DNA of 64,000 bases, taken from the NCBI RefSeq assembly GCF_017357825.1, contig NZ_CP046072.1, positions 744,001 to 808,000 on the forward strand. Direction: 5' to 3'. Shown one piece after another: positions 1 through 64,000 of the stretch. A program made the position numbers and the translations under genes. Under the pieces are notes generated by a model. It worked only from the letters and a program-made list of their open reading frames with translations, searched no databases and was not told the DNA's origin. Position 1 is the stretch's first letter, and the number at the start of each line of letters is the position of its first letter. This DNA comes from Sulfurimonas aquatica (GTDB lineage: Bacteria; Campylobacterota; Campylobacteria; Campylobacterales; Sulfurimonadaceae).

Positions 1-2
1 AA

Positions 3-53
3 AAATTTCGCGATACTCCATCTGAAAAAAAATGGGAAATAGATTCATACTAG
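3..53 (+). CDS. 3' end of an upstream gene (partial)
   Basis: A reading frame open from the window edge ends at a TAG 9 bases before the next start. Its last residues are KFRDTPSEKKWEIDSY. The short gap to the carbamoyltransferase gene suggests one operon. Too little is present to name a family. Confidence 0.4.
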   Translation, partial: KFRDTPSEKKWEIDSY

Positions 54-62
54 GATGGAAAA

Positions 63-1751
63 ATGATTAAAATTGGGATTCACAATACTGGAAATTTTGC
101 TAGTGCAGCATTATTTAAAGATGGTGAAATAATTTATGCTTGTGCTAATGAAAGGCTTACACGAAACAAATATGATAGTTCTTTTCCTTTTGCTGTTATC
201 GAAAAGGGCTTAACTGAAATTGGAATGACTTACAATGATATAGATGAGATTGTGCTTTCTTGGAATTCATACATTAATGCATCAAACAGATTTAAACGTT
301 TTAGTAATTCAGTAAACCACCCAATGGAAAGGCTTCATAATTCAATTAATGCAATATTACCAAATTTAAATATTAAGCATATTGATGTATCTCATCAAAA
401 AATATATTATGATAACAAATCAATTACTTTTAGTTTTGTAAATCACCATTATTCTCATATTGGAATGGCATATAACACTTCGCCGTTTGAGAGTGCTAGT
501 GTATTCATTTCTGATGGATTTGGTGAAGAAACGAGTTCTCTGTTGGCAGTTGCTAAAGGTAATGAAATTAAGATACTTAAAGAGCATAATTTCCCACACT
601 CTCTAGGTATGTTTTATGGTACATTAACAGAATATTGTGGCTTTAAAAGTGAAAAGGATGAATGGAAAATAATGGGTGCTTCAGCATATGGAAATCCTGA
701 GCGCTTTTATAGTAAGTTAAGTAAATTGATACATGTTGAAAATGGTAATTTAGAATTAGATTTAAACTATTTTGACTTTTATAGTTTCAACTCGAAAGGG
801 ATGTTTAGCAATAAACTTATAGAATTACTAGAGGATGATATAAAAGATAATAATCCCAATCAAAAAATGTATGATATCGCTTCAGCTACACAATTAATTT
901 ATGAAGAATCATCTATAAAATTAATAAATTGGCTACATAGTAAATCAGAAGAAAAATCCAATCTATGTCTTGGCGGTGGTACCGCAATGAATAGCTTATT
1001 TAATGGAAAAGTAACTTCTAAAACAAAATTTAAAAATGTTTTTATATCTTTCTCTCCCGATGATACAGGTAATGCAATAGGCTCTGTCTTATATAAAGAC
1101 AGAATAAAAAAACCTTATTTAGAATCTTTTTTAGGTTCAGAATATTCAAATAATGATATTAAAGTATATTTAAACAAATACAAATTAAAGTCACACTATT
1201 TCGAAAGAAATGAACTTAATTTACAAATTGCAAAAAGTATATTTGAAGGTAAAATAGTAGGCTGGTTTCAAGGTCGAATGGAATATGGTCAAAGAGCATT
1301 AGGAAATAGAAGTATTTTAGCAAATCCATGTGATCCAGAAATGAAAAATAAATTAAATAAGATCATTAAATATCGAGAGTCATTTAGACCTTTTGCCCCA
1401 GCAATTATTGATGAATATGGAGAAGAGTATTTTGAAAATTACACTTATACACCATATATGGAAAAAATACTTAAATTTAAAGATGCGGTAATCAATAGAA
1501 TACCTGCTGTTGTACATGACGACAATACTGGTAGATTGCAGAGTGTTAGCGAAAATGATAATTTTGAGTTTTATCAGCTTATTCAATCTTTTTATAAAAT
1601 TTCGGGTATTCCAATTTTAATAAATACCTCTTTTAATGTATCAGGAGAACCAATTGTTTCATCTCCTGAAGATGCAATTAAAACATTTTATACAAGTGGT
1701 TTAGATATTTTAGTTTTAAATAACTATGTAATTTTTAAAGAGGATATTTAA
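63..1751 (+). CDS. NodU/CmcH/TobZ-family carbamoyltransferase
   Basis: Predicted O-carbamoyltransferase (562 aa, the usual family length) that would move a carbamoyl group from carbamoyl phosphate, through carbamoyl-adenylate, to a hydroxyl on a sugar or small molecule. The N-terminal Kae1-like domain has the metal-binding His cluster VNHHYSHIG (about residues 127-133) and the nucleotide-binding turn SDGFGEE (150-156). GGGTAMN lies near 305, and the C-terminal domain has GQRALGNRS near 410 and NTSFNVSGEP near 525. The ATG at 63 follows a GGATGG ribosome site and lies 9 bases after the preceding stop. The neighbouring aminotransferase, ACP and ligase genes suggest a glycan or antibiotic-like product. 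The acceptor is not identifiable from sequence. Confidence 0.85.
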   Translation: MIKIGIHNTGNFASAALFKDGEIIYACANERLTRNKYDSSFPFAVIEKGLTEIGMTYNDIDEIVLSWNSYINASNRFKRFSNSVNHPMERLHNSINAILPNLNIKHIDVSHQKIYYDNKSITFSFVNHHYSHIGMAYNTSPFESASVFISDGFGEETSSLLAVAKGNEIKILKEHNFPHSLGMFYGTLTEYCGFKSEKDEWKIMGASAYGNPERFYSKLSKLIHVENGNLELDLNYFDFYSFNSKGMFSNKLIELLEDDIKDNNPNQKMYDIASATQLIYEESSIKLINWLHSKSEEKSNLCLGGGTAMNSLFNGKVTSKTKFKNVFISFSPDDTGNAIGSVLYKDRIKKPYLESFLGSEYSNNDIKVYLNKYKLKSHYFERNELNLQIAKSIFEGKIVGWFQGRMEYGQRALGNRSILANPCDPEMKNKLNKIIKYRESFRPFAPAIIDEYGEEYFENYTYTPYMEKILKFKDAVINRIPAVVHDDNTGRLQSVSENDNFEFYQLIQSFYKISGIPILINTSFNVSGEPIVSSPEDAIKTFYTSGLDILVLNNYVIFKEDI

Positions 1752-1956
1752 ATTATTTAAAAATATATACTTCTTCTCGTTGGTACACTATTTTAGGTGT
1801 ATCGCAGTGATGAGTATTCCTTAACTTGACTAAATTTTATGTATATGTCGTTATTAATTCGTGCTCCCTAATGTTAAATATATCCTTAATGTCATGCATC
1901 TCCAAAATCTATCAATGTAAATATTATCAGCTTTCTTCTTTTGAGTGTCCCGAAGA

Positions 1957-2739
1957 TTAATTTCTATCTTTTTTATATTTCTCTTCGACGGTACAGACAA
2001 AATATTCTTTATCTTCCTTGTATTTTTTTTGCATTAGTGTAAAAAGATCATTGAATCTAATACTATCTAATTTAAAATTTCCGATATTATATGTAAAATA
2101 CTTATTCTCAAGCTTTAGATCTTCTAAAATTACTGTGAAGTCAGACACTAATCCACTATGCCGTCCATAAATAGTTACAATCTGTTCGTAAAATTTTTGC
2201 TTTTCATCTAAAAAAATTCCCTGTATATTAACATCATGTCTGTAATAGACTTCTATTTTTCTTTCTAGATAGTGTGCTTCTGTCATACGTTTCAAAACAT
2301 TGCCTATACTCATAAGAGAACCATTATTTCTTAAAAGTTCTTCAATTAAGGAACCTTCTCCCATAGAGTTATATTTATTTATAAAATTGAAGTGATGAAG
2401 TTTTTTATTTTTACTAAAAACAAGGTATGAAAACATAGGGTCAATTGTACGTTTATAAGGAAACATACTTCTAAGATATTCAGTGGCATGACCAACAACG
2501 GATGGGCTATTTAAGTAATCATATGTTTTAAGTTCATCGGTATTATAGCTATGTGAAAAAGTTGGAATAATTATATTACCGCCACGGTTTTCTACTTCAC
2601 ATAACACTTTGCCAAAGGATTCAAGTTTTTTTGTAATCATATCATTAATTGAGCAGTTAGGTTCTTTCTCTACTGGATAATAGAAAAAACCAATAATATC
2701 TATATGAAGCGAAATCAACGAGTTAGTACTAACTCGCAC
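1957..2739 (-). CDS. AAC(3)-family N-acyltransferase (aminoglycoside acetyltransferase-like)
   Basis: Resembles the aminoglycoside N3-acetyltransferase fold, which acylates amino groups on sugars. Family landmarks in order are the strand leading to IIPTFSHSY (about 57-65), VGHATEYLR (83-91), PMFSYLVF (101-108), the segment GEGSLIEELLRNNGS, and TEAHYLERK (about 153-161), corresponding to the family's His/Glu region. The only usable start is GTG at 2739. It leaves the first strand shorter than usual, and the frame stays open upstream without another start codon, so the N-terminus may be truncated. It diverges from the ACP gene. In surface-sugar clusters such proteins are good candidates for N-acylating dideoxy-amino sugars rather than giving drug resistance. 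The acyl donor (CoA or ACP) is not shown. Confidence 0.65.
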   Translation of the reverse strand: MRVSTNSLISLHIDIIGFFYYPVEKEPNCSINDMITKKLESFGKVLCEVENRGGNIIIPTFSHSYNTDELKTYDYLNSPSVVGHATEYLRSMFPYKRTIDPMFSYLVFSKNKKLHHFNFINKYNSMGEGSLIEELLRNNGSLMSIGNVLKRMTEAHYLERKIEVYYRHDVNIQGIFLDEKQKFYEQIVTIYGRHSGLVSDFTVILEDLKLENKYFTYNIGNFKLDSIRFNDLFTLMQKKYKEDKEYFVCTVEEKYKKDRN

Positions 2740-2834
2740 AAGTAGCTCTACTAATGAGTTTTCAAAGTTAGTATTTAATATATATTTTCCTTTATTTTTG
2801 ATAAACTACAGCATTTTATAATACTAGGATATAT

Positions 2835-3077
2835 ATGAATAGCGATTTAATTTTAAACAAAATTATACAAGAAGTTTCTTTATTATCAAAGAAAGATGTA
2901 ATTAATTATAACCAAGAAATTTTTGGGAAAGATGGACTTCTTGATTCATTGAATGTCTTGCATATAATGCTATTTATAGAAAGAGAATTTAATATCCAAA
3001 TTAATCCTGAAAATGTTACTCTTGATAACTTTGGGACAATTAATAAAATTTATGATCTAATTAAACTATATGAATAA
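2835..3077 (+). CDS. Acyl carrier protein (discrete)
   Basis: An 80-residue carrier protein with the phosphopantetheine attachment motif DSL (Ser38) after GKDGLL, followed by helix 2 (NVLHIMLFIEREFNI) and the typical DNFGTINKIYDLI end. The serine would carry a thioester-bound acyl or aminoacyl group. It overlaps the downstream ligase by 8 bases, so the two are almost certainly co-translated and work together. It differs from a fatty-acid AcpP (less acidic, many Asn and Ile residues), consistent with a dedicated secondary-metabolism or glycan carrier. Confidence 0.85.
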   Translation: MNSDLILNKIIQEVSLLSKKDVINYNQEIFGKDGLLDSLNVLHIMLFIEREFNIQINPENVTLDNFGTINKIYDLIKLYE

Positions 3078-4431
3078 TAATACTTTACAATATTTACTAT
3101 TTTTTTCCTCATCAAGTCTATTAATTTCTTATAATGGAGAATCTATTTCTCAAATTGAGTTTCGTGAAAAAGTTTTATTCTATGCTGAGGAATTTAAGCA
3201 ATATGATTTTTTAGATGATTTTATTCTTATATATGATGAGAATCCTATACACTTCTATATACTCCTTTTTGCATTATGGGTTAGTGATAAAAAAGTGATT
3301 TTTCCAACAAAAGACTTACTTTTAGATAAAGAACTTATCTCTTTTTATAAGTATTCATGTTTATTGGAGAATAATCAAATCATTATTAAAGAAAATAAAA
3401 ACTTTTGTAAATTAGAAAATGCTATTGGTGACACGGTATTATTTTCATCTGGTAGCACTGGTAAACCAAAAGGTATACTTCATAAGAAAGAGAATTTTAT
3501 CAAAAATGCCTATAGTGTTTTTGAAAAAATTTCACAATCAAACTATACATCTATAAGCTATTTAAAGCCATATTTGGTGAGTGCATTAAGTCATTTCCTA
3601 GTACATTTTATATCAAATTCTCAACTTATTTTTGATGACTATAAAAATACTTCCAATATTGATAAGTATATTCAAAAACATCCTGATCTTTCAATTGTTG
3701 GGTCTCCCATGCATTTGATTACAGCTTTTGGTTCTATTAATAATGATAAATATAAGCCGAGACTTTTTTTTTCATCAGGGGATATACTAAATGATCTCAT
3801 AATAGATAAAATTATAAATAAATACATTGACATTATAGTATTTAATGTCTATGGCTTAGCAGAGCTAGGAGGACGTCTTTTTGTCAATAGAATAGATGGA
3901 ACCACACCTATAAACAATAGAAAACAAATTGGTGAAAGCATATCTGGCTCTAATGTAAAGATAGAAAATGACACTATTGTTGTTAAAGCAGATTTTTTAT
4001 TTTATGGATATATTATTGATAATAAATTTATAGTGAATAATGAATGGTTTAATACAAAAGATACTATTTTATTAGATAATTACCATACAGTATTGGCAGG
4101 AAGAACAAACGATGAGATTAAGGTTGGTGGTAATAAAGTTGCACTAAAATATCTTGAAAACAAAATATCAGGTATCTTAAATATTGAATTTTTAGTTATA
4201 ACCTCTAAAAGGCATGCACTATTTGGAAATTTAATTGTATTAGTAATAAAAGGGGATTCCAATCTTTCACGAAGAAATATCCTAATAAAACTTAATGCAT
4301 CACTTGAGCAATACGAGATTCCTCATGAAATTTATACCATAGAGGAGATACCTTTCACTCAAACTATGAAGATTGATAGAAAGTCAATCACAGAATCTCT
4401 CTCTAATTTAAAACAGCTCACCTCTACTTAG
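3070..4431 (+). CDS. AMP-forming acyl-ACP/CoA ligase
   Basis: ANL-superfamily adenylating enzyme (453 aa) predicted to activate a carboxylic acid with ATP and load it on the ACP encoded directly upstream. Visible motifs are the P-loop SSGSTGKPKG (126-135), the aromatic/acidic motif VYGLAELGG (about 264-272), the hinge region AGRTNDEIKVGGNKV (about 342-356), and a C-terminal catalytic lysine in TMKIDRKS. It is shorter than typical acyl-CoA synthetases (over 500 aa), mainly in the N-terminal part, like other small ligases in O-antigen and polyketide loci. A T9 tract occurs inside the gene. The acid substrate is not identifiable; sulfolactate is proposed from the neighbouring comAB genes. Confidence 0.8.
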   Translation: MNNNTLQYLLFFSSSSLLISYNGESISQIEFREKVLFYAEEFKQYDFLDDFILIYDENPIHFYILLFALWVSDKKVIFPTKDLLLDKELISFYKYSCLLENNQIIIKENKNFCKLENAIGDTVLFSSGSTGKPKGILHKKENFIKNAYSVFEKISQSNYTSISYLKPYLVSALSHFLVHFISNSQLIFDDYKNTSNIDKYIQKHPDLSIVGSPMHLITAFGSINNDKYKPRLFFSSGDILNDLIIDKIINKYIDIIVFNVYGLAELGGRLFVNRIDGTTPINNRKQIGESISGSNVKIENDTIVVKADFLFYGYIIDNKFIVNNEWFNTKDTILLDNYHTVLAGRTNDEIKVGGNKVALKYLENKISGILNIEFLVITSKRHALFGNLIVLVIKGDSNLSRRNILIKLNASLEQYEIPHEIYTIEEIPFTQTMKIDRKSITESLSNLKQLTST

Positions 4432-4519
4432 TATATCATTCGTGATTCATAATAATACATAGACTCTCAACGATTGATAGAGGTGCTGGAAAAACAGTTA
4501 CTTTTACTAGAACTGATAC

Positions 4520-5359
4520 TTATTTCTTAAATAACCTAAACTCCAATGCAACACGTGTTTCTTCATCCTGATCATTGATTGCACACCCATGAATTAAATG
4601 TGATGAAAAGATTAGTACATTTCCATATCTTATGTCTTCCCTACGTAAATCATTCCGCCCATCCCAGCTAACGATATTACGAACATTATACTTTTTCTTT
4701 TGGATAACTCCACCCTCAAATGTCCTTAGTATTTTATCTTCTGGTAAAAGATGACTTCCAGAAACAAGTGGTAAAGAAGATTTCAAACTAACACCACAAA
4801 TTGGAATCCAAAAATTTATAAACTTGTATACATTCTTATCTCTATCAAAACTTTCATGAATATCTTTATGAGGTGGATTAAAATCATTTGACCTTGGTCT
4901 ATTTATTCTAATGATAATATGCATTTTTTTTTCATTATTCGGATTAATATCAGTTAGTTCAAACCCAACTAGTTCACTTAGTTTCTTGTAAAAGACAGCT
5001 GTGTTAAAATCAAAATCTGATGAAAACAGATCTCTTGTTTTATTTACAACTTCATAGTGTGAATTATTATCAGGTAAAAAGCGATGGTATTTATTCAACT
5101 GAAAATTTGTAACTTCAATACCCTTCTCGCTAAGTATTGACCTTACACAATTTGAGATTCCAGAATAGAGAGAATTGAATTCTGTTTTGCCTAGGAAAGG
5201 GAATATCTTAAATCCTTTTTCATACCACTCCTGACCAAAGGTCAAATCTGTTCTTTCATTAGAGAGTCTTTCTTGTATTCCATATTTAAGAGGTGGCGAC
5301 CCTTCAGCATTAAAAGAAAATTGCTTGTCGTCTATTTTAAATTTAAATTTTTTATGCAT
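4520..5359 (-). CDS. Phytanoyl-CoA-hydroxylase-like 2-oxoglutarate/Fe(II) oxygenase
   Basis: A 279-residue protein with a plausible non-haem iron facial triad: HKD in PPHKDIHES (about residues 165-173), and a distal His in SSHLIHGCAIN followed by Arg in TRVALEFRLF, the usual 2-oxoglutarate anchor. This fits a hydroxylase of the phytanoyl-CoA dioxygenase group, many of which sit in carbohydrate clusters. I chose the ATG at 5359 rather than the GTG 12 bases upstream because AGGTGG lies at a good Shine-Dalgarno distance from it. It is convergent with the ligase gene. The substrate is unknown; a nucleotide sugar, acyl group or lipid are all possible. Confidence 0.65.
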   Translation of the reverse strand: MHKKFKFKIDDKQFSFNAEGSPPLKYGIQERLSNERTDLTFGQEWYEKGFKIFPFLGKTEFNSLYSGISNCVRSILSEKGIEVTNFQLNKYHRFLPDNNSHYEVVNKTRDLFSSDFDFNTAVFYKKLSELVGFELTDINPNNEKKMHIIIRINRPRSNDFNPPHKDIHESFDRDKNVYKFINFWIPICGVSLKSSLPLVSGSHLLPEDKILRTFEGGVIQKKKYNVRNIVSWDGRNDLRREDIRYGNVLIFSSHLIHGCAINDQDEETRVALEFRLFKK

Positions 5360-5486
5360 TATATTTACCACCTGAGAATCTATTTAACATTCTTATTCTT
5401 GATTTTTATATTTAAAATTTCACTGACAATATCCAATAGTTAATTGTTCTCAACTGAAAGGTAGAGATAATAATCATATAAAAAAG

Positions 5487-6572
5487 TTATTTTATAGTAC
5501 TTATTATAGTATCAATAACTTTATTCATACTGCCAATATCTAAATCATCTCCCATAGGTAAACAAAGTATTCTAGTTGATATATCCTCAGATATATCACA
5601 AATTTGATTTGTATTATTAAATTTCAATGTATTAAGTGATGGGTAAAAGTATCGCTTAGGATATATTGATTTTTCTGTTAACTTCTTCATTACTTCAATT
5701 ACATATTTTTCATTTTCAAATAATATTGAACAAAAACTATAATTTTTAGTTGAATTTTTATTTTTTTCTTGAAAAACAACATAATCTTTTAAGTTTTCAT
5801 AGTAGTAATTATATGCCATTTCTTTTTTAGAAATGATAGTGTCAATCTCATCGAGTACACATAGGCCCATAGCTGCTTCAAATTCATTCATTTTTGCATT
5901 AATACCAATATTTGAATGATTTCCATTACCGTCTAGTCCAAAATTAATTATTTCTCTTATTTGTAATTCTAGCTGTTTATTCTCATTAACTATTATTGCA
6001 CCACCTTCAATAGTATGAAACACTTTGGTAGCATGGAAACTAAGAGTAGAAATATCGCCATGTGTAAGTATACTTTTGTCTTTGTAGTTAACTCCAAATG
6101 CATGTGCTCCATCATAAATAGTTTTTAAATTGTACTGTTTAGCAATCTTTTCAATTGACTCAACTTCACAAGGATTACCAAAAATATGAACTGGTACAAT
6201 TGCTGAAGTACTCTTTGTAATAAGATGTTCAATATTTGTTGGATCCAAGTTTAGTGATTTATGATTTATATCAGAAAACTTTGGAGTAATATGCTCCCAC
6301 TTTAAAGAATTAGTTGTAGCAACAAAACTAAAAGGAGTTGTTATTGCTTCACCTTCCAATCCTAAGGCCTTGTATGCAATTTGTAAAGCCAAAGTCCCGT
6401 TCGCAACAAGAATTATACTTTTTACACCAAGATATTCTGCCAATCTTTTTTCTAGTTCCTGCACCAAAGGACCATTATTTGTTAAGTGCTTGGAATTATA
6501 TATTTTATCAATATATTTCATATATTTTTTTTGATCAGGTAAATAGGGAGAATTAACATAAATTGATTTCAT
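5487..6572 (-). CDS. DegT/DnrJ/EryC1/StrS-family sugar aminotransferase
   Basis: PLP-dependent aminotransferase (361 aa) that would convert a keto-deoxysugar nucleotide to the amino sugar. Landmarks are the ANGTLALQIA segment (57-66), the PLP-contacting Asp in YDGAHAFG (Asp154), and the Schiff-base Lys in SFHATKVFHTIEGG (Lys183). Length and the LTNNGPLVQELE start are typical, and the sequence is most reminiscent of enzymes making 4-amino-4,6-dideoxyhexoses (VioA/FdtB type). No nucleotide-sugar dehydratase lies in the window, so the donor sugar must come from genes elsewhere. The product would be a natural acceptor for the AAC(3)-like acyltransferase. Confidence 0.85.
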   Translation of the reverse strand: MKSIYVNSPYLPDQKKYMKYIDKIYNSKHLTNNGPLVQELEKRLAEYLGVKSIILVANGTLALQIAYKALGLEGEAITTPFSFVATTNSLKWEHITPKFSDINHKSLNLDPTNIEHLITKSTSAIVPVHIFGNPCEVESIEKIAKQYNLKTIYDGAHAFGVNYKDKSILTHGDISTLSFHATKVFHTIEGGAIIVNENKQLELQIREIINFGLDGNGNHSNIGINAKMNEFEAAMGLCVLDEIDTIISKKEMAYNYYYENLKDYVVFQEKNKNSTKNYSFCSILFENEKYVIEVMKKLTEKSIYPKRYFYPSLNTLKFNNTNQICDISEDISTRILCLPMGDDLDIGSMNKVIDTIISTIK

Positions 6573-6619
6573 ATTACTAAATTAACACCATACTATTAAT
6601 TTCCATATTGCCAATTACA

Positions 6620-6733
6620 CTAATCATTATTTATATCACAATACTGAGGGTCAACTGATATTAGTTTAATAATTTTAACTATTTTATCAATATTGTTTTT
6701 ATTATTACCATAGTTGTTAAGATAACTTGGCAT
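6620..6733 (-). CDS. Possible 37-residue small protein
   Basis: A short frame beginning at ATG 6733, with AAAGGA at a proper Shine-Dalgarno distance and ending at TAG. It is rich in Asn, Lys and Ile and has one Cys near the C-terminus. It fills the gap between the VOC and aminotransferase genes on the same strand. No family is recognised; it could be a relic of a longer gene or chance in AT-rich DNA. Confidence 0.3.
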   Translation of the reverse strand: MPSYLNNYGNNKNNIDKIVKIIKLISVDPQYCDINND

Positions 6734-6836
6734 TTGTTTTCCTTTGTTGTTTTTTCATGTCTTTGATATGCTATTTATACGAAATATAAAAAGTAAATGC
6801 CTTTAAAAGAAATAGAAAAAAATTTACTACTTAAAT

Positions 6837-7238
6837 TTAATACATCATTCGATGATCGTAATAGTATTTAAATTCTAAAATGTTATTTGAAGGATCTTTT
6901 AAAAAAAATGTTAAATGTTCTTCTACTTGACCTTTGAATCTAATAAACTCATCATGAAAAAATGTTAATTCCCTTTCTTTTGCAAGTTTCAATACATTAT
7001 CGTAATCTTTTTTTTCAAAAAAGGTAACTCCAAAATGCCTAGGATACATCTGAGGATCTTTATCAATATTTTCAGGAGATAAATGGCATACAACCTGATC
7101 TCCAAAAAAGTCAATAGTTATTCTATCATTATACCTTCGTGCTAATTTACAACCAAGCTTTACGATATAAAAATGGAATGTTTCATCTAGATCTTTGCAT
7201 GGTATTGCCAGATGAAATACATTACTACTATTTCTCAT
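6837..7238 (-). CDS. VOC-superfamily (glyoxalase/dioxygenase-fold) protein
   Basis: A 133-residue vicinal-oxygen-chelate protein: VFHLAIPCKDLDETFHFY at the start, FGDQVVCHLSP in the middle, RHFGVTFF, and KDPSNNILEFKYY at the end. The pairs of His and Glu residues in these segments (HLAI, CHLSP, HFGV, LEFK) match the usual metal-ligand positions. Family members are glyoxalases, extradiol dioxygenases or epimerases, so the reaction is not predictable. It ends the run of genes that starts with the HD protein and comB-comA, with 16 bases between it and comA, so it may act on the sulfolactate pathway or on the amino sugar. Confidence 0.75.
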   Translation of the reverse strand: MRNSSNVFHLAIPCKDLDETFHFYIVKLGCKLARRYNDRITIDFFGDQVVCHLSPENIDKDPQMYPRHFGVTFFEKKDYDNVLKLAKERELTFFHDEFIRFKGQVEEHLTFFLKDPSNNILEFKYYYDHRMMY

Positions 7239-7254
7239 GTATTGCTTCCTTTCT

Positions 7255-8004
7255 TTATTTAAAAAATGTATCTGATCTTAAACCATGTCTTAGGGTCTCC
7301 AATGATATAATATCATTAAAATCTATGTTCCCTAAATTCACATTAGTGTGTGTATTATTAATAAAGTATTGTTGTAAAAATTTAGTAGGTGCTTCAAAAA
7401 TAATTTTATCTAAATCTATGTCAGAAGCAAGTATTTTTTCAAAAACATCTTCTTTTATACTACCATCAGTGTTACAAATACCACCTTTACCACTTTCTCT
7501 TGTCTCGATTATAACTTTAGTTGCACCTGCATCAATATCTTGCTTAATATAATTAATCCATTGCTCAGCATCAAACCTTGTTGAACGTAAATTGTCTTTA
7601 TATCCAACCTCGCTAAAAACATTAAATTCATTTTTTAAATCTGAAACAATACTGGCCTTCTCAGTGTTTGATAAGTCAATAGTACCATTTGAAACTTCTA
7701 TATATTTGCAATTTTTTATATTGCAATAATTGACAAATTCATTTAATTGATTTTTACTATAAAAATATTCAAATAGTGTTCCCCCAAAAAAATAGTCTAT
7801 ATTGAAAAGCTTCAAAATTTCAATCTTTTTATCAATATTTGGAGAAACCAAACAGGTGCCCCATCCAAATTTTACAAAATCTATATGCTCATTAAACGAT
7901 TCAATTAAGTCTTTAAAATAACTAGTAGAATAGCCCGTGTCAATAATCATATTTAAGCCCTCAACTCTTGGCTTTTTAAAACGGCTTTCTAAATATATAT
8001 TCAA
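7255..8004 (-). CDS. comA: Phosphosulfolactate synthase (ComA/YitD family)
   Basis: Predicted to add sulfite to phosphoenolpyruvate, giving (2R)-phospho-3-sulfolactate. The 249-residue sequence follows the family closely: IDTGYSTSYFKDL near the start, DFVKFGWGT (about 42-50), FFGGTLFE, KYIEVSNGT, SEVGYKD, IETRESGKGGIC, FEAPTKFLQQ and the C-terminal LETLRHGLRSDTFF. This is clearly the family that contains Bacillus YitD and methanogen ComA. It overlaps comB by 4 bases, so translation is probably coupled. No later coenzyme M genes (comC, comD, comE) are present, so sulfolactate itself is the expected product. Finding this pair among ACP, ligase and sugar genes is unusual. Confidence 0.9.
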   Translation of the reverse strand: MNIYLESRFKKPRVEGLNMIIDTGYSTSYFKDLIESFNEHIDFVKFGWGTCLVSPNIDKKIEILKLFNIDYFFGGTLFEYFYSKNQLNEFVNYCNIKNCKYIEVSNGTIDLSNTEKASIVSDLKNEFNVFSEVGYKDNLRSTRFDAEQWINYIKQDIDAGATKVIIETRESGKGGICNTDGSIKEDVFEKILASDIDLDKIIFEAPTKFLQQYFINNTHTNVNLGNIDFNDIISLETLRHGLRSDTFFK

Positions 8005-8639
8005 TAATAGTCCTTCATAGTAATTTTTTGTATATATACATTGTTTCTTTCATCGGATTTGATTTCCATTATAAAATTTGTATCAAAATTAGTTGTTGAA
8101 TAAACAATGTCTTTGGGATTAAATCGTTTATCATTGAAGAACTTCATAGCTATATCGCTATCTGTAATACGTTGAATAATATCTATGGTTGATAAACTCT
8201 TATGTTTATATAATCTTTCAATATAATCTTTAACTGCTAAGTCATCATCCTTTTGACGAGAAGGTATAATATTTAGGTAGTTTATATTTATAGTATGTAA
8301 GTATTTTACTAATGTTTTACTATTACTATATCCTGTTACAAATATTCTATCTGCATCTAAATTATCTAATGTTACTTTTGTACCATTTGTTGTTTTTTGA
8401 ACTAATATTTCACCAGATAATTCTTTAGAAATTATATTTGTAGGGGAATTATCTAAGTCAAATCCATGAATAAGTAATCCATGTTCTTCACCACATAAAA
8501 TATATTCTGGATTTTTCTCTTTCATTCCAAATGCTAAAGATTTGTTTGCTACTAAATATATGCGCTCAACACCTTTAATAAAAGCAATATGCGAAACAGT
8601 AAATGCACGTAAAACGTCAATTATTATATTTACTTTCAT
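8001..8639 (-). CDS. comB: 2-phosphosulfolactate phosphatase (ComB family)
   Basis: Predicted Mg-dependent phosphatase releasing 3-sulfolactate from the ComA product. Family marks are the N-terminal IIDVLRAFTVSHIAF, ILCGEEHGLLIHGFDLDNSP (around 50-70), QKTTNGTKV, and FVTGYSNSKTL. At 212 residues it is slightly shorter than many members. I prefer the ATG at 8639 over the in-frame GTG at 8648 because MKVNIIIDVLRA matches the usual start. It lies 36 bases after the HD gene and overlaps comA by 4 bases. Together they form a complete two-step sulfolactate route from PEP and sulfite, both plausible metabolites in a sulfur-oxidising bacterium. Confidence 0.88.
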   Translation of the reverse strand: MKVNIIIDVLRAFTVSHIAFIKGVERIYLVANKSLAFGMKEKNPEYILCGEEHGLLIHGFDLDNSPTNIISKELSGEILVQKTTNGTKVTLDNLDADRIFVTGYSNSKTLVKYLHTININYLNIIPSRQKDDDLAVKDYIERLYKHKSLSTIDIIQRITDSDIAMKFFNDKRFNPKDIVYSTTNFDTNFIMEIKSDERNNVYIQKITMKDYY

Positions 8640-8675
8640 AATATACACAAAAGGGATGAATCTATTTTAGGAAAA

Positions 8676-9230
8676 TTATTTTTTTTGAATTTCAAATAAT
8701 ATTTCCCATCGATTTATAAAGTTAACTTCAATTTCTTTATGGGAAATAAATTTTGTTGGTAAGACTACAGGTAATGGATCTGCAATATTTTGCCAATAAT
8801 CATTATTGTGTAAATAAGCATTTGCTTCTGTAACCATTATTGCTTTATCTATTTCTTTAAACTCTTCAGGAAATGGATATGGAATATTATATATTTTACT
8901 TATCTTTTGTATTGCTATTTTTTCTGACTTTATATATTCCGGAAATAAATGTTTATATGGAGTAGGTATATCAAGTCCTGTCATGCCTTCAAATACTTCA
9001 TGGATAAGAGACATTTTTGATAATAAATTTTTATCATAATCTCCTTGATAATGCTGCTGGAAATACTGATCCATTATTAAACAATGCTGCGCAACTGAAT
9101 AGAAAATATCTGTTTGAGACCAAAAACGACATATCCTAGAAAGTGTTTTTGCAATAACTTCAATATCAAAATCTTCATCCATTAAATCAAATGGATTTAT
9201 TCGTTTATTTTTTGAATTTATTACATGCAT
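8676..9230 (-). CDS. HD-superfamily phosphohydrolase-like protein
   Basis: A 184-residue relative of small HD nucleotidases (YfbR-like and phage HD hydrolases). The first His is in YSVAQHCLIM (His49). The signature that is normally HD reads LIHEVFEGMTGLDIPTPYK (His77-Glu78), with the adjoining family segment well kept. A later Asp in EIDKAIMVTEA fits the fourth ligand. The Asp-to-Glu change in the name-giving motif could alter the metal site or mean loss of activity. It is the first gene of the HD-comB-comA-VOC run. A role in dephosphorylating a nucleotide or sugar is possible but unproven. Confidence 0.65.
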   Translation of the reverse strand: MHVINSKNKRINPFDLMDEDFDIEVIAKTLSRICRFWSQTDIFYSVAQHCLIMDQYFQQHYQGDYDKNLLSKMSLIHEVFEGMTGLDIPTPYKHLFPEYIKSEKIAIQKISKIYNIPYPFPEEFKEIDKAIMVTEANAYLHNNDYWQNIADPLPVVLPTKFISHKEIEVNFINRWEILFEIQKK

Positions 9231-9466
9231 TTACAATATACCTTTTCCTGAATAGCAAGTTTATTTTTTAAATTAATTGAGGCCATCTATATCTTTTATA
9301 ATTTTTGGATATTATATCGAAATAAATGCGAGCTACTATAAAATAATTATTTAAAATAAGATATAAAAATTTGCAATATTTTGATTTTTACAGTATATTA
9401 ATTATATTTTTGCTACTAAAAATATGTAAAAAGTTTGAGCATACTAATTGAGAAGGGAGTGGTATT

Positions 9467-11677
9467 ATGTATAAAGTTGCACTAATTCAAAACCAGTCTG
9501 AAATGCTCCATTATGGTTATGCTGATGCTAGAACATTAATTAAAAACTTTGGTTATCAATTAGAATTATATACAGCAGATAATATTGATAATTTAGGTTT
9601 AGCATTATCAGATGATAAATATGATGCAATTATCATAGGTTCTAATTCCTTTAATGATAAAACAATACGTGAGGAATTTGAAAAAAATTATTTTATAAAT
9701 ATATTCCAAACTTGGATTCAGAGTAATGGTGGACGAGGATGTTTATGTATGCATCAATTGAGGCTTGCTAGTGAGAAAAATTCTTCTTTAATGTTTTTAC
9801 CAGAATATTTAAATAATGTATCAGCAGTCAAACGTTTGCCAGGGGAAAAATCAGCTGATGGTAATATTTCTTTTGGTTTTAAGGCTGAAAAACATAACCT
9901 CTGTTTGTATCCAAACAAAATAAACCCTCAAAATATTAAAAGAATAGCATTGGAGTATAAAAGTTTACCTGGAATTTATTGGCATTATTGGTCTAATGTT
10001 AATTTGTCAGATTGGGAAATATTGATTAATGACCTGAGTACTGATGAGAATTTCCGTCCATTAATTATTAACTCAAGAAAACCAGATCAAGGTCGCATTG
10101 TGCTAAGTGCTTTAACCCTAGATTGGCAAAAACAAGAAGATGTTTTACAAAATATATTGACTTACGTTGTTGAAGGGAAGCATAGTACAGCAATATTATC
10201 TAGTTATGATAATACAAATAGATCATTTGAATATTTTATGAGTATCTTAAGGTCAAAAAAAACTCCTTTTAGAAATTACAATATAAGTGATCAGTTAGAA
10301 ATATTGACGAACAGTATTCTTAATAACATCCATAATATATTACTTTTGGGTCCTAATATCAGTTTGTCTGAATTGCCATCAAATTTGTCCAAAAACGTCA
10401 AGGAAAAAGTAAATGAAGGAAAGTTAAAACTTATTAGTATTAAAGATACGGATGGTGATTTTAGTAGTTTTTCAGTTTTTGGTAGAGAACGTTCAGCGCA
10501 AGAGTTGTTATATGCTGCAGAATTAAAGATACAGTCAGAATTACATACAGGATACATAGATGGAAGTTTCTGGAGCACTATAGAAACATTACAAATATTG
10601 AATAATCTAGATAGATTACAAAGTTCCTATAAGCAATTTATTTCTAAAGTATTAATTTTAATGTCTAAACATGATAAAAATGGTTCTTATGACGAAGTTT
10701 TTGGTGCAACATGTGCACTACTATGGATACGTGGGATACATCTAGGTATTACATCGTATAAGACAGAAGAGACTTTTCAGTGGATAAAAGAAAGGATTTC
10801 AGAATATGAATCCAGGGAACAACTTCAGGCATACTTAATTATAATAGAATTAAAAATTGAATCAGCAGTAATAAATGAATTAGTTGAAAATATATTCAAA
10901 GGTATAGACTTTGATAGCTTAAGTGAAATTGACATAATAGTATATCTTAAGGCAATGATAGCTTCGAATAATACTAATTTTTTATTAAAATTAATTTTTC
11001 TGTTGAAAGATAAACAAAAAGAAAATGGTTCCTGGATTGATTTAGCTACTACGGCGACATCAATAAGTGTACTTATCGATATTTTATTACATATTCAACT
11101 TGATAAATTAGATAAAGCTAGTATCGAAAACATAATCTATAATGGAGTAAACTATATCCAGAATAGTTTACAAAGTGCTACTGTGAATGTAAATAATGAA
11201 TGTTATCCTTGGGATGGAAAAGCTAGCACAACGGTTAAATGTATTAATGCACTATTCAGATATGAAGAACTTATTAGTCTTCCAGTAAATGAACTTATTA
11301 AATTTATAACAAAAAACAAGAATAAAATATCTTCTATTTCTGATAGTCGACAAGCTTTATCTATACTGAACGAAATGAAAGACGAAAATACTAACTTAAT
11401 AAATAAATCAAATGAATTGAAAATTAAGCTTTTAAAGAAGTCAAAGATCTCAAGACTTAGTACGACATATATGTCCATTTCACTATTATTTGGATATATT
11501 TTATTAAGTATTATTATTGTACCTTTGTATAACCTTGGACCAGAATATAGTATTTCATTAATTAAAATAGTATTTATCGATGCATGGCCCTCTCATATTG
11601 CTATAATGGGAGCAATTGGAGCATTGTTAGCATTACCTATTAAAAAATGGTTTATTAATAATGATGAAAGAGAGTGA
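9467..11677 (+). CDS. Multidomain protein: ThuA/GATase-like N-terminus, helical toroid, C-terminal membrane anchor
   Basis: A 736-residue protein without a recognised name. Residues 1 to about 240 look like a class-I glutamine-amidotransferase/ThuA-type alpha/beta domain (VALIQNQSEML, DAIIIGSN, GGRGCLCMHQLRLA, then GRIVLSALTLDW). Residues of about 350-640 are helical repeats with the spacing and motifs of alpha/alpha-toroid prenyltransferase or terpene-cyclase folds: GSFWSTIETLQIL, KNGSYDEVFGATCALL, KENGSWIDLATTATS and WDGKASTTVKCINAL. Two hydrophobic segments near 660-680 and 700-725 would anchor it in the inner membrane. The start follows GAAGGGAG. It is the first gene of a three-gene operon with an acyltransferase and NagA. 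I do not recognise this domain order, so the function is open. Confidence 0.6.
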   Translation: MYKVALIQNQSEMLHYGYADARTLIKNFGYQLELYTADNIDNLGLALSDDKYDAIIIGSNSFNDKTIREEFEKNYFINIFQTWIQSNGGRGCLCMHQLRLASEKNSSLMFLPEYLNNVSAVKRLPGEKSADGNISFGFKAEKHNLCLYPNKINPQNIKRIALEYKSLPGIYWHYWSNVNLSDWEILINDLSTDENFRPLIINSRKPDQGRIVLSALTLDWQKQEDVLQNILTYVVEGKHSTAILSSYDNTNRSFEYFMSILRSKKTPFRNYNISDQLEILTNSILNNIHNILLLGPNISLSELPSNLSKNVKEKVNEGKLKLISIKDTDGDFSSFSVFGRERSAQELLYAAELKIQSELHTGYIDGSFWSTIETLQILNNLDRLQSSYKQFISKVLILMSKHDKNGSYDEVFGATCALLWIRGIHLGITSYKTEETFQWIKERISEYESREQLQAYLIIIELKIESAVINELVENIFKGIDFDSLSEIDIIVYLKAMIASNNTNFLLKLIFLLKDKQKENGSWIDLATTATSISVLIDILLHIQLDKLDKASIENIIYNGVNYIQNSLQSATVNVNNECYPWDGKASTTVKCINALFRYEELISLPVNELIKFITKNKNKISSISDSRQALSILNEMKDENTNLINKSNELKIKLLKKSKISRLSTTYMSISLLFGYILLSIIIVPLYNLGPEYSISLIKIVFIDAWPSHIAIMGAIGALLALPIKKWFINNDERE

Positions 11678-11678
11678 T

Positions 11679-12230
11679 ATGAGATATATAGATAAAGATG
11701 CTTTTGTATCAAAGAATGCGAAAATTATTGGTAATGGTTCCTTACATATAGAAGCACATGCCGTAATAGAAGACAATGTTTTAATTGACTTAGGTCAAGG
11801 AGGAACGATACGAATAGGATATCGATCTAAATTAAAATATGGTTGTGTGTTAAGATCCTATGATGGAAAGATAACTATACATGACAGATCCACTATTGGA
11901 GAGTACTCTATTTTAGCTGGGCACGGAGGATTAATAATTGGTAATGCAGTAATAATTGCAGGCCATTCCTATATCTCTGCCGCAGGACATATTTTTTCAG
12001 GCATGAATGACCATATAAGATTTCAAGGTGAGATTGCGAAAGGAATACAAATCGATGATGGAGTATGGATAGGAGCTCGTTGTGTAATTTTAGATGGTAC
12101 TCAACTTGGTGAGAATTCTATTATTGGAGCAGGTTCAATAGTTACTAAAAGTCTTAACAGTAATATGGTTTGCTACGGGAGTCCATGTCGTGAAGTATAT
12201 GATCGTTATATAAAAGAGGAGATAGTATGA
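11679..12230 (+). CDS. Left-handed beta-helix (hexapeptide) acyltransferase
   Basis: A 183-residue LbH protein with repeated hexapeptide turns (AFVSKNAKI, VIEDNVLIDL, STIGEYSILAG, GVWIGARCVILDG, QLGENSIIGAGSIVTKSL) and the usual end VCYGSPCREVYD. These proteins are usually trimeric O- or N-acetyltransferases using acetyl-CoA, often acting on sugars. The likely catalytic His is among HGGLI, GHSYIS and AAGHIF. An ATG 18 bases upstream would overlap the preceding gene. I prefer 11679 because GAAAGAGAG sits just ahead of it and it lies one base after the preceding stop. It overlaps nagA by 4 bases. Confidence 0.8.
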   Translation: MRYIDKDAFVSKNAKIIGNGSLHIEAHAVIEDNVLIDLGQGGTIRIGYRSKLKYGCVLRSYDGKITIHDRSTIGEYSILAGHGGLIIGNAVIIAGHSYISAAGHIFSGMNDHIRFQGEIAKGIQIDDGVWIGARCVILDGTQLGENSIIGAGSIVTKSLNSNMVCYGSPCREVYDRYIKEEIV

Positions 12231-13372
12231 TGTATGCATTTGTAAATTGTGATATTTTTAACGGTAGTGAATTTATTTATAATAAAGCTTTAGTTATTGA
12301 TGGAGAGAAAATCCATGGATTAATCCCTGAAGAGGAATTGGATAAATCAATTGAAATTATTAATTTAAATGGAAAAACAATATCCCCAGGTTTTATTGAT
12401 TTACAAGTAAACGGTGGAAATGGAATTTTATTTAATGATGAGCCTACTATAGAGGCAGTTAAAAAAATATACGATGGACATAAAAAATTTGGTACAACGG
12501 ATTTCTTACCAACATTTATTACAGGTTCATTAAAGGGCATGAAACAAGCTGTTGAATCTATTAATAAGTGCCTAAGTCTTAACTTAGATGGAGTATTAGG
12601 AATACATTTTGAAGGTCCATTTCTTAATCAAGCAAAAGCTGGTGTTCATGAAAAAAAATATATACGTGAAAGTAATGTTGATGATATAGAAGCGATATCT
12701 AAAATTAGTAATGGAATTACTATGCTAACTCTTGCTCCAGAAGTTGTACCAAGTGAATTAATATTAAGTTTACAAAAAAAAGGAATATTTATTTCAATAG
12801 GGCATACAAATGCAACATATGAAGAAGCTATGAATGCTTTTTCTTCTGGTGCTTCATGTTCTACACATTTATATAATGCTATGACTTCATTAGAATCAAG
12901 AGCACCAGGTGTTGTTGGTGCTTCACTAGATAATGATAAAGCATGGACAAATATTATTGTTGATGGTATTCATTCTAGTTATGCTTCTGTACGAGTCGCT
13001 ATGAAAGCGAAAGCAAAACGAAAACTTTTTTTAGTTACTGATGCTATGCCTCCCGTGGGAGGAGAAGGTGACGATTTTAGAATAGGTGATTACAATATTT
13101 CTGTTAAGAATGGTAAATGTGTTACAATGGGTGATACCCTCGCTGGGTCTTCATTAGATATGGCATCTGCCGTTAGAAACTGTATACAGCATGTTGGTAT
13201 TGATAAAGGAGAAGCATTAAGAATGGCTTCTACTTATCCGGCTGAATTTATTAAATTAGATAACCGTATAGGTCATATTAAAAGCGGATATGATGCTAAT
13301 CTTGCGATATTTAATAATCAAATCCAAGTTTCAGCAGTTGTGGTAAAAGGCAAATATGAACTATTTACATAA
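12227..13372 (+). CDS. nagA: N-acetylglucosamine-6-phosphate deacetylase
   Basis: Amidohydrolase (381 aa) hydrolysing GlcNAc-6-P to GlcN-6-P and acetate in the cytoplasm. The family motifs are clear: PGFIDLQVNGGNG (about 56-68), HFEGPFL, the metal His in ISIGHTNATYEEA and STHLYNAMTSL, and the catalytic Asp in LVTDAMPPVGG. GDTLAGSSLDMASAV and SGYDANLAIF close the protein. The first metal site has QVN rather than HxH, as in the E. coli type. No nagB or GlcNAc transporter lies near. Instead it is translationally coupled to an acyltransferase and a membrane protein, suggesting a role in an amino-sugar pathway rather than plain GlcNAc catabolism. Confidence 0.88.
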   Translation: MMYAFVNCDIFNGSEFIYNKALVIDGEKIHGLIPEEELDKSIEIINLNGKTISPGFIDLQVNGGNGILFNDEPTIEAVKKIYDGHKKFGTTDFLPTFITGSLKGMKQAVESINKCLSLNLDGVLGIHFEGPFLNQAKAGVHEKKYIRESNVDDIEAISKISNGITMLTLAPEVVPSELILSLQKKGIFISIGHTNATYEEAMNAFSSGASCSTHLYNAMTSLESRAPGVVGASLDNDKAWTNIIVDGIHSSYASVRVAMKAKAKRKLFLVTDAMPPVGGEGDDFRIGDYNISVKNGKCVTMGDTLAGSSLDMASAVRNCIQHVGIDKGEALRMASTYPAEFIKLDNRIGHIKSGYDANLAIFNNQIQVSAVVVKGKYELFT

Positions 13373-13384
13373 TAACTATACTAA

Positions 13385-13427
13385 ACCCCTAAAACTAAAT
13401 AGTAGTATATTTTAGTTTTTCAGGGGT
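13385..13427 (+). terminator. Hairpin after nagA
   Basis: An inverted repeat pairs ACCCCT and ACTAAA with TTTAGT and AGGGGT, starting 12 bases after the nagA stop. It can end the 9467-13372 operon, although there is no strong T run after the outer stem. Confidence 0.6.
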
Positions 13428-13841
13428 CACGAATCAAATAACTGATTTATATTATGATTAATTTTTTTTATTGCACTATCTGTAAAAAAATGCTTGGCAC
13501 ATGTTATATAAGTAATAGGAGCTTTTCAGAATATTAAACGTCCACAAAACCGGTCACTAAACTTCATTTAATTTCCTAAAAAACAGGAAAATTTCAAAAA
13601 TAGAAGCCTTTGTTTCCCGTTATTTCCGGCAAGTGTAGGAAAAGATGGGTAATCATAATAGACCCAGACTTTTATGTTCATAATATCTACTTTTTACGGC
13701 TATTATCCGGTACTATTTACACAACTGGGTATCGACATAAATAACTTTACAGAGTAAAAATTTTAGAGAGAAAATATAAAAGGTTAAATAAAGCCCTATA
13801 TTACGAGAGTTAACTGAGTTTTGAAGAAAATATTATTTTGT
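13428..13841. other. Non-coding stretch before the island edge
   Basis: About 410 bases between the nagA hairpin and the first attachment-site copy. No convincing reading frame, RNA gene or terminal repeat was found. It may hold decayed mobile-element sequence. Confidence 0.4.
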
Positions 13842-13860
13842 ATCCAGTATCCGGAGCCAC
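13842..13860 (+). repeat. tRNA-Asn 3'-end copy A (att-like)
   Basis: Contains the 18-base core tccagtatccggagccac, identical to the 3' end of tRNA-Asn including CCA and one more C. It marks the left edge of the large inverted repeat. The next bases are aac, as in copies B, C and D but not at the tRNA itself. Confidence 0.8.
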
Positions 13861-13912
13861 AACAATTTAAACTCCTAAATCATTGAACTTCAACCAACTT
13901 TTTTAACATTCG

Positions 13913-14236
13913 GTGTCATTTCGGTGCTATCAGGTATATAAAATTGGAAGCCTTGCAATTAATATTAAAGACTACTCATCTGCTTTTATCCCACAAGTAT
14001 ATTCATTGCCAAACCTAAAAAAGTTAAGCCTATATATCCAAAAGGATCCTAGAGATTTTCATATGTACAAGAAGTTAAAAATGCTACAAGAACATGATAA
14101 TATAGATGTAATCGAAATCATATCTGAGGGTTACGAATTACCTATACAGATTAACAGTTTACTTAATAGACAAGGGTTTATAAACTATAAGGCAGAAAGA
14201 GATAATTACAATACTTCTTTTACCTTTTCAAAGTGA
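13913..14236 (+). CDS. Hypothetical protein, left copy
   Basis: A 107-codon frame starting at GTG, with no family recognised and no membrane segment. The first part overlaps att-proximal repeat-like DNA, so the true start may be a later Met (for example in MYKKLKML). An identical copy lies in the right arm. It could be a remnant of a longer island gene. Confidence 0.35.
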   Translation: MSFRCYQVYKIGSLAINIKDYSSAFIPQVYSLPNLKKLSLYIQKDPRDFHMYKKLKMLQEHDNIDVIEIISEGYELPIQINSLLNRQGFINYKAERDNYNTSFTFSK

Positions 14237-14345
14237 AAGAAAGCTGGATATGATGAAAATCCACTTTTAAAAATGATTAAAGGCAACCTTCTGAAGTTAC
14301 CACTCCACTTATATTTGGAACAAAATATAAAATCAATAGTGAGTT

Positions 14346-14624
14346 TCAATAAAGATTTTCACGATAAATTGTGAGGATTTCTATACCCTCATCTGAGATA
14401 CGGTATATAATACTAAAACCTTGATACACTAGTTTCCTAGTATTTGGTGCTAATTCCTCACTAGGTCTACCTGCTTGGGGAAAATGACTAAGAGTCTGGG
14501 TAATATATTGACGCAATTTTTTTACATAAACAACAGTCGTTTTTTTTGATTCACTTTGTTGATAGATATATTCTGCTAATGCTTCAAGCCTTTGATATGC
14601 TTTTTGAGAAAAATTAATTTTCAT
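14346..14624 (-). CDS. RelE/ParE-family toxin, left copy
   Basis: A 92-residue toxin of the RelE/ParE superfamily: INFSQKAYQRLEALAEYIYQQ at the start, LSHFPQAGRPSEEL in the middle, and LVYQGFSIIYRISDEGIEILTIYR forming the terminal beta strands. It overlaps its antitoxin gene by 11 bases. RelE members cut ribosome-bound mRNA and ParE members poison gyrase; the sequence alone does not decide between them. An identical copy is present in the right arm. Confidence 0.85.
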   Translation of the reverse strand: MKINFSQKAYQRLEALAEYIYQQSESKKTTVVYVKKLRQYITQTLSHFPQAGRPSEELAPNTRKLVYQGFSIIYRISDEGIEILTIYRENLY

Positions 14625-14868
14625 ATTTAGCTAAAACCTTATCAAAAGCTTCTTCAATACTGATAATATCACCTCTTTGGATTTCTTCTATTGACTCTTG
14701 TACTTCACGTTTCAAAGCAGCATGAGTTCTATTATATTCATCAAGTGAAATTAATACAACACTTTTATCATTTTTAGTGGTTATGATAATTTCTTCATCA
14801 TTATCACATGCATCATCAATCAGAGTCTTGAGATTGTTACGGGCATTTGTATAGTTTACAGCTTGCAT
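14614..14868 (-). CDS. Phd/YefM-family antitoxin, left copy
   Basis: An 84-residue antitoxin with the Phd/YefM N-terminal DNA-binding fold (VNYTNARNNLKTLIDDACDN, then IITTKNDKSVVLISLDEYNR) and a charged C-terminal tail that would wrap the toxin. It is upstream of and overlaps the toxin gene. A palindromic operator lies just upstream, as expected for autoregulation by the complex. Confidence 0.88.
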   Translation of the reverse strand: MQAVNYTNARNNLKTLIDDACDNDEEIIITTKNDKSVVLISLDEYNRTHAALKREVQESIEEIQRGDIISIEEAFDKVLAKYEN

Positions 14869-14891
14869 ATTAATCCTTCTGTGTGTTTATA

Positions 14892-14907
14892 TGACAGGTT
14901 TCTGTCA
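14892..14907. promoter_or_regulatory. Probable toxin-antitoxin operator, left copy
   Basis: The 16-base palindrome tgacaggtttctgtca (arms tgacag and ctgtca) lies 23 bases upstream of the antitoxin start, next to a TAAAAT-like -10. This is the usual place for Phd/YefM autorepression. A mirrored copy is at 22903-22918. Confidence 0.6.
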
Positions 14908-15008
14908 TTTTAGCATATTTATTCAAAAATTTACACCTTATTCTATTTTGAGCTATATAGTAGACTTTTATATGTCATAAATAGTAATTCCAACACAAAG
15001 GATTTATT

Positions 15009-15358
15009 ATGTATGTAAGATATGCAAGAGTTTCAACTTTAAGCCAAAATCTTGAGAATCAAATAGACCTACTTAAAGATGCCGGCTGTAAAAAGATCTT
15101 CTCAGAAAAAAGATTTGGTAAAAATAAAGCTAATCGTGAACAGTTTAATATTATGATGGACTTCGTTCGAGAAGGAATTGAAGCTGCAAAGAAAAAGGAG
15201 TTCAATTTGGAAGAAAAGCTATTCTAAATAGCAAAGAGAAAAATGTCATATATAAAGAACATGAAAAAGGAAAGTCTGTAGCATGGTTGTCAAAATTCTT
15301 TCATGTTGCTCGTAATACAATCTATAGAGCTATTAAAGATGTAGCTAAAAAGAAATAG
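15009..15358 (+). pseudogene. Serine resolvase relic, left copy (71-codon deletion plus frameshift)
   Basis: Begins as a small serine recombinase ([20 protein letters not shown], with the catalytic-site Ser in RVS). Relative to the right copy it lacks 213 bases, exactly 71 codons, between two similar VREG-coding stretches, removing the core of the catalytic domain. After AAKKK one G is missing from a G run, so the frame ends at LEEKLF. In the correct frame the DNA continues as a helix-turn-helix end (KSVAWLSKFFHVARNTIYRAI) to 15358. Not functional as it stands. Confidence 0.8.
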
Positions 15359-15694
15359 TCAAATTGACTACTTCATAATGTTCCAAAATCCAGTTCTATT
15401 TGGAACATTCTTTTTGTTACGAAAGTCTGTTCCAAATATAAGACTTTATGAGGTTTAAGTTTAAAATCGTTTCGAATACTGAATATAACATATTTTATTC
15501 TGCAAAATTTAGTTGAGTCCCCTAATATATGGTATTTCTAGTACCATTGAGTTTTCACTTAATTTAACTCTTCGCTTGACATAGTTTAGTCCTCAGAAAA
15601 ATATAATCATCATATGAATAACAACAAAAAATCTGAACCCAACAAATGAAAATTCTTAAAGAGACATAATCAAGATAATAAGCATATTAATAGT
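15359..15694. other. Non-coding gap after the resolvase relic
   Basis: About 335 bases with no gene seen. The first 70 bases resemble, with differences, the reverse complement of 22165-22240. They include short inverted copies of the word gttccaaat that also occur near the toxin genes. Confidence 0.45.
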
Positions 15695-17005
15695 TTAGAG
15701 TGGCAGCTGAATAATAAATTTCGCTCCATTTTCAGTATTACTAACAGATAATTTACCTTTACAATGCTCTTCTATAATGGTCTTAGACATATAAAGTCCT
15801 AGGCCAGTGCCATCTTTTTCGCATTTAGTACTAAAATAGGGATCAAATATCTTTAAAACACATTCCTTGGGAATTCCTCCAGCATTATCTTCGATACTTA
15901 AAATCGCATAATTATCGTTTTTGTAAGAACTTATCCATATTTTTGGACTTAATATTTGCTCTTTAAGTATCGCGTCCGCCGCGTTATTTATGATATTTAA
16001 AACCACCTGTCTAATTTCATTGATATAGGTATTTAACTTAACGTTCGGATGTAAGGATTCTTTCTCAATACTGATTTTCTTTAAATCAAAAATTGGAGCC
16101 ATTATCTCAAGGCTGCTGTCAACAATTTCCTGCAAGGTTGTTTCTTGAGCCTCTTGCTTTACTTTAAAAAAATCACGAAAATCATCAATCGTAGAAGAAA
16201 GGTACTGAGAAAGAGAACTAATCGACTCCAGTCGTTCCTGGAAAAATTCTTTTTTATACTGATCCATCATAATGTCAAGACTCAGCGTTCCAGTAATTGC
16301 GGAGATAGAAGAGAGTGGCTGTCGCCATTGATGAGCTATCATACTTATCATCTCTCCCATCTGTGCCAATCGAGACTGTTGGAGCATATGGGCACTCTGT
16401 ATTTTTACTTTTTTGTCAAGGTCTTTATTAATTGCGAGTAAAGAATTATTCTTCGATTTAATTTCTTTTTCCGCTGGCAGAAAAATAAAGAAAGCCTCAA
16501 CAAGTAAAAGTATTAAGAGAAGTATTAAAATTAAAGTTTCAAGGTTTTCAATTTTATGTGTGCTCTCTTCACTCTTTCTTTGAATGGAAAGGACAAAATT
16601 ATTGATAGATTCAGATAACTTTTGATACTCATTTTCCAAGCTATCAATTTCTATCCTAGACGGAGTGGTAAGGAGTTTTTTCGCATGTTCAATATACCGT
16701 TTTTTATCTTTGAGTTCAAAGACATATCCTATTTTTTTAAGAATAACTTCATTCTGTTCAAATTCATTTATTGTTTTTTCAAGTAGCTCATTATATTTTG
16801 AATTTTTGAGGTCGAAACTTTCAGTCGTATATAGTAATATCTTTGTAACAAGCATTCTCTCTTTGCCACTTAAGTTGATAACTTCGGCATATTTAGCATG
16901 GTCTTTGATCAAAATAATGACGCTAAAATAGAATAAGAGTGAAAATGAAGCAATCAAAAGGAGAGCTAATGTATATCGCATTCTAAAACTTAAGGAAATA
17001 TTCAT
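15695..17005 (-). CDS. Membrane sensor histidine kinase
   Basis: A 436-residue kinase. An N-terminal membrane helix (about 10-32) is followed by a periplasmic four-helix sensor reminiscent of the PilJ/NarX type (VINLSGKERMLVTKI near 42-56). A second membrane helix lies near 155-177, then a coiled linker, the phospho-acceptor H-box MIAHQWRQPLSSI, and the ATPase N, G1 and G2 boxes (NIINNAADAI, IEDNAGGIP, GTGLGLYMSK). No response regulator is adjacent, so the kinase is an orphan on the island. The sensed signal is unknown; NarX-type input domains often bind small anions. Confidence 0.85.
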   Translation of the reverse strand: MNISLSFRMRYTLALLLIASFSLLFYFSVIILIKDHAKYAEVINLSGKERMLVTKILLYTTESFDLKNSKYNELLEKTINEFEQNEVILKKIGYVFELKDKKRYIEHAKKLLTTPSRIEIDSLENEYQKLSESINNFVLSIQRKSEESTHKIENLETLILILLLILLLVEAFFIFLPAEKEIKSKNNSLLAINKDLDKKVKIQSAHMLQQSRLAQMGEMISMIAHQWRQPLSSISAITGTLSLDIMMDQYKKEFFQERLESISSLSQYLSSTIDDFRDFFKVKQEAQETTLQEIVDSSLEIMAPIFDLKKISIEKESLHPNVKLNTYINEIRQVVLNIINNAADAILKEQILSPKIWISSYKNDNYAILSIEDNAGGIPKECVLKIFDPYFSTKCEKDGTGLGLYMSKTIIEEHCKGKLSVSNTENGAKFIIQLPL

Positions 17006-17214
17006 ATAACCTTCCTTTCAATAGTTGTATTTTAAGAATAAGTATCTATCACTATACTGTTTGAAACATCAATAATACATTAACAAAATTTAATTAAGTA
17101 AAATTTTTAATGTTCTTACACAGAGTATAGCACTAACAAAAAGAAATACTTATAAATAATTGGATAAATTTTAATCAACTAAACTATGACTCTTCTTTGT
17201 GTATAACAACTTGT

Positions 17215-18919
17215 AGAGACTGTGAAAGAACTAACCCTATATAAGCAAAAAGAGTCGAGCTAAAGAATATTTTTCAAGCTTCAGACGCTCAAACTCATTT
17301 TTTGACGAAAAAATGCCCTAATAAAGTATAAAACTGCTAGATACTCCGCTATTTCTTGCTTGATACTCTCAAGATTACCATGTTTATGTGCTTCTATCAG
17401 CTTTTGAAACAGAGTAATCCCAATCAAATTTAATAGTCGTCTGAAATTATAGGTAAGCATAATCAGAGCATTCTCTCCAGCAACCTTTGTTTTGCCACGC
17501 ACCAGAAAATGACTCCAGCCAAGCTTTTGTTTGATTGTACCAAACGGATGTTCTGCAAGTGCGGCACGTTCTTTTATCATAGCTTTGGCTTTTGATGTTT
17601 TCATCTTTGTACGGTGTTCAGTAATGAGTGCTTCATGTTCCCAGCGCCACAGACGTTTTGCATTGGCAATATCTGAAATACACTCTGAATGCAATGGACA
17701 AACTTTACATACAGAGCGAGTGCCATAATACATAAAACGCTTAATACCCTTGTTCTCATAGGTGGTTTTTTGTCGCTTCAACACTTTGTCATTCGGACAG
17801 ATATAGCAGTCCTCGGTTTCATCATAGGTAAATGCATCTCTTGGAAACTTCCCCTTGTCTTTCTGCTTCTTCTGTTTGTCTGGCATGGGGACATAGACAT
17901 CAATCCCTTCATCGATACATCGCTTTAATTCTTTAGAACTGAAATAGCCCGCATCAGCTGCGACCTTTATCTGCTCATTCCCTGTAGCTTCTTTGGCCTG
18001 GGTAGCCATAGGGTAGAGCTGATCGTGATCAACTCCTTTGCTGGAGATATTGGTAGCTACAATAAACTTGTATTTGCCATCAACAGCAATCTGTGTATTA
18101 TAGGCTATCAGATGATGTGCTGGTTTAGTCATTAAGGTAGCATCAGGATCACTTTTACAGTACTGTTTTACTTGACGCTCTTTAAGGATATTAAGATCAG
18201 CATCTAGTTTGGTTTTGCGTTTGTTCAGTCGCTTTAGACATTCCATTTTAACTATTGGTGTTGTCTCTTTGCTCTCACACTTATCGCTATACTCCAGTGC
18301 ACCTAGATACTCTGTTATCTTCTCATCAACTGACTTTATATCTTTTATAGTTACTTTTTCTGAGATCAGTTGATTCTTTGAAGCGTTAGCACGTAAAAAA
18401 GCTCCATCAATAGCAACTACTGCACCATCAATCAAATCTACAGAACGACATAGCATCACAAAGTCACGAAAAAGTTGCTTGAGTACTTTGGGATTATCTT
18501 TACGGAAGTTAGCGATGGTCTTATATCCAGGAGTGAGTCCTGCGCATAACCACATCATCTCAACATTACGTTTAATCTCACGCTCAAGCTTTCTAGAGCT
18601 TCGAATACTATTGAGATAACCGTAGAGATAGATCTTCAAAAGTAGTGCAGGATGGTATGCTGGTTGACCATCAGAACCACCACTAGATGTAAAGACTCCT
18701 AAATCAGCTAAATCAATACTATCAACATAGCTCTCAATTGCTCTTACTGGATTATTCTCATCAACATACTCATCTAGACTGGGAGGAAAAAGAAGTTGTT
18801 GATGACGGTTTAAACCCTCTTTGTAGTTTGGCATTCTTCAGCCTTTTTCATTGATATATGACATATCTATTTTAGCTAATTAGTCGTTATAAGTGGCTTT
18901 GAGTTCTTTCACAGTCTCT
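17215..18919 (-). mobile_element. IS1182-family insertion sequence
   Basis: A 1.7-kb element bounded by perfect 18-base terminal inverted repeats agagactgtgaaagaact (17215-17232, inverted at 18902-18919). One transposase gene fills it. GTAG occurs at both edges but not cleanly outside the repeats, so a target duplication is uncertain. It sits between the sensor kinase and the 95-bp repeat. Confidence 0.8.
17281..18834 (-). CDS. IS1182-family DDE transposase
   Basis: A full-length 517-residue transposase. The N-terminal LLFPPSLDEYVDENNPVRAI and HPALLLKIYLYGYLNSIRSSRKLE regions are typical of the family. Catalytic acidic residues are expected at AIDGAFLRA, AADAGYFSS and the Glu near AALAEHPFGTIKQKLG. 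A Cys-containing insert (CYICPNDK, SVCKVCPLHSEC) is also usual. No frameshift is seen, so the element may still be mobile. Confidence 0.9.
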   Translation of the reverse strand: MPNYKEGLNRHQQLLFPPSLDEYVDENNPVRAIESYVDSIDLADLGVFTSSGGSDGQPAYHPALLLKIYLYGYLNSIRSSRKLEREIKRNVEMMWLCAGLTPGYKTIANFRKDNPKVLKQLFRDFVMLCRSVDLIDGAVVAIDGAFLRANASKNQLISEKVTIKDIKSVDEKITEYLGALEYSDKCESKETTPIVKMECLKRLNKRKTKLDADLNILKERQVKQYCKSDPDATLMTKPAHHLIAYNTQIAVDGKYKFIVATNISSKGVDHDQLYPMATQAKEATGNEQIKVAADAGYFSSKELKRCIDEGIDVYVPMPDKQKKQKDKGKFPRDAFTYDETEDCYICPNDKVLKRQKTTYENKGIKRFMYYGTRSVCKVCPLHSECISDIANAKRLWRWEHEALITEHRTKMKTSKAKAMIKERAALAEHPFGTIKQKLGWSHFLVRGKTKVAGENALIMLTYNFRRLLNLIGITLFQKLIEAHKHGNLESIKQEIAEYLAVLYFIRAFFRQKMSLSV

Positions 18920-19000
18920 GTAGGTTTTGGAACATTAGTCAAGGTGAAGTCATGATATTGGGTGCTGTTTCAGTGCTAAATAATCATATGAAATATGTTC

Positions 19001-19095
19001 AGTCTTTGTAGAATTATTTTTGAAAACCCTGTAAATACGGTATTTGATGGTATTATCTAGTCTATCAAGTTAGCTCCAGTATCCGGAGCCACAAC
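19001..19095 (+). repeat. 95-bp inverted repeat, left copy (contains att copy B)
   Basis: Exactly matches the reverse complement of 21922-22016 over 95 bases, with mismatches immediately outside. The inner end carries the tRNA-Asn 3'-end core at 19075-19092. The rest of the 388-base gap between the transposase and GNAT genes has no gene. Confidence 0.9.
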
Positions 19096-19222
19096 TTTTA
19101 AACTTCAAAAAAAATATCTCACTATTCTCTAATCTAAAACATAGATATATCAATTTTTTTATTGTATTTTCAGAAGAAAATAATTATAATTCTCGAATTT
19201 TTTTTAGCAAAGCTAATAAATA

Positions 19223-19768
19223 ATGTATTACGAGGAATACAACTTGAATTATAATTTCAGCACAAATAGACTGATAGTAAAAGAATGGCACTCTTATGAG
19301 CCAAAAGATATTGCTCAGCCAGACTTAGTTAAAGTTGTAGAAAATATTTTAGTACCTGAGGTCACCAAAACATTTCCCATCATGTGGAGAGGTAAATATG
19401 ACACGAGAAGAGCTAAAGCCTGGATACAAGAACAAGATTCTGATTCTAAAACACTTTTAGCTGTTGAAAGAGAAACTAAAAAGCCAATAGGGCTAATTAA
19501 TTTTTTTAACGTGGGTGACAAAAGTAGAGGTACTTACTTGCGTTTAGGATATATGCTTTCTAAAGTAATGTGGGATCAAGGATTTGCAACAGAGTTTGTT
19601 GAAGGCTTTATCCATTGGTGTAAAGAAAATAAAATTTCTACTATTTTAGCAAGAGTGGAACCAGACAATATTGCTTCGATTCGGGTACTTGAAAAAAACA
19701 ACTTTTCTTCTGAGAGAACTGATTCAAATGGAATATCACTTTTATTTGAATATAACCTACTTCAATAA
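19223..19768 (+). CDS. GNAT-family acetyltransferase (RimJ/RimL-like)
   Basis: A 181-residue N-acetyltransferase with the RimJ/RimL-type start (NFSTNRLIVKEWHSYEPKDI) and the acetyl-CoA-binding segment around LGYMLSKVMWDQGFATEFVEGFIHWC. The C-terminal motif ARVEPDNIASIRVLEKNNF is also typical. The acceptor could be a protein N-terminus, amino acid or drug. It is convergent with the sirtuin gene, and together they could form an acylation/deacylation pair, but that is only suggested by position. Confidence 0.82.
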   Translation: MYYEEYNLNYNFSTNRLIVKEWHSYEPKDIAQPDLVKVVENILVPEVTKTFPIMWRGKYDTRRAKAWIQEQDSDSKTLLAVERETKKPIGLINFFNVGDKSRGTYLRLGYMLSKVMWDQGFATEFVEGFIHWCKENKISTILARVEPDNIASIRVLEKNNFSSERTDSNGISLLFEYNLLQ

Positions 19769-19786
19769 GATATTTTAAAATATCAT

Positions 19787-20530
19787 CTACTTATGTTTAT
19801 ATTTTGAGCTACTCTTCATGTACTCATCTACTATTGACAACATCTCATCCATAGATTCACCAGCTTTTTTTTGAATAAAATACTCAAAGTATTCGTCAAT
19901 ATGAGGTTTGGGGTCATACATACTTCTAGTTGATTGGCGTTTGGGGTCTATAATAATGGAATTCTTAAACTCTTTTGCAATAGGGACAATATCAATCACA
20001 GCTCCGCTAGTACCAATAGCAATGAAAAGTGAGCACTCTTTTATGGCTTGGCTAAGATAACTATAATTTGGTGCATGTTCGCCAAACATAACTACATTGT
20101 GGCGAACCCTATTATTCCCACAGTTAGGACATTTTTCACTTTCACCTTGAGCTCTGTAGCCAATACTATATATCTTGGTACAAGCTTCACAGCGAAGATC
20201 AGTTAATGTGCCGTGAAGATGAATGACTTCTTTTGCACCTGCTTTTTCCATTAGATCATCAATATTTTGAGTTAGGTGAATAATCCTTCCTCTATAGTCC
20301 TTTTCAAGTTGAGCTAAAACTTTATGTGCATTATTAGGTTTTTTAAATTCAAGCTCATGTCTGCGTTCATTATAAAACTTTGTTACAGCTTTATGGTCTT
20401 CTATCCACCCTTTTGTGGAGCAAACTTTCATAACATCGTGATTTTCCCAAAGACCATTACTATCTCTAAATGTACTGATCCCACTCTCTGCAGAGAGTCC
20501 AGCACCACTTAGTATCATTATTTTCTTCAT
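19787..20530 (-). CDS. cobB: NAD-dependent protein deacylase, CobB/SIRT5 class
   Basis: Sir2 enzyme (247 aa from the chosen start) removing acyl groups from lysines using NAD. The NAD-binding start is SGAGLSAESGISTFRDSNGLWE, TQNIDDL carries the core Asn/Asp, and the catalytic His is in VIHLHGTL. The zinc site has CEAC and CPNC pairs. The FYNERR segment keeps the Tyr-x-x-Arg pair that binds succinyl or malonyl groups in class III sirtuins, so desuccinylase activity is likely. I chose ATG 20530 because AGAGGA precedes it; the upstream frame adds nine unlikely residues. Confidence 0.88.
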   Translation of the reverse strand: MKKIMILSGAGLSAESGISTFRDSNGLWENHDVMKVCSTKGWIEDHKAVTKFYNERRHELEFKKPNNAHKVLAQLEKDYRGRIIHLTQNIDDLMEKAGAKEVIHLHGTLTDLRCEACTKIYSIGYRAQGESEKCPNCGNNRVRHNVVMFGEHAPNYSYLSQAIKECSLFIAIGTSGAVIDIVPIAKEFKNSIIIDPKRQSTRSMYDPKPHIDEYFEYFIQKKAGESMDEMLSIVDEYMKSSSKYKHK

Positions 20531-20751
20531 GTTTGATCCTCTTTTTGAGTATATCATTATAGGATAATTAATATTGTGTTATGAGAAATAATGAACTGTT
20601 TTTTATATAATAGTAGATATTAACTCATAGGGATACAGTTATAATAATACAATGACTTAGCATTTAATAAACAGTATGATATGATTTTGATGAACTCAAC
20701 TTTTAATGAGTTCTAGAAATATTTAACATTTGAAAATATAAAGGTGATAAA

Positions 20752-21825
20752 ATGAAAAAGCGTATTGGTATTTTAACTAGTGGTGGTGATTGTCCAGGAC
20801 TTAATGCTGCAATTCGTGGACTTGCAAAGTCTTCTTATGCCTTGTTCGACTGTGAATTTGTTGGTATTCGCAACGGTTACAAGGGTTTAATTGATGGTGA
20901 TTATCGTGAAATGAAAAAATCCGATTTTTCTGGAATTTTAACACTTGGTGGAACTATGCTCGGCTCTAAAAGAACTCCTTTTAGGAATATGCGAAATATT
21001 GAAGAGGATGGCATAGACAAAGTCTCCAATATGATTAAAAACTATAAAAAGATGAAATTAGACTGCTTGGTTACATTAGGTGGAAATGGGACACATAAAA
21101 ATGCAAACTTATTACGAGAGGAAGGATTAAATGTTATTGGTCTTCCCAAGACAATCGATAATGACATTTATGGCACTGACTTTACTTTTGGTTTCCACTC
21201 TGCAGTTGATATAGCAACTGATGTAATTGATAAGATTCATACGACGGCATCTTCACATGATAGGGTTATGATTGTTGAACTGATGGGAAATAAGGCCGGC
21301 TGGCTTACTTTGTATGCAGGATTAGCAGGTGGAGCTGATATTGTCTTAATTCCAGAAATTCCTTACTCATTAGAGAGTATATATGAAGCATTACTGCAGC
21401 GACAGAAAAATGGTAAAAACTTTTCCATATTAGCGATTGCGGAGGGGGCTAAAACTATCAAAGAGGCTCAAATGAAAAAACATGAGTTTGAACAACACAG
21501 ATTGAAAATGCAATATCATACAGTCTCTTATAGGTTAGCTGAACAAATTAATCAAAAGTTAGGATTTGATACTCGCGTTACTGTTCCCGGTCACACACAA
21601 AGGGGAGGCACTCCTTCTGCACAAGATAGAATATTAGCTACTAAGTTTGGTGCTTTTGCTGCTGAGTTAATTAAAAATGAGGATTATGGCAATACCATTT
21701 CCATTGTTAAAAATAAACTAAAAGCTACCCCATTGAAAAAGATGGCACATATGAGAAAACCAGTGACACGCGATACTGATGAGTTTAAGACAGCTCTTCA
21801 TCTTGGCATTAATTTTGGCGAGTGA
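20752..21825 (+). CDS. pfkA: 6-phosphofructokinase
   Basis: PFK of 357 aa phosphorylating fructose-6-phosphate, a committed glycolytic step. The start ILTSGGDCPGLNAAIRG is diagnostic. LGGTMLGSKRTPF, LGGNGTHKNA and LPKTIDNDIYGTD form the phosphoryl-donor and substrate site, then MGNKAGWL and PGHTQRGGTPSAQDR. Gly after GGN suggests ATP use, while Lys in PKTIDND is seen in PPi enzymes and in plant or trypanosome ATP enzymes. The usual GGD Asp is Asn here. An ATP-dependent enzyme is most likely but not certain. It is placed inside the island between the 95-bp repeats. Confidence 0.88.
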   Translation: MKKRIGILTSGGDCPGLNAAIRGLAKSSYALFDCEFVGIRNGYKGLIDGDYREMKKSDFSGILTLGGTMLGSKRTPFRNMRNIEEDGIDKVSNMIKNYKKMKLDCLVTLGGNGTHKNANLLREEGLNVIGLPKTIDNDIYGTDFTFGFHSAVDIATDVIDKIHTTASSHDRVMIVELMGNKAGWLTLYAGLAGGADIVLIPEIPYSLESIYEALLQRQKNGKNFSILAIAEGAKTIKEAQMKKHEFEQHRLKMQYHTVSYRLAEQINQKLGFDTRVTVPGHTQRGGTPSAQDRILATKFGAFAAELIKNEDYGNTISIVKNKLKATPLKKMAHMRKPVTRDTDEFKTALHLGINFGE

Positions 21826-21921
21826 TTCTTCTACATGAGGTACAATGAAAATATTTTAGCTATCCATTAGCTACTATAAGATTTTAAAGTTTTGAAATGT
21901 CGTTTTTTAGGGAGTTTATTT

Positions 21922-22016
21922 GTTGTGGCTCCGGATACTGGAGCTAACTTGATAGACTAGATAATACCATCAAATACCGTATTTACAGGGTTTTCAAAAA
22001 TAATTCTACAAAGACT
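21922..22016 (-). repeat. 95-bp inverted repeat, right copy (contains att copy C)
   Basis: Perfect reverse complement of 19001-19095. The tRNA-Asn core is at 21925-21942. The surrounding gap 21826-22239 has no gene. Its last part shows diverged similarity to the DNA after the left resolvase relic. Confidence 0.9.
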
Positions 22017-22239
22017 TATAGCAACTGTCAATTTCAATCAATTAACCTGTTTATGTAATGAATTATTGGATCATCATTTAAGTGACATCTACCCAGTTAA
22101 ATATAAGATTATGAAATGACCCATATAAAGGAAACAGTTCTTAACTCAACAACCTCTTATATTTGGAACAATTATCAGTAACGGGAGCATTGTTCCAAAT
22201 AGCATTGAATTTTAGAACATTATGAAGCATTCAAATTGA

Positions 22240-22801
22240 CTATTTCTTTTTAGCTACATCTTTAATAGCTCTATAGATTGTATTACGAGCAACATGGAAG
22301 AATTTTGATAGCCATGCTACAGACTTTCCTTTTTCATGTTCTTTATATATGACATTTTTCTCTTTGCTATCTAGAATAGCTTTTCTTCCAAATTGAACTC
22401 CTTTTTCTTTGCAGCTTCAATTCCTTCTCTAACTCGCTCGTTAATAAGATCTCTCTTAAACTCTGCAATAGCACCTAACATGGTAAATAATAATCTTCCT
22501 GCTAGTGTTGTAGTATCAATGTTTTGTTGAATGACTTTGAGATCTACATTTTTATCTTCTAAAAACTTAGCAATATTTTGAAGGTCTATAACAGACCTTG
22601 CTAATCTATCAAGCTTTGTAATAAATAGTATATCTCCTTCACGAACAAAGTCCATAATGATATTAAACTGTTTGAGATCAGCTTTATTCTTAGCAGATTT
22701 TTTTCAGAGAAAATCTTTACACAGCCGGCATCTTTAAGTTGGTCTATTTGATTCTCAAGATTTTGGCTTGAAGTTGAAACTCTTGCATATCTTACATACA
22801 T
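22240..22801 (-). pseudogene. Serine resolvase relic, right copy (two frameshifts)
   Basis: The longer of two resolvase copies. It starts [20 protein letters not shown]. It then loses frame in an A7 run after FSEK, where one more A would restore [11 protein letters not shown]. The next frame encodes the rest of the catalytic domain ([38 protein letters not shown]). A missing G after AAKKK, shared with the left copy, separates the helix-turn-helix end. The shared defect predates duplication, while the A-run shift is specific to this copy. Programmed slippage at the A run is possible but unproven. Confidence 0.8.
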
Positions 22802-22902
22802 AATAAATCCTTTGTGTTGGAATTACTATTTATGACATATAAAAGTCTACTATATAGCTCAAAATAGAATAAGGTGTAAATTTTTGAATAAATATGCTAA
22901 AA

Positions 22903-22918
22903 TGACAGAAACCTGTCA
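22903..22918. promoter_or_regulatory. Probable toxin-antitoxin operator, right copy
   Basis: Same 16-base palindrome as at 14892-14907, 23 bases upstream of the right antitoxin gene. Confidence 0.6.
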
Positions 22919-22941
22919 TATAAACACACAGAAGGATTAAT

Positions 22942-23196
22942 ATGCAAGCTGTAAACTATACAAATGCCCGTAACAATCTCAAGACTCTGATTGATGATGC
23001 ATGTGATAATGATGAAGAAATTATCATAACCACTAAAAATGATAAAAGTGTTGTATTAATTTCACTTGATGAATATAATAGAACTCATGCTGCTTTGAAA
23101 CGTGAAGTACAAGAGTCAATAGAAGAAATCCAAAGAGGTGATATTATCAGTATTGAAGAAGCTTTTGATAAGGTTTTAGCTAAATATGAAAATTAA
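22942..23196 (+). CDS. Phd/YefM-family antitoxin, right copy
   Basis: Protein identical to the left copy (84 aa), preceded by AGAAGGA. With two identical modules, loss of either one would be buffered by the other, weakening addiction but favouring recombination between the arms. Confidence 0.88.
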   Translation: MQAVNYTNARNNLKTLIDDACDNDEEIIITTKNDKSVVLISLDEYNRTHAALKREVQESIEEIQRGDIISIEEAFDKVLAKYEN

Positions 23197-23464
23197 TTTT
23201 TCTCAAAAAGCATATCAAAGGCTTGAAGCATTAGCAGAATATATCTATCAACAAAGTGAATCAAAAAAAACGACTGTTGTTTATGTAAAAAAATTGCGTC
23301 AATATATTACCCAGACTCTTAGTCATTTTCCCCAAGCAGGTAGACCTAGTGAGGAATTAGCACCAAATACTAGGAAACTAGTGTATCAAGGTTTTAGTAT
23401 TATATACCGTATCTCAGATGAGGGTATAGAAATCCTCACAATTTATCGTGAAAATCTTTATTGA
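23186..23464 (+). CDS. RelE/ParE-family toxin, right copy
   Basis: Protein identical to the left-arm toxin (92 aa), overlapping its antitoxin gene by 11 bases. Intact. Confidence 0.85.
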   Translation: MKINFSQKAYQRLEALAEYIYQQSESKKTTVVYVKKLRQYITQTLSHFPQAGRPSEELAPNTRKLVYQGFSIIYRISDEGIEILTIYRENLY

Positions 23465-23573
23465 AACTCACTATTGATTTTATATTTTGTTCCAAATATA
23501 AGTGGAGTGGTAACTTCAGAAGGTTGCCTTTAATCATTTTTAAAAGTGGATTTTCATCATATCCAGCTTTCTT

Positions 23574-23897
23574 TCACTTTGAAAAGGTAAAAGAAGTATT
23601 GTAATTATCTCTTTCTGCCTTATAGTTTATAAACCCTTGTCTATTAAGTAAACTGTTAATCTGTATAGGTAATTCGTAACCCTCAGATATGATTTCGATT
23701 ACATCTATATTATCATGTTCTTGTAGCATTTTTAACTTCTTGTACATATGAAAATCTCTAGGATCCTTTTGGATATATAGGCTTAACTTTTTTAGGTTTG
23801 GCAATGAATATACTTGTGGGATAAAAGCAGATGAGTAGTCTTTAATATTAATTGCAAGGCTTCCAATTTTATATACCTGATAGCACCGAAATGACAC
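23574..23897 (-). CDS. Hypothetical protein, right copy
   Basis: Identical to the 107-codon frame at 13913-14236, reading toward the toxin gene. GTG start; no family recognised. Confidence 0.35.
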   Translation of the reverse strand: MSFRCYQVYKIGSLAINIKDYSSAFIPQVYSLPNLKKLSLYIQKDPRDFHMYKKLKMLQEHDNIDVIEIISEGYELPIQINSLLNRQGFINYKAERDNYNTSFTFSK

Positions 23898-23949
23898 CGA
23901 ATGTTAAAAAAGTTGGTTGAAGTTCAATGATTTAGGAGTTTAAATTGTT

Positions 23950-23972
23950 GTGGCTCCGGATACTGGATTCGA
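23950..23972 (-). repeat. att copy D, distal end of the 4.75-kb element
   Basis: Twenty-three bases identical to 28698-28720, extending farther into the tRNA T-loop than copies A-C. Bases outside differ on both sides, as expected for an attachment-site crossover. Confidence 0.85.
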
Positions 23973-24038
23973 GAAATAATTTTTCAAAATACCGAGGACA
24001 AGGGCTTCCAATTGTGTGACTTCGGATTTGAGTATCAT
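23950..24038 (-). pseudogene. Severed 5' part of the tRNA-Asn integrase gene
   Basis: On the minus strand an ATG at 24038, preceded by AAGGA at a good distance, opens a frame MILKSEVTQLEAL... It runs without a stop into the attachment core, where it reads SNPVSGA in the same frame as the integrase at the other end of the element. In the chromosome the frame stops a few codons later. Joining 23950 to 28697 restores a 1383-base gene (460 residues). This is the pattern of a gene split by its own integration. Confidence 0.7.
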
Positions 24039-24155
24039 AAATTTTCCTTAAGGTATCATAATTATTTTACTAATTATATTTACTTTTCGCTTAGATATTA
24101 CTCTTGTTAAGTATATTATTGATATCATTCTAAAATTTTACCTATAGGGAACAAA

Positions 24156-25004
24156 ATGAAATATATACTAATAACAATTTTATTAATTAATAGCTTATGT
24201 GCTGATTATTTTGATAAAGCTTCTGAGGCTTATGGTAGTGGTAACTATGTAGAAGCTTTAAGACTATTCAAATTAAGTGCTAATAAAGGAGATGCTGACG
24301 CTCAGCATAATATTGCATATATTTATGAAAATGGATATGGCCAAGTACACCAAGACTATAAAGAAGCCTTAAAATGGTACAAGTTGGCTGCTAATCAAGG
24401 ATTTATGCATTCTCAAAATAACCTTGCTTTAATGTATGAAAACGGAAGAGGAGTTGAAAAAAATTACAAACAAGCTATTCACTGGTACGAACTAAGTGCA
24501 AGGCAGGGTTCCCATAGTGCTCAGCTTAATCTTGGTGATATATATTATAAAGGTCGTGGAGTTGAAAAGAATTACCACAAAGCACTATATTGGTATAAGT
24601 TAAGTGCAACACAAGGTAACTCAAGTGCTCAATACAATCTTGCTTTAATGTACCAATACGGTGAGGGTACTAAAAAGAATCAAGTAGAAGCTATTAAATG
24701 GTATAAGTTAGCAGCTAATCAAGGTGAATTAATGGCTCAATATAACCTTGGTACTATATACCATTTTGGAAATGGTATCAACAGAAACTACAAGGAAGCT
24801 GCTAAATTGTATAAATTAAGTGCTAATCAAGGTTATGCAAGTGCTCAACTTAATTTGGGAGTGTTATATTTTAATGGGCAAGGTGTAAAAACAAATAAAA
24901 TAAAAACATATAAACTATGGTTACAAGCAGCTAATCAAGGAAATATTCAAGCTCAAAATAACTTAGATAGTCTTTGTCAAGAAAGCCCATGGGCTTGTAA
25001 ATAA
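24156..25004 (+). CDS. Secreted Sel1-repeat protein
   Basis: A 282-residue protein with a short signal peptide (YILITILLINSLCA, cleavage near residue 16) and about seven Sel1-like repeats of about 36 residues, each with the pattern AQYNLALMY..G.G..KNY..A..WYKLAANQG. Such solenoids mediate protein contacts in the periplasm. Helicobacter has a large set of Cys-rich Sel1-like (Hcp) proteins; this one has only two Cys in its last residues. It is the apparent cargo gene of the 4.75-kb element and is convergent with the small recombinase. Confidence 0.85.
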   Translation: MKYILITILLINSLCADYFDKASEAYGSGNYVEALRLFKLSANKGDADAQHNIAYIYENGYGQVHQDYKEALKWYKLAANQGFMHSQNNLALMYENGRGVEKNYKQAIHWYELSARQGSHSAQLNLGDIYYKGRGVEKNYHKALYWYKLSATQGNSSAQYNLALMYQYGEGTKKNQVEAIKWYKLAANQGELMAQYNLGTIYHFGNGINRNYKEAAKLYKLSANQGYASAQLNLGVLYFNGQGVKTNKIKTYKLWLQAANQGNIQAQNNLDSLCQESPWACK

Positions 25005-25005
25005 C

Positions 25006-25866
25006 TTAACCTCTCAAATACCACAAACTGACAGATTCTCTATTATGATTTAAGGCCTTACTTACTTCAAGCAAGGCTCCTTTATATCCAAGCTCACTAA
25101 CTTTTTCATGAAATAAATTTTTAGCAAACTGATAACGATAGTCATGAGCTCTTAAATTCGGATCCAGTTGTTTTAGGTCTCTATTGAAAGATTGCTTCGA
25201 GGGTATACTCTTCATATTCAAAATAAGCTCTCTATCTTTATGATTGATAATCTTATCATGATAAATTTTACCACCCTTACCAACGACACCAGTTATCTTA
25301 TAATCTCCATTACCTAATGGCTTAATATATTTATGAGGCTCTTTCGCTATAGCCATAGTTTCAGAAATTCGATACCCATTATTCAGCATAATTCTTCCCA
25401 GTACAAAGCTTTCGTACCTTATTTCTTTTAAATCTTCTAAGATACTTTCAGATTGTAGTCCCCGATTTTCTGTATCTTGATTGATAGGTGTTGAAACTTT
25501 TATATCATTGAACTTCTCTTTAAAATAATTTTCAGATACTCCAACAGTAATATTAACCTCTTTAAATGCACTTAATAGACTGTTAAAACCACTTAAATAG
25601 TTTTCTACGGTAGAAAGTGCTAATCCGTCTAATCGTTGCTCTAAAAAGCCGTTAAGGTTCTCTTCATTTAAAAGGAGATTAAATTTGCCGTCTTGTCCAG
25701 TTGATTCCAAGTAGTCTGAAAAATCCTTAAAATACATATTCCTCTTGGTTAAGAGTGCTTCCGAATGTGTTAAATTATCATTAGCTTTTTTTGTGCCCAA
25801 GGCAAATAATTTAAAATTCATGTCTCGTTGCTGTTTTTCAAAACTGGAACCCTTAAGTGACGGCAT
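25006..25866 (-). CDS. Tyrosine recombinase (small)
   Basis: A 286-residue site-specific recombinase. The N-terminal SAM-like core-binding domain covers about 40-110. Catalytic residues are visible as Arg in NGYRISETMAIA, a Lys in VGKGGKIYHDK, His-x-x-Arg in RAHDYRYQFAK, His in LNHNRESV and the nucleophile Tyr in SLWYLRG at the very end. It overlaps the upstream helix-turn-helix gene by 14 bases. It differs from the tRNA-proximal integrase and may resolve multimers or act in a different step. Confidence 0.8.
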   Translation of the reverse strand: MPSLKGSSFEKQQRDMNFKLFALGTKKANDNLTHSEALLTKRNMYFKDFSDYLESTGQDGKFNLLLNEENLNGFLEQRLDGLALSTVENYLSGFNSLLSAFKEVNITVGVSENYFKEKFNDIKVSTPINQDTENRGLQSESILEDLKEIRYESFVLGRIMLNNGYRISETMAIAKEPHKYIKPLGNGDYKITGVVGKGGKIYHDKIINHKDRELILNMKSIPSKQSFNRDLKQLDPNLRAHDYRYQFAKNLFHEKVSELGYKGALLEVSKALNHNRESVSLWYLRG

Positions 25867-26233
25867 TTTCTGACCCTCTTAAATATCTATATATTGTTGA
25901 AGCGGATACACTTACATTATGTTTTATTCTAAGCTCTTTAGAAATTCTATTTGCTCCTAACCCGTTATGGTTCATTAGCTTTATGTCATGCTGAAACTTT
26001 CTTATAATAGGATTTTGCACTTGAAGCTCTTTTGCTTCTCTTGTTATTTGTTTTTCTTGAATATCTTTGATAATAAATATTGATTGAATAATTTGATTAA
26101 CTGTTAAAGTATCGTCTTCGAACATACATTTGTTTAAATGTCCTTTCACTCTCTTTGCATATTCTTCGATTTCTTCGACTGAAAAGTCTAAGACCTTACT
26201 TGCTCGTTGTTTGTAATTGATTGTTAATTTCAT
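25853..26233 (-). CDS. Helix-turn-helix DNA-binding protein
   Basis: A 126-residue protein whose C-terminal part (GLGANRISKELRIKHNVSVSASTIYRYLRG) is a resolvase/Hin-like helix-turn-helix. The N-terminal two thirds are helical and charged. Coupled by overlap to the recombinase downstream, it is probably its accessory DNA-binding factor or a regulator of the element. Confidence 0.6.
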   Translation of the reverse strand: MKLTINYKQRASKVLDFSVEEIEEYAKRVKGHLNKCMFEDDTLTVNQIIQSIFIIKDIQEKQITREAKELQVQNPIIRKFQHDIKLMNHNGLGANRISKELRIKHNVSVSASTIYRYLRGSENAVT

Positions 26234-26965
26234 TTCATACCTCTTATTGTTTATTAAATATGTTGCCTAAAAGGTAGTTTATAAATATCTATTCGGATTG
26301 TAGTTCAGATATGTAGTTTATTTTATGAAAAACATACAAAAAAATTACAGGGGCTAAGCCCCAGTTAGTGAAATAGACAAAAACAGTTCAGTAAGTGTTT
26401 ATTATGAAATATACTTTAGTACAACCTGTGAAATTACTGCGGAAAGTATTCCCTCAACTGTGGTGTACCACACCAGTTTAGCAAAACTAAGTCTCATTAT
26501 TGACTTCATGTTAGACCCTTTAATTAAATTTTATACACTGTTATATATGTGAATTTAGAAATATAGTCAATCTTCAAAAGAATTTCTAAATTCTTTTTCA
26601 TGACTTAATCTTGAATAACTTATGAAACAGTTCAAAGTCGCTATATACCTCCTTATATAGTATTAAAGCCTCAGCCGTCACTATCCCATGAATGAAATAA
26701 ATTTCATGTGATAGAGACGGCTTAAAATGTTCTCAGTAAATAGATAAGAGTAATGTTTTTTTAATATCCTCTTTTTTTTCCTATTCTTACGGTATTAGCT
26801 CTATATATTACTGGTACAAAATAAGTGTTTGTGATGGGGCAAAAATTTGCCCCATGTATAAATTTCTAAATTTGTATGATTTGAGCAAGATTAATTTTAT
26901 GAAATGGTATATAATTTTTTCAGTTCAATTAAAAACTACTAAAATCAATTAAAGGAGACTCATGA
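26234..26965. other. Palindrome-rich region upstream of repL (candidate origin)
   Basis: About 730 bases without a credible gene. It contains GGGGCTAAGCCCC (26350-26362), a long imperfect hairpin with outer arms AGCCGTC/GACGGCT (26673-26722), and a perfect 10+2+10 hairpin ATGGGGCAAA/TTTGCCCCAT (26834-26855). It also has three copies of ATTTCTAAAT or its complement (26553-26562, 26582-26591, 26862-26871) and a TATAAT box at 26910-26915. This is consistent with a replication origin or a tightly regulated rep promoter. Confidence 0.5.
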
Positions 26966-27397
26966 ATGAGCAAAACAAAATCAATTACAAAAACAATAGG
27001 TACAGAGCAATATACTGATAGTAGAACTGGAGAAGTTAAAGAGTTTACAGTTATAAATACAGAAGAACAAACAGATTTCAACTTTCAAAAAATATGGATA
27101 AAAGATTTAATCACATTATTAAAGGCACTTGGAGGCAGTAAAGTCGAGGTGTTCTGTTTACTGCTTGAGAAAAAAAATGCTGATAATATTTTTATAGGTA
27201 GCATTAGCGATATAGCAAAAAAAATAAAGGTAAGTGAAAATACCGTTAAATCAGCTTTAAAGCTTATGAAAGAGCTTGACTATGTGAGAATGGTTATGCA
27301 TGGTGTTTATCAAGTTAGTCCAAGTTTAATAGTAAAAGGTAAGTCAAAAAAGAGACAAATGCTCTTAGCTGATTATAATAATATTAAAGTAGCATAG
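26966..27397 (+). CDS. RepL-family plasmid replication protein
   Basis: A 143-residue protein resembling Firmicutes-type RepL replication initiators: FQKIWIKDLITLLKALGGSKVEVFCLLLEKKN followed by a winged-helix segment (GSISDIAKKIKVSENTVKSALKLMKELDYVRMV). AAAGGAG lies 8 bases before the ATG. An ATG four bases upstream is in another frame and is ignored. In an integrated element it suggests an extrachromosomal replicating phase. A plain winged-helix regulator is the alternative. Confidence 0.65.
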   Translation: MSKTKSITKTIGTEQYTDSRTGEVKEFTVINTEEQTDFNFQKIWIKDLITLLKALGGSKVEVFCLLLEKKNADNIFIGSISDIAKKIKVSENTVKSALKLMKELDYVRMVMHGVYQVSPSLIVKGKSKKRQMLLADYNNIKVA

Positions 27398-27403
27398 TGT
27401 AGA

Positions 27404-28747
27404 TTAAAATCCTACACTATCCAGAATATTTTGGAGGGTGTCCATTTCAAAACCTTTGCCGTAAGTATCAAGAGTTAATTTAGTTTCGCCTTTGGCATGA
27501 CCAACTATCTCTTGAAGCATAAAAATAGAGTTAGGCTTGTCGATATTGGCTTTAATAGCTCGTTTAATAAATGTACCTCTAAATGTGTGGAAGTTTTTCC
27601 CTTGACCCTGATTGACTGCTTTATAGAGTTGATACCTTACTTTTTTACCAAAAGCATTTTTAGTCATATTTGGGATTAAAGGGAACGAGGTATTTAAGAC
27701 CATTTCTAAAATATCTTTATGAATAGGAACTTTTCTTATACCCGCGACACTCTTACTTTTTGTAATGTCAAAATAATAAATCCCAGTCTCTTCGTCTTTT
27801 TTTATACTGTCTTGAGTAAGAGCATTTATCTCATTTTGTCTCATAGCTGTATATAGAGCAATTTGGAAGACTTTTTTAATAATTGGTTCTTTATATTTAT
27901 AATTCATAATCTTATTAATATCAGATTGAGAATAGTTTTCTACCTCTTGTTTTCTATTTTGTTTATCTTTCACTTCGTCTAATGGAGTGACGGGTTTTGC
28001 ATTATTATGAGAAATTAATTGTCTATCAAGTGCAAACTGTAAGAAGTTTCTTGTGTATGTGAGGTGCTTGTTTATTGTTCTATTTGAACTTGTTTTTTGC
28101 TTGACTTTGAAATCTTTAAATGCTTCAAAATCCTCTACCGTTAAAGAGTCAATAAGAGAGTCTTTAAAAAATGATATAAGCATTTTAAAAGTAGTATTAT
28201 ATGCTCCAATACTATCGGCACTTACACGATTATCAGCTTTTTTTCTTGCAATGAATTTATCTCGTAAAAGTTCAAAGGTTAAATCACTTGTATTAGTTTC
28301 TGAACTCTCAATATGTTGCTTGACTTCCTTATAACGGTTAATGGTTGCTTGTATCTGCATTTCTTTAACACTTTCAAGGGCTACTCTGAGTTCTTCTTCT
28401 GTGTCATACTCGAACATGAGTTTAAAGTCACCTGTGTCTATTTGAAACATTTCTTCTCCGTCAATCAGGTCTAAAATCTTTCTTCGTTTAAGGGCGACCT
28501 TGATATTTTTAGTTTTTAGGGATATTCTAAACAATTTCTGCTTAATTCTTCGTCTATAGTAGAAAGTTTTGCCAACTTTGTATAATCGGAGTGCTGTAGT
28601 ATCATATTTTTTTTGAATAGTATCATAGTTTATGTATTCTGTGTCTAAATCTTGCTTAAGAGTCGTATTTATGGGTGTATGTGGGGTGTTTAAAAAAGTG
28701 GCTCCGGATACTGGATTCGAACCAGTGACCAAGTGATTAACAGTCAC
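27404..28747 (-). CDS. Tyrosine integrase reading out of tRNA-Asn (chromosomal form)
   Basis: Integrase with an Arm-type N-terminus (KVGKTFYYRRRIKQKLFRISLKTKN), core-binding domain, and catalytic Arg in ALYTAMRQNEINAL. His-x-x-Arg is in FHTFRGTFIKRAI, His in VGHAKGETKLTL and Tyr in DTYGKG. In the chromosome the only canonical start is a GTG in the anticodon stem of tRNA-Asn, so its first 16-17 residues are translated tRNA sequence. There is no other ATG, GTG or TTG before the conserved Arm domain. A proper ATG and ribosome site lie at the far end of the element (24038), pointing to a split gene. Confidence 0.8.
   Translation of the reverse strand: MTVNHLVTGSNPVSGATFLNTPHTPINTTLKQDLDTEYINYDTIQKKYDTTALRLYKVGKTFYYRRRIKQKLFRISLKTKNIKVALKRRKILDLIDGEEMFQIDTGDFKLMFEYDTEEELRVALESVKEMQIQATINRYKEVKQHIESSETNTSDLTFELLRDKFIARKKADNRVSADSIGAYNTTFKMLISFFKDSLIDSLTVEDFEAFKDFKVKQKTSSNRTINKHLTYTRNFLQFALDRQLISHNNAKPVTPLDEVKDKQNRKQEVENYSQSDINKIMNYKYKEPIIKKVFQIALYTAMRQNEINALTQDSIKKDEETGIYYFDITKSKSVAGIRKVPIHKDILEMVLNTSFPLIPNMTKNAFGKKVRYQLYKAVNQGQGKNFHTFRGTFIKRAIKANIDKPNSIFMLQEIVGHAKGETKLTLDTYGKGFEMDTLQNILDSVGF
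28698..28720 (-). repeat. Attachment site at tRNA-Asn (proximal end of the element)
   Basis: The last 22 bases of tRNA-Asn plus one following base, repeated exactly at 23950-23972. The next DNA outward is the integrase gene body. Confidence 0.85.
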
Positions 28748-28773
28748 CTACTCTACCGCTGAGCTAATCCGGA
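28699..28773 (-). tRNA. tRNA-Asn (GTT)
   Basis: A 75-base cloverleaf with acceptor TCCGGAT/ATCCGGA, discriminator G and encoded CCA. The anticodon loop CTGTTAA (anticodon GTT) is flanked by GGTGA/TCACT, and the T-arm is ACTGG/CCAGT around TTCGAAT. It is intact although its 3' end is the integration target. Confidence 0.95.
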
Positions 28774-28827
28774 ATGTTGATAGGGCGAAATTATACTTTA
28801 TGAGTTATAAAAAGTCAAGTAATTGGG

Positions 28828-29784
28828 CTACTTTCTTCTTTTTCTTGTTAGATTACTTTTAGGGACTAAAAACTCTAAGTTTGAAACATTTTTTATTACA
28901 ATTTTTTCTGTTTTTAAAAGCTTGTCTAAACGACTTTTACTATCTTCATCAAAGAGCAGGTTGATGTCATCCATAGTTAAGGGGCGTTTATCTAAAGTGT
29001 TTAATATCTCTTCATCGGAGTAGTATGCATTATTAGGTTCGGCATGAACTCTCGACGCTATATGAATGGGTAGAGAGCTATCAAATGCCATTGCGATATC
29101 ATGGAGTTCTTTATAACTCGTTCCCATTACGGGATATGCCGGTGGTCTATCTATTGTTCCTATATCAATGCGTTTACAGTGTACTTGAAGTAAAACATCA
29201 TTGAGTTTTTTAACTTCTTCAGGTGTATCGTTTAACTCATGGACAAATAGTACTTCTATAAAAAGTTTCCCTTTATACTCTTTACTAAACGCGATAACCT
29301 TTTGCGCAATCTGGGAGATGTCAATATCTTTATGAGGTCTATCTATCTTTTTAAATATATCTTCGCTTATCGCATCTAAGGAGAGTTTGACTTGATCTAG
29401 TTTGAGTAAAGAGTTATAAGTATCATCATATACCAGATTTGCGCTATTTGTTAGAATAAGTGTCTCTGTAGTGTTTTTAATCTTATCTATCTCATCTATA
29501 AGTTCATTGAGATGGGGGTAGAGTGTTGGTTCACCGTTGGCAGTGAGCGTTATAACGTCAACTTTATCGTTAAGGTGATGAGAAAGCTCTTTAATGATTT
29601 CATCTACTGAGATAGTTTTTACTTGTTTATCTACTGTAGCACTAGGTGCGAGTTCACAGTAGAGACAATCAAAATTACACTGTTTTATAGAAGGGGAGAG
29701 GTCAACCCCTAAACTCATGCCAAAACGGCGTGAGTTTATAGGACCGAAGATTATATTATTTTCCGCTGACACGATGACATTCAT
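28828..29784 (-). CDS. Radical SAM protein
   Basis: A 318-residue radical SAM enzyme of the group starting [18 protein letters not shown]. The cluster-binding motif is CNFDCLYC (CxxxCxxC), followed by [13 protein letters not shown]. The C-terminal region includes a small helical domain (TMDDINLLF...[11 protein letters not shown]). Overlap of 29 bases with hemE indicates co-transcription. Some family members are tRNA-modifying or maturation enzymes; the substrate is unknown. Confidence 0.8.
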
Positions 29785-30796
29785 TCACAAAGTGAATAGC
29801 ATTTTCAACTGTAACGTCAGGTAAGATTCCATGGCCAAGGTTAAATATATGGCGTTTACCGCCCATAGTCTCTTGAATCTTTTCAACACATTTAGTAGTA
29901 GCTTCCTTTGAGTAAAGACGACATGGCTCCATATTTCCTTGAAGAACGTACTTGTCACCTAATTTCTCTTTTGCAAGAGACATAGGAGCTCCCCAGTCAA
30001 CGCCAAATACGTCAAAGTTTCCATAGACTTTGTCATAAAACGCAGGAACACCTTTAGGAAACATGATAATAGGAATATGAGGGTACTTCTCTTTTAAATA
30101 CTCTGCAATCTCAACCATATAACTCCAAGAGAATTCATCATACATACCTGGCTCAATAGCTGCTGCCCATGAGTCAAAAATTTGGACTACGTCTATACCA
30201 GATTGAATCTGTTTTTCCATATAGAGCTTTACAACTTCAGTCACTTTTTTAAGTATGTTATGCAGAAGTTCTGGATTTGAGTACATCATCTTTTTACAGA
30301 CGTTATAAGTTTTAGTTCCTTGTCCTTCTATCATGTACGTAGCAAGGGTCCATGGCGCGCCAGTAAATCCGATAAGCGCTTTATCATCACCGCGTTCATC
30401 TAGCTGAGTACGTAGAAGTTTAATTGTATCATATACATAAGTAAGTTTGCTTGCTGCTTCGTCTCCACCTATAAGTCTGTCTAAATCAGCTTGTGTTTGA
30501 AGAGGGTCAGAAAACTTAGGACCTTCACCTTTAACAAATGATAAATCCATTCCCATTTCATCAGGAATAACAAGGATGTCGCTAAATAAAATCGCTGCGT
30601 CAACGCCAACGATGTCTAATGGTTGAAGAGTTACTTCCGCAGCTTTTTTAGGGTCATGACAAAGGTTTAAAAAGTTTCCAGCCTCAGCACGCACTGCCAT
30701 ATATTCTGGAAGGTAACGTCCAGCTTGTCTCATCATCCAAACTGGAGTGTATGGAGTCTCTTTACCTAGACATGCATCTACAAATATTTTTCCCAT
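29756..30796 (-). CDS. hemE: Uroporphyrinogen decarboxylase
   Basis: Haem-pathway enzyme (346 aa, standard length) removing four carboxyl groups from uroporphyrinogen III in the cytoplasm. Hallmarks are [15 protein letters not shown] (18-32), [14 protein letters not shown] with the catalytic Asp, [22 protein letters not shown], and the C-terminal [16 protein letters not shown]. Confidence 0.96.
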
Positions 30797-30868
30797 TAGT
30801 ATCCTTTTACTAAGTGTATAATTTTTTACAACACTGCGTTTAAACGCAGAAGTGATTCACTCTTTTAA

Positions 30869-31381
30869 TTAATGTTTCCCAACTTTACCAAGAAAGTATA
30901 AACCGACAGCCACAGCCATTATAGAAAGTGCAAAATATAGCATATCTAACGCTCCTGAGTATGCCGTATGACCTACTTTTTGAAAAAATCCAACTACAAG
31001 TACCATAACGATTACTTTGGATATTTTATCTTTTAGTTGGTCAAGTGAATGAATTGCAAGGATCTTATTTGTCTCGCCCTCTTCACATTTTGCTGCGTCA
31101 ATTTCAGATATAAAAAGTTCATAAAGTCCAAAAGAGAAGATAAGCATAACTACACCGATGAGATAAAAATCAACAGCACCAATAATTCCACCGACCACGT
31201 CTTCATGAAATGTTTTGGGGTGGGCGTGATTACTATATGTAGTGTATACAAATTTAGCAGTGTCATAAATATCTACCGATGCAACTATAAAAAGAATGAT
31301 GCCACCAATAAGACCAAAAATCACCGCAAGTAAAACTATAAATCTAGTTGACCAAAGTGAACTTTCAAATAATTTTTCCAT
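30869..31381 (-). CDS. yqhA: YqhA-family (UPF0114) inner-membrane protein
   Basis: A 170-residue protein with four hydrophobic segments (about 13-37, 62-85, 118-136, 144-163) and the family features of an MEKLFESSLW start and YLIGVVMLIFSFGLYELFIS. An upstream in-frame start exists inside asd, but MEKLFES at 31381 matches the family. That start overlaps the asd stop region by 2 bases less than a codon, so the genes are coupled. Function is unknown. Confidence 0.8.
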   Translation of the reverse strand: MEKLFESSLWSTRFIVLLAVIFGLIGGIILFIVASVDIYDTAKFVYTTYSNHAHPKTFHEDVVGGIIGAVDFYLIGVVMLIFSFGLYELFISEIDAAKCEEGETNKILAIHSLDQLKDKISKVIVMVLVVGFFQKVGHTAYSGALDMLYFALSIMAVAVGLYFLGKVGKH

Positions 31382-31383
31382 TG

Positions 31384-32415
31384 CTACTCTTCTCCTTCCA
31401 TCTCTACCCATTTTTGAGCGATTCTAACAGCGTTTGTCGCGGCTCCAACTCTAAGGTTGTCCGCTACAACGAACATATGAAGTATATTTTTAGAATATAC
31501 ATCATTTCTAATGCGACCTACAAAAGTCTCATTTTTATCTATACATGTTGCAGGCATAGGGTAGAGCGCCTCATCTGGTTTATCTAGAATTACTATGTTT
31601 GGCGCACGAGAGAGTATTTCTCTCGCTTCAGTTGCATTCACTTCACTATCAAAAGTAAGTGTTAATGCTTCTGCGTGACCACGAAGAGTAGGAACGCGAA
31701 CACAAGTAGCACTTAGAGCTATGTCTTTATGCATGATTTTAGTAGTTTCATTTACCATTTTCATCTCTTCTTTAGTGTAGCCATTTTCAGTAAAGACATC
31801 TATCTGAGGAATAACATTTAGAGCGATTTGCTGGTTAAACGCTTTGTGCTCAGCTTCATCTAAATTAAATGCGAAAAATGCTTGCATTTGAGTTACTAGC
31901 TCTTCCATTGCAGTCTTTCCAGCTCCACTTGTCGCTTGATACGTACTAACGTCAACTCGTAGTAGGTCATAAGCATCATCAAGAGGTTTAAGTGTTTGAA
32001 CCATCTGAATAGTTGAACAGTTTGGATTTGCAATAATACCACTGAGTCTCCATTTTGCAATATCTTCTGGATTCACTTCAGGAACAACCAATGGCACATT
32101 TTCATCCATTCTAAAGTGTGATGTGTTGTCAATTACTACTGCTCCAGCTTTAACCGCATCGGGTGCAAACTCGGCACTAACGCTACCGCCAGCGCTAAAA
32201 AGAGCTATATCTATCTCCTCTTTTTCAAAAACATCATTTGTAAGTTCTATAATGTTTAAAGATTGACCATTAAACTCAACTGTTTTGCCCACGCTTCTAG
32301 CGCTTGCGAGTGGCACAAGTTTGTTCAGTGGAAAGTCGATTTCTGCTAAAATTGTTAATATCTCTTCACCGACAGCCCCATTTGCTCCAACTACCGCTAC
32401 ATTATATTTTTTCAT
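31384..32415 (-). CDS. asd: Aspartate-semialdehyde dehydrogenase
   Basis: NADPH-dependent reduction of aspartyl phosphate to the semialdehyde, supplying lysine, diaminopimelate, methionine and threonine synthesis. The 343-residue protein starts VAVVGANGAVGEEIL (nucleotide site) and has the catalytic Cys in IANPNCSTIQMV. The substrate-binding Arg is expected around ATCVRVPTLRGHAEAL. Placement directly after flgR matches the Campylobacter order. Confidence 0.96.
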   Translation of the reverse strand: MKKYNVAVVGANGAVGEEILTILAEIDFPLNKLVPLASARSVGKTVEFNGQSLNIIELTNDVFEKEEIDIALFSAGGSVSAEFAPDAVKAGAVVIDNTSHFRMDENVPLVVPEVNPEDIAKWRLSGIIANPNCSTIQMVQTLKPLDDAYDLLRVDVSTYQATSGAGKTAMEELVTQMQAFFAFNLDEAEHKAFNQQIALNVIPQIDVFTENGYTKEEMKMVNETTKIMHKDIALSATCVRVPTLRGHAEALTLTFDSEVNATEAREILSRAPNIVILDKPDEALYPMPATCIDKNETFVGRIRNDVYSKNILHMFVVADNLRVGAATNAVRIAQKWVEMEGEE

Positions 32416-32445
32416 TTTTTTTCCTATTTTTATATTTAGTTATCT

Positions 32446-33585
32446 TTACTTGCGCACTTCTAAAAAAAGTTCTTCTTTTTGTATCTCTTGCGTTTCACTA
32501 AGTATTACGGATCGCTCAACTACTGAGATAAGTTCTCTAATGTTTCCAGGCCAGTTATAATCTAAAAGTTCATTTTTAGCCTCAGGTGAAAATTCTTTTA
32601 AATCAAATCCATATTTCTCGCAGTTTTGCTTACAGATTTCCTCAGCGATTTGAAGTATCTCATCTTTTCTATCTTTTAATGGCGGTATATGAAGAGGAAT
32701 AGTATTTAATCTATAGTATAAATCTTCTCTAAATTCACCATTTTTTATCTTTTCATTTAAGTTGGCATTTGTTGCGGATACAACACGTATATCTATCTTG
32801 ATTAACTTTGACGATCCAAGACGACGGACTTCTTTTTCTTGTAAAGCACGAAGAAGTTTTGCTTGAACGCCATAAGGCATTTCACCTATCTCATCTAAAA
32901 AGAGTGTTCCGCCATTTGCTAGCTCAAACTGTCCCGCTTTTGCTTCACTCGCATCAGTGAAAGCCCCTTTTTCAAATCCAAAGAGTTCACTCTCTATTAA
33001 GTTTTCAGGTATTGCCGCCATATTTATGGCTACAAATGGTTTTTTAACTCTTGGTGAATTCTTATGTATGTAAGAAGCAAAAACCTCTTTACCAACGCCA
33101 CTCTCACCAAGTAGCAAAATACTCGCATCAGTTTTGGAAGCTTTATCTGCTATATTTAAGACTTTACTGAGAGCTTTAGACGTACCAATAAAACCACCAT
33201 TAGTTTTTTTAGACTTCTTTACGGTTTTTTTTACCTTTTGAACTTTATCTTCGCGTTTGATTGCTCCAACTAGCGCATCTACATCAAAAGGTTTTAGAAG
33301 AAAGTCCTTAACGCCAAGGTGAATCGAATCAATGGCACTCCCTAATGTTGCATTTCCTGTCATAATTATAACTTCAAAACGACCATTTAACTCTTTAACA
33401 AACTCTATACCATCCATTCCTGGCATATTAATATCTGTAATGATTAAATCAAAGCTGTCATCAATGGATTTTAGGGCGTCTTTAGCATTTTTGAAGGTTT
33501 TAATTTCAAACTCTTTATAGTCGCTCATAGCGATTTCAAGAGATTTTCTCATATTAATGTCATCTTCAACGATTGCTATTTTCAC
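32446..33585 (-). CDS. flgR: Sigma-54 activator of flagellar genes, FlgR
   Basis: NtrC-type response regulator of 379 aa activating RpoN-dependent flagellar genes. The receiver domain (1 to about 120) has Asp51 in IITDINMPGMDG and a Lys in LLKPFD. The AAA+ domain has Walker A GESGVGKE, Walker B FLDEIGEM and an arginine-finger region FREDLYYRL. The sigma-54-contact loop reads GAFTDA, not GAFTGA. The protein ends soon after the AAA+ lid (WPGNIRELISVVER), so there is no C-terminal DNA-binding domain, as reported for Helicobacter FlgR. The gyrA-flgP-flgQ-flgR-asd order supports the name. Confidence 0.88.
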   Translation of the reverse strand: MKIAIVEDDINMRKSLEIAMSDYKEFEIKTFKNAKDALKSIDDSFDLIITDINMPGMDGIEFVKELNGRFEVIIMTGNATLGSAIDSIHLGVKDFLLKPFDVDALVGAIKREDKVQKVKKTVKKSKKTNGGFIGTSKALSKVLNIADKASKTDASILLLGESGVGKEVFASYIHKNSPRVKKPFVAINMAAIPENLIESELFGFEKGAFTDASEAKAGQFELANGGTLFLDEIGEMPYGVQAKLLRALQEKEVRRLGSSKLIKIDIRVVSATNANLNEKIKNGEFREDLYYRLNTIPLHIPPLKDRKDEILQIAEEICKQNCEKYGFDLKEFSPEAKNELLDYNWPGNIRELISVVERSVILSETQEIQKEELFLEVRK

Positions 33586-33604
33586 TTATTATCCTAAGTT
33601 AACC

Positions 33605-34021
33605 CTATTTTAAAGGTGAAATTTTAACAAAATTATCATTAAAATCGACTTTGAAGCAAGTTGTTTTGAGTGTCAAAATTGTAGTTGAAATATTTTGATA
33701 GTTTGTTGTTAGATCTCTATAGCTAACATTTAAACCTAGACTATGAATATACTCGACAAACTCTTCATTATTAGCTGAAAGTATATCTTTTAGATTTTTT
33801 TTATCATTTGTTTCTAAAAAGATTGGATTATATGGCTCTCCTGAGCATTTCTTCATTGCTGGGGAAATTTCAAGTGATTCATTATACATAATTGCATTTT
33901 TTACCACATATCTATAGGAGATAAGATACTCACTAGCATTTAACGCGAGTGAGAAAAATAGTAGGGTAAGTGTTAGTTGAATTGCGAGTGTGAAAGTACG
34001 ATTTCCATCTCTACTTCGCAT
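33605..34021 (-). CDS. flgQ: FlgQ-like exported flagellar protein
   Basis: A 138-residue protein with a signal peptide (FTLAIQLTLTLLFFSLALNA), one Cys in MKKCSGEPYNP and another in LKTTCFKVDF. The start at 34021 overlaps flgP by 49 bases but has a strong AAAGAGGG ribosome site. The name rests mainly on its position between flgP and flgR. In C. jejuni FlgP and FlgQ are needed for motility and flagellar basal-disk structure. Sequence-based support is weaker. Confidence 0.6.
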   Translation of the reverse strand: MRSRDGNRTFTLAIQLTLTLLFFSLALNASEYLISYRYVVKNAIMYNESLEISPAMKKCSGEPYNPIFLETNDKKNLKDILSANNEEFVEYIHSLGLNVSYRDLTTNYQNISTTILTLKTTCFKVDFNDNFVKISPLK

Positions 34022-34452
34022 AAACCCTCTTTAAAAGTTGTCTCAACTATGTTGGCATTTTTAACCATTGCTTGAACATGAGTTCTAACAGTTGAGCGTT
34101 TAACCATCATATTTTTGATTAGGTCTTGACCATCTACTCTAACACCTTTTACTTTTTCAGCGATGAGTCTGTACGAATCAGCAATAGCCGCACGCTTTGC
34201 AAGTGCATAAGCTTGAGCAGGTGAGTAAGTATGCATAGGTGCGACGCCTTGACCTATTACACTAATAAGAAGGTCTTTGTCTTTTTCTAAAAGCTCTTCT
34301 TGGTGTAGGTCCATAGTATTGTCAGATATATTTTCTGGGCAAACTACGGGTTCCATAATTGGCATTGATTGAACTGTTGTGTCTGAAGAGTTGATAGCCT
34401 CAGAAAAAGAGAGTGTGCTTAAAAGAGCTAGTAATACTAATGAGTATTTCAT
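33973..34452 (-). CDS. flgP: FlgP, LPP20-family flagellar basal-disk protein
   Basis: A 159-residue exported protein: signal peptide LVLLALLSTLSFSEA, then the LPP20/FlgP domain with ISVIGQGVAPM, SPAQAYALAKRAAIADSYRLIAEKVKGVRVDG and VRTHVQAMVKNANIVET. There is no obvious lipobox Cys at the signal cleavage region, unlike the lipoprotein annotation used in Campylobacter. It lies between gyrA and flgQ with a candidate sigma-54 promoter upstream. Confidence 0.82.
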   Translation of the reverse strand: MKYSLVLLALLSTLSFSEAINSSDTTVQSMPIMEPVVCPENISDNTMDLHQEELLEKDKDLLISVIGQGVAPMHTYSPAQAYALAKRAAIADSYRLIAEKVKGVRVDGQDLIKNMMVKRSTVRTHVQAMVKNANIVETTFKEGLCEVEMEIVLSHSQFN

Positions 34453-34464
34453 TGCATATCCTTA

Positions 34465-34485
34465 TTGGAGTATGATATACTCCAA
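34465..34485. terminator. Perfect hairpin between gyrA and flgP
   Basis: Nine-base arms ttggagtat and atactccaa around a 3-base loop. It lies just after gyrA and just before the flgP ribosome site, so it may attenuate gyrA read-through or act as an operator. There is no clear T run. Confidence 0.45.
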
Positions 34486-34503
34486 GATTTATTACAAACT
34501 ACT

Positions 34504-34520
34504 AAGCAAGTATTATTCCA
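34504..34520 (-). promoter_or_regulatory. Candidate sigma-54 promoter for flgP-flgQ-flgR
   Basis: On the minus strand TGGAATAATACTTGC keeps the GG-N10-GC spacing of -24/-12 promoters and TTGC at -12. It overlaps the gyrA stop codon and lies about 50 bases upstream of flgP. The -24 half is weak (TGGAAT rather than TGGCAC). Confidence 0.4.
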
Positions 34521-36996
34521 AGATTAGGGTTGGTGCATTCTCATCATAATCATCATCTTCTGTTTTGTCTACTTTTGGACAACGTGAGATACTTGCTACT
34601 TCATCGCCTTTTACTATGTAAACGCCAGATGTATTTCTACTTGATTTTGATATAGTTTGCATATCAACACGTATCATTTTACCTGCATTTGTAAGAGCCA
34701 TCATATCCATCTTCTCATCAACCATGAGACATCCAACGATATGCTTACCAGTTTTAGCCGTCATTTTCATAGCTATAACGCCAGAACCACCACGGTTGGT
34801 AAGTCTGTATTCACCTGCATCCGTACGTTTTCCTATACCTTTTTCAGCAACGATCAGAATCTCTTGCTCATCATTTGCTATGATGTTTGCATCAACTACT
34901 ACATCACCCTCATGTTTGAACTTAATACCTCTAACACCACGTGTGCTTCGTCCTTGCTCACGAGTTTTTTCTATCTCAAATTTAATACACTGAGCAAGTT
35001 TAGTTACGATAAATAAATATCTAACGCTTTGATCTGCGATTTTAGCTGTGATTAGCTCATCATCTTCATCAAGAACGATAGCTCTAACGCCGTTACTTCT
35101 AATATTTGAAAATTCACTTAAGTTTGTACGTTTTACAACGCCATTTTTAGTAAAGAATACAAGACCTTTTTCTTCACTAAAGTCTGTAGTTGGGATGATA
35201 GACTGTATCTGTTCGTCCGGCATAAGGTTAACAAGATTAACAACCGCCTTACCTTTTGCAGTTCTACTTCCCTCTGGAATTTTATAAACTTTCAGCCAGT
35301 GTAGTTGTCCACGGTCTGTAACAAAAAGAAGCGTATCGTGAGTGTTACATGTGAAGAAGCTCTCTACAAAATCATCTTCGTAAGTAGTAACGGCAGTTTT
35401 GCCTTTACCACCACGTTTTTGTTTTTCGTATGATGCAAGAGGAACGCGTTTGATATAGCCTCTATGAGTAATAGTAACTACCATTGGCTCATTAGGAATT
35501 AAATCTTCAATGTCTATGTCATCATAATCATCTTCGATATCTGTACGTCTCTTATCAGTGTATATTGCAGAAACTTCATCGAACTCATCTTGGATGATTC
35601 CTTTTAGAACGGCTTCACTTTTTAAGATTGACTCTAAGTACTCTATCTGTTTCATTAGCTCAGCTAATTCATTCTCTATCTTTTCTATCTCAAGACCAGT
35701 TAAACGACCAAGTCTCATTGCAACGATGCTTGCTGCTTGGATTTCACTAAAGTCAAATTCACTAACAAGGTTGTTCTTAGCGTCTTCTTCATTAGTAGAC
35801 GCGCGGATAACTCTAATAACGTCATCAATGATGTCAATGGCTTTTTTGAGACCCTCTAAGATGTGAGCACGAGCTTTTGCTTTTTCAAGGTCAAAAATTG
35901 TACGACGAATAATAATAGTTTTACGGTGATTGATAAAATGCTTTAAGATGTCAATAATACCAAAAATTCTTGGTTCTTGATTTAATATAGATAGCATGAT
36001 AATACCAAAAGTATTTTGCATGCTTGTCTGTTTAAAGAGATTGTTTAAAATAATTTCACTGATTGCATCGCGTTTAAGCTCGATAACTACACGCATACCA
36101 TCACGGTCTGATTCATCACGAATTTCTGAAATTCCATCAATCATTTTGTCTTTAACAAGGTTCGCCACATTTTCTATAAGACGTGCCTTATTGACTTGGT
36201 AAGGAAGTTCATCTATGACAATAACATCTCTGCTACCTTTTTTCTCAATATGAGTTTTTGCACGAACTTTTATACGTCCACGACCAGTCTCATAAGCATC
36301 CATAATACCTTTTTTACCAAAGATGATACCACCTGTTGGAAAGTCTGGTGCAGGAATATGTTCCATAATCTCAGCTAGAGTAATATCTGGATTAGCAAGC
36401 AGCGCTTTGAGGCCATTCATAATTTCAGTAGGGTTGTGTGGAGGTATATTTGTTGCCATACCAACTGCAATACCTGAAGATCCATTTATAAGAAGGTTTG
36501 GAACACGAGTAGGCATTACATCTGGCTCTTTAGTAGTACCATCATAATTTTCAATCATATTTACAGTGTTTTTATCTAAATCTTTTAGAAGTTCACCTGC
36601 ATATTTAGTCATACGTGCTTCAGTATATCTCATCGCAGCTGCTGAATCTCCATCGACTGAACCAAAGTTTCCTTGACCATCAACAAGTTCCATTCTCATT
36701 GAGAAGTCTTGAGCCATACGTACGAGTGCATCATAAACAGCTGTATCACCATGTGGGTGGTACTGACCAATTACATCACCAACTATACGAGCTGATTTTT
36801 TATATTTTGCACCAAAAGAGAGGCTAAGTTTATCCATCGCATATAGTATACGTCTATGAACAGGTTTGAGTCCATCTCTTACATCTGGTAGTGCACGACC
36901 AACGATTACACTCATGGAGTAATCAAGGTAGCTGTTTTGAAGAGTCTCTTCAATATTTATAGTTTGTATGTCGTCGTTGTTTAGCAAATCGCTCAT
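34513..36996 (-). CDS. gyrA: DNA gyrase subunit A
   Basis: The 827-residue breakage-reunion subunit of DNA gyrase. The N-terminal region has [19 protein letters not shown], the quinolone-determining region with [26 protein letters not shown], and the catalytic Tyr in [10 protein letters not shown]. The C-terminal beta-pinwheel carries the GyrA box in QKRGGKGKT. The quinolone-associated positions appear wild type for the genus pattern (GDTAVYD). The end ENAPTLILE is short and acidic. Confidence 0.97.
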
Positions 36997-37172
36997 TAAA
37001 ACACCCTAGTATCTAAAAATAAAATTTATCTATAATAGCTAAATATACATTAAGAAAAAGTTTAAATCTAAAATTTATAGTGTAATAATTTAAATATGTG
37101 AGAAATTGAAGCTCAAATTAGTACTGATTAATTTTTAGGCAGTTTATAGCAATTGGAGTAGAAGTTCTGTAT

Positions 37173-37178
37173 TATAAT
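37173..37178 (+). promoter_or_regulatory. Probable -10 box of the ammonium transporter gene
   Basis: TATAAT 30 bases upstream of the first amt start; AAAGGA serves as ribosome site. No clear -35 hexamer was found. Confidence 0.4.
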
Positions 37179-37208
37179 TTGCCCTGAAAATATAAAAAAA
37201 GGATTCAC

Positions 37209-38513
37209 ATGAAGAAATGGTTACTAGCACTTTTATTTGCTTTACCTACGTTTGCATTTGCTGAAGATGCACCTACACTAGATACTGGAGATACAGCTTG
37301 GATGATGATGTCTGCTGCGTTAGTATTACTTATGACGCCAGCGGGTCTTGCACTATTTTATGCTGGAATGACAAGAAGTAAGAATGTACTTAATACATAT
37401 GCAATGGTATTAGGAGCGTTTGTTGTTGCATTTGTTGCTTGGATAGCAGCAGGATATTCAATGGCGTTTGGTGATGGTGGTTCAATGCAGAGTTACATTG
37501 GTGGCTTTGGAAATGCATTCTTAAGCGGTATTAACTGGAATGACTTAAGTGGTACTTATCCTACTTATGTATTCGTTGTATTTCAAGGTACATTTGCTGC
37601 TATTACAGTTGCTATTGCATCTGGTTCAGTTATTGAGAGAATCAAATTCTCAACATGGTTAGTATTTGTTGCTATCTGGACAATCGCAGTATATGCTCCT
37701 ATTACACATATGGTATGGGGTGGAGATGGTGCACTTTTATTTGATGCAGGTGCTCTTGACTTTGCAGGTGGTACAGTTGTACATATGAATGGTGGTTTAG
37801 CTGGTTTAGTTCTAGCATTCTTAGTTGGAAAACGTAATGGTTACCCTAAAATCGCAATGAAACCTATGAGTGTTATGTTGACAGCTCTTGGTGCTGCTCT
37901 ATTATGGTTTGGTTGGTATGGATTTAATGGTGGATCTGCATTTGGTGCAAACTCTATCGCTGGTCTTGCTTACTTAACAACTACTTTAGCAACTGCTGTA
38001 GCTGCAATTACTTGGATAGTAATTGAATGGATAATTTTCAAAAAACCAACTTTATTAGGTGCTGCTTCAGGTGTTGTTGCTGGTCTAGTAGCTATTACTC
38101 CAGCTGCAGGTTTTGTTGATGTTGGTGGTGCTATGATTATTGGTTCTGTAGGTTCTGTAATTGCATTCTTTGGTGTTGCTATCCTTAAAAAGAAACTTGG
38201 ATATGATGATTCTTTAGATGCTTTTGGTATTCACTTTTTAGCAGGTCTATGGGGTGCATTAGCAACTGGTATATTTGCTTTAAACGATCAAGATTTATTA
38301 TGGGATGGTCCACTTAAGGCATCTGGTGATAGAATGGGACAGTTCATGGTTCAAGTTGAATCAGTTGTAGTTGTTGGTATCTTTACATTAGTTGGAACAG
38401 TTGTAGTTTACTATATTGCATCAGCATTAACTGGTGGTGGAAGAGTTGATGAAGAGACTGAACAAGTTGGTCTTGATGAAGCAGTTCATGGTGAAAAAAC
38501 TCTAAACATATAG
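37209..38513 (+). CDS. amt: Ammonium transporter, first copy
   Basis: Amt/Rh channel of 434 aa with a cleavable signal sequence (WLLALLFALPTFAFA) and about 11 membrane helices. Typical segments include MTPAGLALFYAGMTRSKNVLNT, the twin-His pore residues in VVHMNGGLAGLVLA and DAFGIHFLAGLWGALATG, and LWFGWYGFNGGSAFGANS. The cytoplasmic tail is acidic. It is followed 120 bases later by a PII gene, which would block the channel when nitrogen is plentiful. Confidence 0.95.
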   Translation: MKKWLLALLFALPTFAFAEDAPTLDTGDTAWMMMSAALVLLMTPAGLALFYAGMTRSKNVLNTYAMVLGAFVVAFVAWIAAGYSMAFGDGGSMQSYIGGFGNAFLSGINWNDLSGTYPTYVFVVFQGTFAAITVAIASGSVIERIKFSTWLVFVAIWTIAVYAPITHMVWGGDGALLFDAGALDFAGGTVVHMNGGLAGLVLAFLVGKRNGYPKIAMKPMSVMLTALGAALLWFGWYGFNGGSAFGANSIAGLAYLTTTLATAVAAITWIVIEWIIFKKPTLLGAASGVVAGLVAITPAAGFVDVGGAMIIGSVGSVIAFFGVAILKKKLGYDDSLDAFGIHFLAGLWGALATGIFALNDQDLLWDGPLKASGDRMGQFMVQVESVVVVGIFTLVGTVVVYYIASALTGGGRVDEETEQVGLDEAVHGEKTLNI

Positions 38514-38630
38514 TCATAGTATAGATTTTGTTTAGAGAAAATAGTTGATTAAAACTATAAAAGTGGTTACAATTTAAAAATGAATTACTAGAGGGATGAA
38601 AATCTCTCTTTAAATATTATGGAGTTTTGA

Positions 38631-38972
<342 letters not shown>

Positions 38973-38988
38973 CTTCAGACTATTACAA

Positions 38989-39012
38989 ACATACACTTTT
39001 TAGTGTGTGTTC
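38989..39012 (+). terminator. Hairpin after the PII gene
   Basis: Arms ACATACACT and AGTGTGTGT (with one G-T pair) around TTTT, followed by a T-rich stretch. A separate 18-base palindrome, tgaagctatatagcttca, covers the PII stop region at 38961-38978. Confidence 0.55.
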
Positions 39013-39089
39013 TCTCTCTTAAACCCCTCATTTAATTTTTTACATATACTTTTTTTGATAAACTCTTTTTACTAAATAAAAGGGAATTC

Positions 39090-40265
39090 ATGTTAGAAGC
39101 TGATTTTAAATATATTATCGATACGTTCTTCGCACTATTTGCTATGGTGCTTATTATCTTTATGGTACCAGGTTTTGCTATGCTTGAAGCTGGCCTAGTT
39201 CGTACCAAAAATGTTACCTCTGTTCTCACTATAAATATAATGATTTATGCTGTTGCCTCTATGGCTTTTTTACTTTTAGGATATGCACTTGCATTTGGTT
39301 CATGGGAAAATGACAGCATGAGTAAATGGGCAGCATTTCTTTTTCAGATGGCATTTGTTGGAAAGACTATTAATATTATGAGTGGTGGCGTGAGTGAACG
39401 TGTTCGTATTATCCCTTTAGCAATGTTTGCAGTTGTTATGGGTGGAGTGATTTATCCACTTGTTGTTAACATTAGCTGGGGTGCAGATATGCTAGCTGGA
39501 ACTTTTTTAGATATTGATATGTATGATTTAGCAGGCTCTACGGTGATACACTCTACTGGCGGATGGGCACTATTAGCTGCTATTATGATTATTGGCTCTC
39601 GTAAAGGTCGTTATCAAAATGGAAAAATACGTGTTATTCCAGCTTCAAATATCCCTCTTGTAGTTCTTGGTGCATTTTTACTTTGGATTGGTTGGTTCGG
39701 TTTTAATGGTGGAAGTGTAGGTTCTATATCTTCGGTTGAAAATGCTGATGCCGTTGCTAAAACTATTATGAATACAAATACGGCAGGACTTGCTGGGGCA
39801 ATTATTGCTGGTTTTATTATGTATGCAAGATATAAACTCTTTGATATTACGATGATATTAAATGGGGCACTTGGAGGACTTGTCGCTATAACTGCAGGAC
39901 CTGACCTTTATGATATGCATACTCCAATTTTAATTGGGGCAATTGGTGGAGCTCTTGTTGTATTTGCAGTTCCTTTATTTGATAAACTAAAACTTGATGA
40001 TCCTGTTGGAGCACTCTCCGTTCACCTTGTTAATGGTATATGGGGGACACTAGCAGTTGGTATTTTTGTAGATAGTGTATCATTTATGGCACAATTAAAA
40101 GGTATTGTTGTTGTCGCACTGTTTACATTTACTAGCTCGTTTATAGTACTTTTTATTATAAATAAAATATCAAATTTCCGTGCTGAAGATGATGCTCAGG
40201 TTGAGGGTATGGATGTTAACGAGTGTGGTGTTGAGGCATATCCAGAGTTTAAACGCGCTATATAA
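39090..40265 (+). CDS. Ammonium transporter, second copy
   Basis: A 391-residue Amt that starts directly in the membrane domain (FALFAMVLIIFMVPGFAMLEAGLVRTKN) without the signal peptide of the first copy. Pore His residues lie in STVIHSTGGWALLAA and GALSVHLVNGIWGTLAVG. It diverges clearly from the first Amt, so it is a paralogue rather than a recent duplication. Having its own ribosome site AAAGGGAATTC after a terminator suggests partly separate expression. Confidence 0.93.
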   Translation: MLEADFKYIIDTFFALFAMVLIIFMVPGFAMLEAGLVRTKNVTSVLTINIMIYAVASMAFLLLGYALAFGSWENDSMSKWAAFLFQMAFVGKTINIMSGGVSERVRIIPLAMFAVVMGGVIYPLVVNISWGADMLAGTFLDIDMYDLAGSTVIHSTGGWALLAAIMIIGSRKGRYQNGKIRVIPASNIPLVVLGAFLLWIGWFGFNGGSVGSISSVENADAVAKTIMNTNTAGLAGAIIAGFIMYARYKLFDITMILNGALGGLVAITAGPDLYDMHTPILIGAIGGALVVFAVPLFDKLKLDDPVGALSVHLVNGIWGTLAVGIFVDSVSFMAQLKGIVVVALFTFTSSFIVLFIINKISNFRAEDDAQVEGMDVNECGVEAYPEFKRAI

Positions 40266-40326
40266 AATTAAGAGATATTTTCATCCAAATTTATATGCAT
40301 ATTGAAACTCTACTTAACACTTTTGT

Positions 40327-40351
40327 AACAGATATTTAGATAATATCTGTT
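40327..40351. promoter_or_regulatory. Perfect hairpin/palindrome just before tonB
   Basis: Ten-base arms aacagatatt and aatatctgtt around tagat, ending one base before the tonB ATG and covering where a ribosome site should be. It could be a terminator for amt, an operator such as a Fur-like site, or a structure that limits tonB translation. Confidence 0.45.
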
Positions 40352-40352
40352 C

Positions 40353-41135
40353 ATGATAAGACACTCCTCCTCTTTTTTTCTTTCTGTAGTCATACATCTC
40401 GCTTTTGGGGCTACAGCACTTCTTATATACATGAGTCTTCCAAGTAAAGATATTACGCCAAAAGAAGAACTGATTTGCATGAGTCTTAGTTGTTTTTCTG
40501 AGCAAAAAAAAGTCTCAGAACTTAAAAAAATAACAAAAGAAAAAGTGATAAAAAAAGTTCAGAAGCACCCAGAACCAAATATAGTAAAGCAAAAAGTGAT
40601 TAAACACGAAGTAGTAAAAACTAAAACTCCTAAAAAAGAAGAGATCAAAAAAGTAAAAAAAGTTCTCATAAAGAAAACGAAAGAGTTACAAGTACCAAAG
40701 ATTGAGAAACCACAAGAGAAAAAAATTGAAAAAGAGATACCCAAAGAAGAACCGATAATAGAGAGAGTAGCTGAAGCTCAAGCTCAAGCAGTGAAAATAG
40801 ATACAAACAATACTATAGAGCCTCCTAAAAAGATAGTAATAAAAGAAGATCCAGATAAAGTGTATGTTGAGAATCATATAGATGAGATAGTTTCGCTTTT
40901 AAAAGAAAATCTATACTATCCAAGAAGTGCAAGAAAACGAGGAGTTGAGGGGAGTGTAGTTGTTCGATTTACTATCTTAAAAGATGCAAAAGTAGAAGAT
41001 ATTAAAGTGCTCTCTTCAGACAAAGAAATCCTTAGTAGGGCGGCTATAAAAACTATTGAAGATCTCTCTTATATGTTTCCTAAACCACAAGAGAGACTTA
41101 CTATTAGTCTGCCTATTAACTATAAACTCAGATAG
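40353..41135 (+). CDS. tonB: TonB-type energy transducer
   Basis: A 260-residue protein with an N-terminal membrane anchor (FFLSVVIHLAFGATALLIYMSL). A long Lys/Glu/Pro-rich spacer covers about 50-160 and spans the periplasm. The C-terminal TonB domain has YYPRSARKRGVEGSVVVRFTILKDAKVEDIKVLSS. It would couple ExbB/ExbD proton flow to outer-membrane receptors; no exbBD or receptor is adjacent. The spacer explains several charged shadow frames in this area. Confidence 0.88.
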   Translation: MIRHSSSFFLSVVIHLAFGATALLIYMSLPSKDITPKEELICMSLSCFSEQKKVSELKKITKEKVIKKVQKHPEPNIVKQKVIKHEVVKTKTPKKEEIKKVKKVLIKKTKELQVPKIEKPQEKKIEKEIPKEEPIIERVAEAQAQAVKIDTNNTIEPPKKIVIKEDPDKVYVENHIDEIVSLLKENLYYPRSARKRGVEGSVVVRFTILKDAKVEDIKVLSSDKEILSRAAIKTIEDLSYMFPKPQERLTISLPINYKLR

Positions 41136-41234
41136 AAGTACAGATTATAGTAATGGATTATGCTATCTCTATTAGCGTTATAATTCTATAAATTGTAAAT
41201 AACAGTATATTTAAGTAAAGGACAAAGAGAGACT

Positions 41235-41591
41235 ATGGAAATAAATTTAAATTTAACATTATTAGAAAAAGAGTCCATTGCGTTAAGGGCAGATGAAAAC
41301 GGCTTTGATACTATCTCTTCATATATTAAAGTTGTAGGCTTAAAGTCACCTGTGCATGAGATAAAGCCCATTGAGGCTATTGGTTTAGCATCAATTGAAG
41401 TCAGTATAGAAGTAACTGCAGAGCAAAAAGAGATAATTGAAAAAAAAGCTAAAGAGAGTAATTGTGATGATATAAATACATATCTTAAGTTTATGGCTTT
41501 AAATGCTCTGTTTATGCTAACAGTTGAAGTACGCTCAAGTGGAAAGTTAGATGATATGTTAAGCAGAATAGCTAATCAAAAAGGAAAGTAG
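41235..41591 (+). CDS. Small protein with two RHH-like repeats
   Basis: A 118-residue hypothetical protein. Residues of about 7-36 (LTLLEKESIALRADENGFDTISSYIKVVGL) and 59-88 (VTAEQKEIIEKKAKESNCDDINTYLKFMAL) align with each other, and each resembles the strand-helix-helix pattern of MobC/Arc-type ribbon-helix-helix domains. One chain could thus form an internal dimer. GAGAGACT precedes the ATG. DNA binding is an inference. Confidence 0.55.
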   Translation: MEINLNLTLLEKESIALRADENGFDTISSYIKVVGLKSPVHEIKPIEAIGLASIEVSIEVTAEQKEIIEKKAKESNCDDINTYLKFMALNALFMLTVEVRSSGKLDDMLSRIANQKGK

Positions 41592-41600
41592 TCATCTGTA

Positions 41601-41629
41601 TAGACCTAGGTGTTATACACCTAGGTCTA
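41601..41629. terminator. Strong bidirectional hairpin
   Basis: Perfect 12-base arms tagacctaggtg and cacctaggtcta around ttata, placed between two convergent small genes. Confidence 0.75.
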
Positions 41630-41645
41630 ATAGTACGACTTGGGT

Positions 41646-41951
41646 TTAGCCCATCTCTACAGAGTCTATCTCAGTTTTAAACTGTTCTATAGAAAAAGTA
41701 ACTAAGTCAGCTATCTTTTGAGGTGTCTCTTTAAGATAAGTTCTCCCTAAAGTTATTTTACGAGTTGGCTGAGTATACTCACTTACAACATACTTTACTA
41801 AGATGTAAGGGTCTCCTGAGGCTGAATCTTTTGTACCTTCTGTCACTGCAATCTCAGGTATATGGTATTCAATATCAATATCAGGATCAATAGCAAGATT
41901 ATTGATAAGTAATACAACTTCGTCTAGTTTAGTTTTTAGTTCTGTGTTCAT
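41646..41951 (-). CDS. Hypothetical 101-residue protein
   Basis: Soluble acidic protein with no family recognised. A predicted helix (LKTKLDEVVLLINNLA) is followed by beta-rich sequence (DIEYHIPEIAVTEG, PYILVKYVVSEY, RKITLGRTYL) and a final helix. GGAATTACT precedes the ATG. A single-gene unit ending at the shared hairpin. Confidence 0.6.
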   Translation of the reverse strand: MNTELKTKLDEVVLLINNLAIDPDIDIEYHIPEIAVTEGTKDSASGDPYILVKYVVSEYTQPTRKITLGRTYLKETPQKIADLVTFSIEQFKTEIDSVEMG

Positions 41952-42160
41952 GATAGTAATTCCTTTGACATTTAGTTAAAGCCTTTCACTCAGAATAGAT
42001 AATTGTTAGCTAATAGCTTTGAAATGATTATAGCACTATATTTTAAATGATACTTACAAATTTAATATCTTCTATCTCACTATTTACTCATTAATCCTGG
42101 ATATAGTTCTGCAAAAGATTAAATTAACTAACTCTTAGTTAGCAGACAGAAGGATTAAAA

Positions 42161-42292
42161 ATGAATGAGACAATTGAAAGTATAACAGAACACCATGAGA
42201 GAATTAGAAGCTATAGTCATATGATAGAGATGACAGTAATAGTATTAGTAAGTTTAGTGAGTTTATATGGTTCATATTTGGTGATAAATTAA
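42161..42292 (+). CDS. Small single-span membrane protein
   Basis: A 43-residue frame starting MNETIESITEHHERIRSYSH, with one hydrophobic helix (about 24-42: MTVIVLVSLVSLYGSYLVI). AGAAGGA precedes the ATG by 8 bases. It is too short for routine gene calling but has a good ribosome site and a clear membrane-protein composition. Confidence 0.5.
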   Translation: MNETIESITEHHERIRSYSHMIEMTVIVLVSLVSLYGSYLVIN

Positions 42293-42301
42293 TATTTGAA
42301 G

Positions 42302-42376
42302 TGGTGACCCCGAGGAGAATTGAACTCCTGTAACATGGATGAAAACCATGGATCCTAACCGCTAGACGACGGGGCC
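42302..42376 (-). tRNA. tRNA-Glu (TTC)
   Basis: A 75-base cloverleaf with acceptor GGCCCCG, anticodon loop with TTC, T-arm around TTCAATT and encoded CCA. Confidence 0.94.
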
Positions 42377-42396
42377 ACTAAGTTGTAGAAAATAAA

Positions 42397-42472
42397 TGGT
42401 GTCCTGTGATGGATTCGAACCATCGGCCACATCATTAAAAGTGACGTGCTCTACCAGCTGAGCTAACAAGAC
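42397..42472 (-). tRNA. tRNA-Lys (TTT)
   Basis: A 76-base cloverleaf with acceptor GTCTTGT/ACAGGAC, anticodon loop CTTTTAA, T-arm GATGG/CCATC and encoded CCA. It is 20 bases from tRNA-Glu and presumably co-transcribed. Confidence 0.94.
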
Positions 42473-42704
42473 ATTTGCTCTTAATTGTTAAGAGGTCGAA
42501 ATTATAGACAAATAGGTAATATATGTCAAGATAACAGAGCCTAAATTATAAAATTTATAATCCCATAGTATGAAAAGAAGATTTTTGTTACTTAATGAAC
42601 GTTAAGTCATTAAAAATATCTAATATTTATAGTTCTTATATTTAAAAATCATTTACTTCTTAGGAATATACTTCGTACACTTTAAATCAAAGGTTGTAAA
42701 TATA

Positions 42705-43652
42705 ATGATTTCTAAAATACAAAATGTTAAAAATGAAGTAAGTAAGGTAGTTGTTGGACAAGAAAAGATGATAGACTCTCTTTTAATCGCGCTATTGTGC
42801 GAAGGACACATTCTTATAGAAGGCGTTCCCGGTCTTGCTAAAACTACAACTGTTAACGCACTATCAAAGGCTTTAGGTCTTAACTTTAAACGTGCTCAGT
42901 TTACACCAGATTTACTCCCTTCTGACATCCTTGGCGCAGAGATTTATGACCCTCAAAACAATCAATTTAAAATCAAAAAAGGTCCAATCTTTACAAATCT
43001 TTTACTCGCAGATGAAATTAACCGCGCGCCAGCAAAGGTTCAATCTGCTCTTCTTGAAGTTATGCAGGAGAAACAGGTTACGCTTGGTGACGCTACATTT
43101 AAACTCTCCCTTCCATTTTTTGTAATGGCAACGCAAAATCCGGTGGAGCAAGAGGGAGTTTATCAGCTTCCAGAAGCGCAACTTGATAGATTTATGTTAA
43201 AACTCGTAGTTGATTACAACACTAAAGATGAAGAGTTGGAAATCGCTCGTAGAATCTCTAGTGGCAAAAATGAAACTATAAACGCAGTGCTTAACGCTGA
43301 AGATATTGTGGAAATTAAAAAAGCTATCGCTGATATTCATGTGGATTCTGAAGTTGAAGAGTATATGATAGAGCTTGTAAACGCGACTAGAAATCCAAGT
43401 GAGTATGGACTTGAAGATATCGCAGAGTTTATTCAGTTTGGAGCGTCTCCTCGCGTTAGTATAGATATGTTTAAAGCAGTTAAGGCAATGGCGTTTATGC
43501 GTGGAAAGGATTTTGTAACGCCAGTAGACGTTGCATATATAGCTAAAGAGTTAATGCGTCACCGTATAGTGCTTACTTATGAAGCAGAGGCTGAGGGTGT
43601 TACAACTGATGAAATTATTCAAAAAGTACTTGAAGCCGTAGCAATTCCATAG
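42705..43652 (+). CDS. MoxR-family AAA+ ATPase
   Basis: A 315-residue ATPase with Walker A in EGVPGLAKTTT, Walker B in LLADEINRAPAKVQSALLEVM, sensor ATQNPVEQEGVYQLPEAQLDRF and the lid domain. MoxR proteins work as chaperone-like partners of VWA-domain proteins. The six genes from here to 49084 form a Bat-type operon, in which MoxR and the VWA proteins act together at the inner membrane. The precise target is unknown. Confidence 0.92.
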   Translation: MISKIQNVKNEVSKVVVGQEKMIDSLLIALLCEGHILIEGVPGLAKTTTVNALSKALGLNFKRAQFTPDLLPSDILGAEIYDPQNNQFKIKKGPIFTNLLLADEINRAPAKVQSALLEVMQEKQVTLGDATFKLSLPFFVMATQNPVEQEGVYQLPEAQLDRFMLKLVVDYNTKDEELEIARRISSGKNETINAVLNAEDIVEIKKAIADIHVDSEVEEYMIELVNATRNPSEYGLEDIAEFIQFGASPRVSIDMFKAVKAMAFMRGKDFVTPVDVAYIAKELMRHRIVLTYEAEAEGVTTDEIIQKVLEAVAIP

Positions 43653-43664
43653 AGGTGCAGAGTT

Positions 43665-44495
43665 TTGAGTAAACTACAAAAAATCTTAGTAAGGGCCCGT
43701 CGTCAAGTCTTTTCTGAAATGGTGGGGAACAACCCTTCCATCTTCCAAGGCGAGGGTTATGACTTTATAGAACTTCGTGAGTATATGGCTGGTGATGATA
43801 TCCGTCATATTGACTGGAATATCACGGCGAAGATGCAAAAGCCTTTCATTAAAATCTTTCGTGAAGAGAGAGAACTAAATGTAGTGGTGGCATCTGTATT
43901 AAATGGAAGTGTACACTTTGGTTCTAAAAAGTTTAAACAAGATGTTATAGCTGAGATAGTGGCGCTACTTAGTTTTTCAACTCTTAAAAATGGAGACCTA
44001 CTAAGCTCCTATATTTATACTGATGAGATGGTATCACACCTAAAACCAAGTAAAAAACTTCATCAGGTACAAAAGAGCGTAGATGAGATTTTAAACTTCG
44101 ACGCCTTAAATAAAAAAGTAGATTTTAAATTTATCGCCGATTCTCTGTTTAAAAGACTTAAACGCAAGTCTCTTATCATCATTGTAGGTGATTTCTTTGA
44201 GATACCGGACTTTAGACTTTTGGCTAAAAAGCATGAAGTGGTAGCCATAATAGTTCGTGATCATTTAGAAGAGAAGCCTCCTCAGATGGGTTTTTCATCT
44301 TTAGTCGATCCTGAGAGCGGTTCTATTTTAGAAGGCGACTTTAACAAGAGCAGCGTAAAAAGTTACGCCGCTAAAGTTCATGCGCATGATAGAGAGCTCT
44401 ACTCAAGACTAAGAAAAGATCAGATTAGATTTACTAAAATATATACAGACAGCAGCGTTGGCGTTTTACTACGTAGACTCTTTGAAGGTAGATAG
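43665..44495 (+). CDS. DUF58 protein of the MoxR-Bat operon
   Basis: A 276-residue DUF58 protein with the hallmark GEGYDFIELREYMAGDDIRHIDWNITAK (about residues 29-56), then a VWA-like second half (KSLIIIVGDFFEI). It starts at TTG 43665 after GAGGTG, 12 bases after moxR. It is the standard partner of MoxR and BatA/B. Confidence 0.88.
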   Translation: MSKLQKILVRARRQVFSEMVGNNPSIFQGEGYDFIELREYMAGDDIRHIDWNITAKMQKPFIKIFREERELNVVVASVLNGSVHFGSKKFKQDVIAEIVALLSFSTLKNGDLLSSYIYTDEMVSHLKPSKKLHQVQKSVDEILNFDALNKKVDFKFIADSLFKRLKRKSLIIIVGDFFEIPDFRLLAKKHEVVAIIVRDHLEEKPPQMGFSSLVDPESGSILEGDFNKSSVKSYAAKVHAHDRELYSRLRKDQIRFTKIYTDSSVGVLLRRLFEGR

Positions 44496-44496
44496 C

Positions 44497-44895
44497 ATGG
44501 AAAACCTAGAGATTAAGATTCATGACATAAAGCCTCTTATGGAGATACAAGAGTATTCTCTATACTACCTAATTGTGCTGGTAGTAGCTGGAGCTATAGT
44601 TTTATCTGTAGTTGTGTTTTTTATACTGAAGTGGTTTAAAAATAGAAACAAGTTTAATATTAGAGAAGAGCATAAAAAGCTTTTACTTGCGATAGACTTT
44701 AAAGACGCTAAAAAAGCGGCTTATGAGATTACGCTTTTTGGGGCTACCTTTAAAGAGGATAGTCAACGCCATACAAAAACTTATATCGATTTACAAGAGA
44801 AGCTGGAGGAGTATAAGTATAAAAAAAGCGTAAACGCTTTTGATAACGAGACTGTGCGTTTAATAGAACTCTATACAGGAATGATAGATGTTTAA
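44497..44895 (+). CDS. Single-span membrane protein of the Bat operon (DUF4381-like)
   Basis: A 132-residue protein with one membrane helix (YYLIVLVVAGAIVLSVVVFFIL, about 22-43) and a cytosolic helical domain. I chose ATG 44497, one base after the preceding stop and after GAAGGT, over an earlier in-frame start inside the DUF58 gene. Position and layout match the small membrane component found between DUF58 and BatA genes. Confidence 0.72.
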   Translation: MENLEIKIHDIKPLMEIQEYSLYYLIVLVVAGAIVLSVVVFFILKWFKNRNKFNIREEHKKLLLAIDFKDAKKAAYEITLFGATFKEDSQRHTKTYIDLQEKLEEYKYKKSVNAFDNETVRLIELYTGMIDV

Positions 44896-45817
44896 CAGTC
44901 TCTATTTTGAATACCCTTATGTGGCGTTAGCGCTTGTGGCGTTTATACTTTGTGAACTCTTTTGTAAGATGAAACTTCCCTCATTTTATTTCCCTCATGC
45001 AGCACAGTTTATGAACTCTACCATCTCCGCTTCAAAGTTTCTCTTTCTTTTGAAGTGGCTAGGAATAGTTCTTATGGTCGTGGCGTTAATGTCCCCTGTA
45101 AAAGATGAAGCTTATGAGTTAGAACCTAAAAAAGGGCATGAACTGGCGATAATCATAGATGCGTCGCAATCTATGCAAGCAAGAGGATTTGATGATAATA
45201 ATCCTGGCATAAGCCGTTTTGACATTGTAAAAGCGATAGTGAGCGATTTTATAAAAAAGAGAGTGACAGATAACATAGGTCTGGTAGTTTTTGGAGAGTA
45301 CTCTTTTATAGCATCTCCCTTAACTTATGATGAGAATATTCTCTCACGAATAGTCTCACAACTCCAAATAGGAATGGCAGGAAAATATACTGCTCTGTAT
45401 GAGTCTCTAGCTCAAGGGGTAAACCTTTTAAAAATGAGTGAATCAAAATCAAAAGTGGCTATTTTACTTACCGATGGATTCTCAACGCAGGGCGTAGATA
45501 AAATACCTTTAGACGTTGCTCTTGACATGGCAAAAAAAGAGGGTGTGAAAGTCTATCCCGTAGGTATTGGCATGCCTCATGAGTATAATAGAAACGTACT
45601 TATGAAAATAGCAAAAGAGACTGGAGGAGTGGCGTTTGGCGCTTCAAGCGCTAATGAACTCAAGGCGGTTTATGACAAGATAGACGAGCTTGAAAAGGTT
45701 GAGATTAAAAATGAGACCTTTACTTATATGAACTACTACTATATTTATCCGCTTTTTGTGGCATTTATACTTTTAATGACATATGTGTATCTTAGAAATA
45801 AAAGAGGAGTGAACTGA
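44888..45817 (+). CDS. batA: BatA-like VWA membrane protein
   Basis: A 309-residue protein with two N-terminal membrane helices, a VWA domain with an intact MIDAS motif (IIDASQSMQ, about 88-96) and Asp in ILLTDGFSTQG, and a C-terminal membrane helix (YYIYPLFVAFILLMTYVYL). It overlaps its neighbours at both ends by 8 and 1 bases. VWA/MoxR sets are linked to envelope stress and aerotolerance in other bacteria. Confidence 0.85.
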   Translation: MFNSLYFEYPYVALALVAFILCELFCKMKLPSFYFPHAAQFMNSTISASKFLFLLKWLGIVLMVVALMSPVKDEAYELEPKKGHELAIIIDASQSMQARGFDDNNPGISRFDIVKAIVSDFIKKRVTDNIGLVVFGEYSFIASPLTYDENILSRIVSQLQIGMAGKYTALYESLAQGVNLLKMSESKSKVAILLTDGFSTQGVDKIPLDVALDMAKKEGVKVYPVGIGMPHEYNRNVLMKIAKETGGVAFGASSANELKAVYDKIDELEKVEIKNETFTYMNYYYIYPLFVAFILLMTYVYLRNKRGVN

Positions 45818-47667
45818 TGAATTTTTTACATCCTGAATTTTTATACTATATGATAGTTCCTCTTCTGATTTTGTTTGGACTACTCCTAACGCAAAAGGCA
45901 AAAGAGACGAGTTTTTTCTCCGCTGAAGTTATGGATAAACTTCGCGTTGGCTCAAACAGTTTGAGTATGAAAGGAAGAAATTATCTTTTTTTACTTATGG
46001 GTATTTTGATAGTCATAGCGCTCGCAGGACCTGTGATAGACGATGGCAAAGTTGAGGTAAAAGCAAAGAGTGCTGACATAATGATTGCGCTTGATATCTC
46101 TGACTCGATGCTTGCTTCGGACGTCTATCCAAATAGATTAAAACTTGCAAAACAAAAAGCGCTAGAACTTTTAAAGCTAGCGCCAAACGAGAGAATAGGG
46201 GTGATAGGCTTTGCGAAAAACTCCTACCTAGTCTCTCCTTTAAGTTTTGATCATAAGGCGGTGAGTTTTTTGCTTCGCCAACTCAACACTAGCTCTATCA
46301 CCGAGAAGGGAACTAACTTTCTCTCAATGCTAGAAGTGGTTGATAGAAGCATGAAAAAAGAGTCTAAAAAGTATCTACTTATCTTAAGCGATGGGGGAGA
46401 TAGTGAAGATTTCTCACACGAGATAGCATATGCTAAAGAGCATAAAATCGCCATTTTTGTTTTAGGCGTAGGAACAACCAAAGGCGCTCCCATAAAGCAG
46501 GAAAATGGAGAGTTCATAAAACAAAATGGAAATATAATAGTCTCTAAACTTAATGAGAATATTGCGGACCTTGCAACAAAGAGCGGTGGCGTTTATATAG
46601 AGAGCGTAAACTCAAACGATGACGTAAAAGCGATGCTTGAAGAGATAGACGCTCATAGTGAAAAAAGAGAGTTGAAGTCTGAAGAGATTGCAAGATATAT
46701 CCCTCTATTTTATTATCCACTTGCTCTGGCTCTGTTGATTTTACTCATTGCCACGTCTTCATTTTCTAAACGCGAGATAAAAAACGTCTCGGCGATGTTT
46801 ATGGCGGTTATGTTTTTAACTAACTCCGTAGAGTTAAACGCGGGAGTTTTAGATTTTGTGCAACTTGATGAGGCAAAAGAGGCTTATGGTAATGAAGAGT
46901 ATACTAAGAGCGCAGAGATTTACGAGAGTTATTCAAAAGAGACCGATAGTGCTCAGAGTAGTTACAATCTAGGAAACTCTCTTTATAAGCAAGGTAAGTT
47001 TAAAGAAGCTAGAGAGAGTTATGAAAAGGCGGCTTTTGAAGACGCAGCTCTAAACGCTAAGAAACTCTCTAACATAGGCAATAGCTATGTAAAAGAAGAA
47101 GCTACAAAAGAGAACTTGCAAAAAGCGGTTGAGGCATATGAAAACTCTTTAAAGCTACAAGAAGATAAACAAACGCGAGAAAATCTTGAGGCTGTAAAAA
47201 AAGCGATAAAAGAGCAAGAGAAGAAAGAAGAAGAGAATAAAGAGAACGAAGATAAAGATAAGCAAGATAAAGATAAAAAAGACGATAAACAAGACAAGAA
47301 AGATGACGAGTCAAAAAAAGATGAAAACTCAGATGAGAAAAACGAGGATTCACAAGATAAAGATAGCAAAGAAAAAGAGGATAAAAAAAGCCAAGAGCAA
47401 AAAGATAAAGAACAACAAGAAAAAGAAGAGCAAGAGAAGAAAGAGCAAGAGAAGTCTCAAAAAGAAAAAGAAGAAGACAAGGCTGAAGAGCTAAAAGATG
47501 AAAATTCTACTCAGCAACAACCACAGCAAGTAGATATGAGTGATGAAATGAGCGATGAAGAACAAAACAAATGGCTCAAACAGCTTAATAAGCAACAAAA
47601 TACATATATGTATATGTTAAATCAAGAGAATAAAGTAGAGGAGAATGAAGATGCAAAACCTTGGTAG
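45817..47667 (+). CDS. batB: BatB/BatC fusion: VWA domain, TPRs and charged tail
   Basis: A 616-residue protein combining what are separate BatB and BatC proteins elsewhere. The N-terminal membrane helices precede a VWA domain with MIDAS DISDSMLAS (about 93-101) and LSDGGDSEDF. A further membrane segment near 300-335 is followed by TPR repeats (about 345-465: EAYGNEEYTKSAEIYESYS, SSYNLGNSLYKQGKFKEARE). A tail of about 110 residues consists almost only of K, E, D, Q and S. The tail likely forms an extended charged helix. Overlaps neighbours by 1 and 23 bases. Confidence 0.85.
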   Translation: MNFLHPEFLYYMIVPLLILFGLLLTQKAKETSFFSAEVMDKLRVGSNSLSMKGRNYLFLLMGILIVIALAGPVIDDGKVEVKAKSADIMIALDISDSMLASDVYPNRLKLAKQKALELLKLAPNERIGVIGFAKNSYLVSPLSFDHKAVSFLLRQLNTSSITEKGTNFLSMLEVVDRSMKKESKKYLLILSDGGDSEDFSHEIAYAKEHKIAIFVLGVGTTKGAPIKQENGEFIKQNGNIIVSKLNENIADLATKSGGVYIESVNSNDDVKAMLEEIDAHSEKRELKSEEIARYIPLFYYPLALALLILLIATSSFSKREIKNVSAMFMAVMFLTNSVELNAGVLDFVQLDEAKEAYGNEEYTKSAEIYESYSKETDSAQSSYNLGNSLYKQGKFKEARESYEKAAFEDAALNAKKLSNIGNSYVKEEATKENLQKAVEAYENSLKLQEDKQTRENLEAVKKAIKEQEKKEEENKENEDKDKQDKDKKDDKQDKKDDESKKDENSDEKNEDSQDKDSKEKEDKKSQEQKDKEQQEKEEQEKKEQEKSQKEKEEDKAEELKDENSTQQQPQQVDMSDEMSDEEQNKWLKQLNKQQNTYMYMLNQENKVEENEDAKPW

Positions 47668-49084
47668 AATAGCCCTTTTTATAATATTTTTAACAACTAC
47701 GATTTACGCTACGGTAACAGCAAAGGTTGAACCAAGAGTTATCTCCGCTGGAGATGATGCTGTTTATGTTTTAACAATTAGCGGAGAGGATATAAAAAAA
47801 CCTATCATTGATAGCATATGTGGCAATGATATTACCTCTACAGGTTCACAAACAAGTATCCAATCTATAAATGGGGATTATCAAAAGAGTTACTCTCTGC
47901 GTTATAGCTTTACCCCTTTTAAGAGTTGTACTATTGATGGTGTTGAGGTTGAGATTGATGGCAAGATAGAGAAGTCAAATAGTGTGAATGTTGTTGTTGA
48001 ACCTATGAAACAAGATCTGAGAGCTGACTTTATTCTTTTACTTGAGCCTTCAAAAAAAGAGCTTTATGTTGGAGAGCCATTCACTTTGACACTTCTTCTT
48101 AAGCAAAAGAGAAATGCGCAAGCTGTTGATAGCAAGTTTATTGCCCCGGATTTTAAAGGTTTTTGGACAAAAGAGGAATCTCAACCTAAACGCACAGATG
48201 ATGGAGAGTATATTACTACAACTGTAGTTTATAAACTAGCGGCCCAAAGAAGTGGAGTCTTAAGTATTCCACCTGCACAGCTAAAAATAGCTTCGCGTGT
48301 AGGCTCAAACCAGTGGGGAACGCTTATTCCTCAAGTGAAGTGGAAAAGTTACTACTCAAATGAGTTAAGTATCACAGCAAACCCTCTTCCTAATGGTGTA
48401 AATATTATTGGAGACTTTAGTATAAATGTAAGCGTTGCTAAAACAGAGATAAATTCCAATGAAGCGGTTAACCTTACTATCAATGTAAATGGAAATGGAA
48501 ACCTTGAAGATATAAAGAGTTTTAAACCTTATTTGCAAGGTGTGAATGTATTTGATGAGAAGATAGTTGTTAAAGGAAATTCACTGACTCAAAAGCTAGC
48601 GTTTGTAAGTGATAGAGATTTTACAATTGAACCTTTTAAACTTGAATACTTTAGCATTAAAACTGGAAAAATAGAGACTATTCAAACGAAGGCTATTGAT
48701 ATAAAAGTAAGTGGAGAAGTGACGAGCCAAGAGAGTAAAGTAAAAATTAAACGCGATGAGACTACTTCTGAGCTTAATCAAGAAGTTAAAGAGGTGGTTG
48801 TAACAAAAGCAATAGATAAACTATGGATAGCCCTTGCTTTTGTTGTTGGCATAGCTTTAGGGGTACTTGGAATGTTGTTTAAAGCTAGAAAAGGAGAGAG
48901 GAGAGGAAAAAGTATTGACTTGCAAGATGAAAAGCTACTCCTTATAAAACTTCTCCCATATAAAGATAACGCAGACGTAAAAGAGATAGTGGATATACTT
49001 GAGAATAATATCTACTCAAAAGATAAAAAATCACTAGATAAGAAAAAAGTAAAAGAGATAATAAAAAGTTACTCTATATCTTAA
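47645..49084 (+). CDS. batD: BatD-like protein
   Basis: A 479-residue protein: signal peptide (IALFIIFLTTTIYA), then beta-sandwich domains typical of BatD (VEPRVISAGDDAVYVLTISG, EPSKKELYVGEPFTLTLLLKQK, INSNEAVNLTINVNGNGNLEDIKSF). A membrane helix lies near 393-413 (IALAFVVGIALGVLGML), followed by a short cytosolic tail. It closes the operon. ATG 47645 overlaps batB; the ATG two codons later is equally possible. Confidence 0.85.
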   Translation: MKMQNLGRIALFIIFLTTTIYATVTAKVEPRVISAGDDAVYVLTISGEDIKKPIIDSICGNDITSTGSQTSIQSINGDYQKSYSLRYSFTPFKSCTIDGVEVEIDGKIEKSNSVNVVVEPMKQDLRADFILLLEPSKKELYVGEPFTLTLLLKQKRNAQAVDSKFIAPDFKGFWTKEESQPKRTDDGEYITTTVVYKLAAQRSGVLSIPPAQLKIASRVGSNQWGTLIPQVKWKSYYSNELSITANPLPNGVNIIGDFSINVSVAKTEINSNEAVNLTINVNGNGNLEDIKSFKPYLQGVNVFDEKIVVKGNSLTQKLAFVSDRDFTIEPFKLEYFSIKTGKIETIQTKAIDIKVSGEVTSQESKVKIKRDETTSELNQEVKEVVVTKAIDKLWIALAFVVGIALGVLGMLFKARKGERRGKSIDLQDEKLLLIKLLPYKDNADVKEIVDILENNIYSKDKKSLDKKKVKEIIKSYSIS

Positions 49085-49134
49085 AATAGTGTTTTTCTAA
49101 AAGTATAGTGGCATAAAGCCCTAAGGAATTTTAA

Positions 49135-50025
49135 ATGGCTACAGGTATATTAGTAATATTAGATGACATAGCAATGCTTATGGATGATGCAGCTGCTATG
49201 AGTAAGATCGCTACTAAAAAGACTGTAGGTCTGCTTAGCGATGACTTAGCTGTAAACGCTCAAAAAGCATCGGGATTTGCATCTTCAAGAGAACTACCAG
49301 TTTTGTGGGAAATTACAAAGGGCTCTTTTAAAAATAAACTAATCATTCTGCCTATTGCATTTTTGCTAAGTGCATTTGCTTCTTGGCTTATCATTCCTAT
49401 ACTTATGATTGGTGGCGTTTATTTAGCTTATGAGGGTACTGAGAAGATAGTAGAGTACTTTTTTCATAAGAGTGAAGATAAAGACGTAACTAATCAAAAA
49501 ACTATTAAAGGAGATGCCGTTACATTAGAAAAAAAGAAGATAAAGTCAGCTGTTATTACTGATTTTATACTCTCAATCGAGATTGTTATAATGGCACTCG
49601 GAACTGTTCTAGAAGAGAGTCTATCTATACAGATTATAGCTGTAAGCGTAGTCTCTATTATTGCTACTATCGGAGTTTATGGTCTTGTAGCTCTTATTGT
49701 AAGAATGGATGATTTTGGATTTAAGCTTATATCAATGTCAAATGAAGAGAATGCATTAGTTGAGAAAATAGGCAGACTTTTAGTAAGCACGTTACCAAAG
49801 TTGATAAAAGTTCTAACCGTGGTAGGTACGGTTGCCATGCTTCTTGTTGCAGGTGGAATATTTGTTCATAACGTGCATCAGATTCATGATTTACTTCATG
49901 GAATTCCATCTATACTTGGCGAATTGATTGTTGGTCTTGTAGTTGGATTGATTACCGTTGGTCTGCATTTAATTTATTCTAAAATTAGAGGGAATTTTGA
50001 AAGTGAAGAGAAGAGTCTCTCTTAG
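49135..50025 (+). CDS. DUF808-family membrane protein
   Basis: A 296-residue protein with the DUF808 start ATGILVILDDIAMLMDDAAAMSKIATKKT and AGVLGDDLAVNA-like segment (GLLSDDLAVNAQKASGF). About six to seven membrane helices follow. The family is widespread and uncharacterised. The gene is convergent with tyrA and their ends overlap by 4 bases. Confidence 0.88.
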   Translation: MATGILVILDDIAMLMDDAAAMSKIATKKTVGLLSDDLAVNAQKASGFASSRELPVLWEITKGSFKNKLIILPIAFLLSAFASWLIIPILMIGGVYLAYEGTEKIVEYFFHKSEDKDVTNQKTIKGDAVTLEKKKIKSAVITDFILSIEIVIMALGTVLEESLSIQIIAVSVVSIIATIGVYGLVALIVRMDDFGFKLISMSNEENALVEKIGRLLVSTLPKLIKVLTVVGTVAMLLVAGGIFVHNVHQIHDLLHGIPSILGELIVGLVVGLITVGLHLIYSKIRGNFESEEKSLS

Positions 50026-50852
50026 TCTAAGATATCGTGGAGTTTATTTCCATCTTTCATCTCTTGGTGGACTTTCTCCCACTCATCACTTAAAATAGCT
50101 TCTTTAAGTTCTGTAAGTTCATCTTCAAAAAGTTCTATAGCCTCAATGAGGTTAGTTTTATTTTGTCTAAAGATATCTTCCCACATGTTTGGTGAACTCT
50201 TAGCAAGTCTACTCATTGAACGAAATCCACCCGCGGCAAGAGCTAAAATATTACGTTTATTCTCTTGTTTCATAACAGTGTTGGCAATAGAGTAAGAGAT
50301 GGCATGGGGCATATGAGATATAAACGCGGCATGTCTATCGTGTTCAGCACCTCGCATAAATGATTTACGCATATTTAAAGAGGTGAAGATTTTTTTGGCT
50401 GTTTCACACTGATGTTTTCCACTATCTTCAAGATCACAAAGTACGACTACCTTGTCTTCATAAAGACCTTCTATAGCCGCTGTTGGACCAAAGTTTTCAG
50501 TTCCTGTCATTGGGTGAGCTGCAACAAAGTTTTTTCTTATGATGGGAGGTACTGAAGATATAATCTTCTCTTTTGTACTCCCTAAGTCTATGATAGTGAC
50601 ATCTTGAGAAACATCAGTGAGTTTTTCCAAAGAGGCGATAACGCCATTAACTGGTATAGCTAAGAAGATTACATCACACTTTTTTACAAGCTCAAACTCT
50701 ACAATTTCATCTACTAAATTAAGTTCTAGGGCAGTCTTTTTATGTTCTTCATTGTGGTCGTAACCGACTATTTTATTTATATAATCTTTTGCTCTAAGAC
50801 TAAGTGCAAGCGAGCCACCCATAAGTCCAAGACCTACTATTGCTATGTTCAT
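50022..50852 (-). CDS. tyrA: Prephenate dehydrogenase
   Basis: NAD(P)-dependent oxidative decarboxylation of prephenate to 4-hydroxyphenylpyruvate in tyrosine synthesis. The 276-residue protein has the Rossmann start IVGLGLMGGSLALSLR, IFLAIPVNGVI, the catalytic His in AAHPMTGTENFGP and SHMPHAISYSIA. There is no fused chorismate mutase or ACT domain. Confidence 0.93.
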   Translation of the reverse strand: MNIAIVGLGLMGGSLALSLRAKDYINKIVGYDHNEEHKKTALELNLVDEIVEFELVKKCDVIFLAIPVNGVIASLEKLTDVSQDVTIIDLGSTKEKIISSVPPIIRKNFVAAHPMTGTENFGPTAAIEGLYEDKVVVLCDLEDSGKHQCETAKKIFTSLNMRKSFMRGAEHDRHAAFISHMPHAISYSIANTVMKQENKRNILALAAGGFRSMSRLAKSSPNMWEDIFRQNKTNLIEAIELFEDELTELKEAILSDEWEKVHQEMKDGNKLHDILD

Positions 50853-50934
50853 ATACTATCTTTCATAAATATTTTTACGATTATACTATCTTTAGTTAAC
50901 ATTCAAGCTTTTGTATTTAGAAGCTAACGAAATA

Positions 50935-53064
50935 TTATTTATATAAATCATCAAGAGCACTAAATAGGTCAATAGAATCATTTTCTATATTTTTAAATAG
51001 TTCTATAATTTCATCAGACTTAAGGCTCTCACTCTCCTCAAGCATCTGTATAATCGTCTCAATTTTACTATGAAGATTTTTATGCGGTGCTTGAATATTT
51101 TTAAAGCCTTGCTTATTACTAAATCTTGACTTGATATCATCAGCGGAACACCAATTCACAAGGCTACAGTTATTATGCTCTTCCACACTACTATTTGGCT
51201 TACCAACAAATGCACTTGAGTAAGTATTGTTCTTGTATATCATATGCTCTAGTTTAACCATGTTTGTAAAGAGTTCATGACCTATAGATGAACTATCATC
51301 TTTTAACGTCTCTATATTTGTAACCATTTCAAAGAAACCACTTTTGAAATCATCAAGTTTTTCTTGTGAAGAGAGAGTGTATTGCTCTATTTTTTCACTA
51401 TTTTCAGCCATACTCATTGAGTTTTGCTTTAGTACACTAATATTTGCTTCAACTTCACTAGTAGCTTTTTGAGTTCTCTCAGCTAGTTTTCTTACTTCAT
51501 CAGCAACAACGGCAAAGCCACGGCCATGCTCACCTGCACGAGCTGCTTCAATAGCAGCGTTAAGCGCAAGTAAGTTGGTTTGATCAGAGATATCTTTGAT
51601 TAAAGATATTACACTGTATATCTCTTCAACGTTAGAAGAGAGCTGTTCAGAAGATATTCTAGAGTCTGCTATCATTTGAGATATTTCAGAAATAGTACTT
51701 ATAATTTCATCAGTCGAGAGGGAAACAGTTTGTACAGTCTCACCAGTGAGTTGATTTAACTTATTGATTTGAGTTATTTTATCGACATTATTTTTTAAAC
51801 TATTACGTAGGTTGTTAGAGTTGTCAATTGAACCGGCTATCATACTATTGGAGAGAGTAAGGGTTAGCATGTTTTTGTTCATATTTTCAGTTGCTTCTTG
51901 AGCGGATCTTTCAGCTATGACCGCTTGTTCTTGTTGCTCTATAGATAACTGTTCAACTTTATTTAAAAAAGTATTAAAACTAGCACTTGCTTGACCTAGT
52001 TCATCATTTGTATTTACTGGTAGCCTTACTGCTAAGTTAGCATCTCCTTGAGAGAGTTCTTTTGTAACTCTATCAAGCTCTTCAATAGGATTTGTAACTG
52101 TTCTTTTAATAATATACATGATTAAGAATAGTATGATTAAATCTATAACTATGATGATAAGTATTTGTCTGAGGGAAGAGTTCTGAGACTTTTGTATAAG
52201 TGATTCTACTTTAGAGATACTCTTTCCAGCTACTGCATATCCAACAAGTTCATTAGAGAAGTCATAAATTGGCTCAGATATTACAAAATATTCATCTGTA
52301 ATCTGATAATTCTCCGTATCTCTTATATTTACATTAATTAGATCATCAAAGAAGCCTTTATTGATAATCTCTTCTTTAACTGCTAGAGTGAAACCATTGG
52401 TGTTTGCTGCATCTTTTAGAGATGTTGCAGTAGATAAATAGTTATCATCCATAACTATTACTAAGTCGTATCCGTAGTTCTTTTTAGCATCTTTAACAAT
52501 TGAGTTTAATCCCTGCATAAACTCTACTGAACCCAAGTACTTATTATCTTGAATGATTGGTGCCAATCCTCTTAAAACTAAACCGGCGCGACCTAACTCG
52601 ATAGCGACAATTGGCTTTTTATCCTCCTTAATACTAACAATAGTTTTTCTAAAAGAGCTTAAATCATCTCCAAATTTTTTCGGTTTCCATGCTCTTAAGA
52701 AACTATGAACATTTTCATCATGTATATGAATTTTTATATTTTTATAATTTGTATACTCTTTAAAATCTTTTGAAACAGTTTTTAAACCATTTATAGCAAT
52801 CTCTCTATCTTTTGTTTCTAAAGCTTTTACAACATTATAGTTGTTAGATATATTTATGGCGTTTGTGAGACCAATATTCTCTTTTGATTTAATCGCATCT
52901 TCATAAAAAGATCTTAAAGATTTCTCTTCGCTATTGTATATCTCATCAATCATATCTGCGTTTGAATACAAATAATTAACGATGATTATCATGAAACCCA
53001 TTATCATTGAAGCAATTAAGGGTATATGGACTTTTTTACTGATGGATAAGTTTTGAAAATTCAT
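50935..53064 (-). CDS. Methyl-accepting chemotaxis protein with CZB domain
   Basis: A 709-residue chemoreceptor. A membrane helix (about 13-30) and a large periplasmic double-Cache-like sensor lie before a second helix (about 300-320). HAMP and linker regions follow, then the signalling hairpin [38 protein letters not shown]. The C-terminus is a CZB zinc-binding domain: [22 protein letters not shown] and [11 protein letters not shown] supply the His and Cys ligands. CZB domains respond to zinc and oxidants such as hypochlorous acid in Helicobacter TlpD. The periplasmic ligand is unknown. Confidence 0.9.
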
Positions 53065-53245
53065 TCTAGATTCCTGATCTATAAAGTTTAGGTTAATATC
53101 TTAGTATAACTGTGTTAAATAAAGATTAAATTTTTTTAATATTTTATCTTTTTTACATTCAAAATATAGAAATTTAAGCTTACTTTCACTTATTATTAAC
53201 CTCATTAGAGGTAAAATCATCTCTTATTTTAAACATGGAATTTTA

Positions 53246-55489
53246 ATGAAAATACTTTTACCTTTTTTGCTCCTCCTCTTTTTTACATCAAATATATCTG
53301 CAGAAGTTGTCAAGACTATTAAATACAAGGGAATGGTTCAGTTGTCAGAGTCAGTCGCGCTAAGAATGCTTAGCTTTGACAAGGGTGACGACATTACTTT
53401 AGAGATGCTGGATGAGGCTGTAAAGAAGTACTTTAAACAGGGTTACTTTAATGATATATGGGTTGAGTTTGAAGAGGGAAACTTAACATTTTTCTTTGTC
53501 GAAAAAGCTATTATCTCTAAGATTGAGCTTAAGGGATGGAAAGATACTGATGAAGAGGCAAAAGATGCTGTTATTCAGATAAAAAAAGGTGCTCTTTATA
53601 ATGAAAAGACTTTAGAGGCTGCAAAAAAGCGCATTATTGAGGCTATTTCGCAAGAGGGAAAGATAGATAGTGTTGTTGAGATAGAAACAGAGTATCTTGA
53701 AAATGGTAGTGTTAAAGTTATATTCTTGGTTAATGAAGGCGAAGAAGTAATTATAGAAAAACTTAAATATAGTGGTGTAAATGGTATAGATAGTGACAAG
53801 TTTGATACTGTAATCGCAAATAAAGAGCATGACTTTATGGGTTGGTTTTGGGGACAAAATGATGGAAAGATGTCTCTTAGAGATTTGGAATATGACAACC
53901 TAAGAATTCGTGATCTTTATATGCAGTATGGATATCTTGATGCAAAAGTTCAAGAGCCATTTGTTAGAGTAAATTTTAATCATTATACTGCAGATATGAG
54001 TTACAAAATAGAAGAGGGTGAAGTCTATTCTATAGAAAAAATTGCTATTTTTCAGTCTGAAAATGTGATGGATGAAGAGAAGATTAGAGAGATAATATCA
54101 CTAGAAGAGGGTGAAGTTTTTAATATTAAAAAATTTCGCTCTGATGCTGAAAAGATAAAAACAGCTATCGCAGATAAGAGCTACGCTTTTGTTCAAGTAG
54201 TACCTGATTTGAAAAAAAATAAAGATAATAAAACAGTAGAAGTAGTTTTTAAAATAACACCGGGTGATAAAGTAAAAATACGTAATGTAGTTATCTCTGG
54301 AAATAATAGAACACTAGATAGAATAATACGTCGTGAACTTTATCTTGGACCGGGGGACATGTACTCTTTGACTGACTTAAAAGATTCGAGAAACTCTCTT
54401 GGGCGTTTAGGTTTCTTTGAAGGCAACACTATAGAAGAGAAACGTATAGATAATCAAACTATGGACTTAGTAGTAAAAGTAAAAGAGGCACCAACTGGTA
54501 ATATTCAAATTGGTGGTGGATATGGATCTTATGGTGGACTTCTTTTTAGTTTAGCTGTTAATGACAGAAATATTTGGGGAAGTGGTATAAATGTTGGGGT
54601 AAAAGCAGAGAGATCACAAACAACACAGAGTTACTCTTTTAATATCTCTAACAACAGACTCAATGATAGTGACTTTAGTGGTAACTTCTCTATCTTTCAC
54701 TCGGCATATACGTATAATGATTACTCAGTATTTAGTGATGGGGTGAGTGTTGGTGTTGGTCATAGGTTCTCCCGTTTTGTCTCTGGGTATTTAGGATATG
54801 GGTTCTCTAGTAACTCTTATGATTTTGATGACACTATCGATTTGAGTGTTACAGATACATTTTATTTTGAAGATTACTCTAAAAGTGGTGTAACAGTAAG
54901 TGCTAAATGGGATAATACAGATGATTATTATCTACCTCGTGTGGGTTTTGATTTGTCTCAAAGTTTCGAGAAGACTGGACTTGGTGCAGATGCAAACTAT
55001 TTAAAATCAAGAACTAGTTTTGGTAAATATTTGGGACTAAAGGAGTGGATAGATTTTGATGCTATCCTTAGATATAAAGCAAGACTAAGTATGGTTATGA
55101 ATAATGGTTATATACCATTAGCGGAAAAGTTTTATATGGGTGGTATAGGTAGTGTTAGAGGATATGAGTCCTATTCACTCTCTCCATCTATTGCAGATGC
55201 TAATGCCTTTGATGGCATAAGAAGACTTGGGGGAGAGAAAACTTTTTCTAACTCACTTGAGCTTAGTATTCCACTAATCCCTAAGGCTAAAATGCGTCTT
55301 GTATCATTTTTGGACTGGGGTTTTATAGGCGATGAGTCAATAAATGAGATATCACGTGGGGGGTATGGACTTGGTTTAGAGTGGTTCTCCCCTGTTGGAC
55401 CAATTCAATTAATGTTTGCCAATCCTCTAAATGTTCAAACTGGTGACAAACCATCTAGTTTTGAGTTTACTATGGGACAGAGATTTTAA
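53246..55489 (+). CDS. bamA: Outer-membrane assembly factor BamA
   Basis: Omp85 protein of 747 aa that folds and inserts beta-barrel proteins. A signal peptide (LLPFLLLLFFTSNISA) is followed by five POTRA domains (about 20-425, for example VVISGNNRTLDRIIRRELYLGPGDMYSL). The 16-strand barrel includes GVRGYE-type loop six (GSVRGYESYSLSP) and ends in Phe (EFTMGQRF), the usual barrel signature. Its end lies 14 bases from that of the convergent ppx gene. Confidence 0.95.
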   Translation: MKILLPFLLLLFFTSNISAEVVKTIKYKGMVQLSESVALRMLSFDKGDDITLEMLDEAVKKYFKQGYFNDIWVEFEEGNLTFFFVEKAIISKIELKGWKDTDEEAKDAVIQIKKGALYNEKTLEAAKKRIIEAISQEGKIDSVVEIETEYLENGSVKVIFLVNEGEEVIIEKLKYSGVNGIDSDKFDTVIANKEHDFMGWFWGQNDGKMSLRDLEYDNLRIRDLYMQYGYLDAKVQEPFVRVNFNHYTADMSYKIEEGEVYSIEKIAIFQSENVMDEEKIREIISLEEGEVFNIKKFRSDAEKIKTAIADKSYAFVQVVPDLKKNKDNKTVEVVFKITPGDKVKIRNVVISGNNRTLDRIIRRELYLGPGDMYSLTDLKDSRNSLGRLGFFEGNTIEEKRIDNQTMDLVVKVKEAPTGNIQIGGGYGSYGGLLFSLAVNDRNIWGSGINVGVKAERSQTTQSYSFNISNNRLNDSDFSGNFSIFHSAYTYNDYSVFSDGVSVGVGHRFSRFVSGYLGYGFSSNSYDFDDTIDLSVTDTFYFEDYSKSGVTVSAKWDNTDDYYLPRVGFDLSQSFEKTGLGADANYLKSRTSFGKYLGLKEWIDFDAILRYKARLSMVMNNGYIPLAEKFYMGGIGSVRGYESYSLSPSIADANAFDGIRRLGGEKTFSNSLELSIPLIPKAKMRLVSFLDWGFIGDESINEISRGGYGLGLEWFSPVGPIQLMFANPLNVQTGDKPSSFEFTMGQRF

Positions 55490-55503
55490 TCAAAAGTTCT
55501 ATT

Positions 55504-56976
55504 CTAGGAGTTGAAAACTACTCTTAGTGTCTCATGTGAGCACTCTAATTTCTTTACTGCATCCTCTGCAATATAGAGCTTATCTTTTGAGTCTATAATA
55601 ATAGTTCCATCTTCTATTTTCATCTGAAAATCAATATTACGAGGTCTATGACTTAGTAGTGCAATACTTAAGGAAAGTAAATAACTAAGTGCCTTAGTAA
55701 TATGTTCTGCTGGAAGTAGTTGCGCATATTTTTGAAGATGTGAAGTCGTAGGTAGTCTATTTTTTGCATACTTTGTAAGTGTAGCTATTAGTGTGATGTT
55801 TTTATGTGTAAAACCATACTCTAAGGCACTCTGTATGAGATAATATGTATGTTTATTTTGAGAGTAAAAGTGTATATTGCTCCCTGTTGGATAAAGCTTA
55901 GCAGCAATACCAAGTTCATATCTATAAGATTCATCAAGAGAGAGAGTCTCTTTTGTTAAATCAAAAAGTTTCTTACTTAACGAGTTTAGCAGTATAGAAA
56001 AGGCTTTATCTTGCACATGAGAGTCTATAAGGTACTTTATAGATGTATTGTAGTTATGAGGAAACTTATGTTTTGAGTTTCTTAGTAAATCTGATAAATA
56101 GACCCCTTCTCTAACGCCAACACCACTTGTTATTACTTTATGTATATTAAACTTTTTTATGACTCTTTGTAGTATAAGAGTCCCTGGTTTAATTACATCA
56201 AGTCTGTTATTTTTAATACCTAAGGCAGAAAGTTCATTACTGCTTTTTGTATCAAGTATCTTTTCTATATACTCAGAGAAGGTTTCTAAAGAGTACTCAT
56301 AAGCATGTATTTTATCTAGAGGGTAGTTTTGTGATTGAAGAATAGCACTTGATATGGCTCTGAAAGTCCCACCTATTCCTATAAGGGTAGATATATCAAA
56401 GTCAGATATAAGGCTAAGTTGTGCATCGATATACTCGATCGCTCCATCGATGTCGTCATTATCAAAATAGAGCTCTTTTAAGCGTACTGTTCCGAGCTTT
56501 AGAGAGATAGTATTAGAAACACTGTCCTTGTCTATAGCACTTATCTCTGTTGATCCACCACCTATATCTATACTCATTGCATTTGATTGTTTAGGAAGGA
56601 GGTTTGCACATGCTATCGCACCAAAATAGGCCTCCTTTTCTCCACTAATGATCTTAATATTGAGTTTTAGCTTTTTTTTAACTTCTCTTAAAAAGTCTTG
56701 TTGGTTAGGGGCATCACGAAGAGCAGAGGTAGCTACACAGAGAAGTTTTCTAGCATTGAAAGATTCACTAATTTTTATAAAATCAGCCAATGCATTAAAT
56801 GCTCTTTGCATAGGAATCTCTTGGAGATTACCATTGTCTTTATAAGCATTTTCAGAGATACGAACTTTACTTTTTTCTTCGTGAAGTTGGTGAAATGCAT
56901 AACGTGATGTTTTCTCATAAACAACCATTCTAACTGAGTTAGAACCGATGTCAATGACTGCAACACGTTTTGCCAT
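55504..56976 (-). CDS. ppx: Exopolyphosphatase/pppGpp phosphohydrolase
   Basis: A 490-residue Ppx/GppA enzyme hydrolysing polyphosphate and/or pppGpp. The actin-like ATPase fold shows VAVIDIGSNSVRMVVYE, SGEKEAYFGA with the catalytic Glu region, and SIDIGGGSTEISAI. It is followed by GIGGTFRAISSA and the C-terminal HD-like helical domain. The ferredoxin gene lies 5 bases upstream, so the two are co-transcribed. Confidence 0.9.
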   Translation of the reverse strand: MAKRVAVIDIGSNSVRMVVYEKTSRYAFHQLHEEKSKVRISENAYKDNGNLQEIPMQRAFNALADFIKISESFNARKLLCVATSALRDAPNQQDFLREVKKKLKLNIKIISGEKEAYFGAIACANLLPKQSNAMSIDIGGGSTEISAIDKDSVSNTISLKLGTVRLKELYFDNDDIDGAIEYIDAQLSLISDFDISTLIGIGGTFRAISSAILQSQNYPLDKIHAYEYSLETFSEYIEKILDTKSSNELSALGIKNNRLDVIKPGTLILQRVIKKFNIHKVITSGVGVREGVYLSDLLRNSKHKFPHNYNTSIKYLIDSHVQDKAFSILLNSLSKKLFDLTKETLSLDESYRYELGIAAKLYPTGSNIHFYSQNKHTYYLIQSALEYGFTHKNITLIATLTKYAKNRLPTTSHLQKYAQLLPAEHITKALSYLLSLSIALLSHRPRNIDFQMKIEDGTIIIDSKDKLYIAEDAVKKLECSHETLRVVFNS

Positions 56977-56981
56977 AAGTA

Positions 56982-57233
56982 TTACTCTTCTAAGTCTAAA
57001 TTTTTATATTTAAATTGAAGTTCCGCTATAGATTCTACGTTATCTTTATCTGGGACAATACAATCAACAGGGCATACTGAAATACATGCTGGTTCATCAT
57101 AGATACCTACACATTCAGTACAACGATCTGGATCTATGAAGTAAATCGGGTCTCCCTCTTCAATCGCAATTGTCGGGCATTCTTCTCTACAAGCATCGCA
57201 TGCTATACATTCGTCATTTATTATTAGAGCCAT
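56982..57233 (-). CDS. 2[4Fe-4S] ferredoxin
   Basis: An 83-residue YfhL-type ferredoxin. The first cluster motif is CIACDACREECP, the second CTECVGIYDEPACISVCPVDC, with the insertion between the first Cys pair and the third Cys typical of the Allochromatium type. Such ferredoxins have very low-potential clusters. Expected partners are ferredoxin-dependent oxidoreductases. Confidence 0.93.
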   Translation of the reverse strand: MALIINDECIACDACREECPTIAIEEGDPIYFIDPDRCTECVGIYDEPACISVCPVDCIVPDKDNVESIAELQFKYKNLDLEE

Positions 57234-57274
57234 TGAAAAACCTTATATTATTTATGTCACGATTTATAGCGAAA

Positions 57275-58600
57275 CTAAGCTTTATTGTTTTTGAATCCCA
57301 TCGCATTTCTTGGAATTATACAAGATAGTTGAGAATTGAGTTGTAAAGAAGCTATAGTTCCACTTGCTCCATCTTCTCTATTTCGTAGTTTTATTTTCGC
57401 ACCAAGGGCATCTGCAGCACTTTTTGCTAAAAATAGACCAAGCCCAACACCCGGTTTATTTCCTTGGCGTTTAAATGGGGCAAAAAGATCAACTCCTGTG
57501 TCTATTCCACATCCTTCATCAATGACTTCTATCAATAAGCCATAATCATCTTGAGAACTTCTTAGCGTAATTGATTTTTCTTTTGGGGTAAATTTTATAG
57601 CGTTTTGTAAAAAATTTTGAATTATTTGGTTTAGTAGGCTAACCTGTAGTGTAGCCATATAGCCACTTGGCTCAAAAGACATATTGAGCTCTTTATGCTC
57701 ATTTTCTGCTAAGAGTTTAAAGTCATTTGCTTTTTGCTTGAGTATTTCTATAACATCTACTTCCACGGGCTTATCAAGTTGTGCTCCCTCTTGTCTCCCG
57801 ATATTTAAAATATTTGAAACTATAATGTTCATCTCATCTATCGTTTTGTTTGTGACCTTAAGTGCATCTATATACTCTTCAGGTGAGCGTTTTTTGATAA
57901 GTGTTACTTGGTTTTTTAACTTAATAACGGCAAGAGGAGTTTTAAGTTCATGGGCTGTCCCGATAAAAAGCTCTTTTTGGTACTTTACAAAGTTTTGGAT
58001 TCTTGATATTAGATGGTTTATAGTTATACCAAGAGGCTCAAACTCTTGAGGAAGCTCTTCAATCTTTAAAGGTTTAATGAGATGCTCATTCATGTTGGAA
58101 AGTCTAGAACTCAGTACTGTTATAGGGTGAATAAGCATTTTTGAGATGGATATTGCATATATAATTACTAGGAGTAGTCCCGCTATGTTTATTATAAAAA
58201 TATAATTAAGTATTTTATTTAAAAGTTGTTTTGTCGTAGATATATCTTTGGTGATTTTTAAGTAACTCTTCTCTTTTGCATTAAATGGGTGTATAAGTGT
58301 TAAATAAGTATGTCCATTGAGAGTTTTTTCATAAAAGTCTAGTTCAATGGCACTCTCTTTTAGGTAAATTATTTCCACAGTTAAAGAGAGGTAGTTCTCT
58401 GCAAAGGATTCATCTTGTCTAAAAACAGACTTGTAGTCAGATATATTTTTTGCATACTTTAGAAGTGCATTATGTTTGTCATCATATATAGATTTTTCAA
58501 TATAAAAGTAAAGAATTGATGAAAATATTAATATGAGAGTTAGAGATGATACTATGAGTTGAATGATGAAATTTTTACGAATACTGTGTTTGATAAGCAT
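57275..58600 (-). CDS. Membrane sensor histidine kinase
   Basis: A 441-residue kinase with two membrane helices (about 13-33 and 128-150) around a short periplasmic sensor, a HAMP-like linker, H-box GTAHELKTPLAVIKLK, N-box NQIIQNFLQNAIKFT, and G boxes VIDEGCGIDTG and KPGVGLGLFLAK. No regulator is immediately adjacent. The OmpR-type hsrA gene is 1.6 kb away on the same strand, with a GGDEF protein between. Confidence 0.88.
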   Translation of the reverse strand: MLIKHSIRKNFIIQLIVSSLTLILIFSSILYFYIEKSIYDDKHNALLKYAKNISDYKSVFRQDESFAENYLSLTVEIIYLKESAIELDFYEKTLNGHTYLTLIHPFNAKEKSYLKITKDISTTKQLLNKILNYIFIINIAGLLLVIIYAISISKMLIHPITVLSSRLSNMNEHLIKPLKIEELPQEFEPLGITINHLISRIQNFVKYQKELFIGTAHELKTPLAVIKLKNQVTLIKKRSPEEYIDALKVTNKTIDEMNIIVSNILNIGRQEGAQLDKPVEVDVIEILKQKANDFKLLAENEHKELNMSFEPSGYMATLQVSLLNQIIQNFLQNAIKFTPKEKSITLRSSQDDYGLLIEVIDEGCGIDTGVDLFAPFKRQGNKPGVGLGLFLAKSAADALGAKIKLRNREDGASGTIASLQLNSQLSCIIPRNAMGFKNNKA

Positions 58601-58673
58601 ACTACTACCTTGAGGAGATATTTCTAAATTATAACTAAAATGTGACTATTATCTCTTTAGAGTAAAGAAAAAG

Positions 58674-60047
58674 TTAGGGCTGATTGTAAAGTTTTATTTG
58701 ATTGCGTCCAGAAGCTTTAGCCTGATACAATGCTTTGTCAGCATGTGCATACAACTCATTGACAGTTATATTGTCATCATGGCGTTTGATTGCTACTCCT
58801 ATTGATGCTGTGATAAATTTTGAAGCATTACTATAGGCATGTGTTATATTTAAACCCTCTATAGATTGAAGTAATTTTTGTATATGTTTATGTATGTTTT
58901 GAATAGTTCCAGAAGTAAATATGATACCAAACTCTTCACCTCCAAGTCTAAACGCATAATCACCCTCTCTATTTGCAAAAGTATTAAGAACATCAGCAAT
59001 TTGAGTAAGGACTATATCACCTTGGAGATGCCCATAGTTATCATTGTATAGTTTAAAGAAGTCTACATCAAGCATCAAAAAAACTATACTCTTTTTATCT
59101 CGCTTACTTCGGTTTATCTCTTTAGCTATTGTTTGATTAAAATATCGTCTATTGTAAAGAGAAGTAAGTTCATCAGTGATAGATAGCTTCTCAAGTCTCT
59201 CTTTTGCTTCTTTTAGCTCATTTTCTTTGAGTTTATTGTCTGTTATATCAGTATGAGTTCCAATCATCCTAATTGGGTTTCCCATCTCATCAAACTTGGC
59301 AATACCACGAGCTAGAACCCAGACTAAATGCCCATCTTTATGTATCTGTCTATACTCTAGATTATAGAACTCTTTTTCTTTGGAAAAAACTTTTTGAATC
59401 TCTTCTTGAGCTAAGATTAAATCTTCAGGGTAAACACTCTTTTTCCAAGATGAAAAGCTACTTCTAATCTCATCCTCTTTATATCCTATAATAGCTTTCC
59501 ACCTTGGAGATAAATATACTTTATCCTCGAGAATATCCCAATCCCATAAGCCATCATTACTACCAGTAAATGCATAATCCATTCGCTCCTTATAAGCGAG
59601 TAGTTTTTTCTCCGTATCTTGTAGTTTTTTCATTGTGGCTAATTCAGCTTTAGATTTTTCAAGTTCTTTAGAGAGGTAAATAGGAGCTACTGATTTTTGA
59701 ATTTTTACTAAGAGCTCTTTTAAATGAATTGGCTTGAGCATATAAGCATCCACACCTACATCTATTGCTTTTAAGAGCATTTCTGGCTCATTAAACGCAG
59801 ATGTAATGATTATGGGCATCCCTGGATTCTCTTCATGAATAATTTTAATCATCTCTAAACCATTCATTTTTGGCATTTGAATATCTGTAACAATGACATC
59901 TGGAGAGAATTTTCTAAAAAGCTCAAGTCCCTCTTCACCATTTTGTGCTAAATGAAGAGTTGTGATTTTTTTTCGTAAAAAATATGCAACTTCATCAGCA
60001 ACATCTAAATCGTCTTCAACATAAAGTAGGGAAATATTACTTAACAT
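58674..60047 (-). CDS. Response regulator with PAS and GGDEF domains
   Basis: A 457-residue putative diguanylate cyclase. Receiver domain 1-120 with phospho-acceptor Asp in VIVTDIQMPKMNG and Lys in MLKPIHL; PAS/PAC domain about 155-280 (GSNDGLWDWDILEDKVYLSPRWKAIIGY); GGDEF domain from about 295. The active-site motif reads RLGGEEFGI, the active GGEEF form. It would turn an unknown signal into cyclic di-GMP. Confidence 0.9.
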   Translation of the reverse strand: MLSNISLLYVEDDLDVADEVAYFLRKKITTLHLAQNGEEGLELFRKFSPDVIVTDIQMPKMNGLEMIKIIHEENPGMPIIITSAFNEPEMLLKAIDVGVDAYMLKPIHLKELLVKIQKSVAPIYLSKELEKSKAELATMKKLQDTEKKLLAYKERMDYAFTGSNDGLWDWDILEDKVYLSPRWKAIIGYKEDEIRSSFSSWKKSVYPEDLILAQEEIQKVFSKEKEFYNLEYRQIHKDGHLVWVLARGIAKFDEMGNPIRMIGTHTDITDNKLKENELKEAKERLEKLSITDELTSLYNRRYFNQTIAKEINRSKRDKKSIVFLMLDVDFFKLYNDNYGHLQGDIVLTQIADVLNTFANREGDYAFRLGGEEFGIIFTSGTIQNIHKHIQKLLQSIEGLNITHAYSNASKFITASIGVAIKRHDDNITVNELYAHADKALYQAKASGRNQIKLYNQP

Positions 60048-60203
60048 TTAAATCCTTTAGAGTGGTCGCTAATGCTTTTTTATCTGTATTGGTTCGATTA
60101 TATCATATGTTTGTAAAATTTTATAAGTGCTTGATTGAAGTAAAGGTATGTTGCAAACCCAAGTAAAAAAAGGGTTTGCAAGAGAGGTCTAATGTTTAAC
60201 TAG

Positions 60204-60878
60204 TTAGTTGATTTCTTTTGGGAAACAAAATCTATAACCACGACGACGCACTGTCTCGATAGTTGTGATTCCTAATGGCTTGTCCATTTTTTGTCTAATC
60301 TGATTAATCGCAACTTCAATAACATTTGGAGTTACTAACTCTGGCTCTTCCCATATTGCATCAAGAAGTTGTTCTTTAGAAACAATTTGATCACGGTGAC
60401 GAGCTAAGTGAGTAAGTACTTCAAAAGGTTTACCTTTAAGTTCTATCTCATTCTCTTTATAAGTTATTTTTTCCTCTTCAGGATTGATAGTTAAGTCTTC
60501 GATTTCAATGATATTACTTCCACCAAAACGTAAACGTGCTTCAATACGAGCGATTAGAACATCAAAATCAAATGGTTTTCTGATGTAGTCATCAGCACCA
60601 GCTCTTAGAGCTTCGATTTCACTTTCGTTATCATCACGAGCTGAAAGAACAACAACAACAGTTTTTGGAGTGTTTGATTTGATATCACCAATAATATCAA
60701 CTGAATTACCATCAGGTAACATCCAGTCCATAAGCACTAAGTCGTAGTTACGGATATCAAGATAGTACTCACCATCTTTAAGTGTCTCAACAACATCACT
60801 TTGGTAACCAAACTCTTTTAGTCCCTCAGCAAGCATCTTGTTTAATGTTACTTCATCTTCTATAATTAGAATGCGCAT
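60204..60878 (-). CDS. hsrA: OmpR-type orphan regulator HsrA/CosR
   Basis: A 224-residue regulator closely resembling Helicobacter HP1043 (HsrA) and Campylobacter CosR, essential regulators of metabolism and oxidative stress. The DNA-binding half is nearly textbook (KGKPFEVLTHLARHRDQIVSKE, VTPNVIEVAINQIRQKM, TIETVRRRGYRFC). Unlike HP1043, the receiver keeps Asp8 and the phospho-acceptor Asp51 in LMDWMLPDG, plus a Lys in IRKPFD. Control by phosphorylation is therefore possible here. Confidence 0.9.
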   Translation of the reverse strand: MRILIIEDEVTLNKMLAEGLKEFGYQSDVVETLKDGEYYLDIRNYDLVLMDWMLPDGNSVDIIGDIKSNTPKTVVVVLSARDDNESEIEALRAGADDYIRKPFDFDVLIARIEARLRFGGSNIIEIEDLTINPEEEKITYKENEIELKGKPFEVLTHLARHRDQIVSKEQLLDAIWEEPELVTPNVIEVAINQIRQKMDKPLGITTIETVRRRGYRFCFPKEIN

Positions 60879-60979
60879 TAATAGTTTCCTGTATATGAAT
60901 ATTTTGGCGAAATGATAGCGTAATTTTAGGTTAACTTAAAGTTTTTTTCAATTTTCTTTAAAAAAAAATGAAGTTTGGA

Positions 60980-61309
60980 TTAAGAATTGAATTTGTATGA
61001 ATTTGCTACACTTACCTTGCAGTCGGGTAAAATAGAGGGTTTTGTTATTTTTAAGTTTAGAGTTTTTATGTCTGGAAAGTTTTTTTGAAGTTTTTGAGAT
61101 AAATCTTTTAATGCATCTTCAATAAGTAGAAATTTTAACTCTATCATAGTTGTTTTAACTAAACTTGCTACATCCGCATAGTTGATAAATTCTTCAATAT
61201 AGTCGTATTCTATCTTGATGTTAATAATAACATCTTGTGGCGTTTGGCGTTCGAAGTCTAAAATACCTATAATTGTCTGGAACTTTAGATCTTCGATTTG
61301 TATAGTCAT
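60980..61309 (-). CDS. folB: Dihydroneopterin aldolase
   Basis: A 109-residue FolB-fold protein (IQIEDLKFQTIIGILDFERQTPQDVIINIKIEYD) for folate synthesis, converting dihydroneopterin to the 6-hydroxymethyl pterin. The usual Glu follows in GILDFER. It shares its first base with the last base of plsY, so translation is probably coupled. Confidence 0.85.
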   Translation of the reverse strand: MTIQIEDLKFQTIIGILDFERQTPQDVIINIKIEYDYIEEFINYADVASLVKTTMIELKFLLIEDALKDLSQKLQKNFPDIKTLNLKITKPSILPDCKVSVANSYKFNS

Positions 61310-61923
61310 TAAACGACACGCTTCTCTTCACCCTTAAGTAGACGAATAATATTTGGTATGTGTTTGTAGTAAAGTATAAAAACTATAAAGACTACAGGTG
61401 CATGTGCCATCTCTGGATGAATGATAAAGCTTGAAATTAAAAGAGCCATAACGCCAGTAAGTGAAGAGATAGATGATATCTTAAGTGTTTTAGCTAAAAC
61501 TCCCCAAACAACAAGTGCTATAAGTGTCTCATATGGAAGCATAAACATCATCACACCCATACCTGTAGCAATACCTTTTCCTCCCTCAAAGTTCAAATAA
61601 GGTGAAAAACAGTGACCAATAACTGCTAAAACAGAGATGGCCCAAAGTGTCGCTTCACTAACGCCACTAAAATATGCGACTATTAAAACTGTGACACCCT
61701 TAAGCGCATCAAGAGCTAAAGTAGCAATACCTAGTTTTTTAGCAAGTGCAGGATTACTCTCTTTTACAACACGTAAAACATTTGTTGCACCTATGCTCCC
61801 ACTCCCACTCGCTTTAATGTCAACACCAGCAAACTTTTTTGCGAGTAAAAGACCAAAGGGAATACCACCTACTAAATAAGCAGCTATAAAAAACTGAACA
61901 TTGGTATTAAATAAAAATTCCAT
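61309..61923 (-). CDS. plsY: Glycerol-3-phosphate acyltransferase PlsY
   Basis: Inner-membrane enzyme (204 aa) acylating glycerol-3-phosphate with acyl phosphate to begin phospholipid synthesis. Motifs are GGIPFGLLLAKKFAGVDI, GSGSIGATNVLR and FEGGKGIATGMGV. Five hydrophobic helices are visible. An upstream in-frame start would add 34 non-family residues and run into the nadA promoter, so ATG 61923 (after AAGG) is used. Confidence 0.93.
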   Translation of the reverse strand: MEFLFNTNVQFFIAAYLVGGIPFGLLLAKKFAGVDIKASGSGSIGATNVLRVVKESNPALAKKLGIATLALDALKGVTVLIVAYFSGVSEATLWAISVLAVIGHCFSPYLNFEGGKGIATGMGVMMFMLPYETLIALVVWGVLAKTLKISSISSLTGVMALLISSFIIHPEMAHAPVVFIVFILYYKHIPNIIRLLKGEEKRVV

Positions 61924-61984
61924 TATAAACCTTAAAAATATTTTTGTGTGCCATTCTACAGTTAATATGCTAAAAATATTTTGA

Positions 61985-61990
61985 TATAAT
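61985..61990 (+). promoter_or_regulatory. Probable -10 box of nadA
   Basis: TATAAT 30 bases before the nadA TTG start; AGGA lies between as ribosome site. Confidence 0.45.
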
Positions 61991-62019
61991 TGCGATACTA
62001 TTAAATACAGGAATATTTT

Positions 62020-63018
62020 TTGCAATTAAGTAACGATGAATTAAAAATAAAAATCAACGAATTAAAAGAGAAATTGGATGTTACAGTTGTAGCTCATTTT
62101 TATCAACGCGATGAAGTTTTTGAAATGGCAGACATAACTGGAGATTCATTGGAACTTGCAATGAGAACACAGGCCGATGATGCAGAGTTTGTACTCTTTT
62201 GTGGTGTTGGTTTTATGGGCCAAAGTGTAAAAGTACTCTCTCCTGAAAAACGTGTAGTTATGCCAAAAATAGCTTGCTGTGCGATGGCTCGTATGATAGA
62301 CTCACTTTACTTTGATGACTCAGTAAAGTATCTTAACGATAACGGCATATCAAATGAAAATATACTTCCTATCACATACATTAACTCTAACGCAGATGTG
62401 AAAGCTAAAGTTGGCGAGATGGGTGGAATGGTTTGTACTAGTTCAAACGCAAAAAAAATTATTACTAAAGCCTTAGAAGAGGGTAAAAAAATTCTTTTTG
62501 TTCCAGATAGATGTTTAGGTCAAAATATAGCAAACCAAATGGGCTTAAAATCTATGGTTATAGGTCAAGAAGGAAACCCTATGGAGTGTGATATCTTATG
62601 TTACGATGGTTTTTGTTCGGTGCACCAACTCTTCACTGTAGATGATATAGAGTTCTATAGAAATAAGTTTCCAGGTATCTTAATAGCTACACACCCTGAG
62701 TGTGATCCAGCTATTTGTGATGCAAGTGATTTTGTAGGTTCTACCTCTCAACTTATTAAGTATATACAAGAACAGCCAGAAGATCAAAAGATAGCAGTTG
62801 GTACAGAGTTTAATATGGTTAACCGTCTTCGTCCTAAAAATACATATGTACTTAGCTCAACTAAACCAGAGTGTCCAACAATGAATGAGACCACTTTAGA
62901 AGATCTTTATGTAACACTCAAAGCTATAGATGATGGTGAACCTATTAATGAAATAGAAGTAGATAAGCAAACGCAGAAGTGGGCAAAAATTGCGCTAGAG
63001 AGAATGTTGGCGTTATGA
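62020..63018 (+). CDS. nadA: Quinolinate synthase
   Basis: Iron-sulfur enzyme (332 aa) condensing iminoaspartate and dihydroxyacetone phosphate to quinolinate. Motifs include AHFYQRDEVFEMADITGDSL, GVGFMGQSVKVLSP, VPDRCLGQNIA and HPECDPAICDASDFVGSTSQL. Cluster Cys residues are expected among KIACCAMA, HPECDP and KPECPTMN. TTG start. Coupled to nadC by an ATGA overlap. Confidence 0.94.
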   Translation: MQLSNDELKIKINELKEKLDVTVVAHFYQRDEVFEMADITGDSLELAMRTQADDAEFVLFCGVGFMGQSVKVLSPEKRVVMPKIACCAMARMIDSLYFDDSVKYLNDNGISNENILPITYINSNADVKAKVGEMGGMVCTSSNAKKIITKALEEGKKILFVPDRCLGQNIANQMGLKSMVIGQEGNPMECDILCYDGFCSVHQLFTVDDIEFYRNKFPGILIATHPECDPAICDASDFVGSTSQLIKYIQEQPEDQKIAVGTEFNMVNRLRPKNTYVLSSTKPECPTMNETTLEDLYVTLKAIDDGEPINEIEVDKQTQKWAKIALERMLAL

Positions 63019-63830
63019 TAAAGAAATTTGTAAAAAAAACGCTTGATGAAGACGTAGGTCGCGGAGATCTATATGCTCTTGTTGAGCCTGCAGTAAACGC
63101 GAGTGCAAAAATTATAGCAAAGAGTGACGGCGTTGTAGCAGGAGTTGTATATATAGATGTATTGGCTGAGCTTGAAGCATTTGAACTTAGATGGAATAAA
63201 GTTGATGGAGAAAGTTTTGTAAAAGGTGATATCATCGCTACTATTAGTGGTGATTCACATACCCTTTTACGAATTGAGCGGACTCTTTTAAATATACTTT
63301 TACATGCAAGTTCCATAGCTACGCTTACAAAGCAGTACAGAGATATTGTCGAACCTTATGGTGTGAAACTTCTAGATACACGAAAAACACGACCAATGTT
63401 AAGAAATTTTGAAAAATACGCAACGCGAATAGGTGGCGCAGTGAACCACAGAATGGGACTTGATGACTCATTGATGATAAAAGACACACATCTTAGAACT
63501 ATCAAAAACTTAAAAGAGTATATTAAAAAAGCTAGAAAAGAGATACCCTTTACTACTAAAATAGAAGTGGAAGCTGAAACATTCGAGATGGCTAAGGAAG
63601 CATTTTATGCAGGATGCGACATAGTAATGTGTGATAATATGAGACCTGAACAAGTTAGAGAAATTGTTGAATATAGAAATGAAAACTATGGACATATTCT
63701 TTTAGAAGCAAGCGGAAACATTTCTCTAGAAACAATTGAGTCTTATGCTAGAAGTGGTGTAGATGCAATTAGTACAGGGGCATTGACTCATCAATCAAAA
63801 TGGATTGACCTCTCTATGAAAATGGATTAG
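63015..63830 (+). CDS. nadC: Nicotinate-nucleotide pyrophosphorylase (carboxylating)
   Basis: Converts quinolinate and PRPP to nicotinate mononucleotide (271 aa). Motifs: DEDVGRGDLYA at the start, ERTLLNILLHASSIATLT, LLDTRKTRPMLRNFEKYA, GGAVNHRMGLDDSLMIKDTH, IEVEAETFEMA and EASGNISLETIESYARSGVDAISTGAL. An earlier in-frame ATG inside nadA would overlap by 40 bases; ATG 63015 overlaps the nadA stop by 4 and fits the family start. Confidence 0.95.
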   Translation: MIKKFVKKTLDEDVGRGDLYALVEPAVNASAKIIAKSDGVVAGVVYIDVLAELEAFELRWNKVDGESFVKGDIIATISGDSHTLLRIERTLLNILLHASSIATLTKQYRDIVEPYGVKLLDTRKTRPMLRNFEKYATRIGGAVNHRMGLDDSLMIKDTHLRTIKNLKEYIKKARKEIPFTTKIEVEAETFEMAKEAFYAGCDIVMCDNMRPEQVREIVEYRNENYGHILLEASGNISLETIESYARSGVDAISTGALTHQSKWIDLSMKMD

Positions 63831-63845
63831 GAAATTTTAACTTAA

Positions 63846-63974
63846 ATGGCTGATGATCAGGAAAAGACAGAAGTGTTTTTTTATTTAAAAGATAAAGGAA
63901 CAAGTACCTTAATCTTGGCTCGCCGCTTAGGCACTAAAGAAAAATCTATAACAGATTTTTGTCGACTCTTCTAG
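63846..63974 (+). other. Short frame with a duplicated flhB-like start
   Basis: A 42-codon frame beginning MADDQEKTE, the usual beginning of Campylobacterota FlhB, then continuing with unrelated sequence (FFYLKDKGTSTLILARRLGT) and ending at TAG. The same first 17 bases recur at 63984, where the real flhB probably starts. It looks like a partial duplication or an insertion-generated repeat. Confidence 0.5.
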
Positions 63975-63983
63975 GAATTTAAA

Positions 63984-64000
63984 ATGGCTGATGATCAGGA
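63984..64000 (+). CDS. flhB: Start of flhB (cut by window edge)
   Basis: Seventeen bases, ATG GCT GAT GAT CAG GA, encode MADDQ(E), matching the usual FlhB N-terminus (flagellar type III export switch protein). The name rests on these few residues only and on the identical word at 63846. Confidence 0.4.

Follow-up and report, generated by a model that had tools for sequence, protein, structure and literature searches.

Organization of the integrated element

The window, which is the whole stretch of 64,000 nucleotides of Sulfurimonas aquatica DNA analyzed here, contains an element of 4,748 bp (23950-28697) seated in a tRNA-Asn gene. The tRNA-Asn(GTT), the attB target, was located by ARAGORN at 28699-28773 on the minus strand (Rfam tRNA, 28702-28773). 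A 23-bp core, GTGGCTCCGGATACTGGATTCGA, is present twice as an exact repeat, at 23950-23972 (distal att core) and at 28698-28720 (proximal att core, the 3′ end of the tRNA). Exact identity stops at the edges of the core.

The integrase gene of the element is in two parts, both on the minus strand. The part next to the tRNA, int(C) (27404-28697), is a start-less integrase body with Arm-binding, SAM-like, and catalytic domains. Its chromosomal frame continues into the tRNA, where it opens at 28747 with GTG, and there is no ATG, GTG, or TTG between the tRNA and the Arm domain. The part at the far end, int(N) (23973-24038), consists of an ATG and the leader MILKSEVTQLEALVLGILKNYF (22 codons); across the core, its frame continues into int(C). 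The Shine-Dalgarno sequence of int(N), AAGGA, lies at 24045-24049. The ATG at 24038 is preceded in its frame by TTT, AAA, GGA, and TAA and is therefore the most upstream start of the leader frame; two TTG codons lie further inside. When 28697 was joined to 23950 on the minus strand and the sequence was read from ATG 24038, a frame of 1,383 nt with a single terminal stop was obtained, encoding 460 aa. A sequence-only reading of this DNA had described the start-less body, the start signals at the far end, and an unbroken 1,383-base, 460-residue gene across the joint. All of this proved exact to the base.

RepL, a plasmid replication protein, is encoded at 26966-27397 on the plus strand (PF05732, E 1.2e-30). 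Among the elements, replication genes were found in at least three: RepL in the window element and in L034, and Rep3 in G439. The window element is best explained as an integrated small RepL plasmid. A Sel1-repeat protein is carried as cargo (24156-25004, plus strand; PF08238, E 1.2e-68). On the minus strand, 25006-25866 encodes a 286-aa protein without a family match, in which tyrosine-recombinase-like motifs may be recognized by eye, and 25853-26233 encodes a 126-aa protein of no family. The L034 element has a protein similar to the first and, beside it, one similar to the second. A promoter-like sequence, TTGACT-17-TATAAT, lies upstream of tRNA-Asn (28790-28818, minus strand), as a consensus match only. 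The promoter scan gave 28 promoter-like sites against 23.4 expected, so individual sites carry little weight. It gave no site directly upstream of ATG 24038. The second tRNA-Asn of the genome was considered as a second integration site and rejected: this tRNA is intact, and the integrase match there was tRNA sequence plus noise.

Features of the integrase protein

int(C) retains the catalytic residues and a three-domain layout like that of lambda Int, and lambda Int gave the best PDB fold matches of the body. In A1, R264, K293, R351, H378, and Y390 are invariant, and H348 is nearly so. With the catalytic R, K, HxxR, H, and Y in place, the integrase of these elements qualifies by sequence as a tyrosine recombinase. 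All 13 members tested against Pfam (10 of A1 and 3 of A2; E 0.01) matched PF00589 and, in part, SAM-like domains, and none matched Phage_integr_3 (PF16795). The window integrase itself falls below the Pfam cut-off.

Start-less integrase bodies behind tRNAs

With the window protein as the sole query, genome contigs and IMG/VR yielded no relative; whole-genome searches were therefore adopted. The arrangement was found again in two integrase families of Campylobacterota that are only distantly related. The elements target tRNA 3′ ends (Asn, Ser, Arg, Leu, and Met) and tmRNA. In the main set, the frames of all 28 tRNA-adjacent copies begin within or ahead of the tRNA, and 21 lack any start codon from the tRNA to the Arm domain. 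In the 27 copies whose Arm motif was located, it lies 106-143 nt from the tRNA end. As a control, five of five ordinary integrases behind a same-strand tRNA retain their own start. Six copies were left out of the 28. L014 has no tRNA and is frameshifted; L053 follows a partial core; L044 has no tRNA next to it, carries the core in reverse, and is also frameshifted; the tRNA of G573 contains a run of N; G553C10 lies at a contig end; and G261, at a tmRNA, was analyzed separately. Outside the 28 as well, G039 sits behind a tRNA 3′ half only, and no tRNA was detected in front of G509.

Four further tRNA-adjacent copies were found after the main set, of which two fit the pattern and two do not. G508 (tRNA-Met) and G431 (tRNA-Ser), the latter with a frameshift after 121 residues, have frames that begin within the tRNA and no start before the Arm domain. 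In G329, the body frame is broken and opens past the tRNA. In G365b, a distant copy with 26% identity, there is a stop just past the tRNA, followed by a GTG that has a Shine-Dalgarno-like motif. Homologues that start downstream of the att-encoded residues would speak against a functional split. In the main set, the seven copies that are not start-less have no Shine-Dalgarno motif in the bases upstream of their starts; beyond it, G508 and G431 agree with the split and G365b does not.

These starts bear on the possibility that the chromosomal copy still yields int(C) protein, initiated at a codon of the tRNA transcript, at a rare start codon, or through some unseen signal upstream. Integration would then act as a dimmer switch on the split gene and not as suicide. 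All three lambda-Int-type domains reside in int(C), a promoter-like site lies ahead of the tRNA, the window frame has a GTG in the tRNA, and the seven exceptions and G365b have a start ahead of the Arm domain. Against this, nine of the 28 copies have no ATG, GTG, or TTG anywhere in the open frame ahead of the Arm domain, the seven exceptions lack a Shine-Dalgarno motif, and the bodies of L013, L038, L043, and L045 are frameshifted, as unused genes would be. We consider continued translation unlikely. The nine copies also leave the earlier suggestion of initiation at the GTG in the tRNA unsupported as a general mechanism. Weak chromosomal expression of int(C) could nevertheless occur, since the tRNA promoter could transcribe it and 7/28 copies carry some start codon ahead of the Arm domain.

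Leaders at the distal ends

Fifteen elements have a distal att of 14 bp or longer, and in each of them an in-frame ATG, a Shine-Dalgarno motif, and a short leader precede the distal core. The shared core is 14-24 bp long, and the cut-off leader has 8-35 residues. For the first 14 distal ends, an in-frame start with a Shine-Dalgarno motif was present in 14/14, compared with 6/28 in the two other frames; the fifteenth was added later. Because the 14-bp limit was set after inspection of the repeat list, G261 is the only true hold-out. In L036, an 18-bp inner repeat with a leader was chosen over the longest repeat (24 bp), which has none; by the longest-repeat rule, the count would be 14/15. Fourteen of the 28 copies have no countable distal att. 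Thirteen have none (L012, L033, L035, L039, L040, L042, G518, G276, G092, G318, G066C77, G066C89, and G004), and for all of them the sequence ends at or near a contig end, leaving between 1 and 10 kb to search. The best candidate of G500 measures 12 bp and has an ATG without a Shine-Dalgarno motif, and nothing better was found in 33 kb; it was not counted.

The far-end ATG might be a coincidence beside an ordinary tRNA-adjacent integrase with a nearby start. When 42,000 random positions on the same strand of these elements were sampled, 5.0% had a start with a Shine-Dalgarno motif within 40 codons. The distal ends are relatives of one another, and the odds against chance do not multiply. However, the leader is present in 15/15 elements, words specific to the ends are common to both, and the ordinary control integrases look different. 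The leaders are also alike within each family, which answers the objection that the frame of 24038 might not be conserved in relatives. Coincidence is extremely improbable.

Matched words at the two ends

Two TATGATAC words, with starts 21 bp apart, lie at the distal end (24032-24060, minus strand). They enclose the Shine-Dalgarno sequence of int(N), and one overlaps its start codon. A second pair with the same spacing lies within the int(C) coding sequence (28599-28627, minus strand). Within the 64 kb, the tandem pair is confined to the ends of the element (expected 0.00). Across 14 elements, none of 100,000 permutations gave a value as high for element-specific words common to both ends. The shared words are probably arm sites of the integrase, and both pairs are treated as putative Int arm sites.

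The position of the distal words would also fit a mainly regulatory, circle-only switch, in which Int bound at sites overlapping its own start controls Int synthesis and a different recombinase, for instance the 25006-25866 protein, excises the element. Both the window element and L034 carry this second recombinase-like gene intact. However, its product has no convincing family match, and no such gene was recognized by eye among ORFs of at least 90 aa in L041, L013, L045, G405, G439, and G365. This explanation appears quite improbable.

Search for intact or free copies

Profile searches (388 genomes per profile) gave no match unbroken from leader start to Arm domain. No close intact circular copy was found in IMG/VR, PLSDB, or INPHARED, and the latter two gave weak matches alone (best identity ≤ 33%). 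A gene made whole at a tandem junction was looked for in L053 and L036 and not found. In L053, a core lies upstream of the body without an in-frame leader. In L036, the leader frame passes the inner distal core, continues for 31 residues resembling the body start, and then stops. No free copy of the element was found in these collections.

Discussion

The integrase gene of the window element is in two parts that meet in frame, the arrangement recurs in relatives, and matched words are present at both ends. We believe, with a probability of about 0.9, that the window integrase and its relatives are bacterial "suicidal" integrases, with attP inside their own gene, which is split on integration. 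The exact joint and its recurrence bear out the split that had been proposed from the sequence. The in-frame joint in the window and in 14 further elements places attP within the integrase coding sequence, and int(N) and int(C) appear at opposite ends of the integrated copy, both as in the suicidal class.

In the proposed mechanism, attP would sit within the 5′ end of the tyrosine integrase gene of a small RepL plasmid. In the circle, the Shine-Dalgarno sequence, ATG, and leader would be joined to the integrase body through the tRNA-derived core, so that the full 460-aa enzyme could be made, given an assumed promoter ahead of the leader. This enzyme would catalyze recombination between attP and the tRNA-Asn 3′ end. 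Upon integration, the tRNA would be rebuilt, the leader with its start signals would come to lie at the far end, and the body would be left behind the tRNA without a usable start. As the start signals are moved away from the body, integration would turn integrase production off. The integrated copy would stay locked unless an intact related element supplied integrase in trans.

The lambda-type integrases, which are heterobivalent tyrosine recombinases, likewise have Arm-binding, SAM-like, and catalytic domains, and arm-like sites (putative in the bacterial elements) flank the core on both sides. The attP of lambda is located outside the int coding sequence. In the present elements, by contrast, the core and arm-like sites fall within int and the leader region.

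The archaeal SSV-type (type I) suicidal integrases, as treated in a 2021 review, include those of SSV1/SSV2, pTN3, and pT26-2 (PMC8371274). There too, attP is part of the integrase gene, which is divided into int(N) and int(C) when the element inserts into a tRNA gene; the catalytic domain is in int(C), and the carriers are small plasmids or viruses. The archaeal families have Phage_integr_3 (PF16795), whereas the 13 bacterial members tested have no match to it, and the shared core is usually 40-50 bp there (PMC8371274), in contrast to the shorter bacterial cores. The bacterial int(N) is so short that all recognized domains remain in int(C), and the bacterial targets are tRNA and tmRNA 3′ ends. 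The earlier label "SSV-like" is therefore apt for the mode of working but does not extend to family membership: the domains that the bodies match are those of ordinary phage integrases, and without PF16795 they appear to stand outside the archaeal SSV/pTN3/pT26-2 superfamily. Integration also splits a gene of the inovirus XacF1, whose attP is reported to lie inside a regulator ORF (PMC5666396). That gene is a possible phage regulator and host XerC/D is used, whereas here the element's own integrase is split.

The 2021 review describes suicidal integrases as exclusively archaeal (PMC8371274). No bacterial self-splitting integrase was recognized among the titles and abstract openings returned by searches of an open-access collection, which takes in only a minority of subscription papers and preprints. 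The claim of novelty in bacteria thus holds up within these sources.

We lean towards the view that these elements represent a widespread bacterial class of self-disrupting integrases that arose independently of the archaeal one. A single attP-int module would nest the start codon and leader together with the tRNA core and the arm sites, so that the enzyme's start would lie within or between its own binding sites. If this is true, one integration event both uses and destroys the int gene. The target gene would contribute to the protein in any of three frames, and because it encodes part of the protein, switching among targets (Asn, Ser, Arg, Leu, Met, tmRNA) would need a recoded N-terminus. 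For annotation, a start-less integrase frame entering a tRNA may represent the int(C) half of such a gene, with the missing leader as the marker of the element's far end. A second set, bacterial and with different domains, would turn self-splitting into a case of convergence, in hosts where the formation of circles, expression, and excision in trans are open to experiment.

Structure of the split integrase gene

The 4,748-bp element at tRNA-Asn(GTT) (23950-28697) is bounded by a 23-bp core at both ends, the proximal copy at the tRNA 3' end (28698-28720) and the distal copy at 23950-23972. It encodes a tyrosine integrase adjoining the tRNA, RepL, a small protein with a recombinase-like protein, and a Sel1-repeat protein. 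Because of this gene content, which includes RepL, we read the element as an integrated small plasmid. Immediately beyond the distal att lie a serine resolvase spread over two overlapping frames, apparently frameshifted, and a Phd/YefM-ParE toxin-antitoxin pair (window 22371-22801 and 22942-23464). The same genome has a second, intact tRNA-Asn copy (L002, G000:C1:721485-722612); an ordinary integrase match, a 384-aa frame on the opposite strand, was found about 550 bp from it.

The frame of the integrase body, int(C) (27404-28697, minus strand), was traced upstream. It is open into the tRNA and reaches a stop codon inside it, and no ATG, GTG or TTG was found in this frame between the tRNA and the Arm domain. 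At the far end, AAGGA and an ATG at 24038 start a 22-codon leader, int(N) (23973-24038, minus strand), which runs into the distal core in frame with the integrase. Leader and body joined give 460 residues. The promoter scan showed no site directly upstream of ATG 24038. The invariant catalytic residues are present in the body alone. The structure of the body, predicted with moderate confidence (mean pLDDT 72.6, pTM 0.51), starts with a three-stranded domain at the N-terminus, followed by a helical domain for core binding and the catalytic domain; its best PDB matches were lambda integrase. Integration thus takes away the start signals and a short leader but no recognised domain.

Relatives and ordinary integrases

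Searches with the window protein, its own genome counted, matched 5/100 genomes of the genus (E 1e-10), and 5/228 of the family and 12/398 of the order (E 1e-25). Two of the first five genomes matched (G004 and G066) belong to a second family, which shares about 25% identity with the window protein and was matched in 12/396 genomes. The first-family profile A1 matched 11/24 genomes of one genus and 4/22 of one family, some via second-family members. A scan of contig collections gave 10 loci, all labelled as Campylobacterota MAGs.

In all 28 tRNA-adjacent copies of the main set, the frame opens inside or before the tRNA. A start codon between the tRNA and the Arm domain is absent in 21 of them; the other seven (L013, L035, L038, G318, G186, G553C3 and G004) have a start without a Shine-Dalgarno motif. 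The frame before the Arm domain is open without any start codon in 9/28. Among four later tRNA-adjacent copies, G508 and G431 conform and two do not: G329 is broken, and G365b (26% identity) has a stop directly after the tRNA, then a GTG with a Shine-Dalgarno-like motif. Different members use all three tRNA reading frames. A tree of 25 bodies places its three tRNA-Asn users in one group (100/99); the other rows target Ser, Arg, Leu or tmRNA, and G508 targets tRNA-Met. Several bodies carry frameshifts, consistent with decay after integration. Behind the tRNA-Met of G508 (L231), two integrase matches follow each other (oriented 1510-3018 and 3049-4236) with about 30 bases between them. One split integrase lies at the 3' end of tmRNA (ssrA) and reads through its last bases (L092 35-413).

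The controls were 40 phage-integrase ORFs with PF00589 matches and open frames of 357-475 aa, selected by length from a longer list, with the window's own genome among the sources. A same-strand tRNA lay upstream in 5/40, and each of these five frames opens past the tRNA and has a start codon of its own. The N-terminus entered a detected tRNA in 0/40.

Far ends, leaders and cargo

Distal att sites were sought as exact repeats of the tRNA 3' end, and repeats of 14 bp or longer were located for 14/28 copies. The elements delimited in this way measure 4.6 to 22 kb. At L036, the repeat carrying a leader was preferred over a longer repeat without one. In 14/14, a start with a Shine-Dalgarno motif precedes the distal core in frame with the integrase; these rows are related to one another, so that the odds do not multiply. 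The same test in the two other frames gave 6/28, and the background rate within 40 codons was 5.0% of 42,000 random same-strand positions. A fifteenth case, G261 with a tmRNA target, was tested after the rule was fixed and conforms: an 18-bp repeat lies 6.0 kb off, with an ATG 19 codons ahead of the core and AAAAGGG upstream.

First-family leaders are largely MxxSLSAKxxEAL-like (mean column identity 46% across the whole N-terminal alignment). Three second-family leaders share P..KG..GYN..W and are invariant at 8/20 leader positions. The leaders of G300, G186 and G261 differ from the family patterns. G300 has an orphan int(N) leader, MRLKPLNYGVSGYNGNWECL, with a tRNA-Ser core after it (L236, G300:C1:18500-20500, minus strand); GTCCAAC repeats are also present at this locus, and no integrase body was located for the leader.

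Replication genes on the elements are of the RepL or Rep3 type, and mobilisation proteins occur in G439. The cargo of L036 includes TraG-like and type IV coupling proteins; in that of L038 (9068-13069 and 4413-7382, minus strand), phospholipase, cyclase, E1-E2 and JAB genes make up a CBASS-like set, and a type III restriction enzyme is also encoded. A 1.5-kb stretch in L036 (oriented 13080-14626), with a tRNA-Ser core and about 60 bp of near-identical sequence at both sides, is possibly a mini-element or a tandem remnant.

Search for an unsplit gene

Two N-terminal profiles, each run on 388 genomes, found no gene unbroken from the leader start to the Arm domain. With the first, matches from the leader start ended at position 36 (G385) and 49 (G246); the G246 match passes the core into residues like the start of a body and stops after 58 residues. 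With the second, G405, G439, G300 and G365 matched from the leader start, and G365 alone extends to the Arm region, with four stops en route. No close copy was found in IMG/VR, PLSDB or INPHARED. We therefore infer the circular form of the element from its anatomy.

Attachment-site words

In each element, the two flanks of the core, one towards the leader and the other towards the body, have words in common; this evidence is independent of reading frames. The best 14-base matches summed over 14 elements gave 183 for true pairs vs a permuted mean of 163.5, and 0/100,000 permutations were as high. The 64-kb window has TATGATAC-13-TATGATAC at just two places, 24032-24060 and 28599-28627 (expected 0.00). 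Paired direct repeats of this kind at both sides of a core are typical of arm-type integrase sites, as in lambda. The TATGATAC pairs are placed around the start codon and inside the integrase body; thus the whole attP seems to be nested within the integrase gene and its leader region. We infer that the paired words bind the integrase as putative arm sites. A further CCTAAAATAGGCACTTC-like word recurs on either side of many cores. At several loci it lies about 15-35 bp 3' of the tRNA, and it is also seen in some leaders; it could be a further Int site or an accessory-protein site.

Comparison with archaeal suicidal integrases

The bacterial families probably work like the archaeal suicidal integrases, yet they are not members of that group, because 0/13 bacterial bodies matched its domain, Phage_integr_3. 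No bacterial self-splitting integrase was recognised in the literature covered, which took in few subscription papers. The class of suicidal integrases is already known; its bacterial, structurally different form appears to be new.
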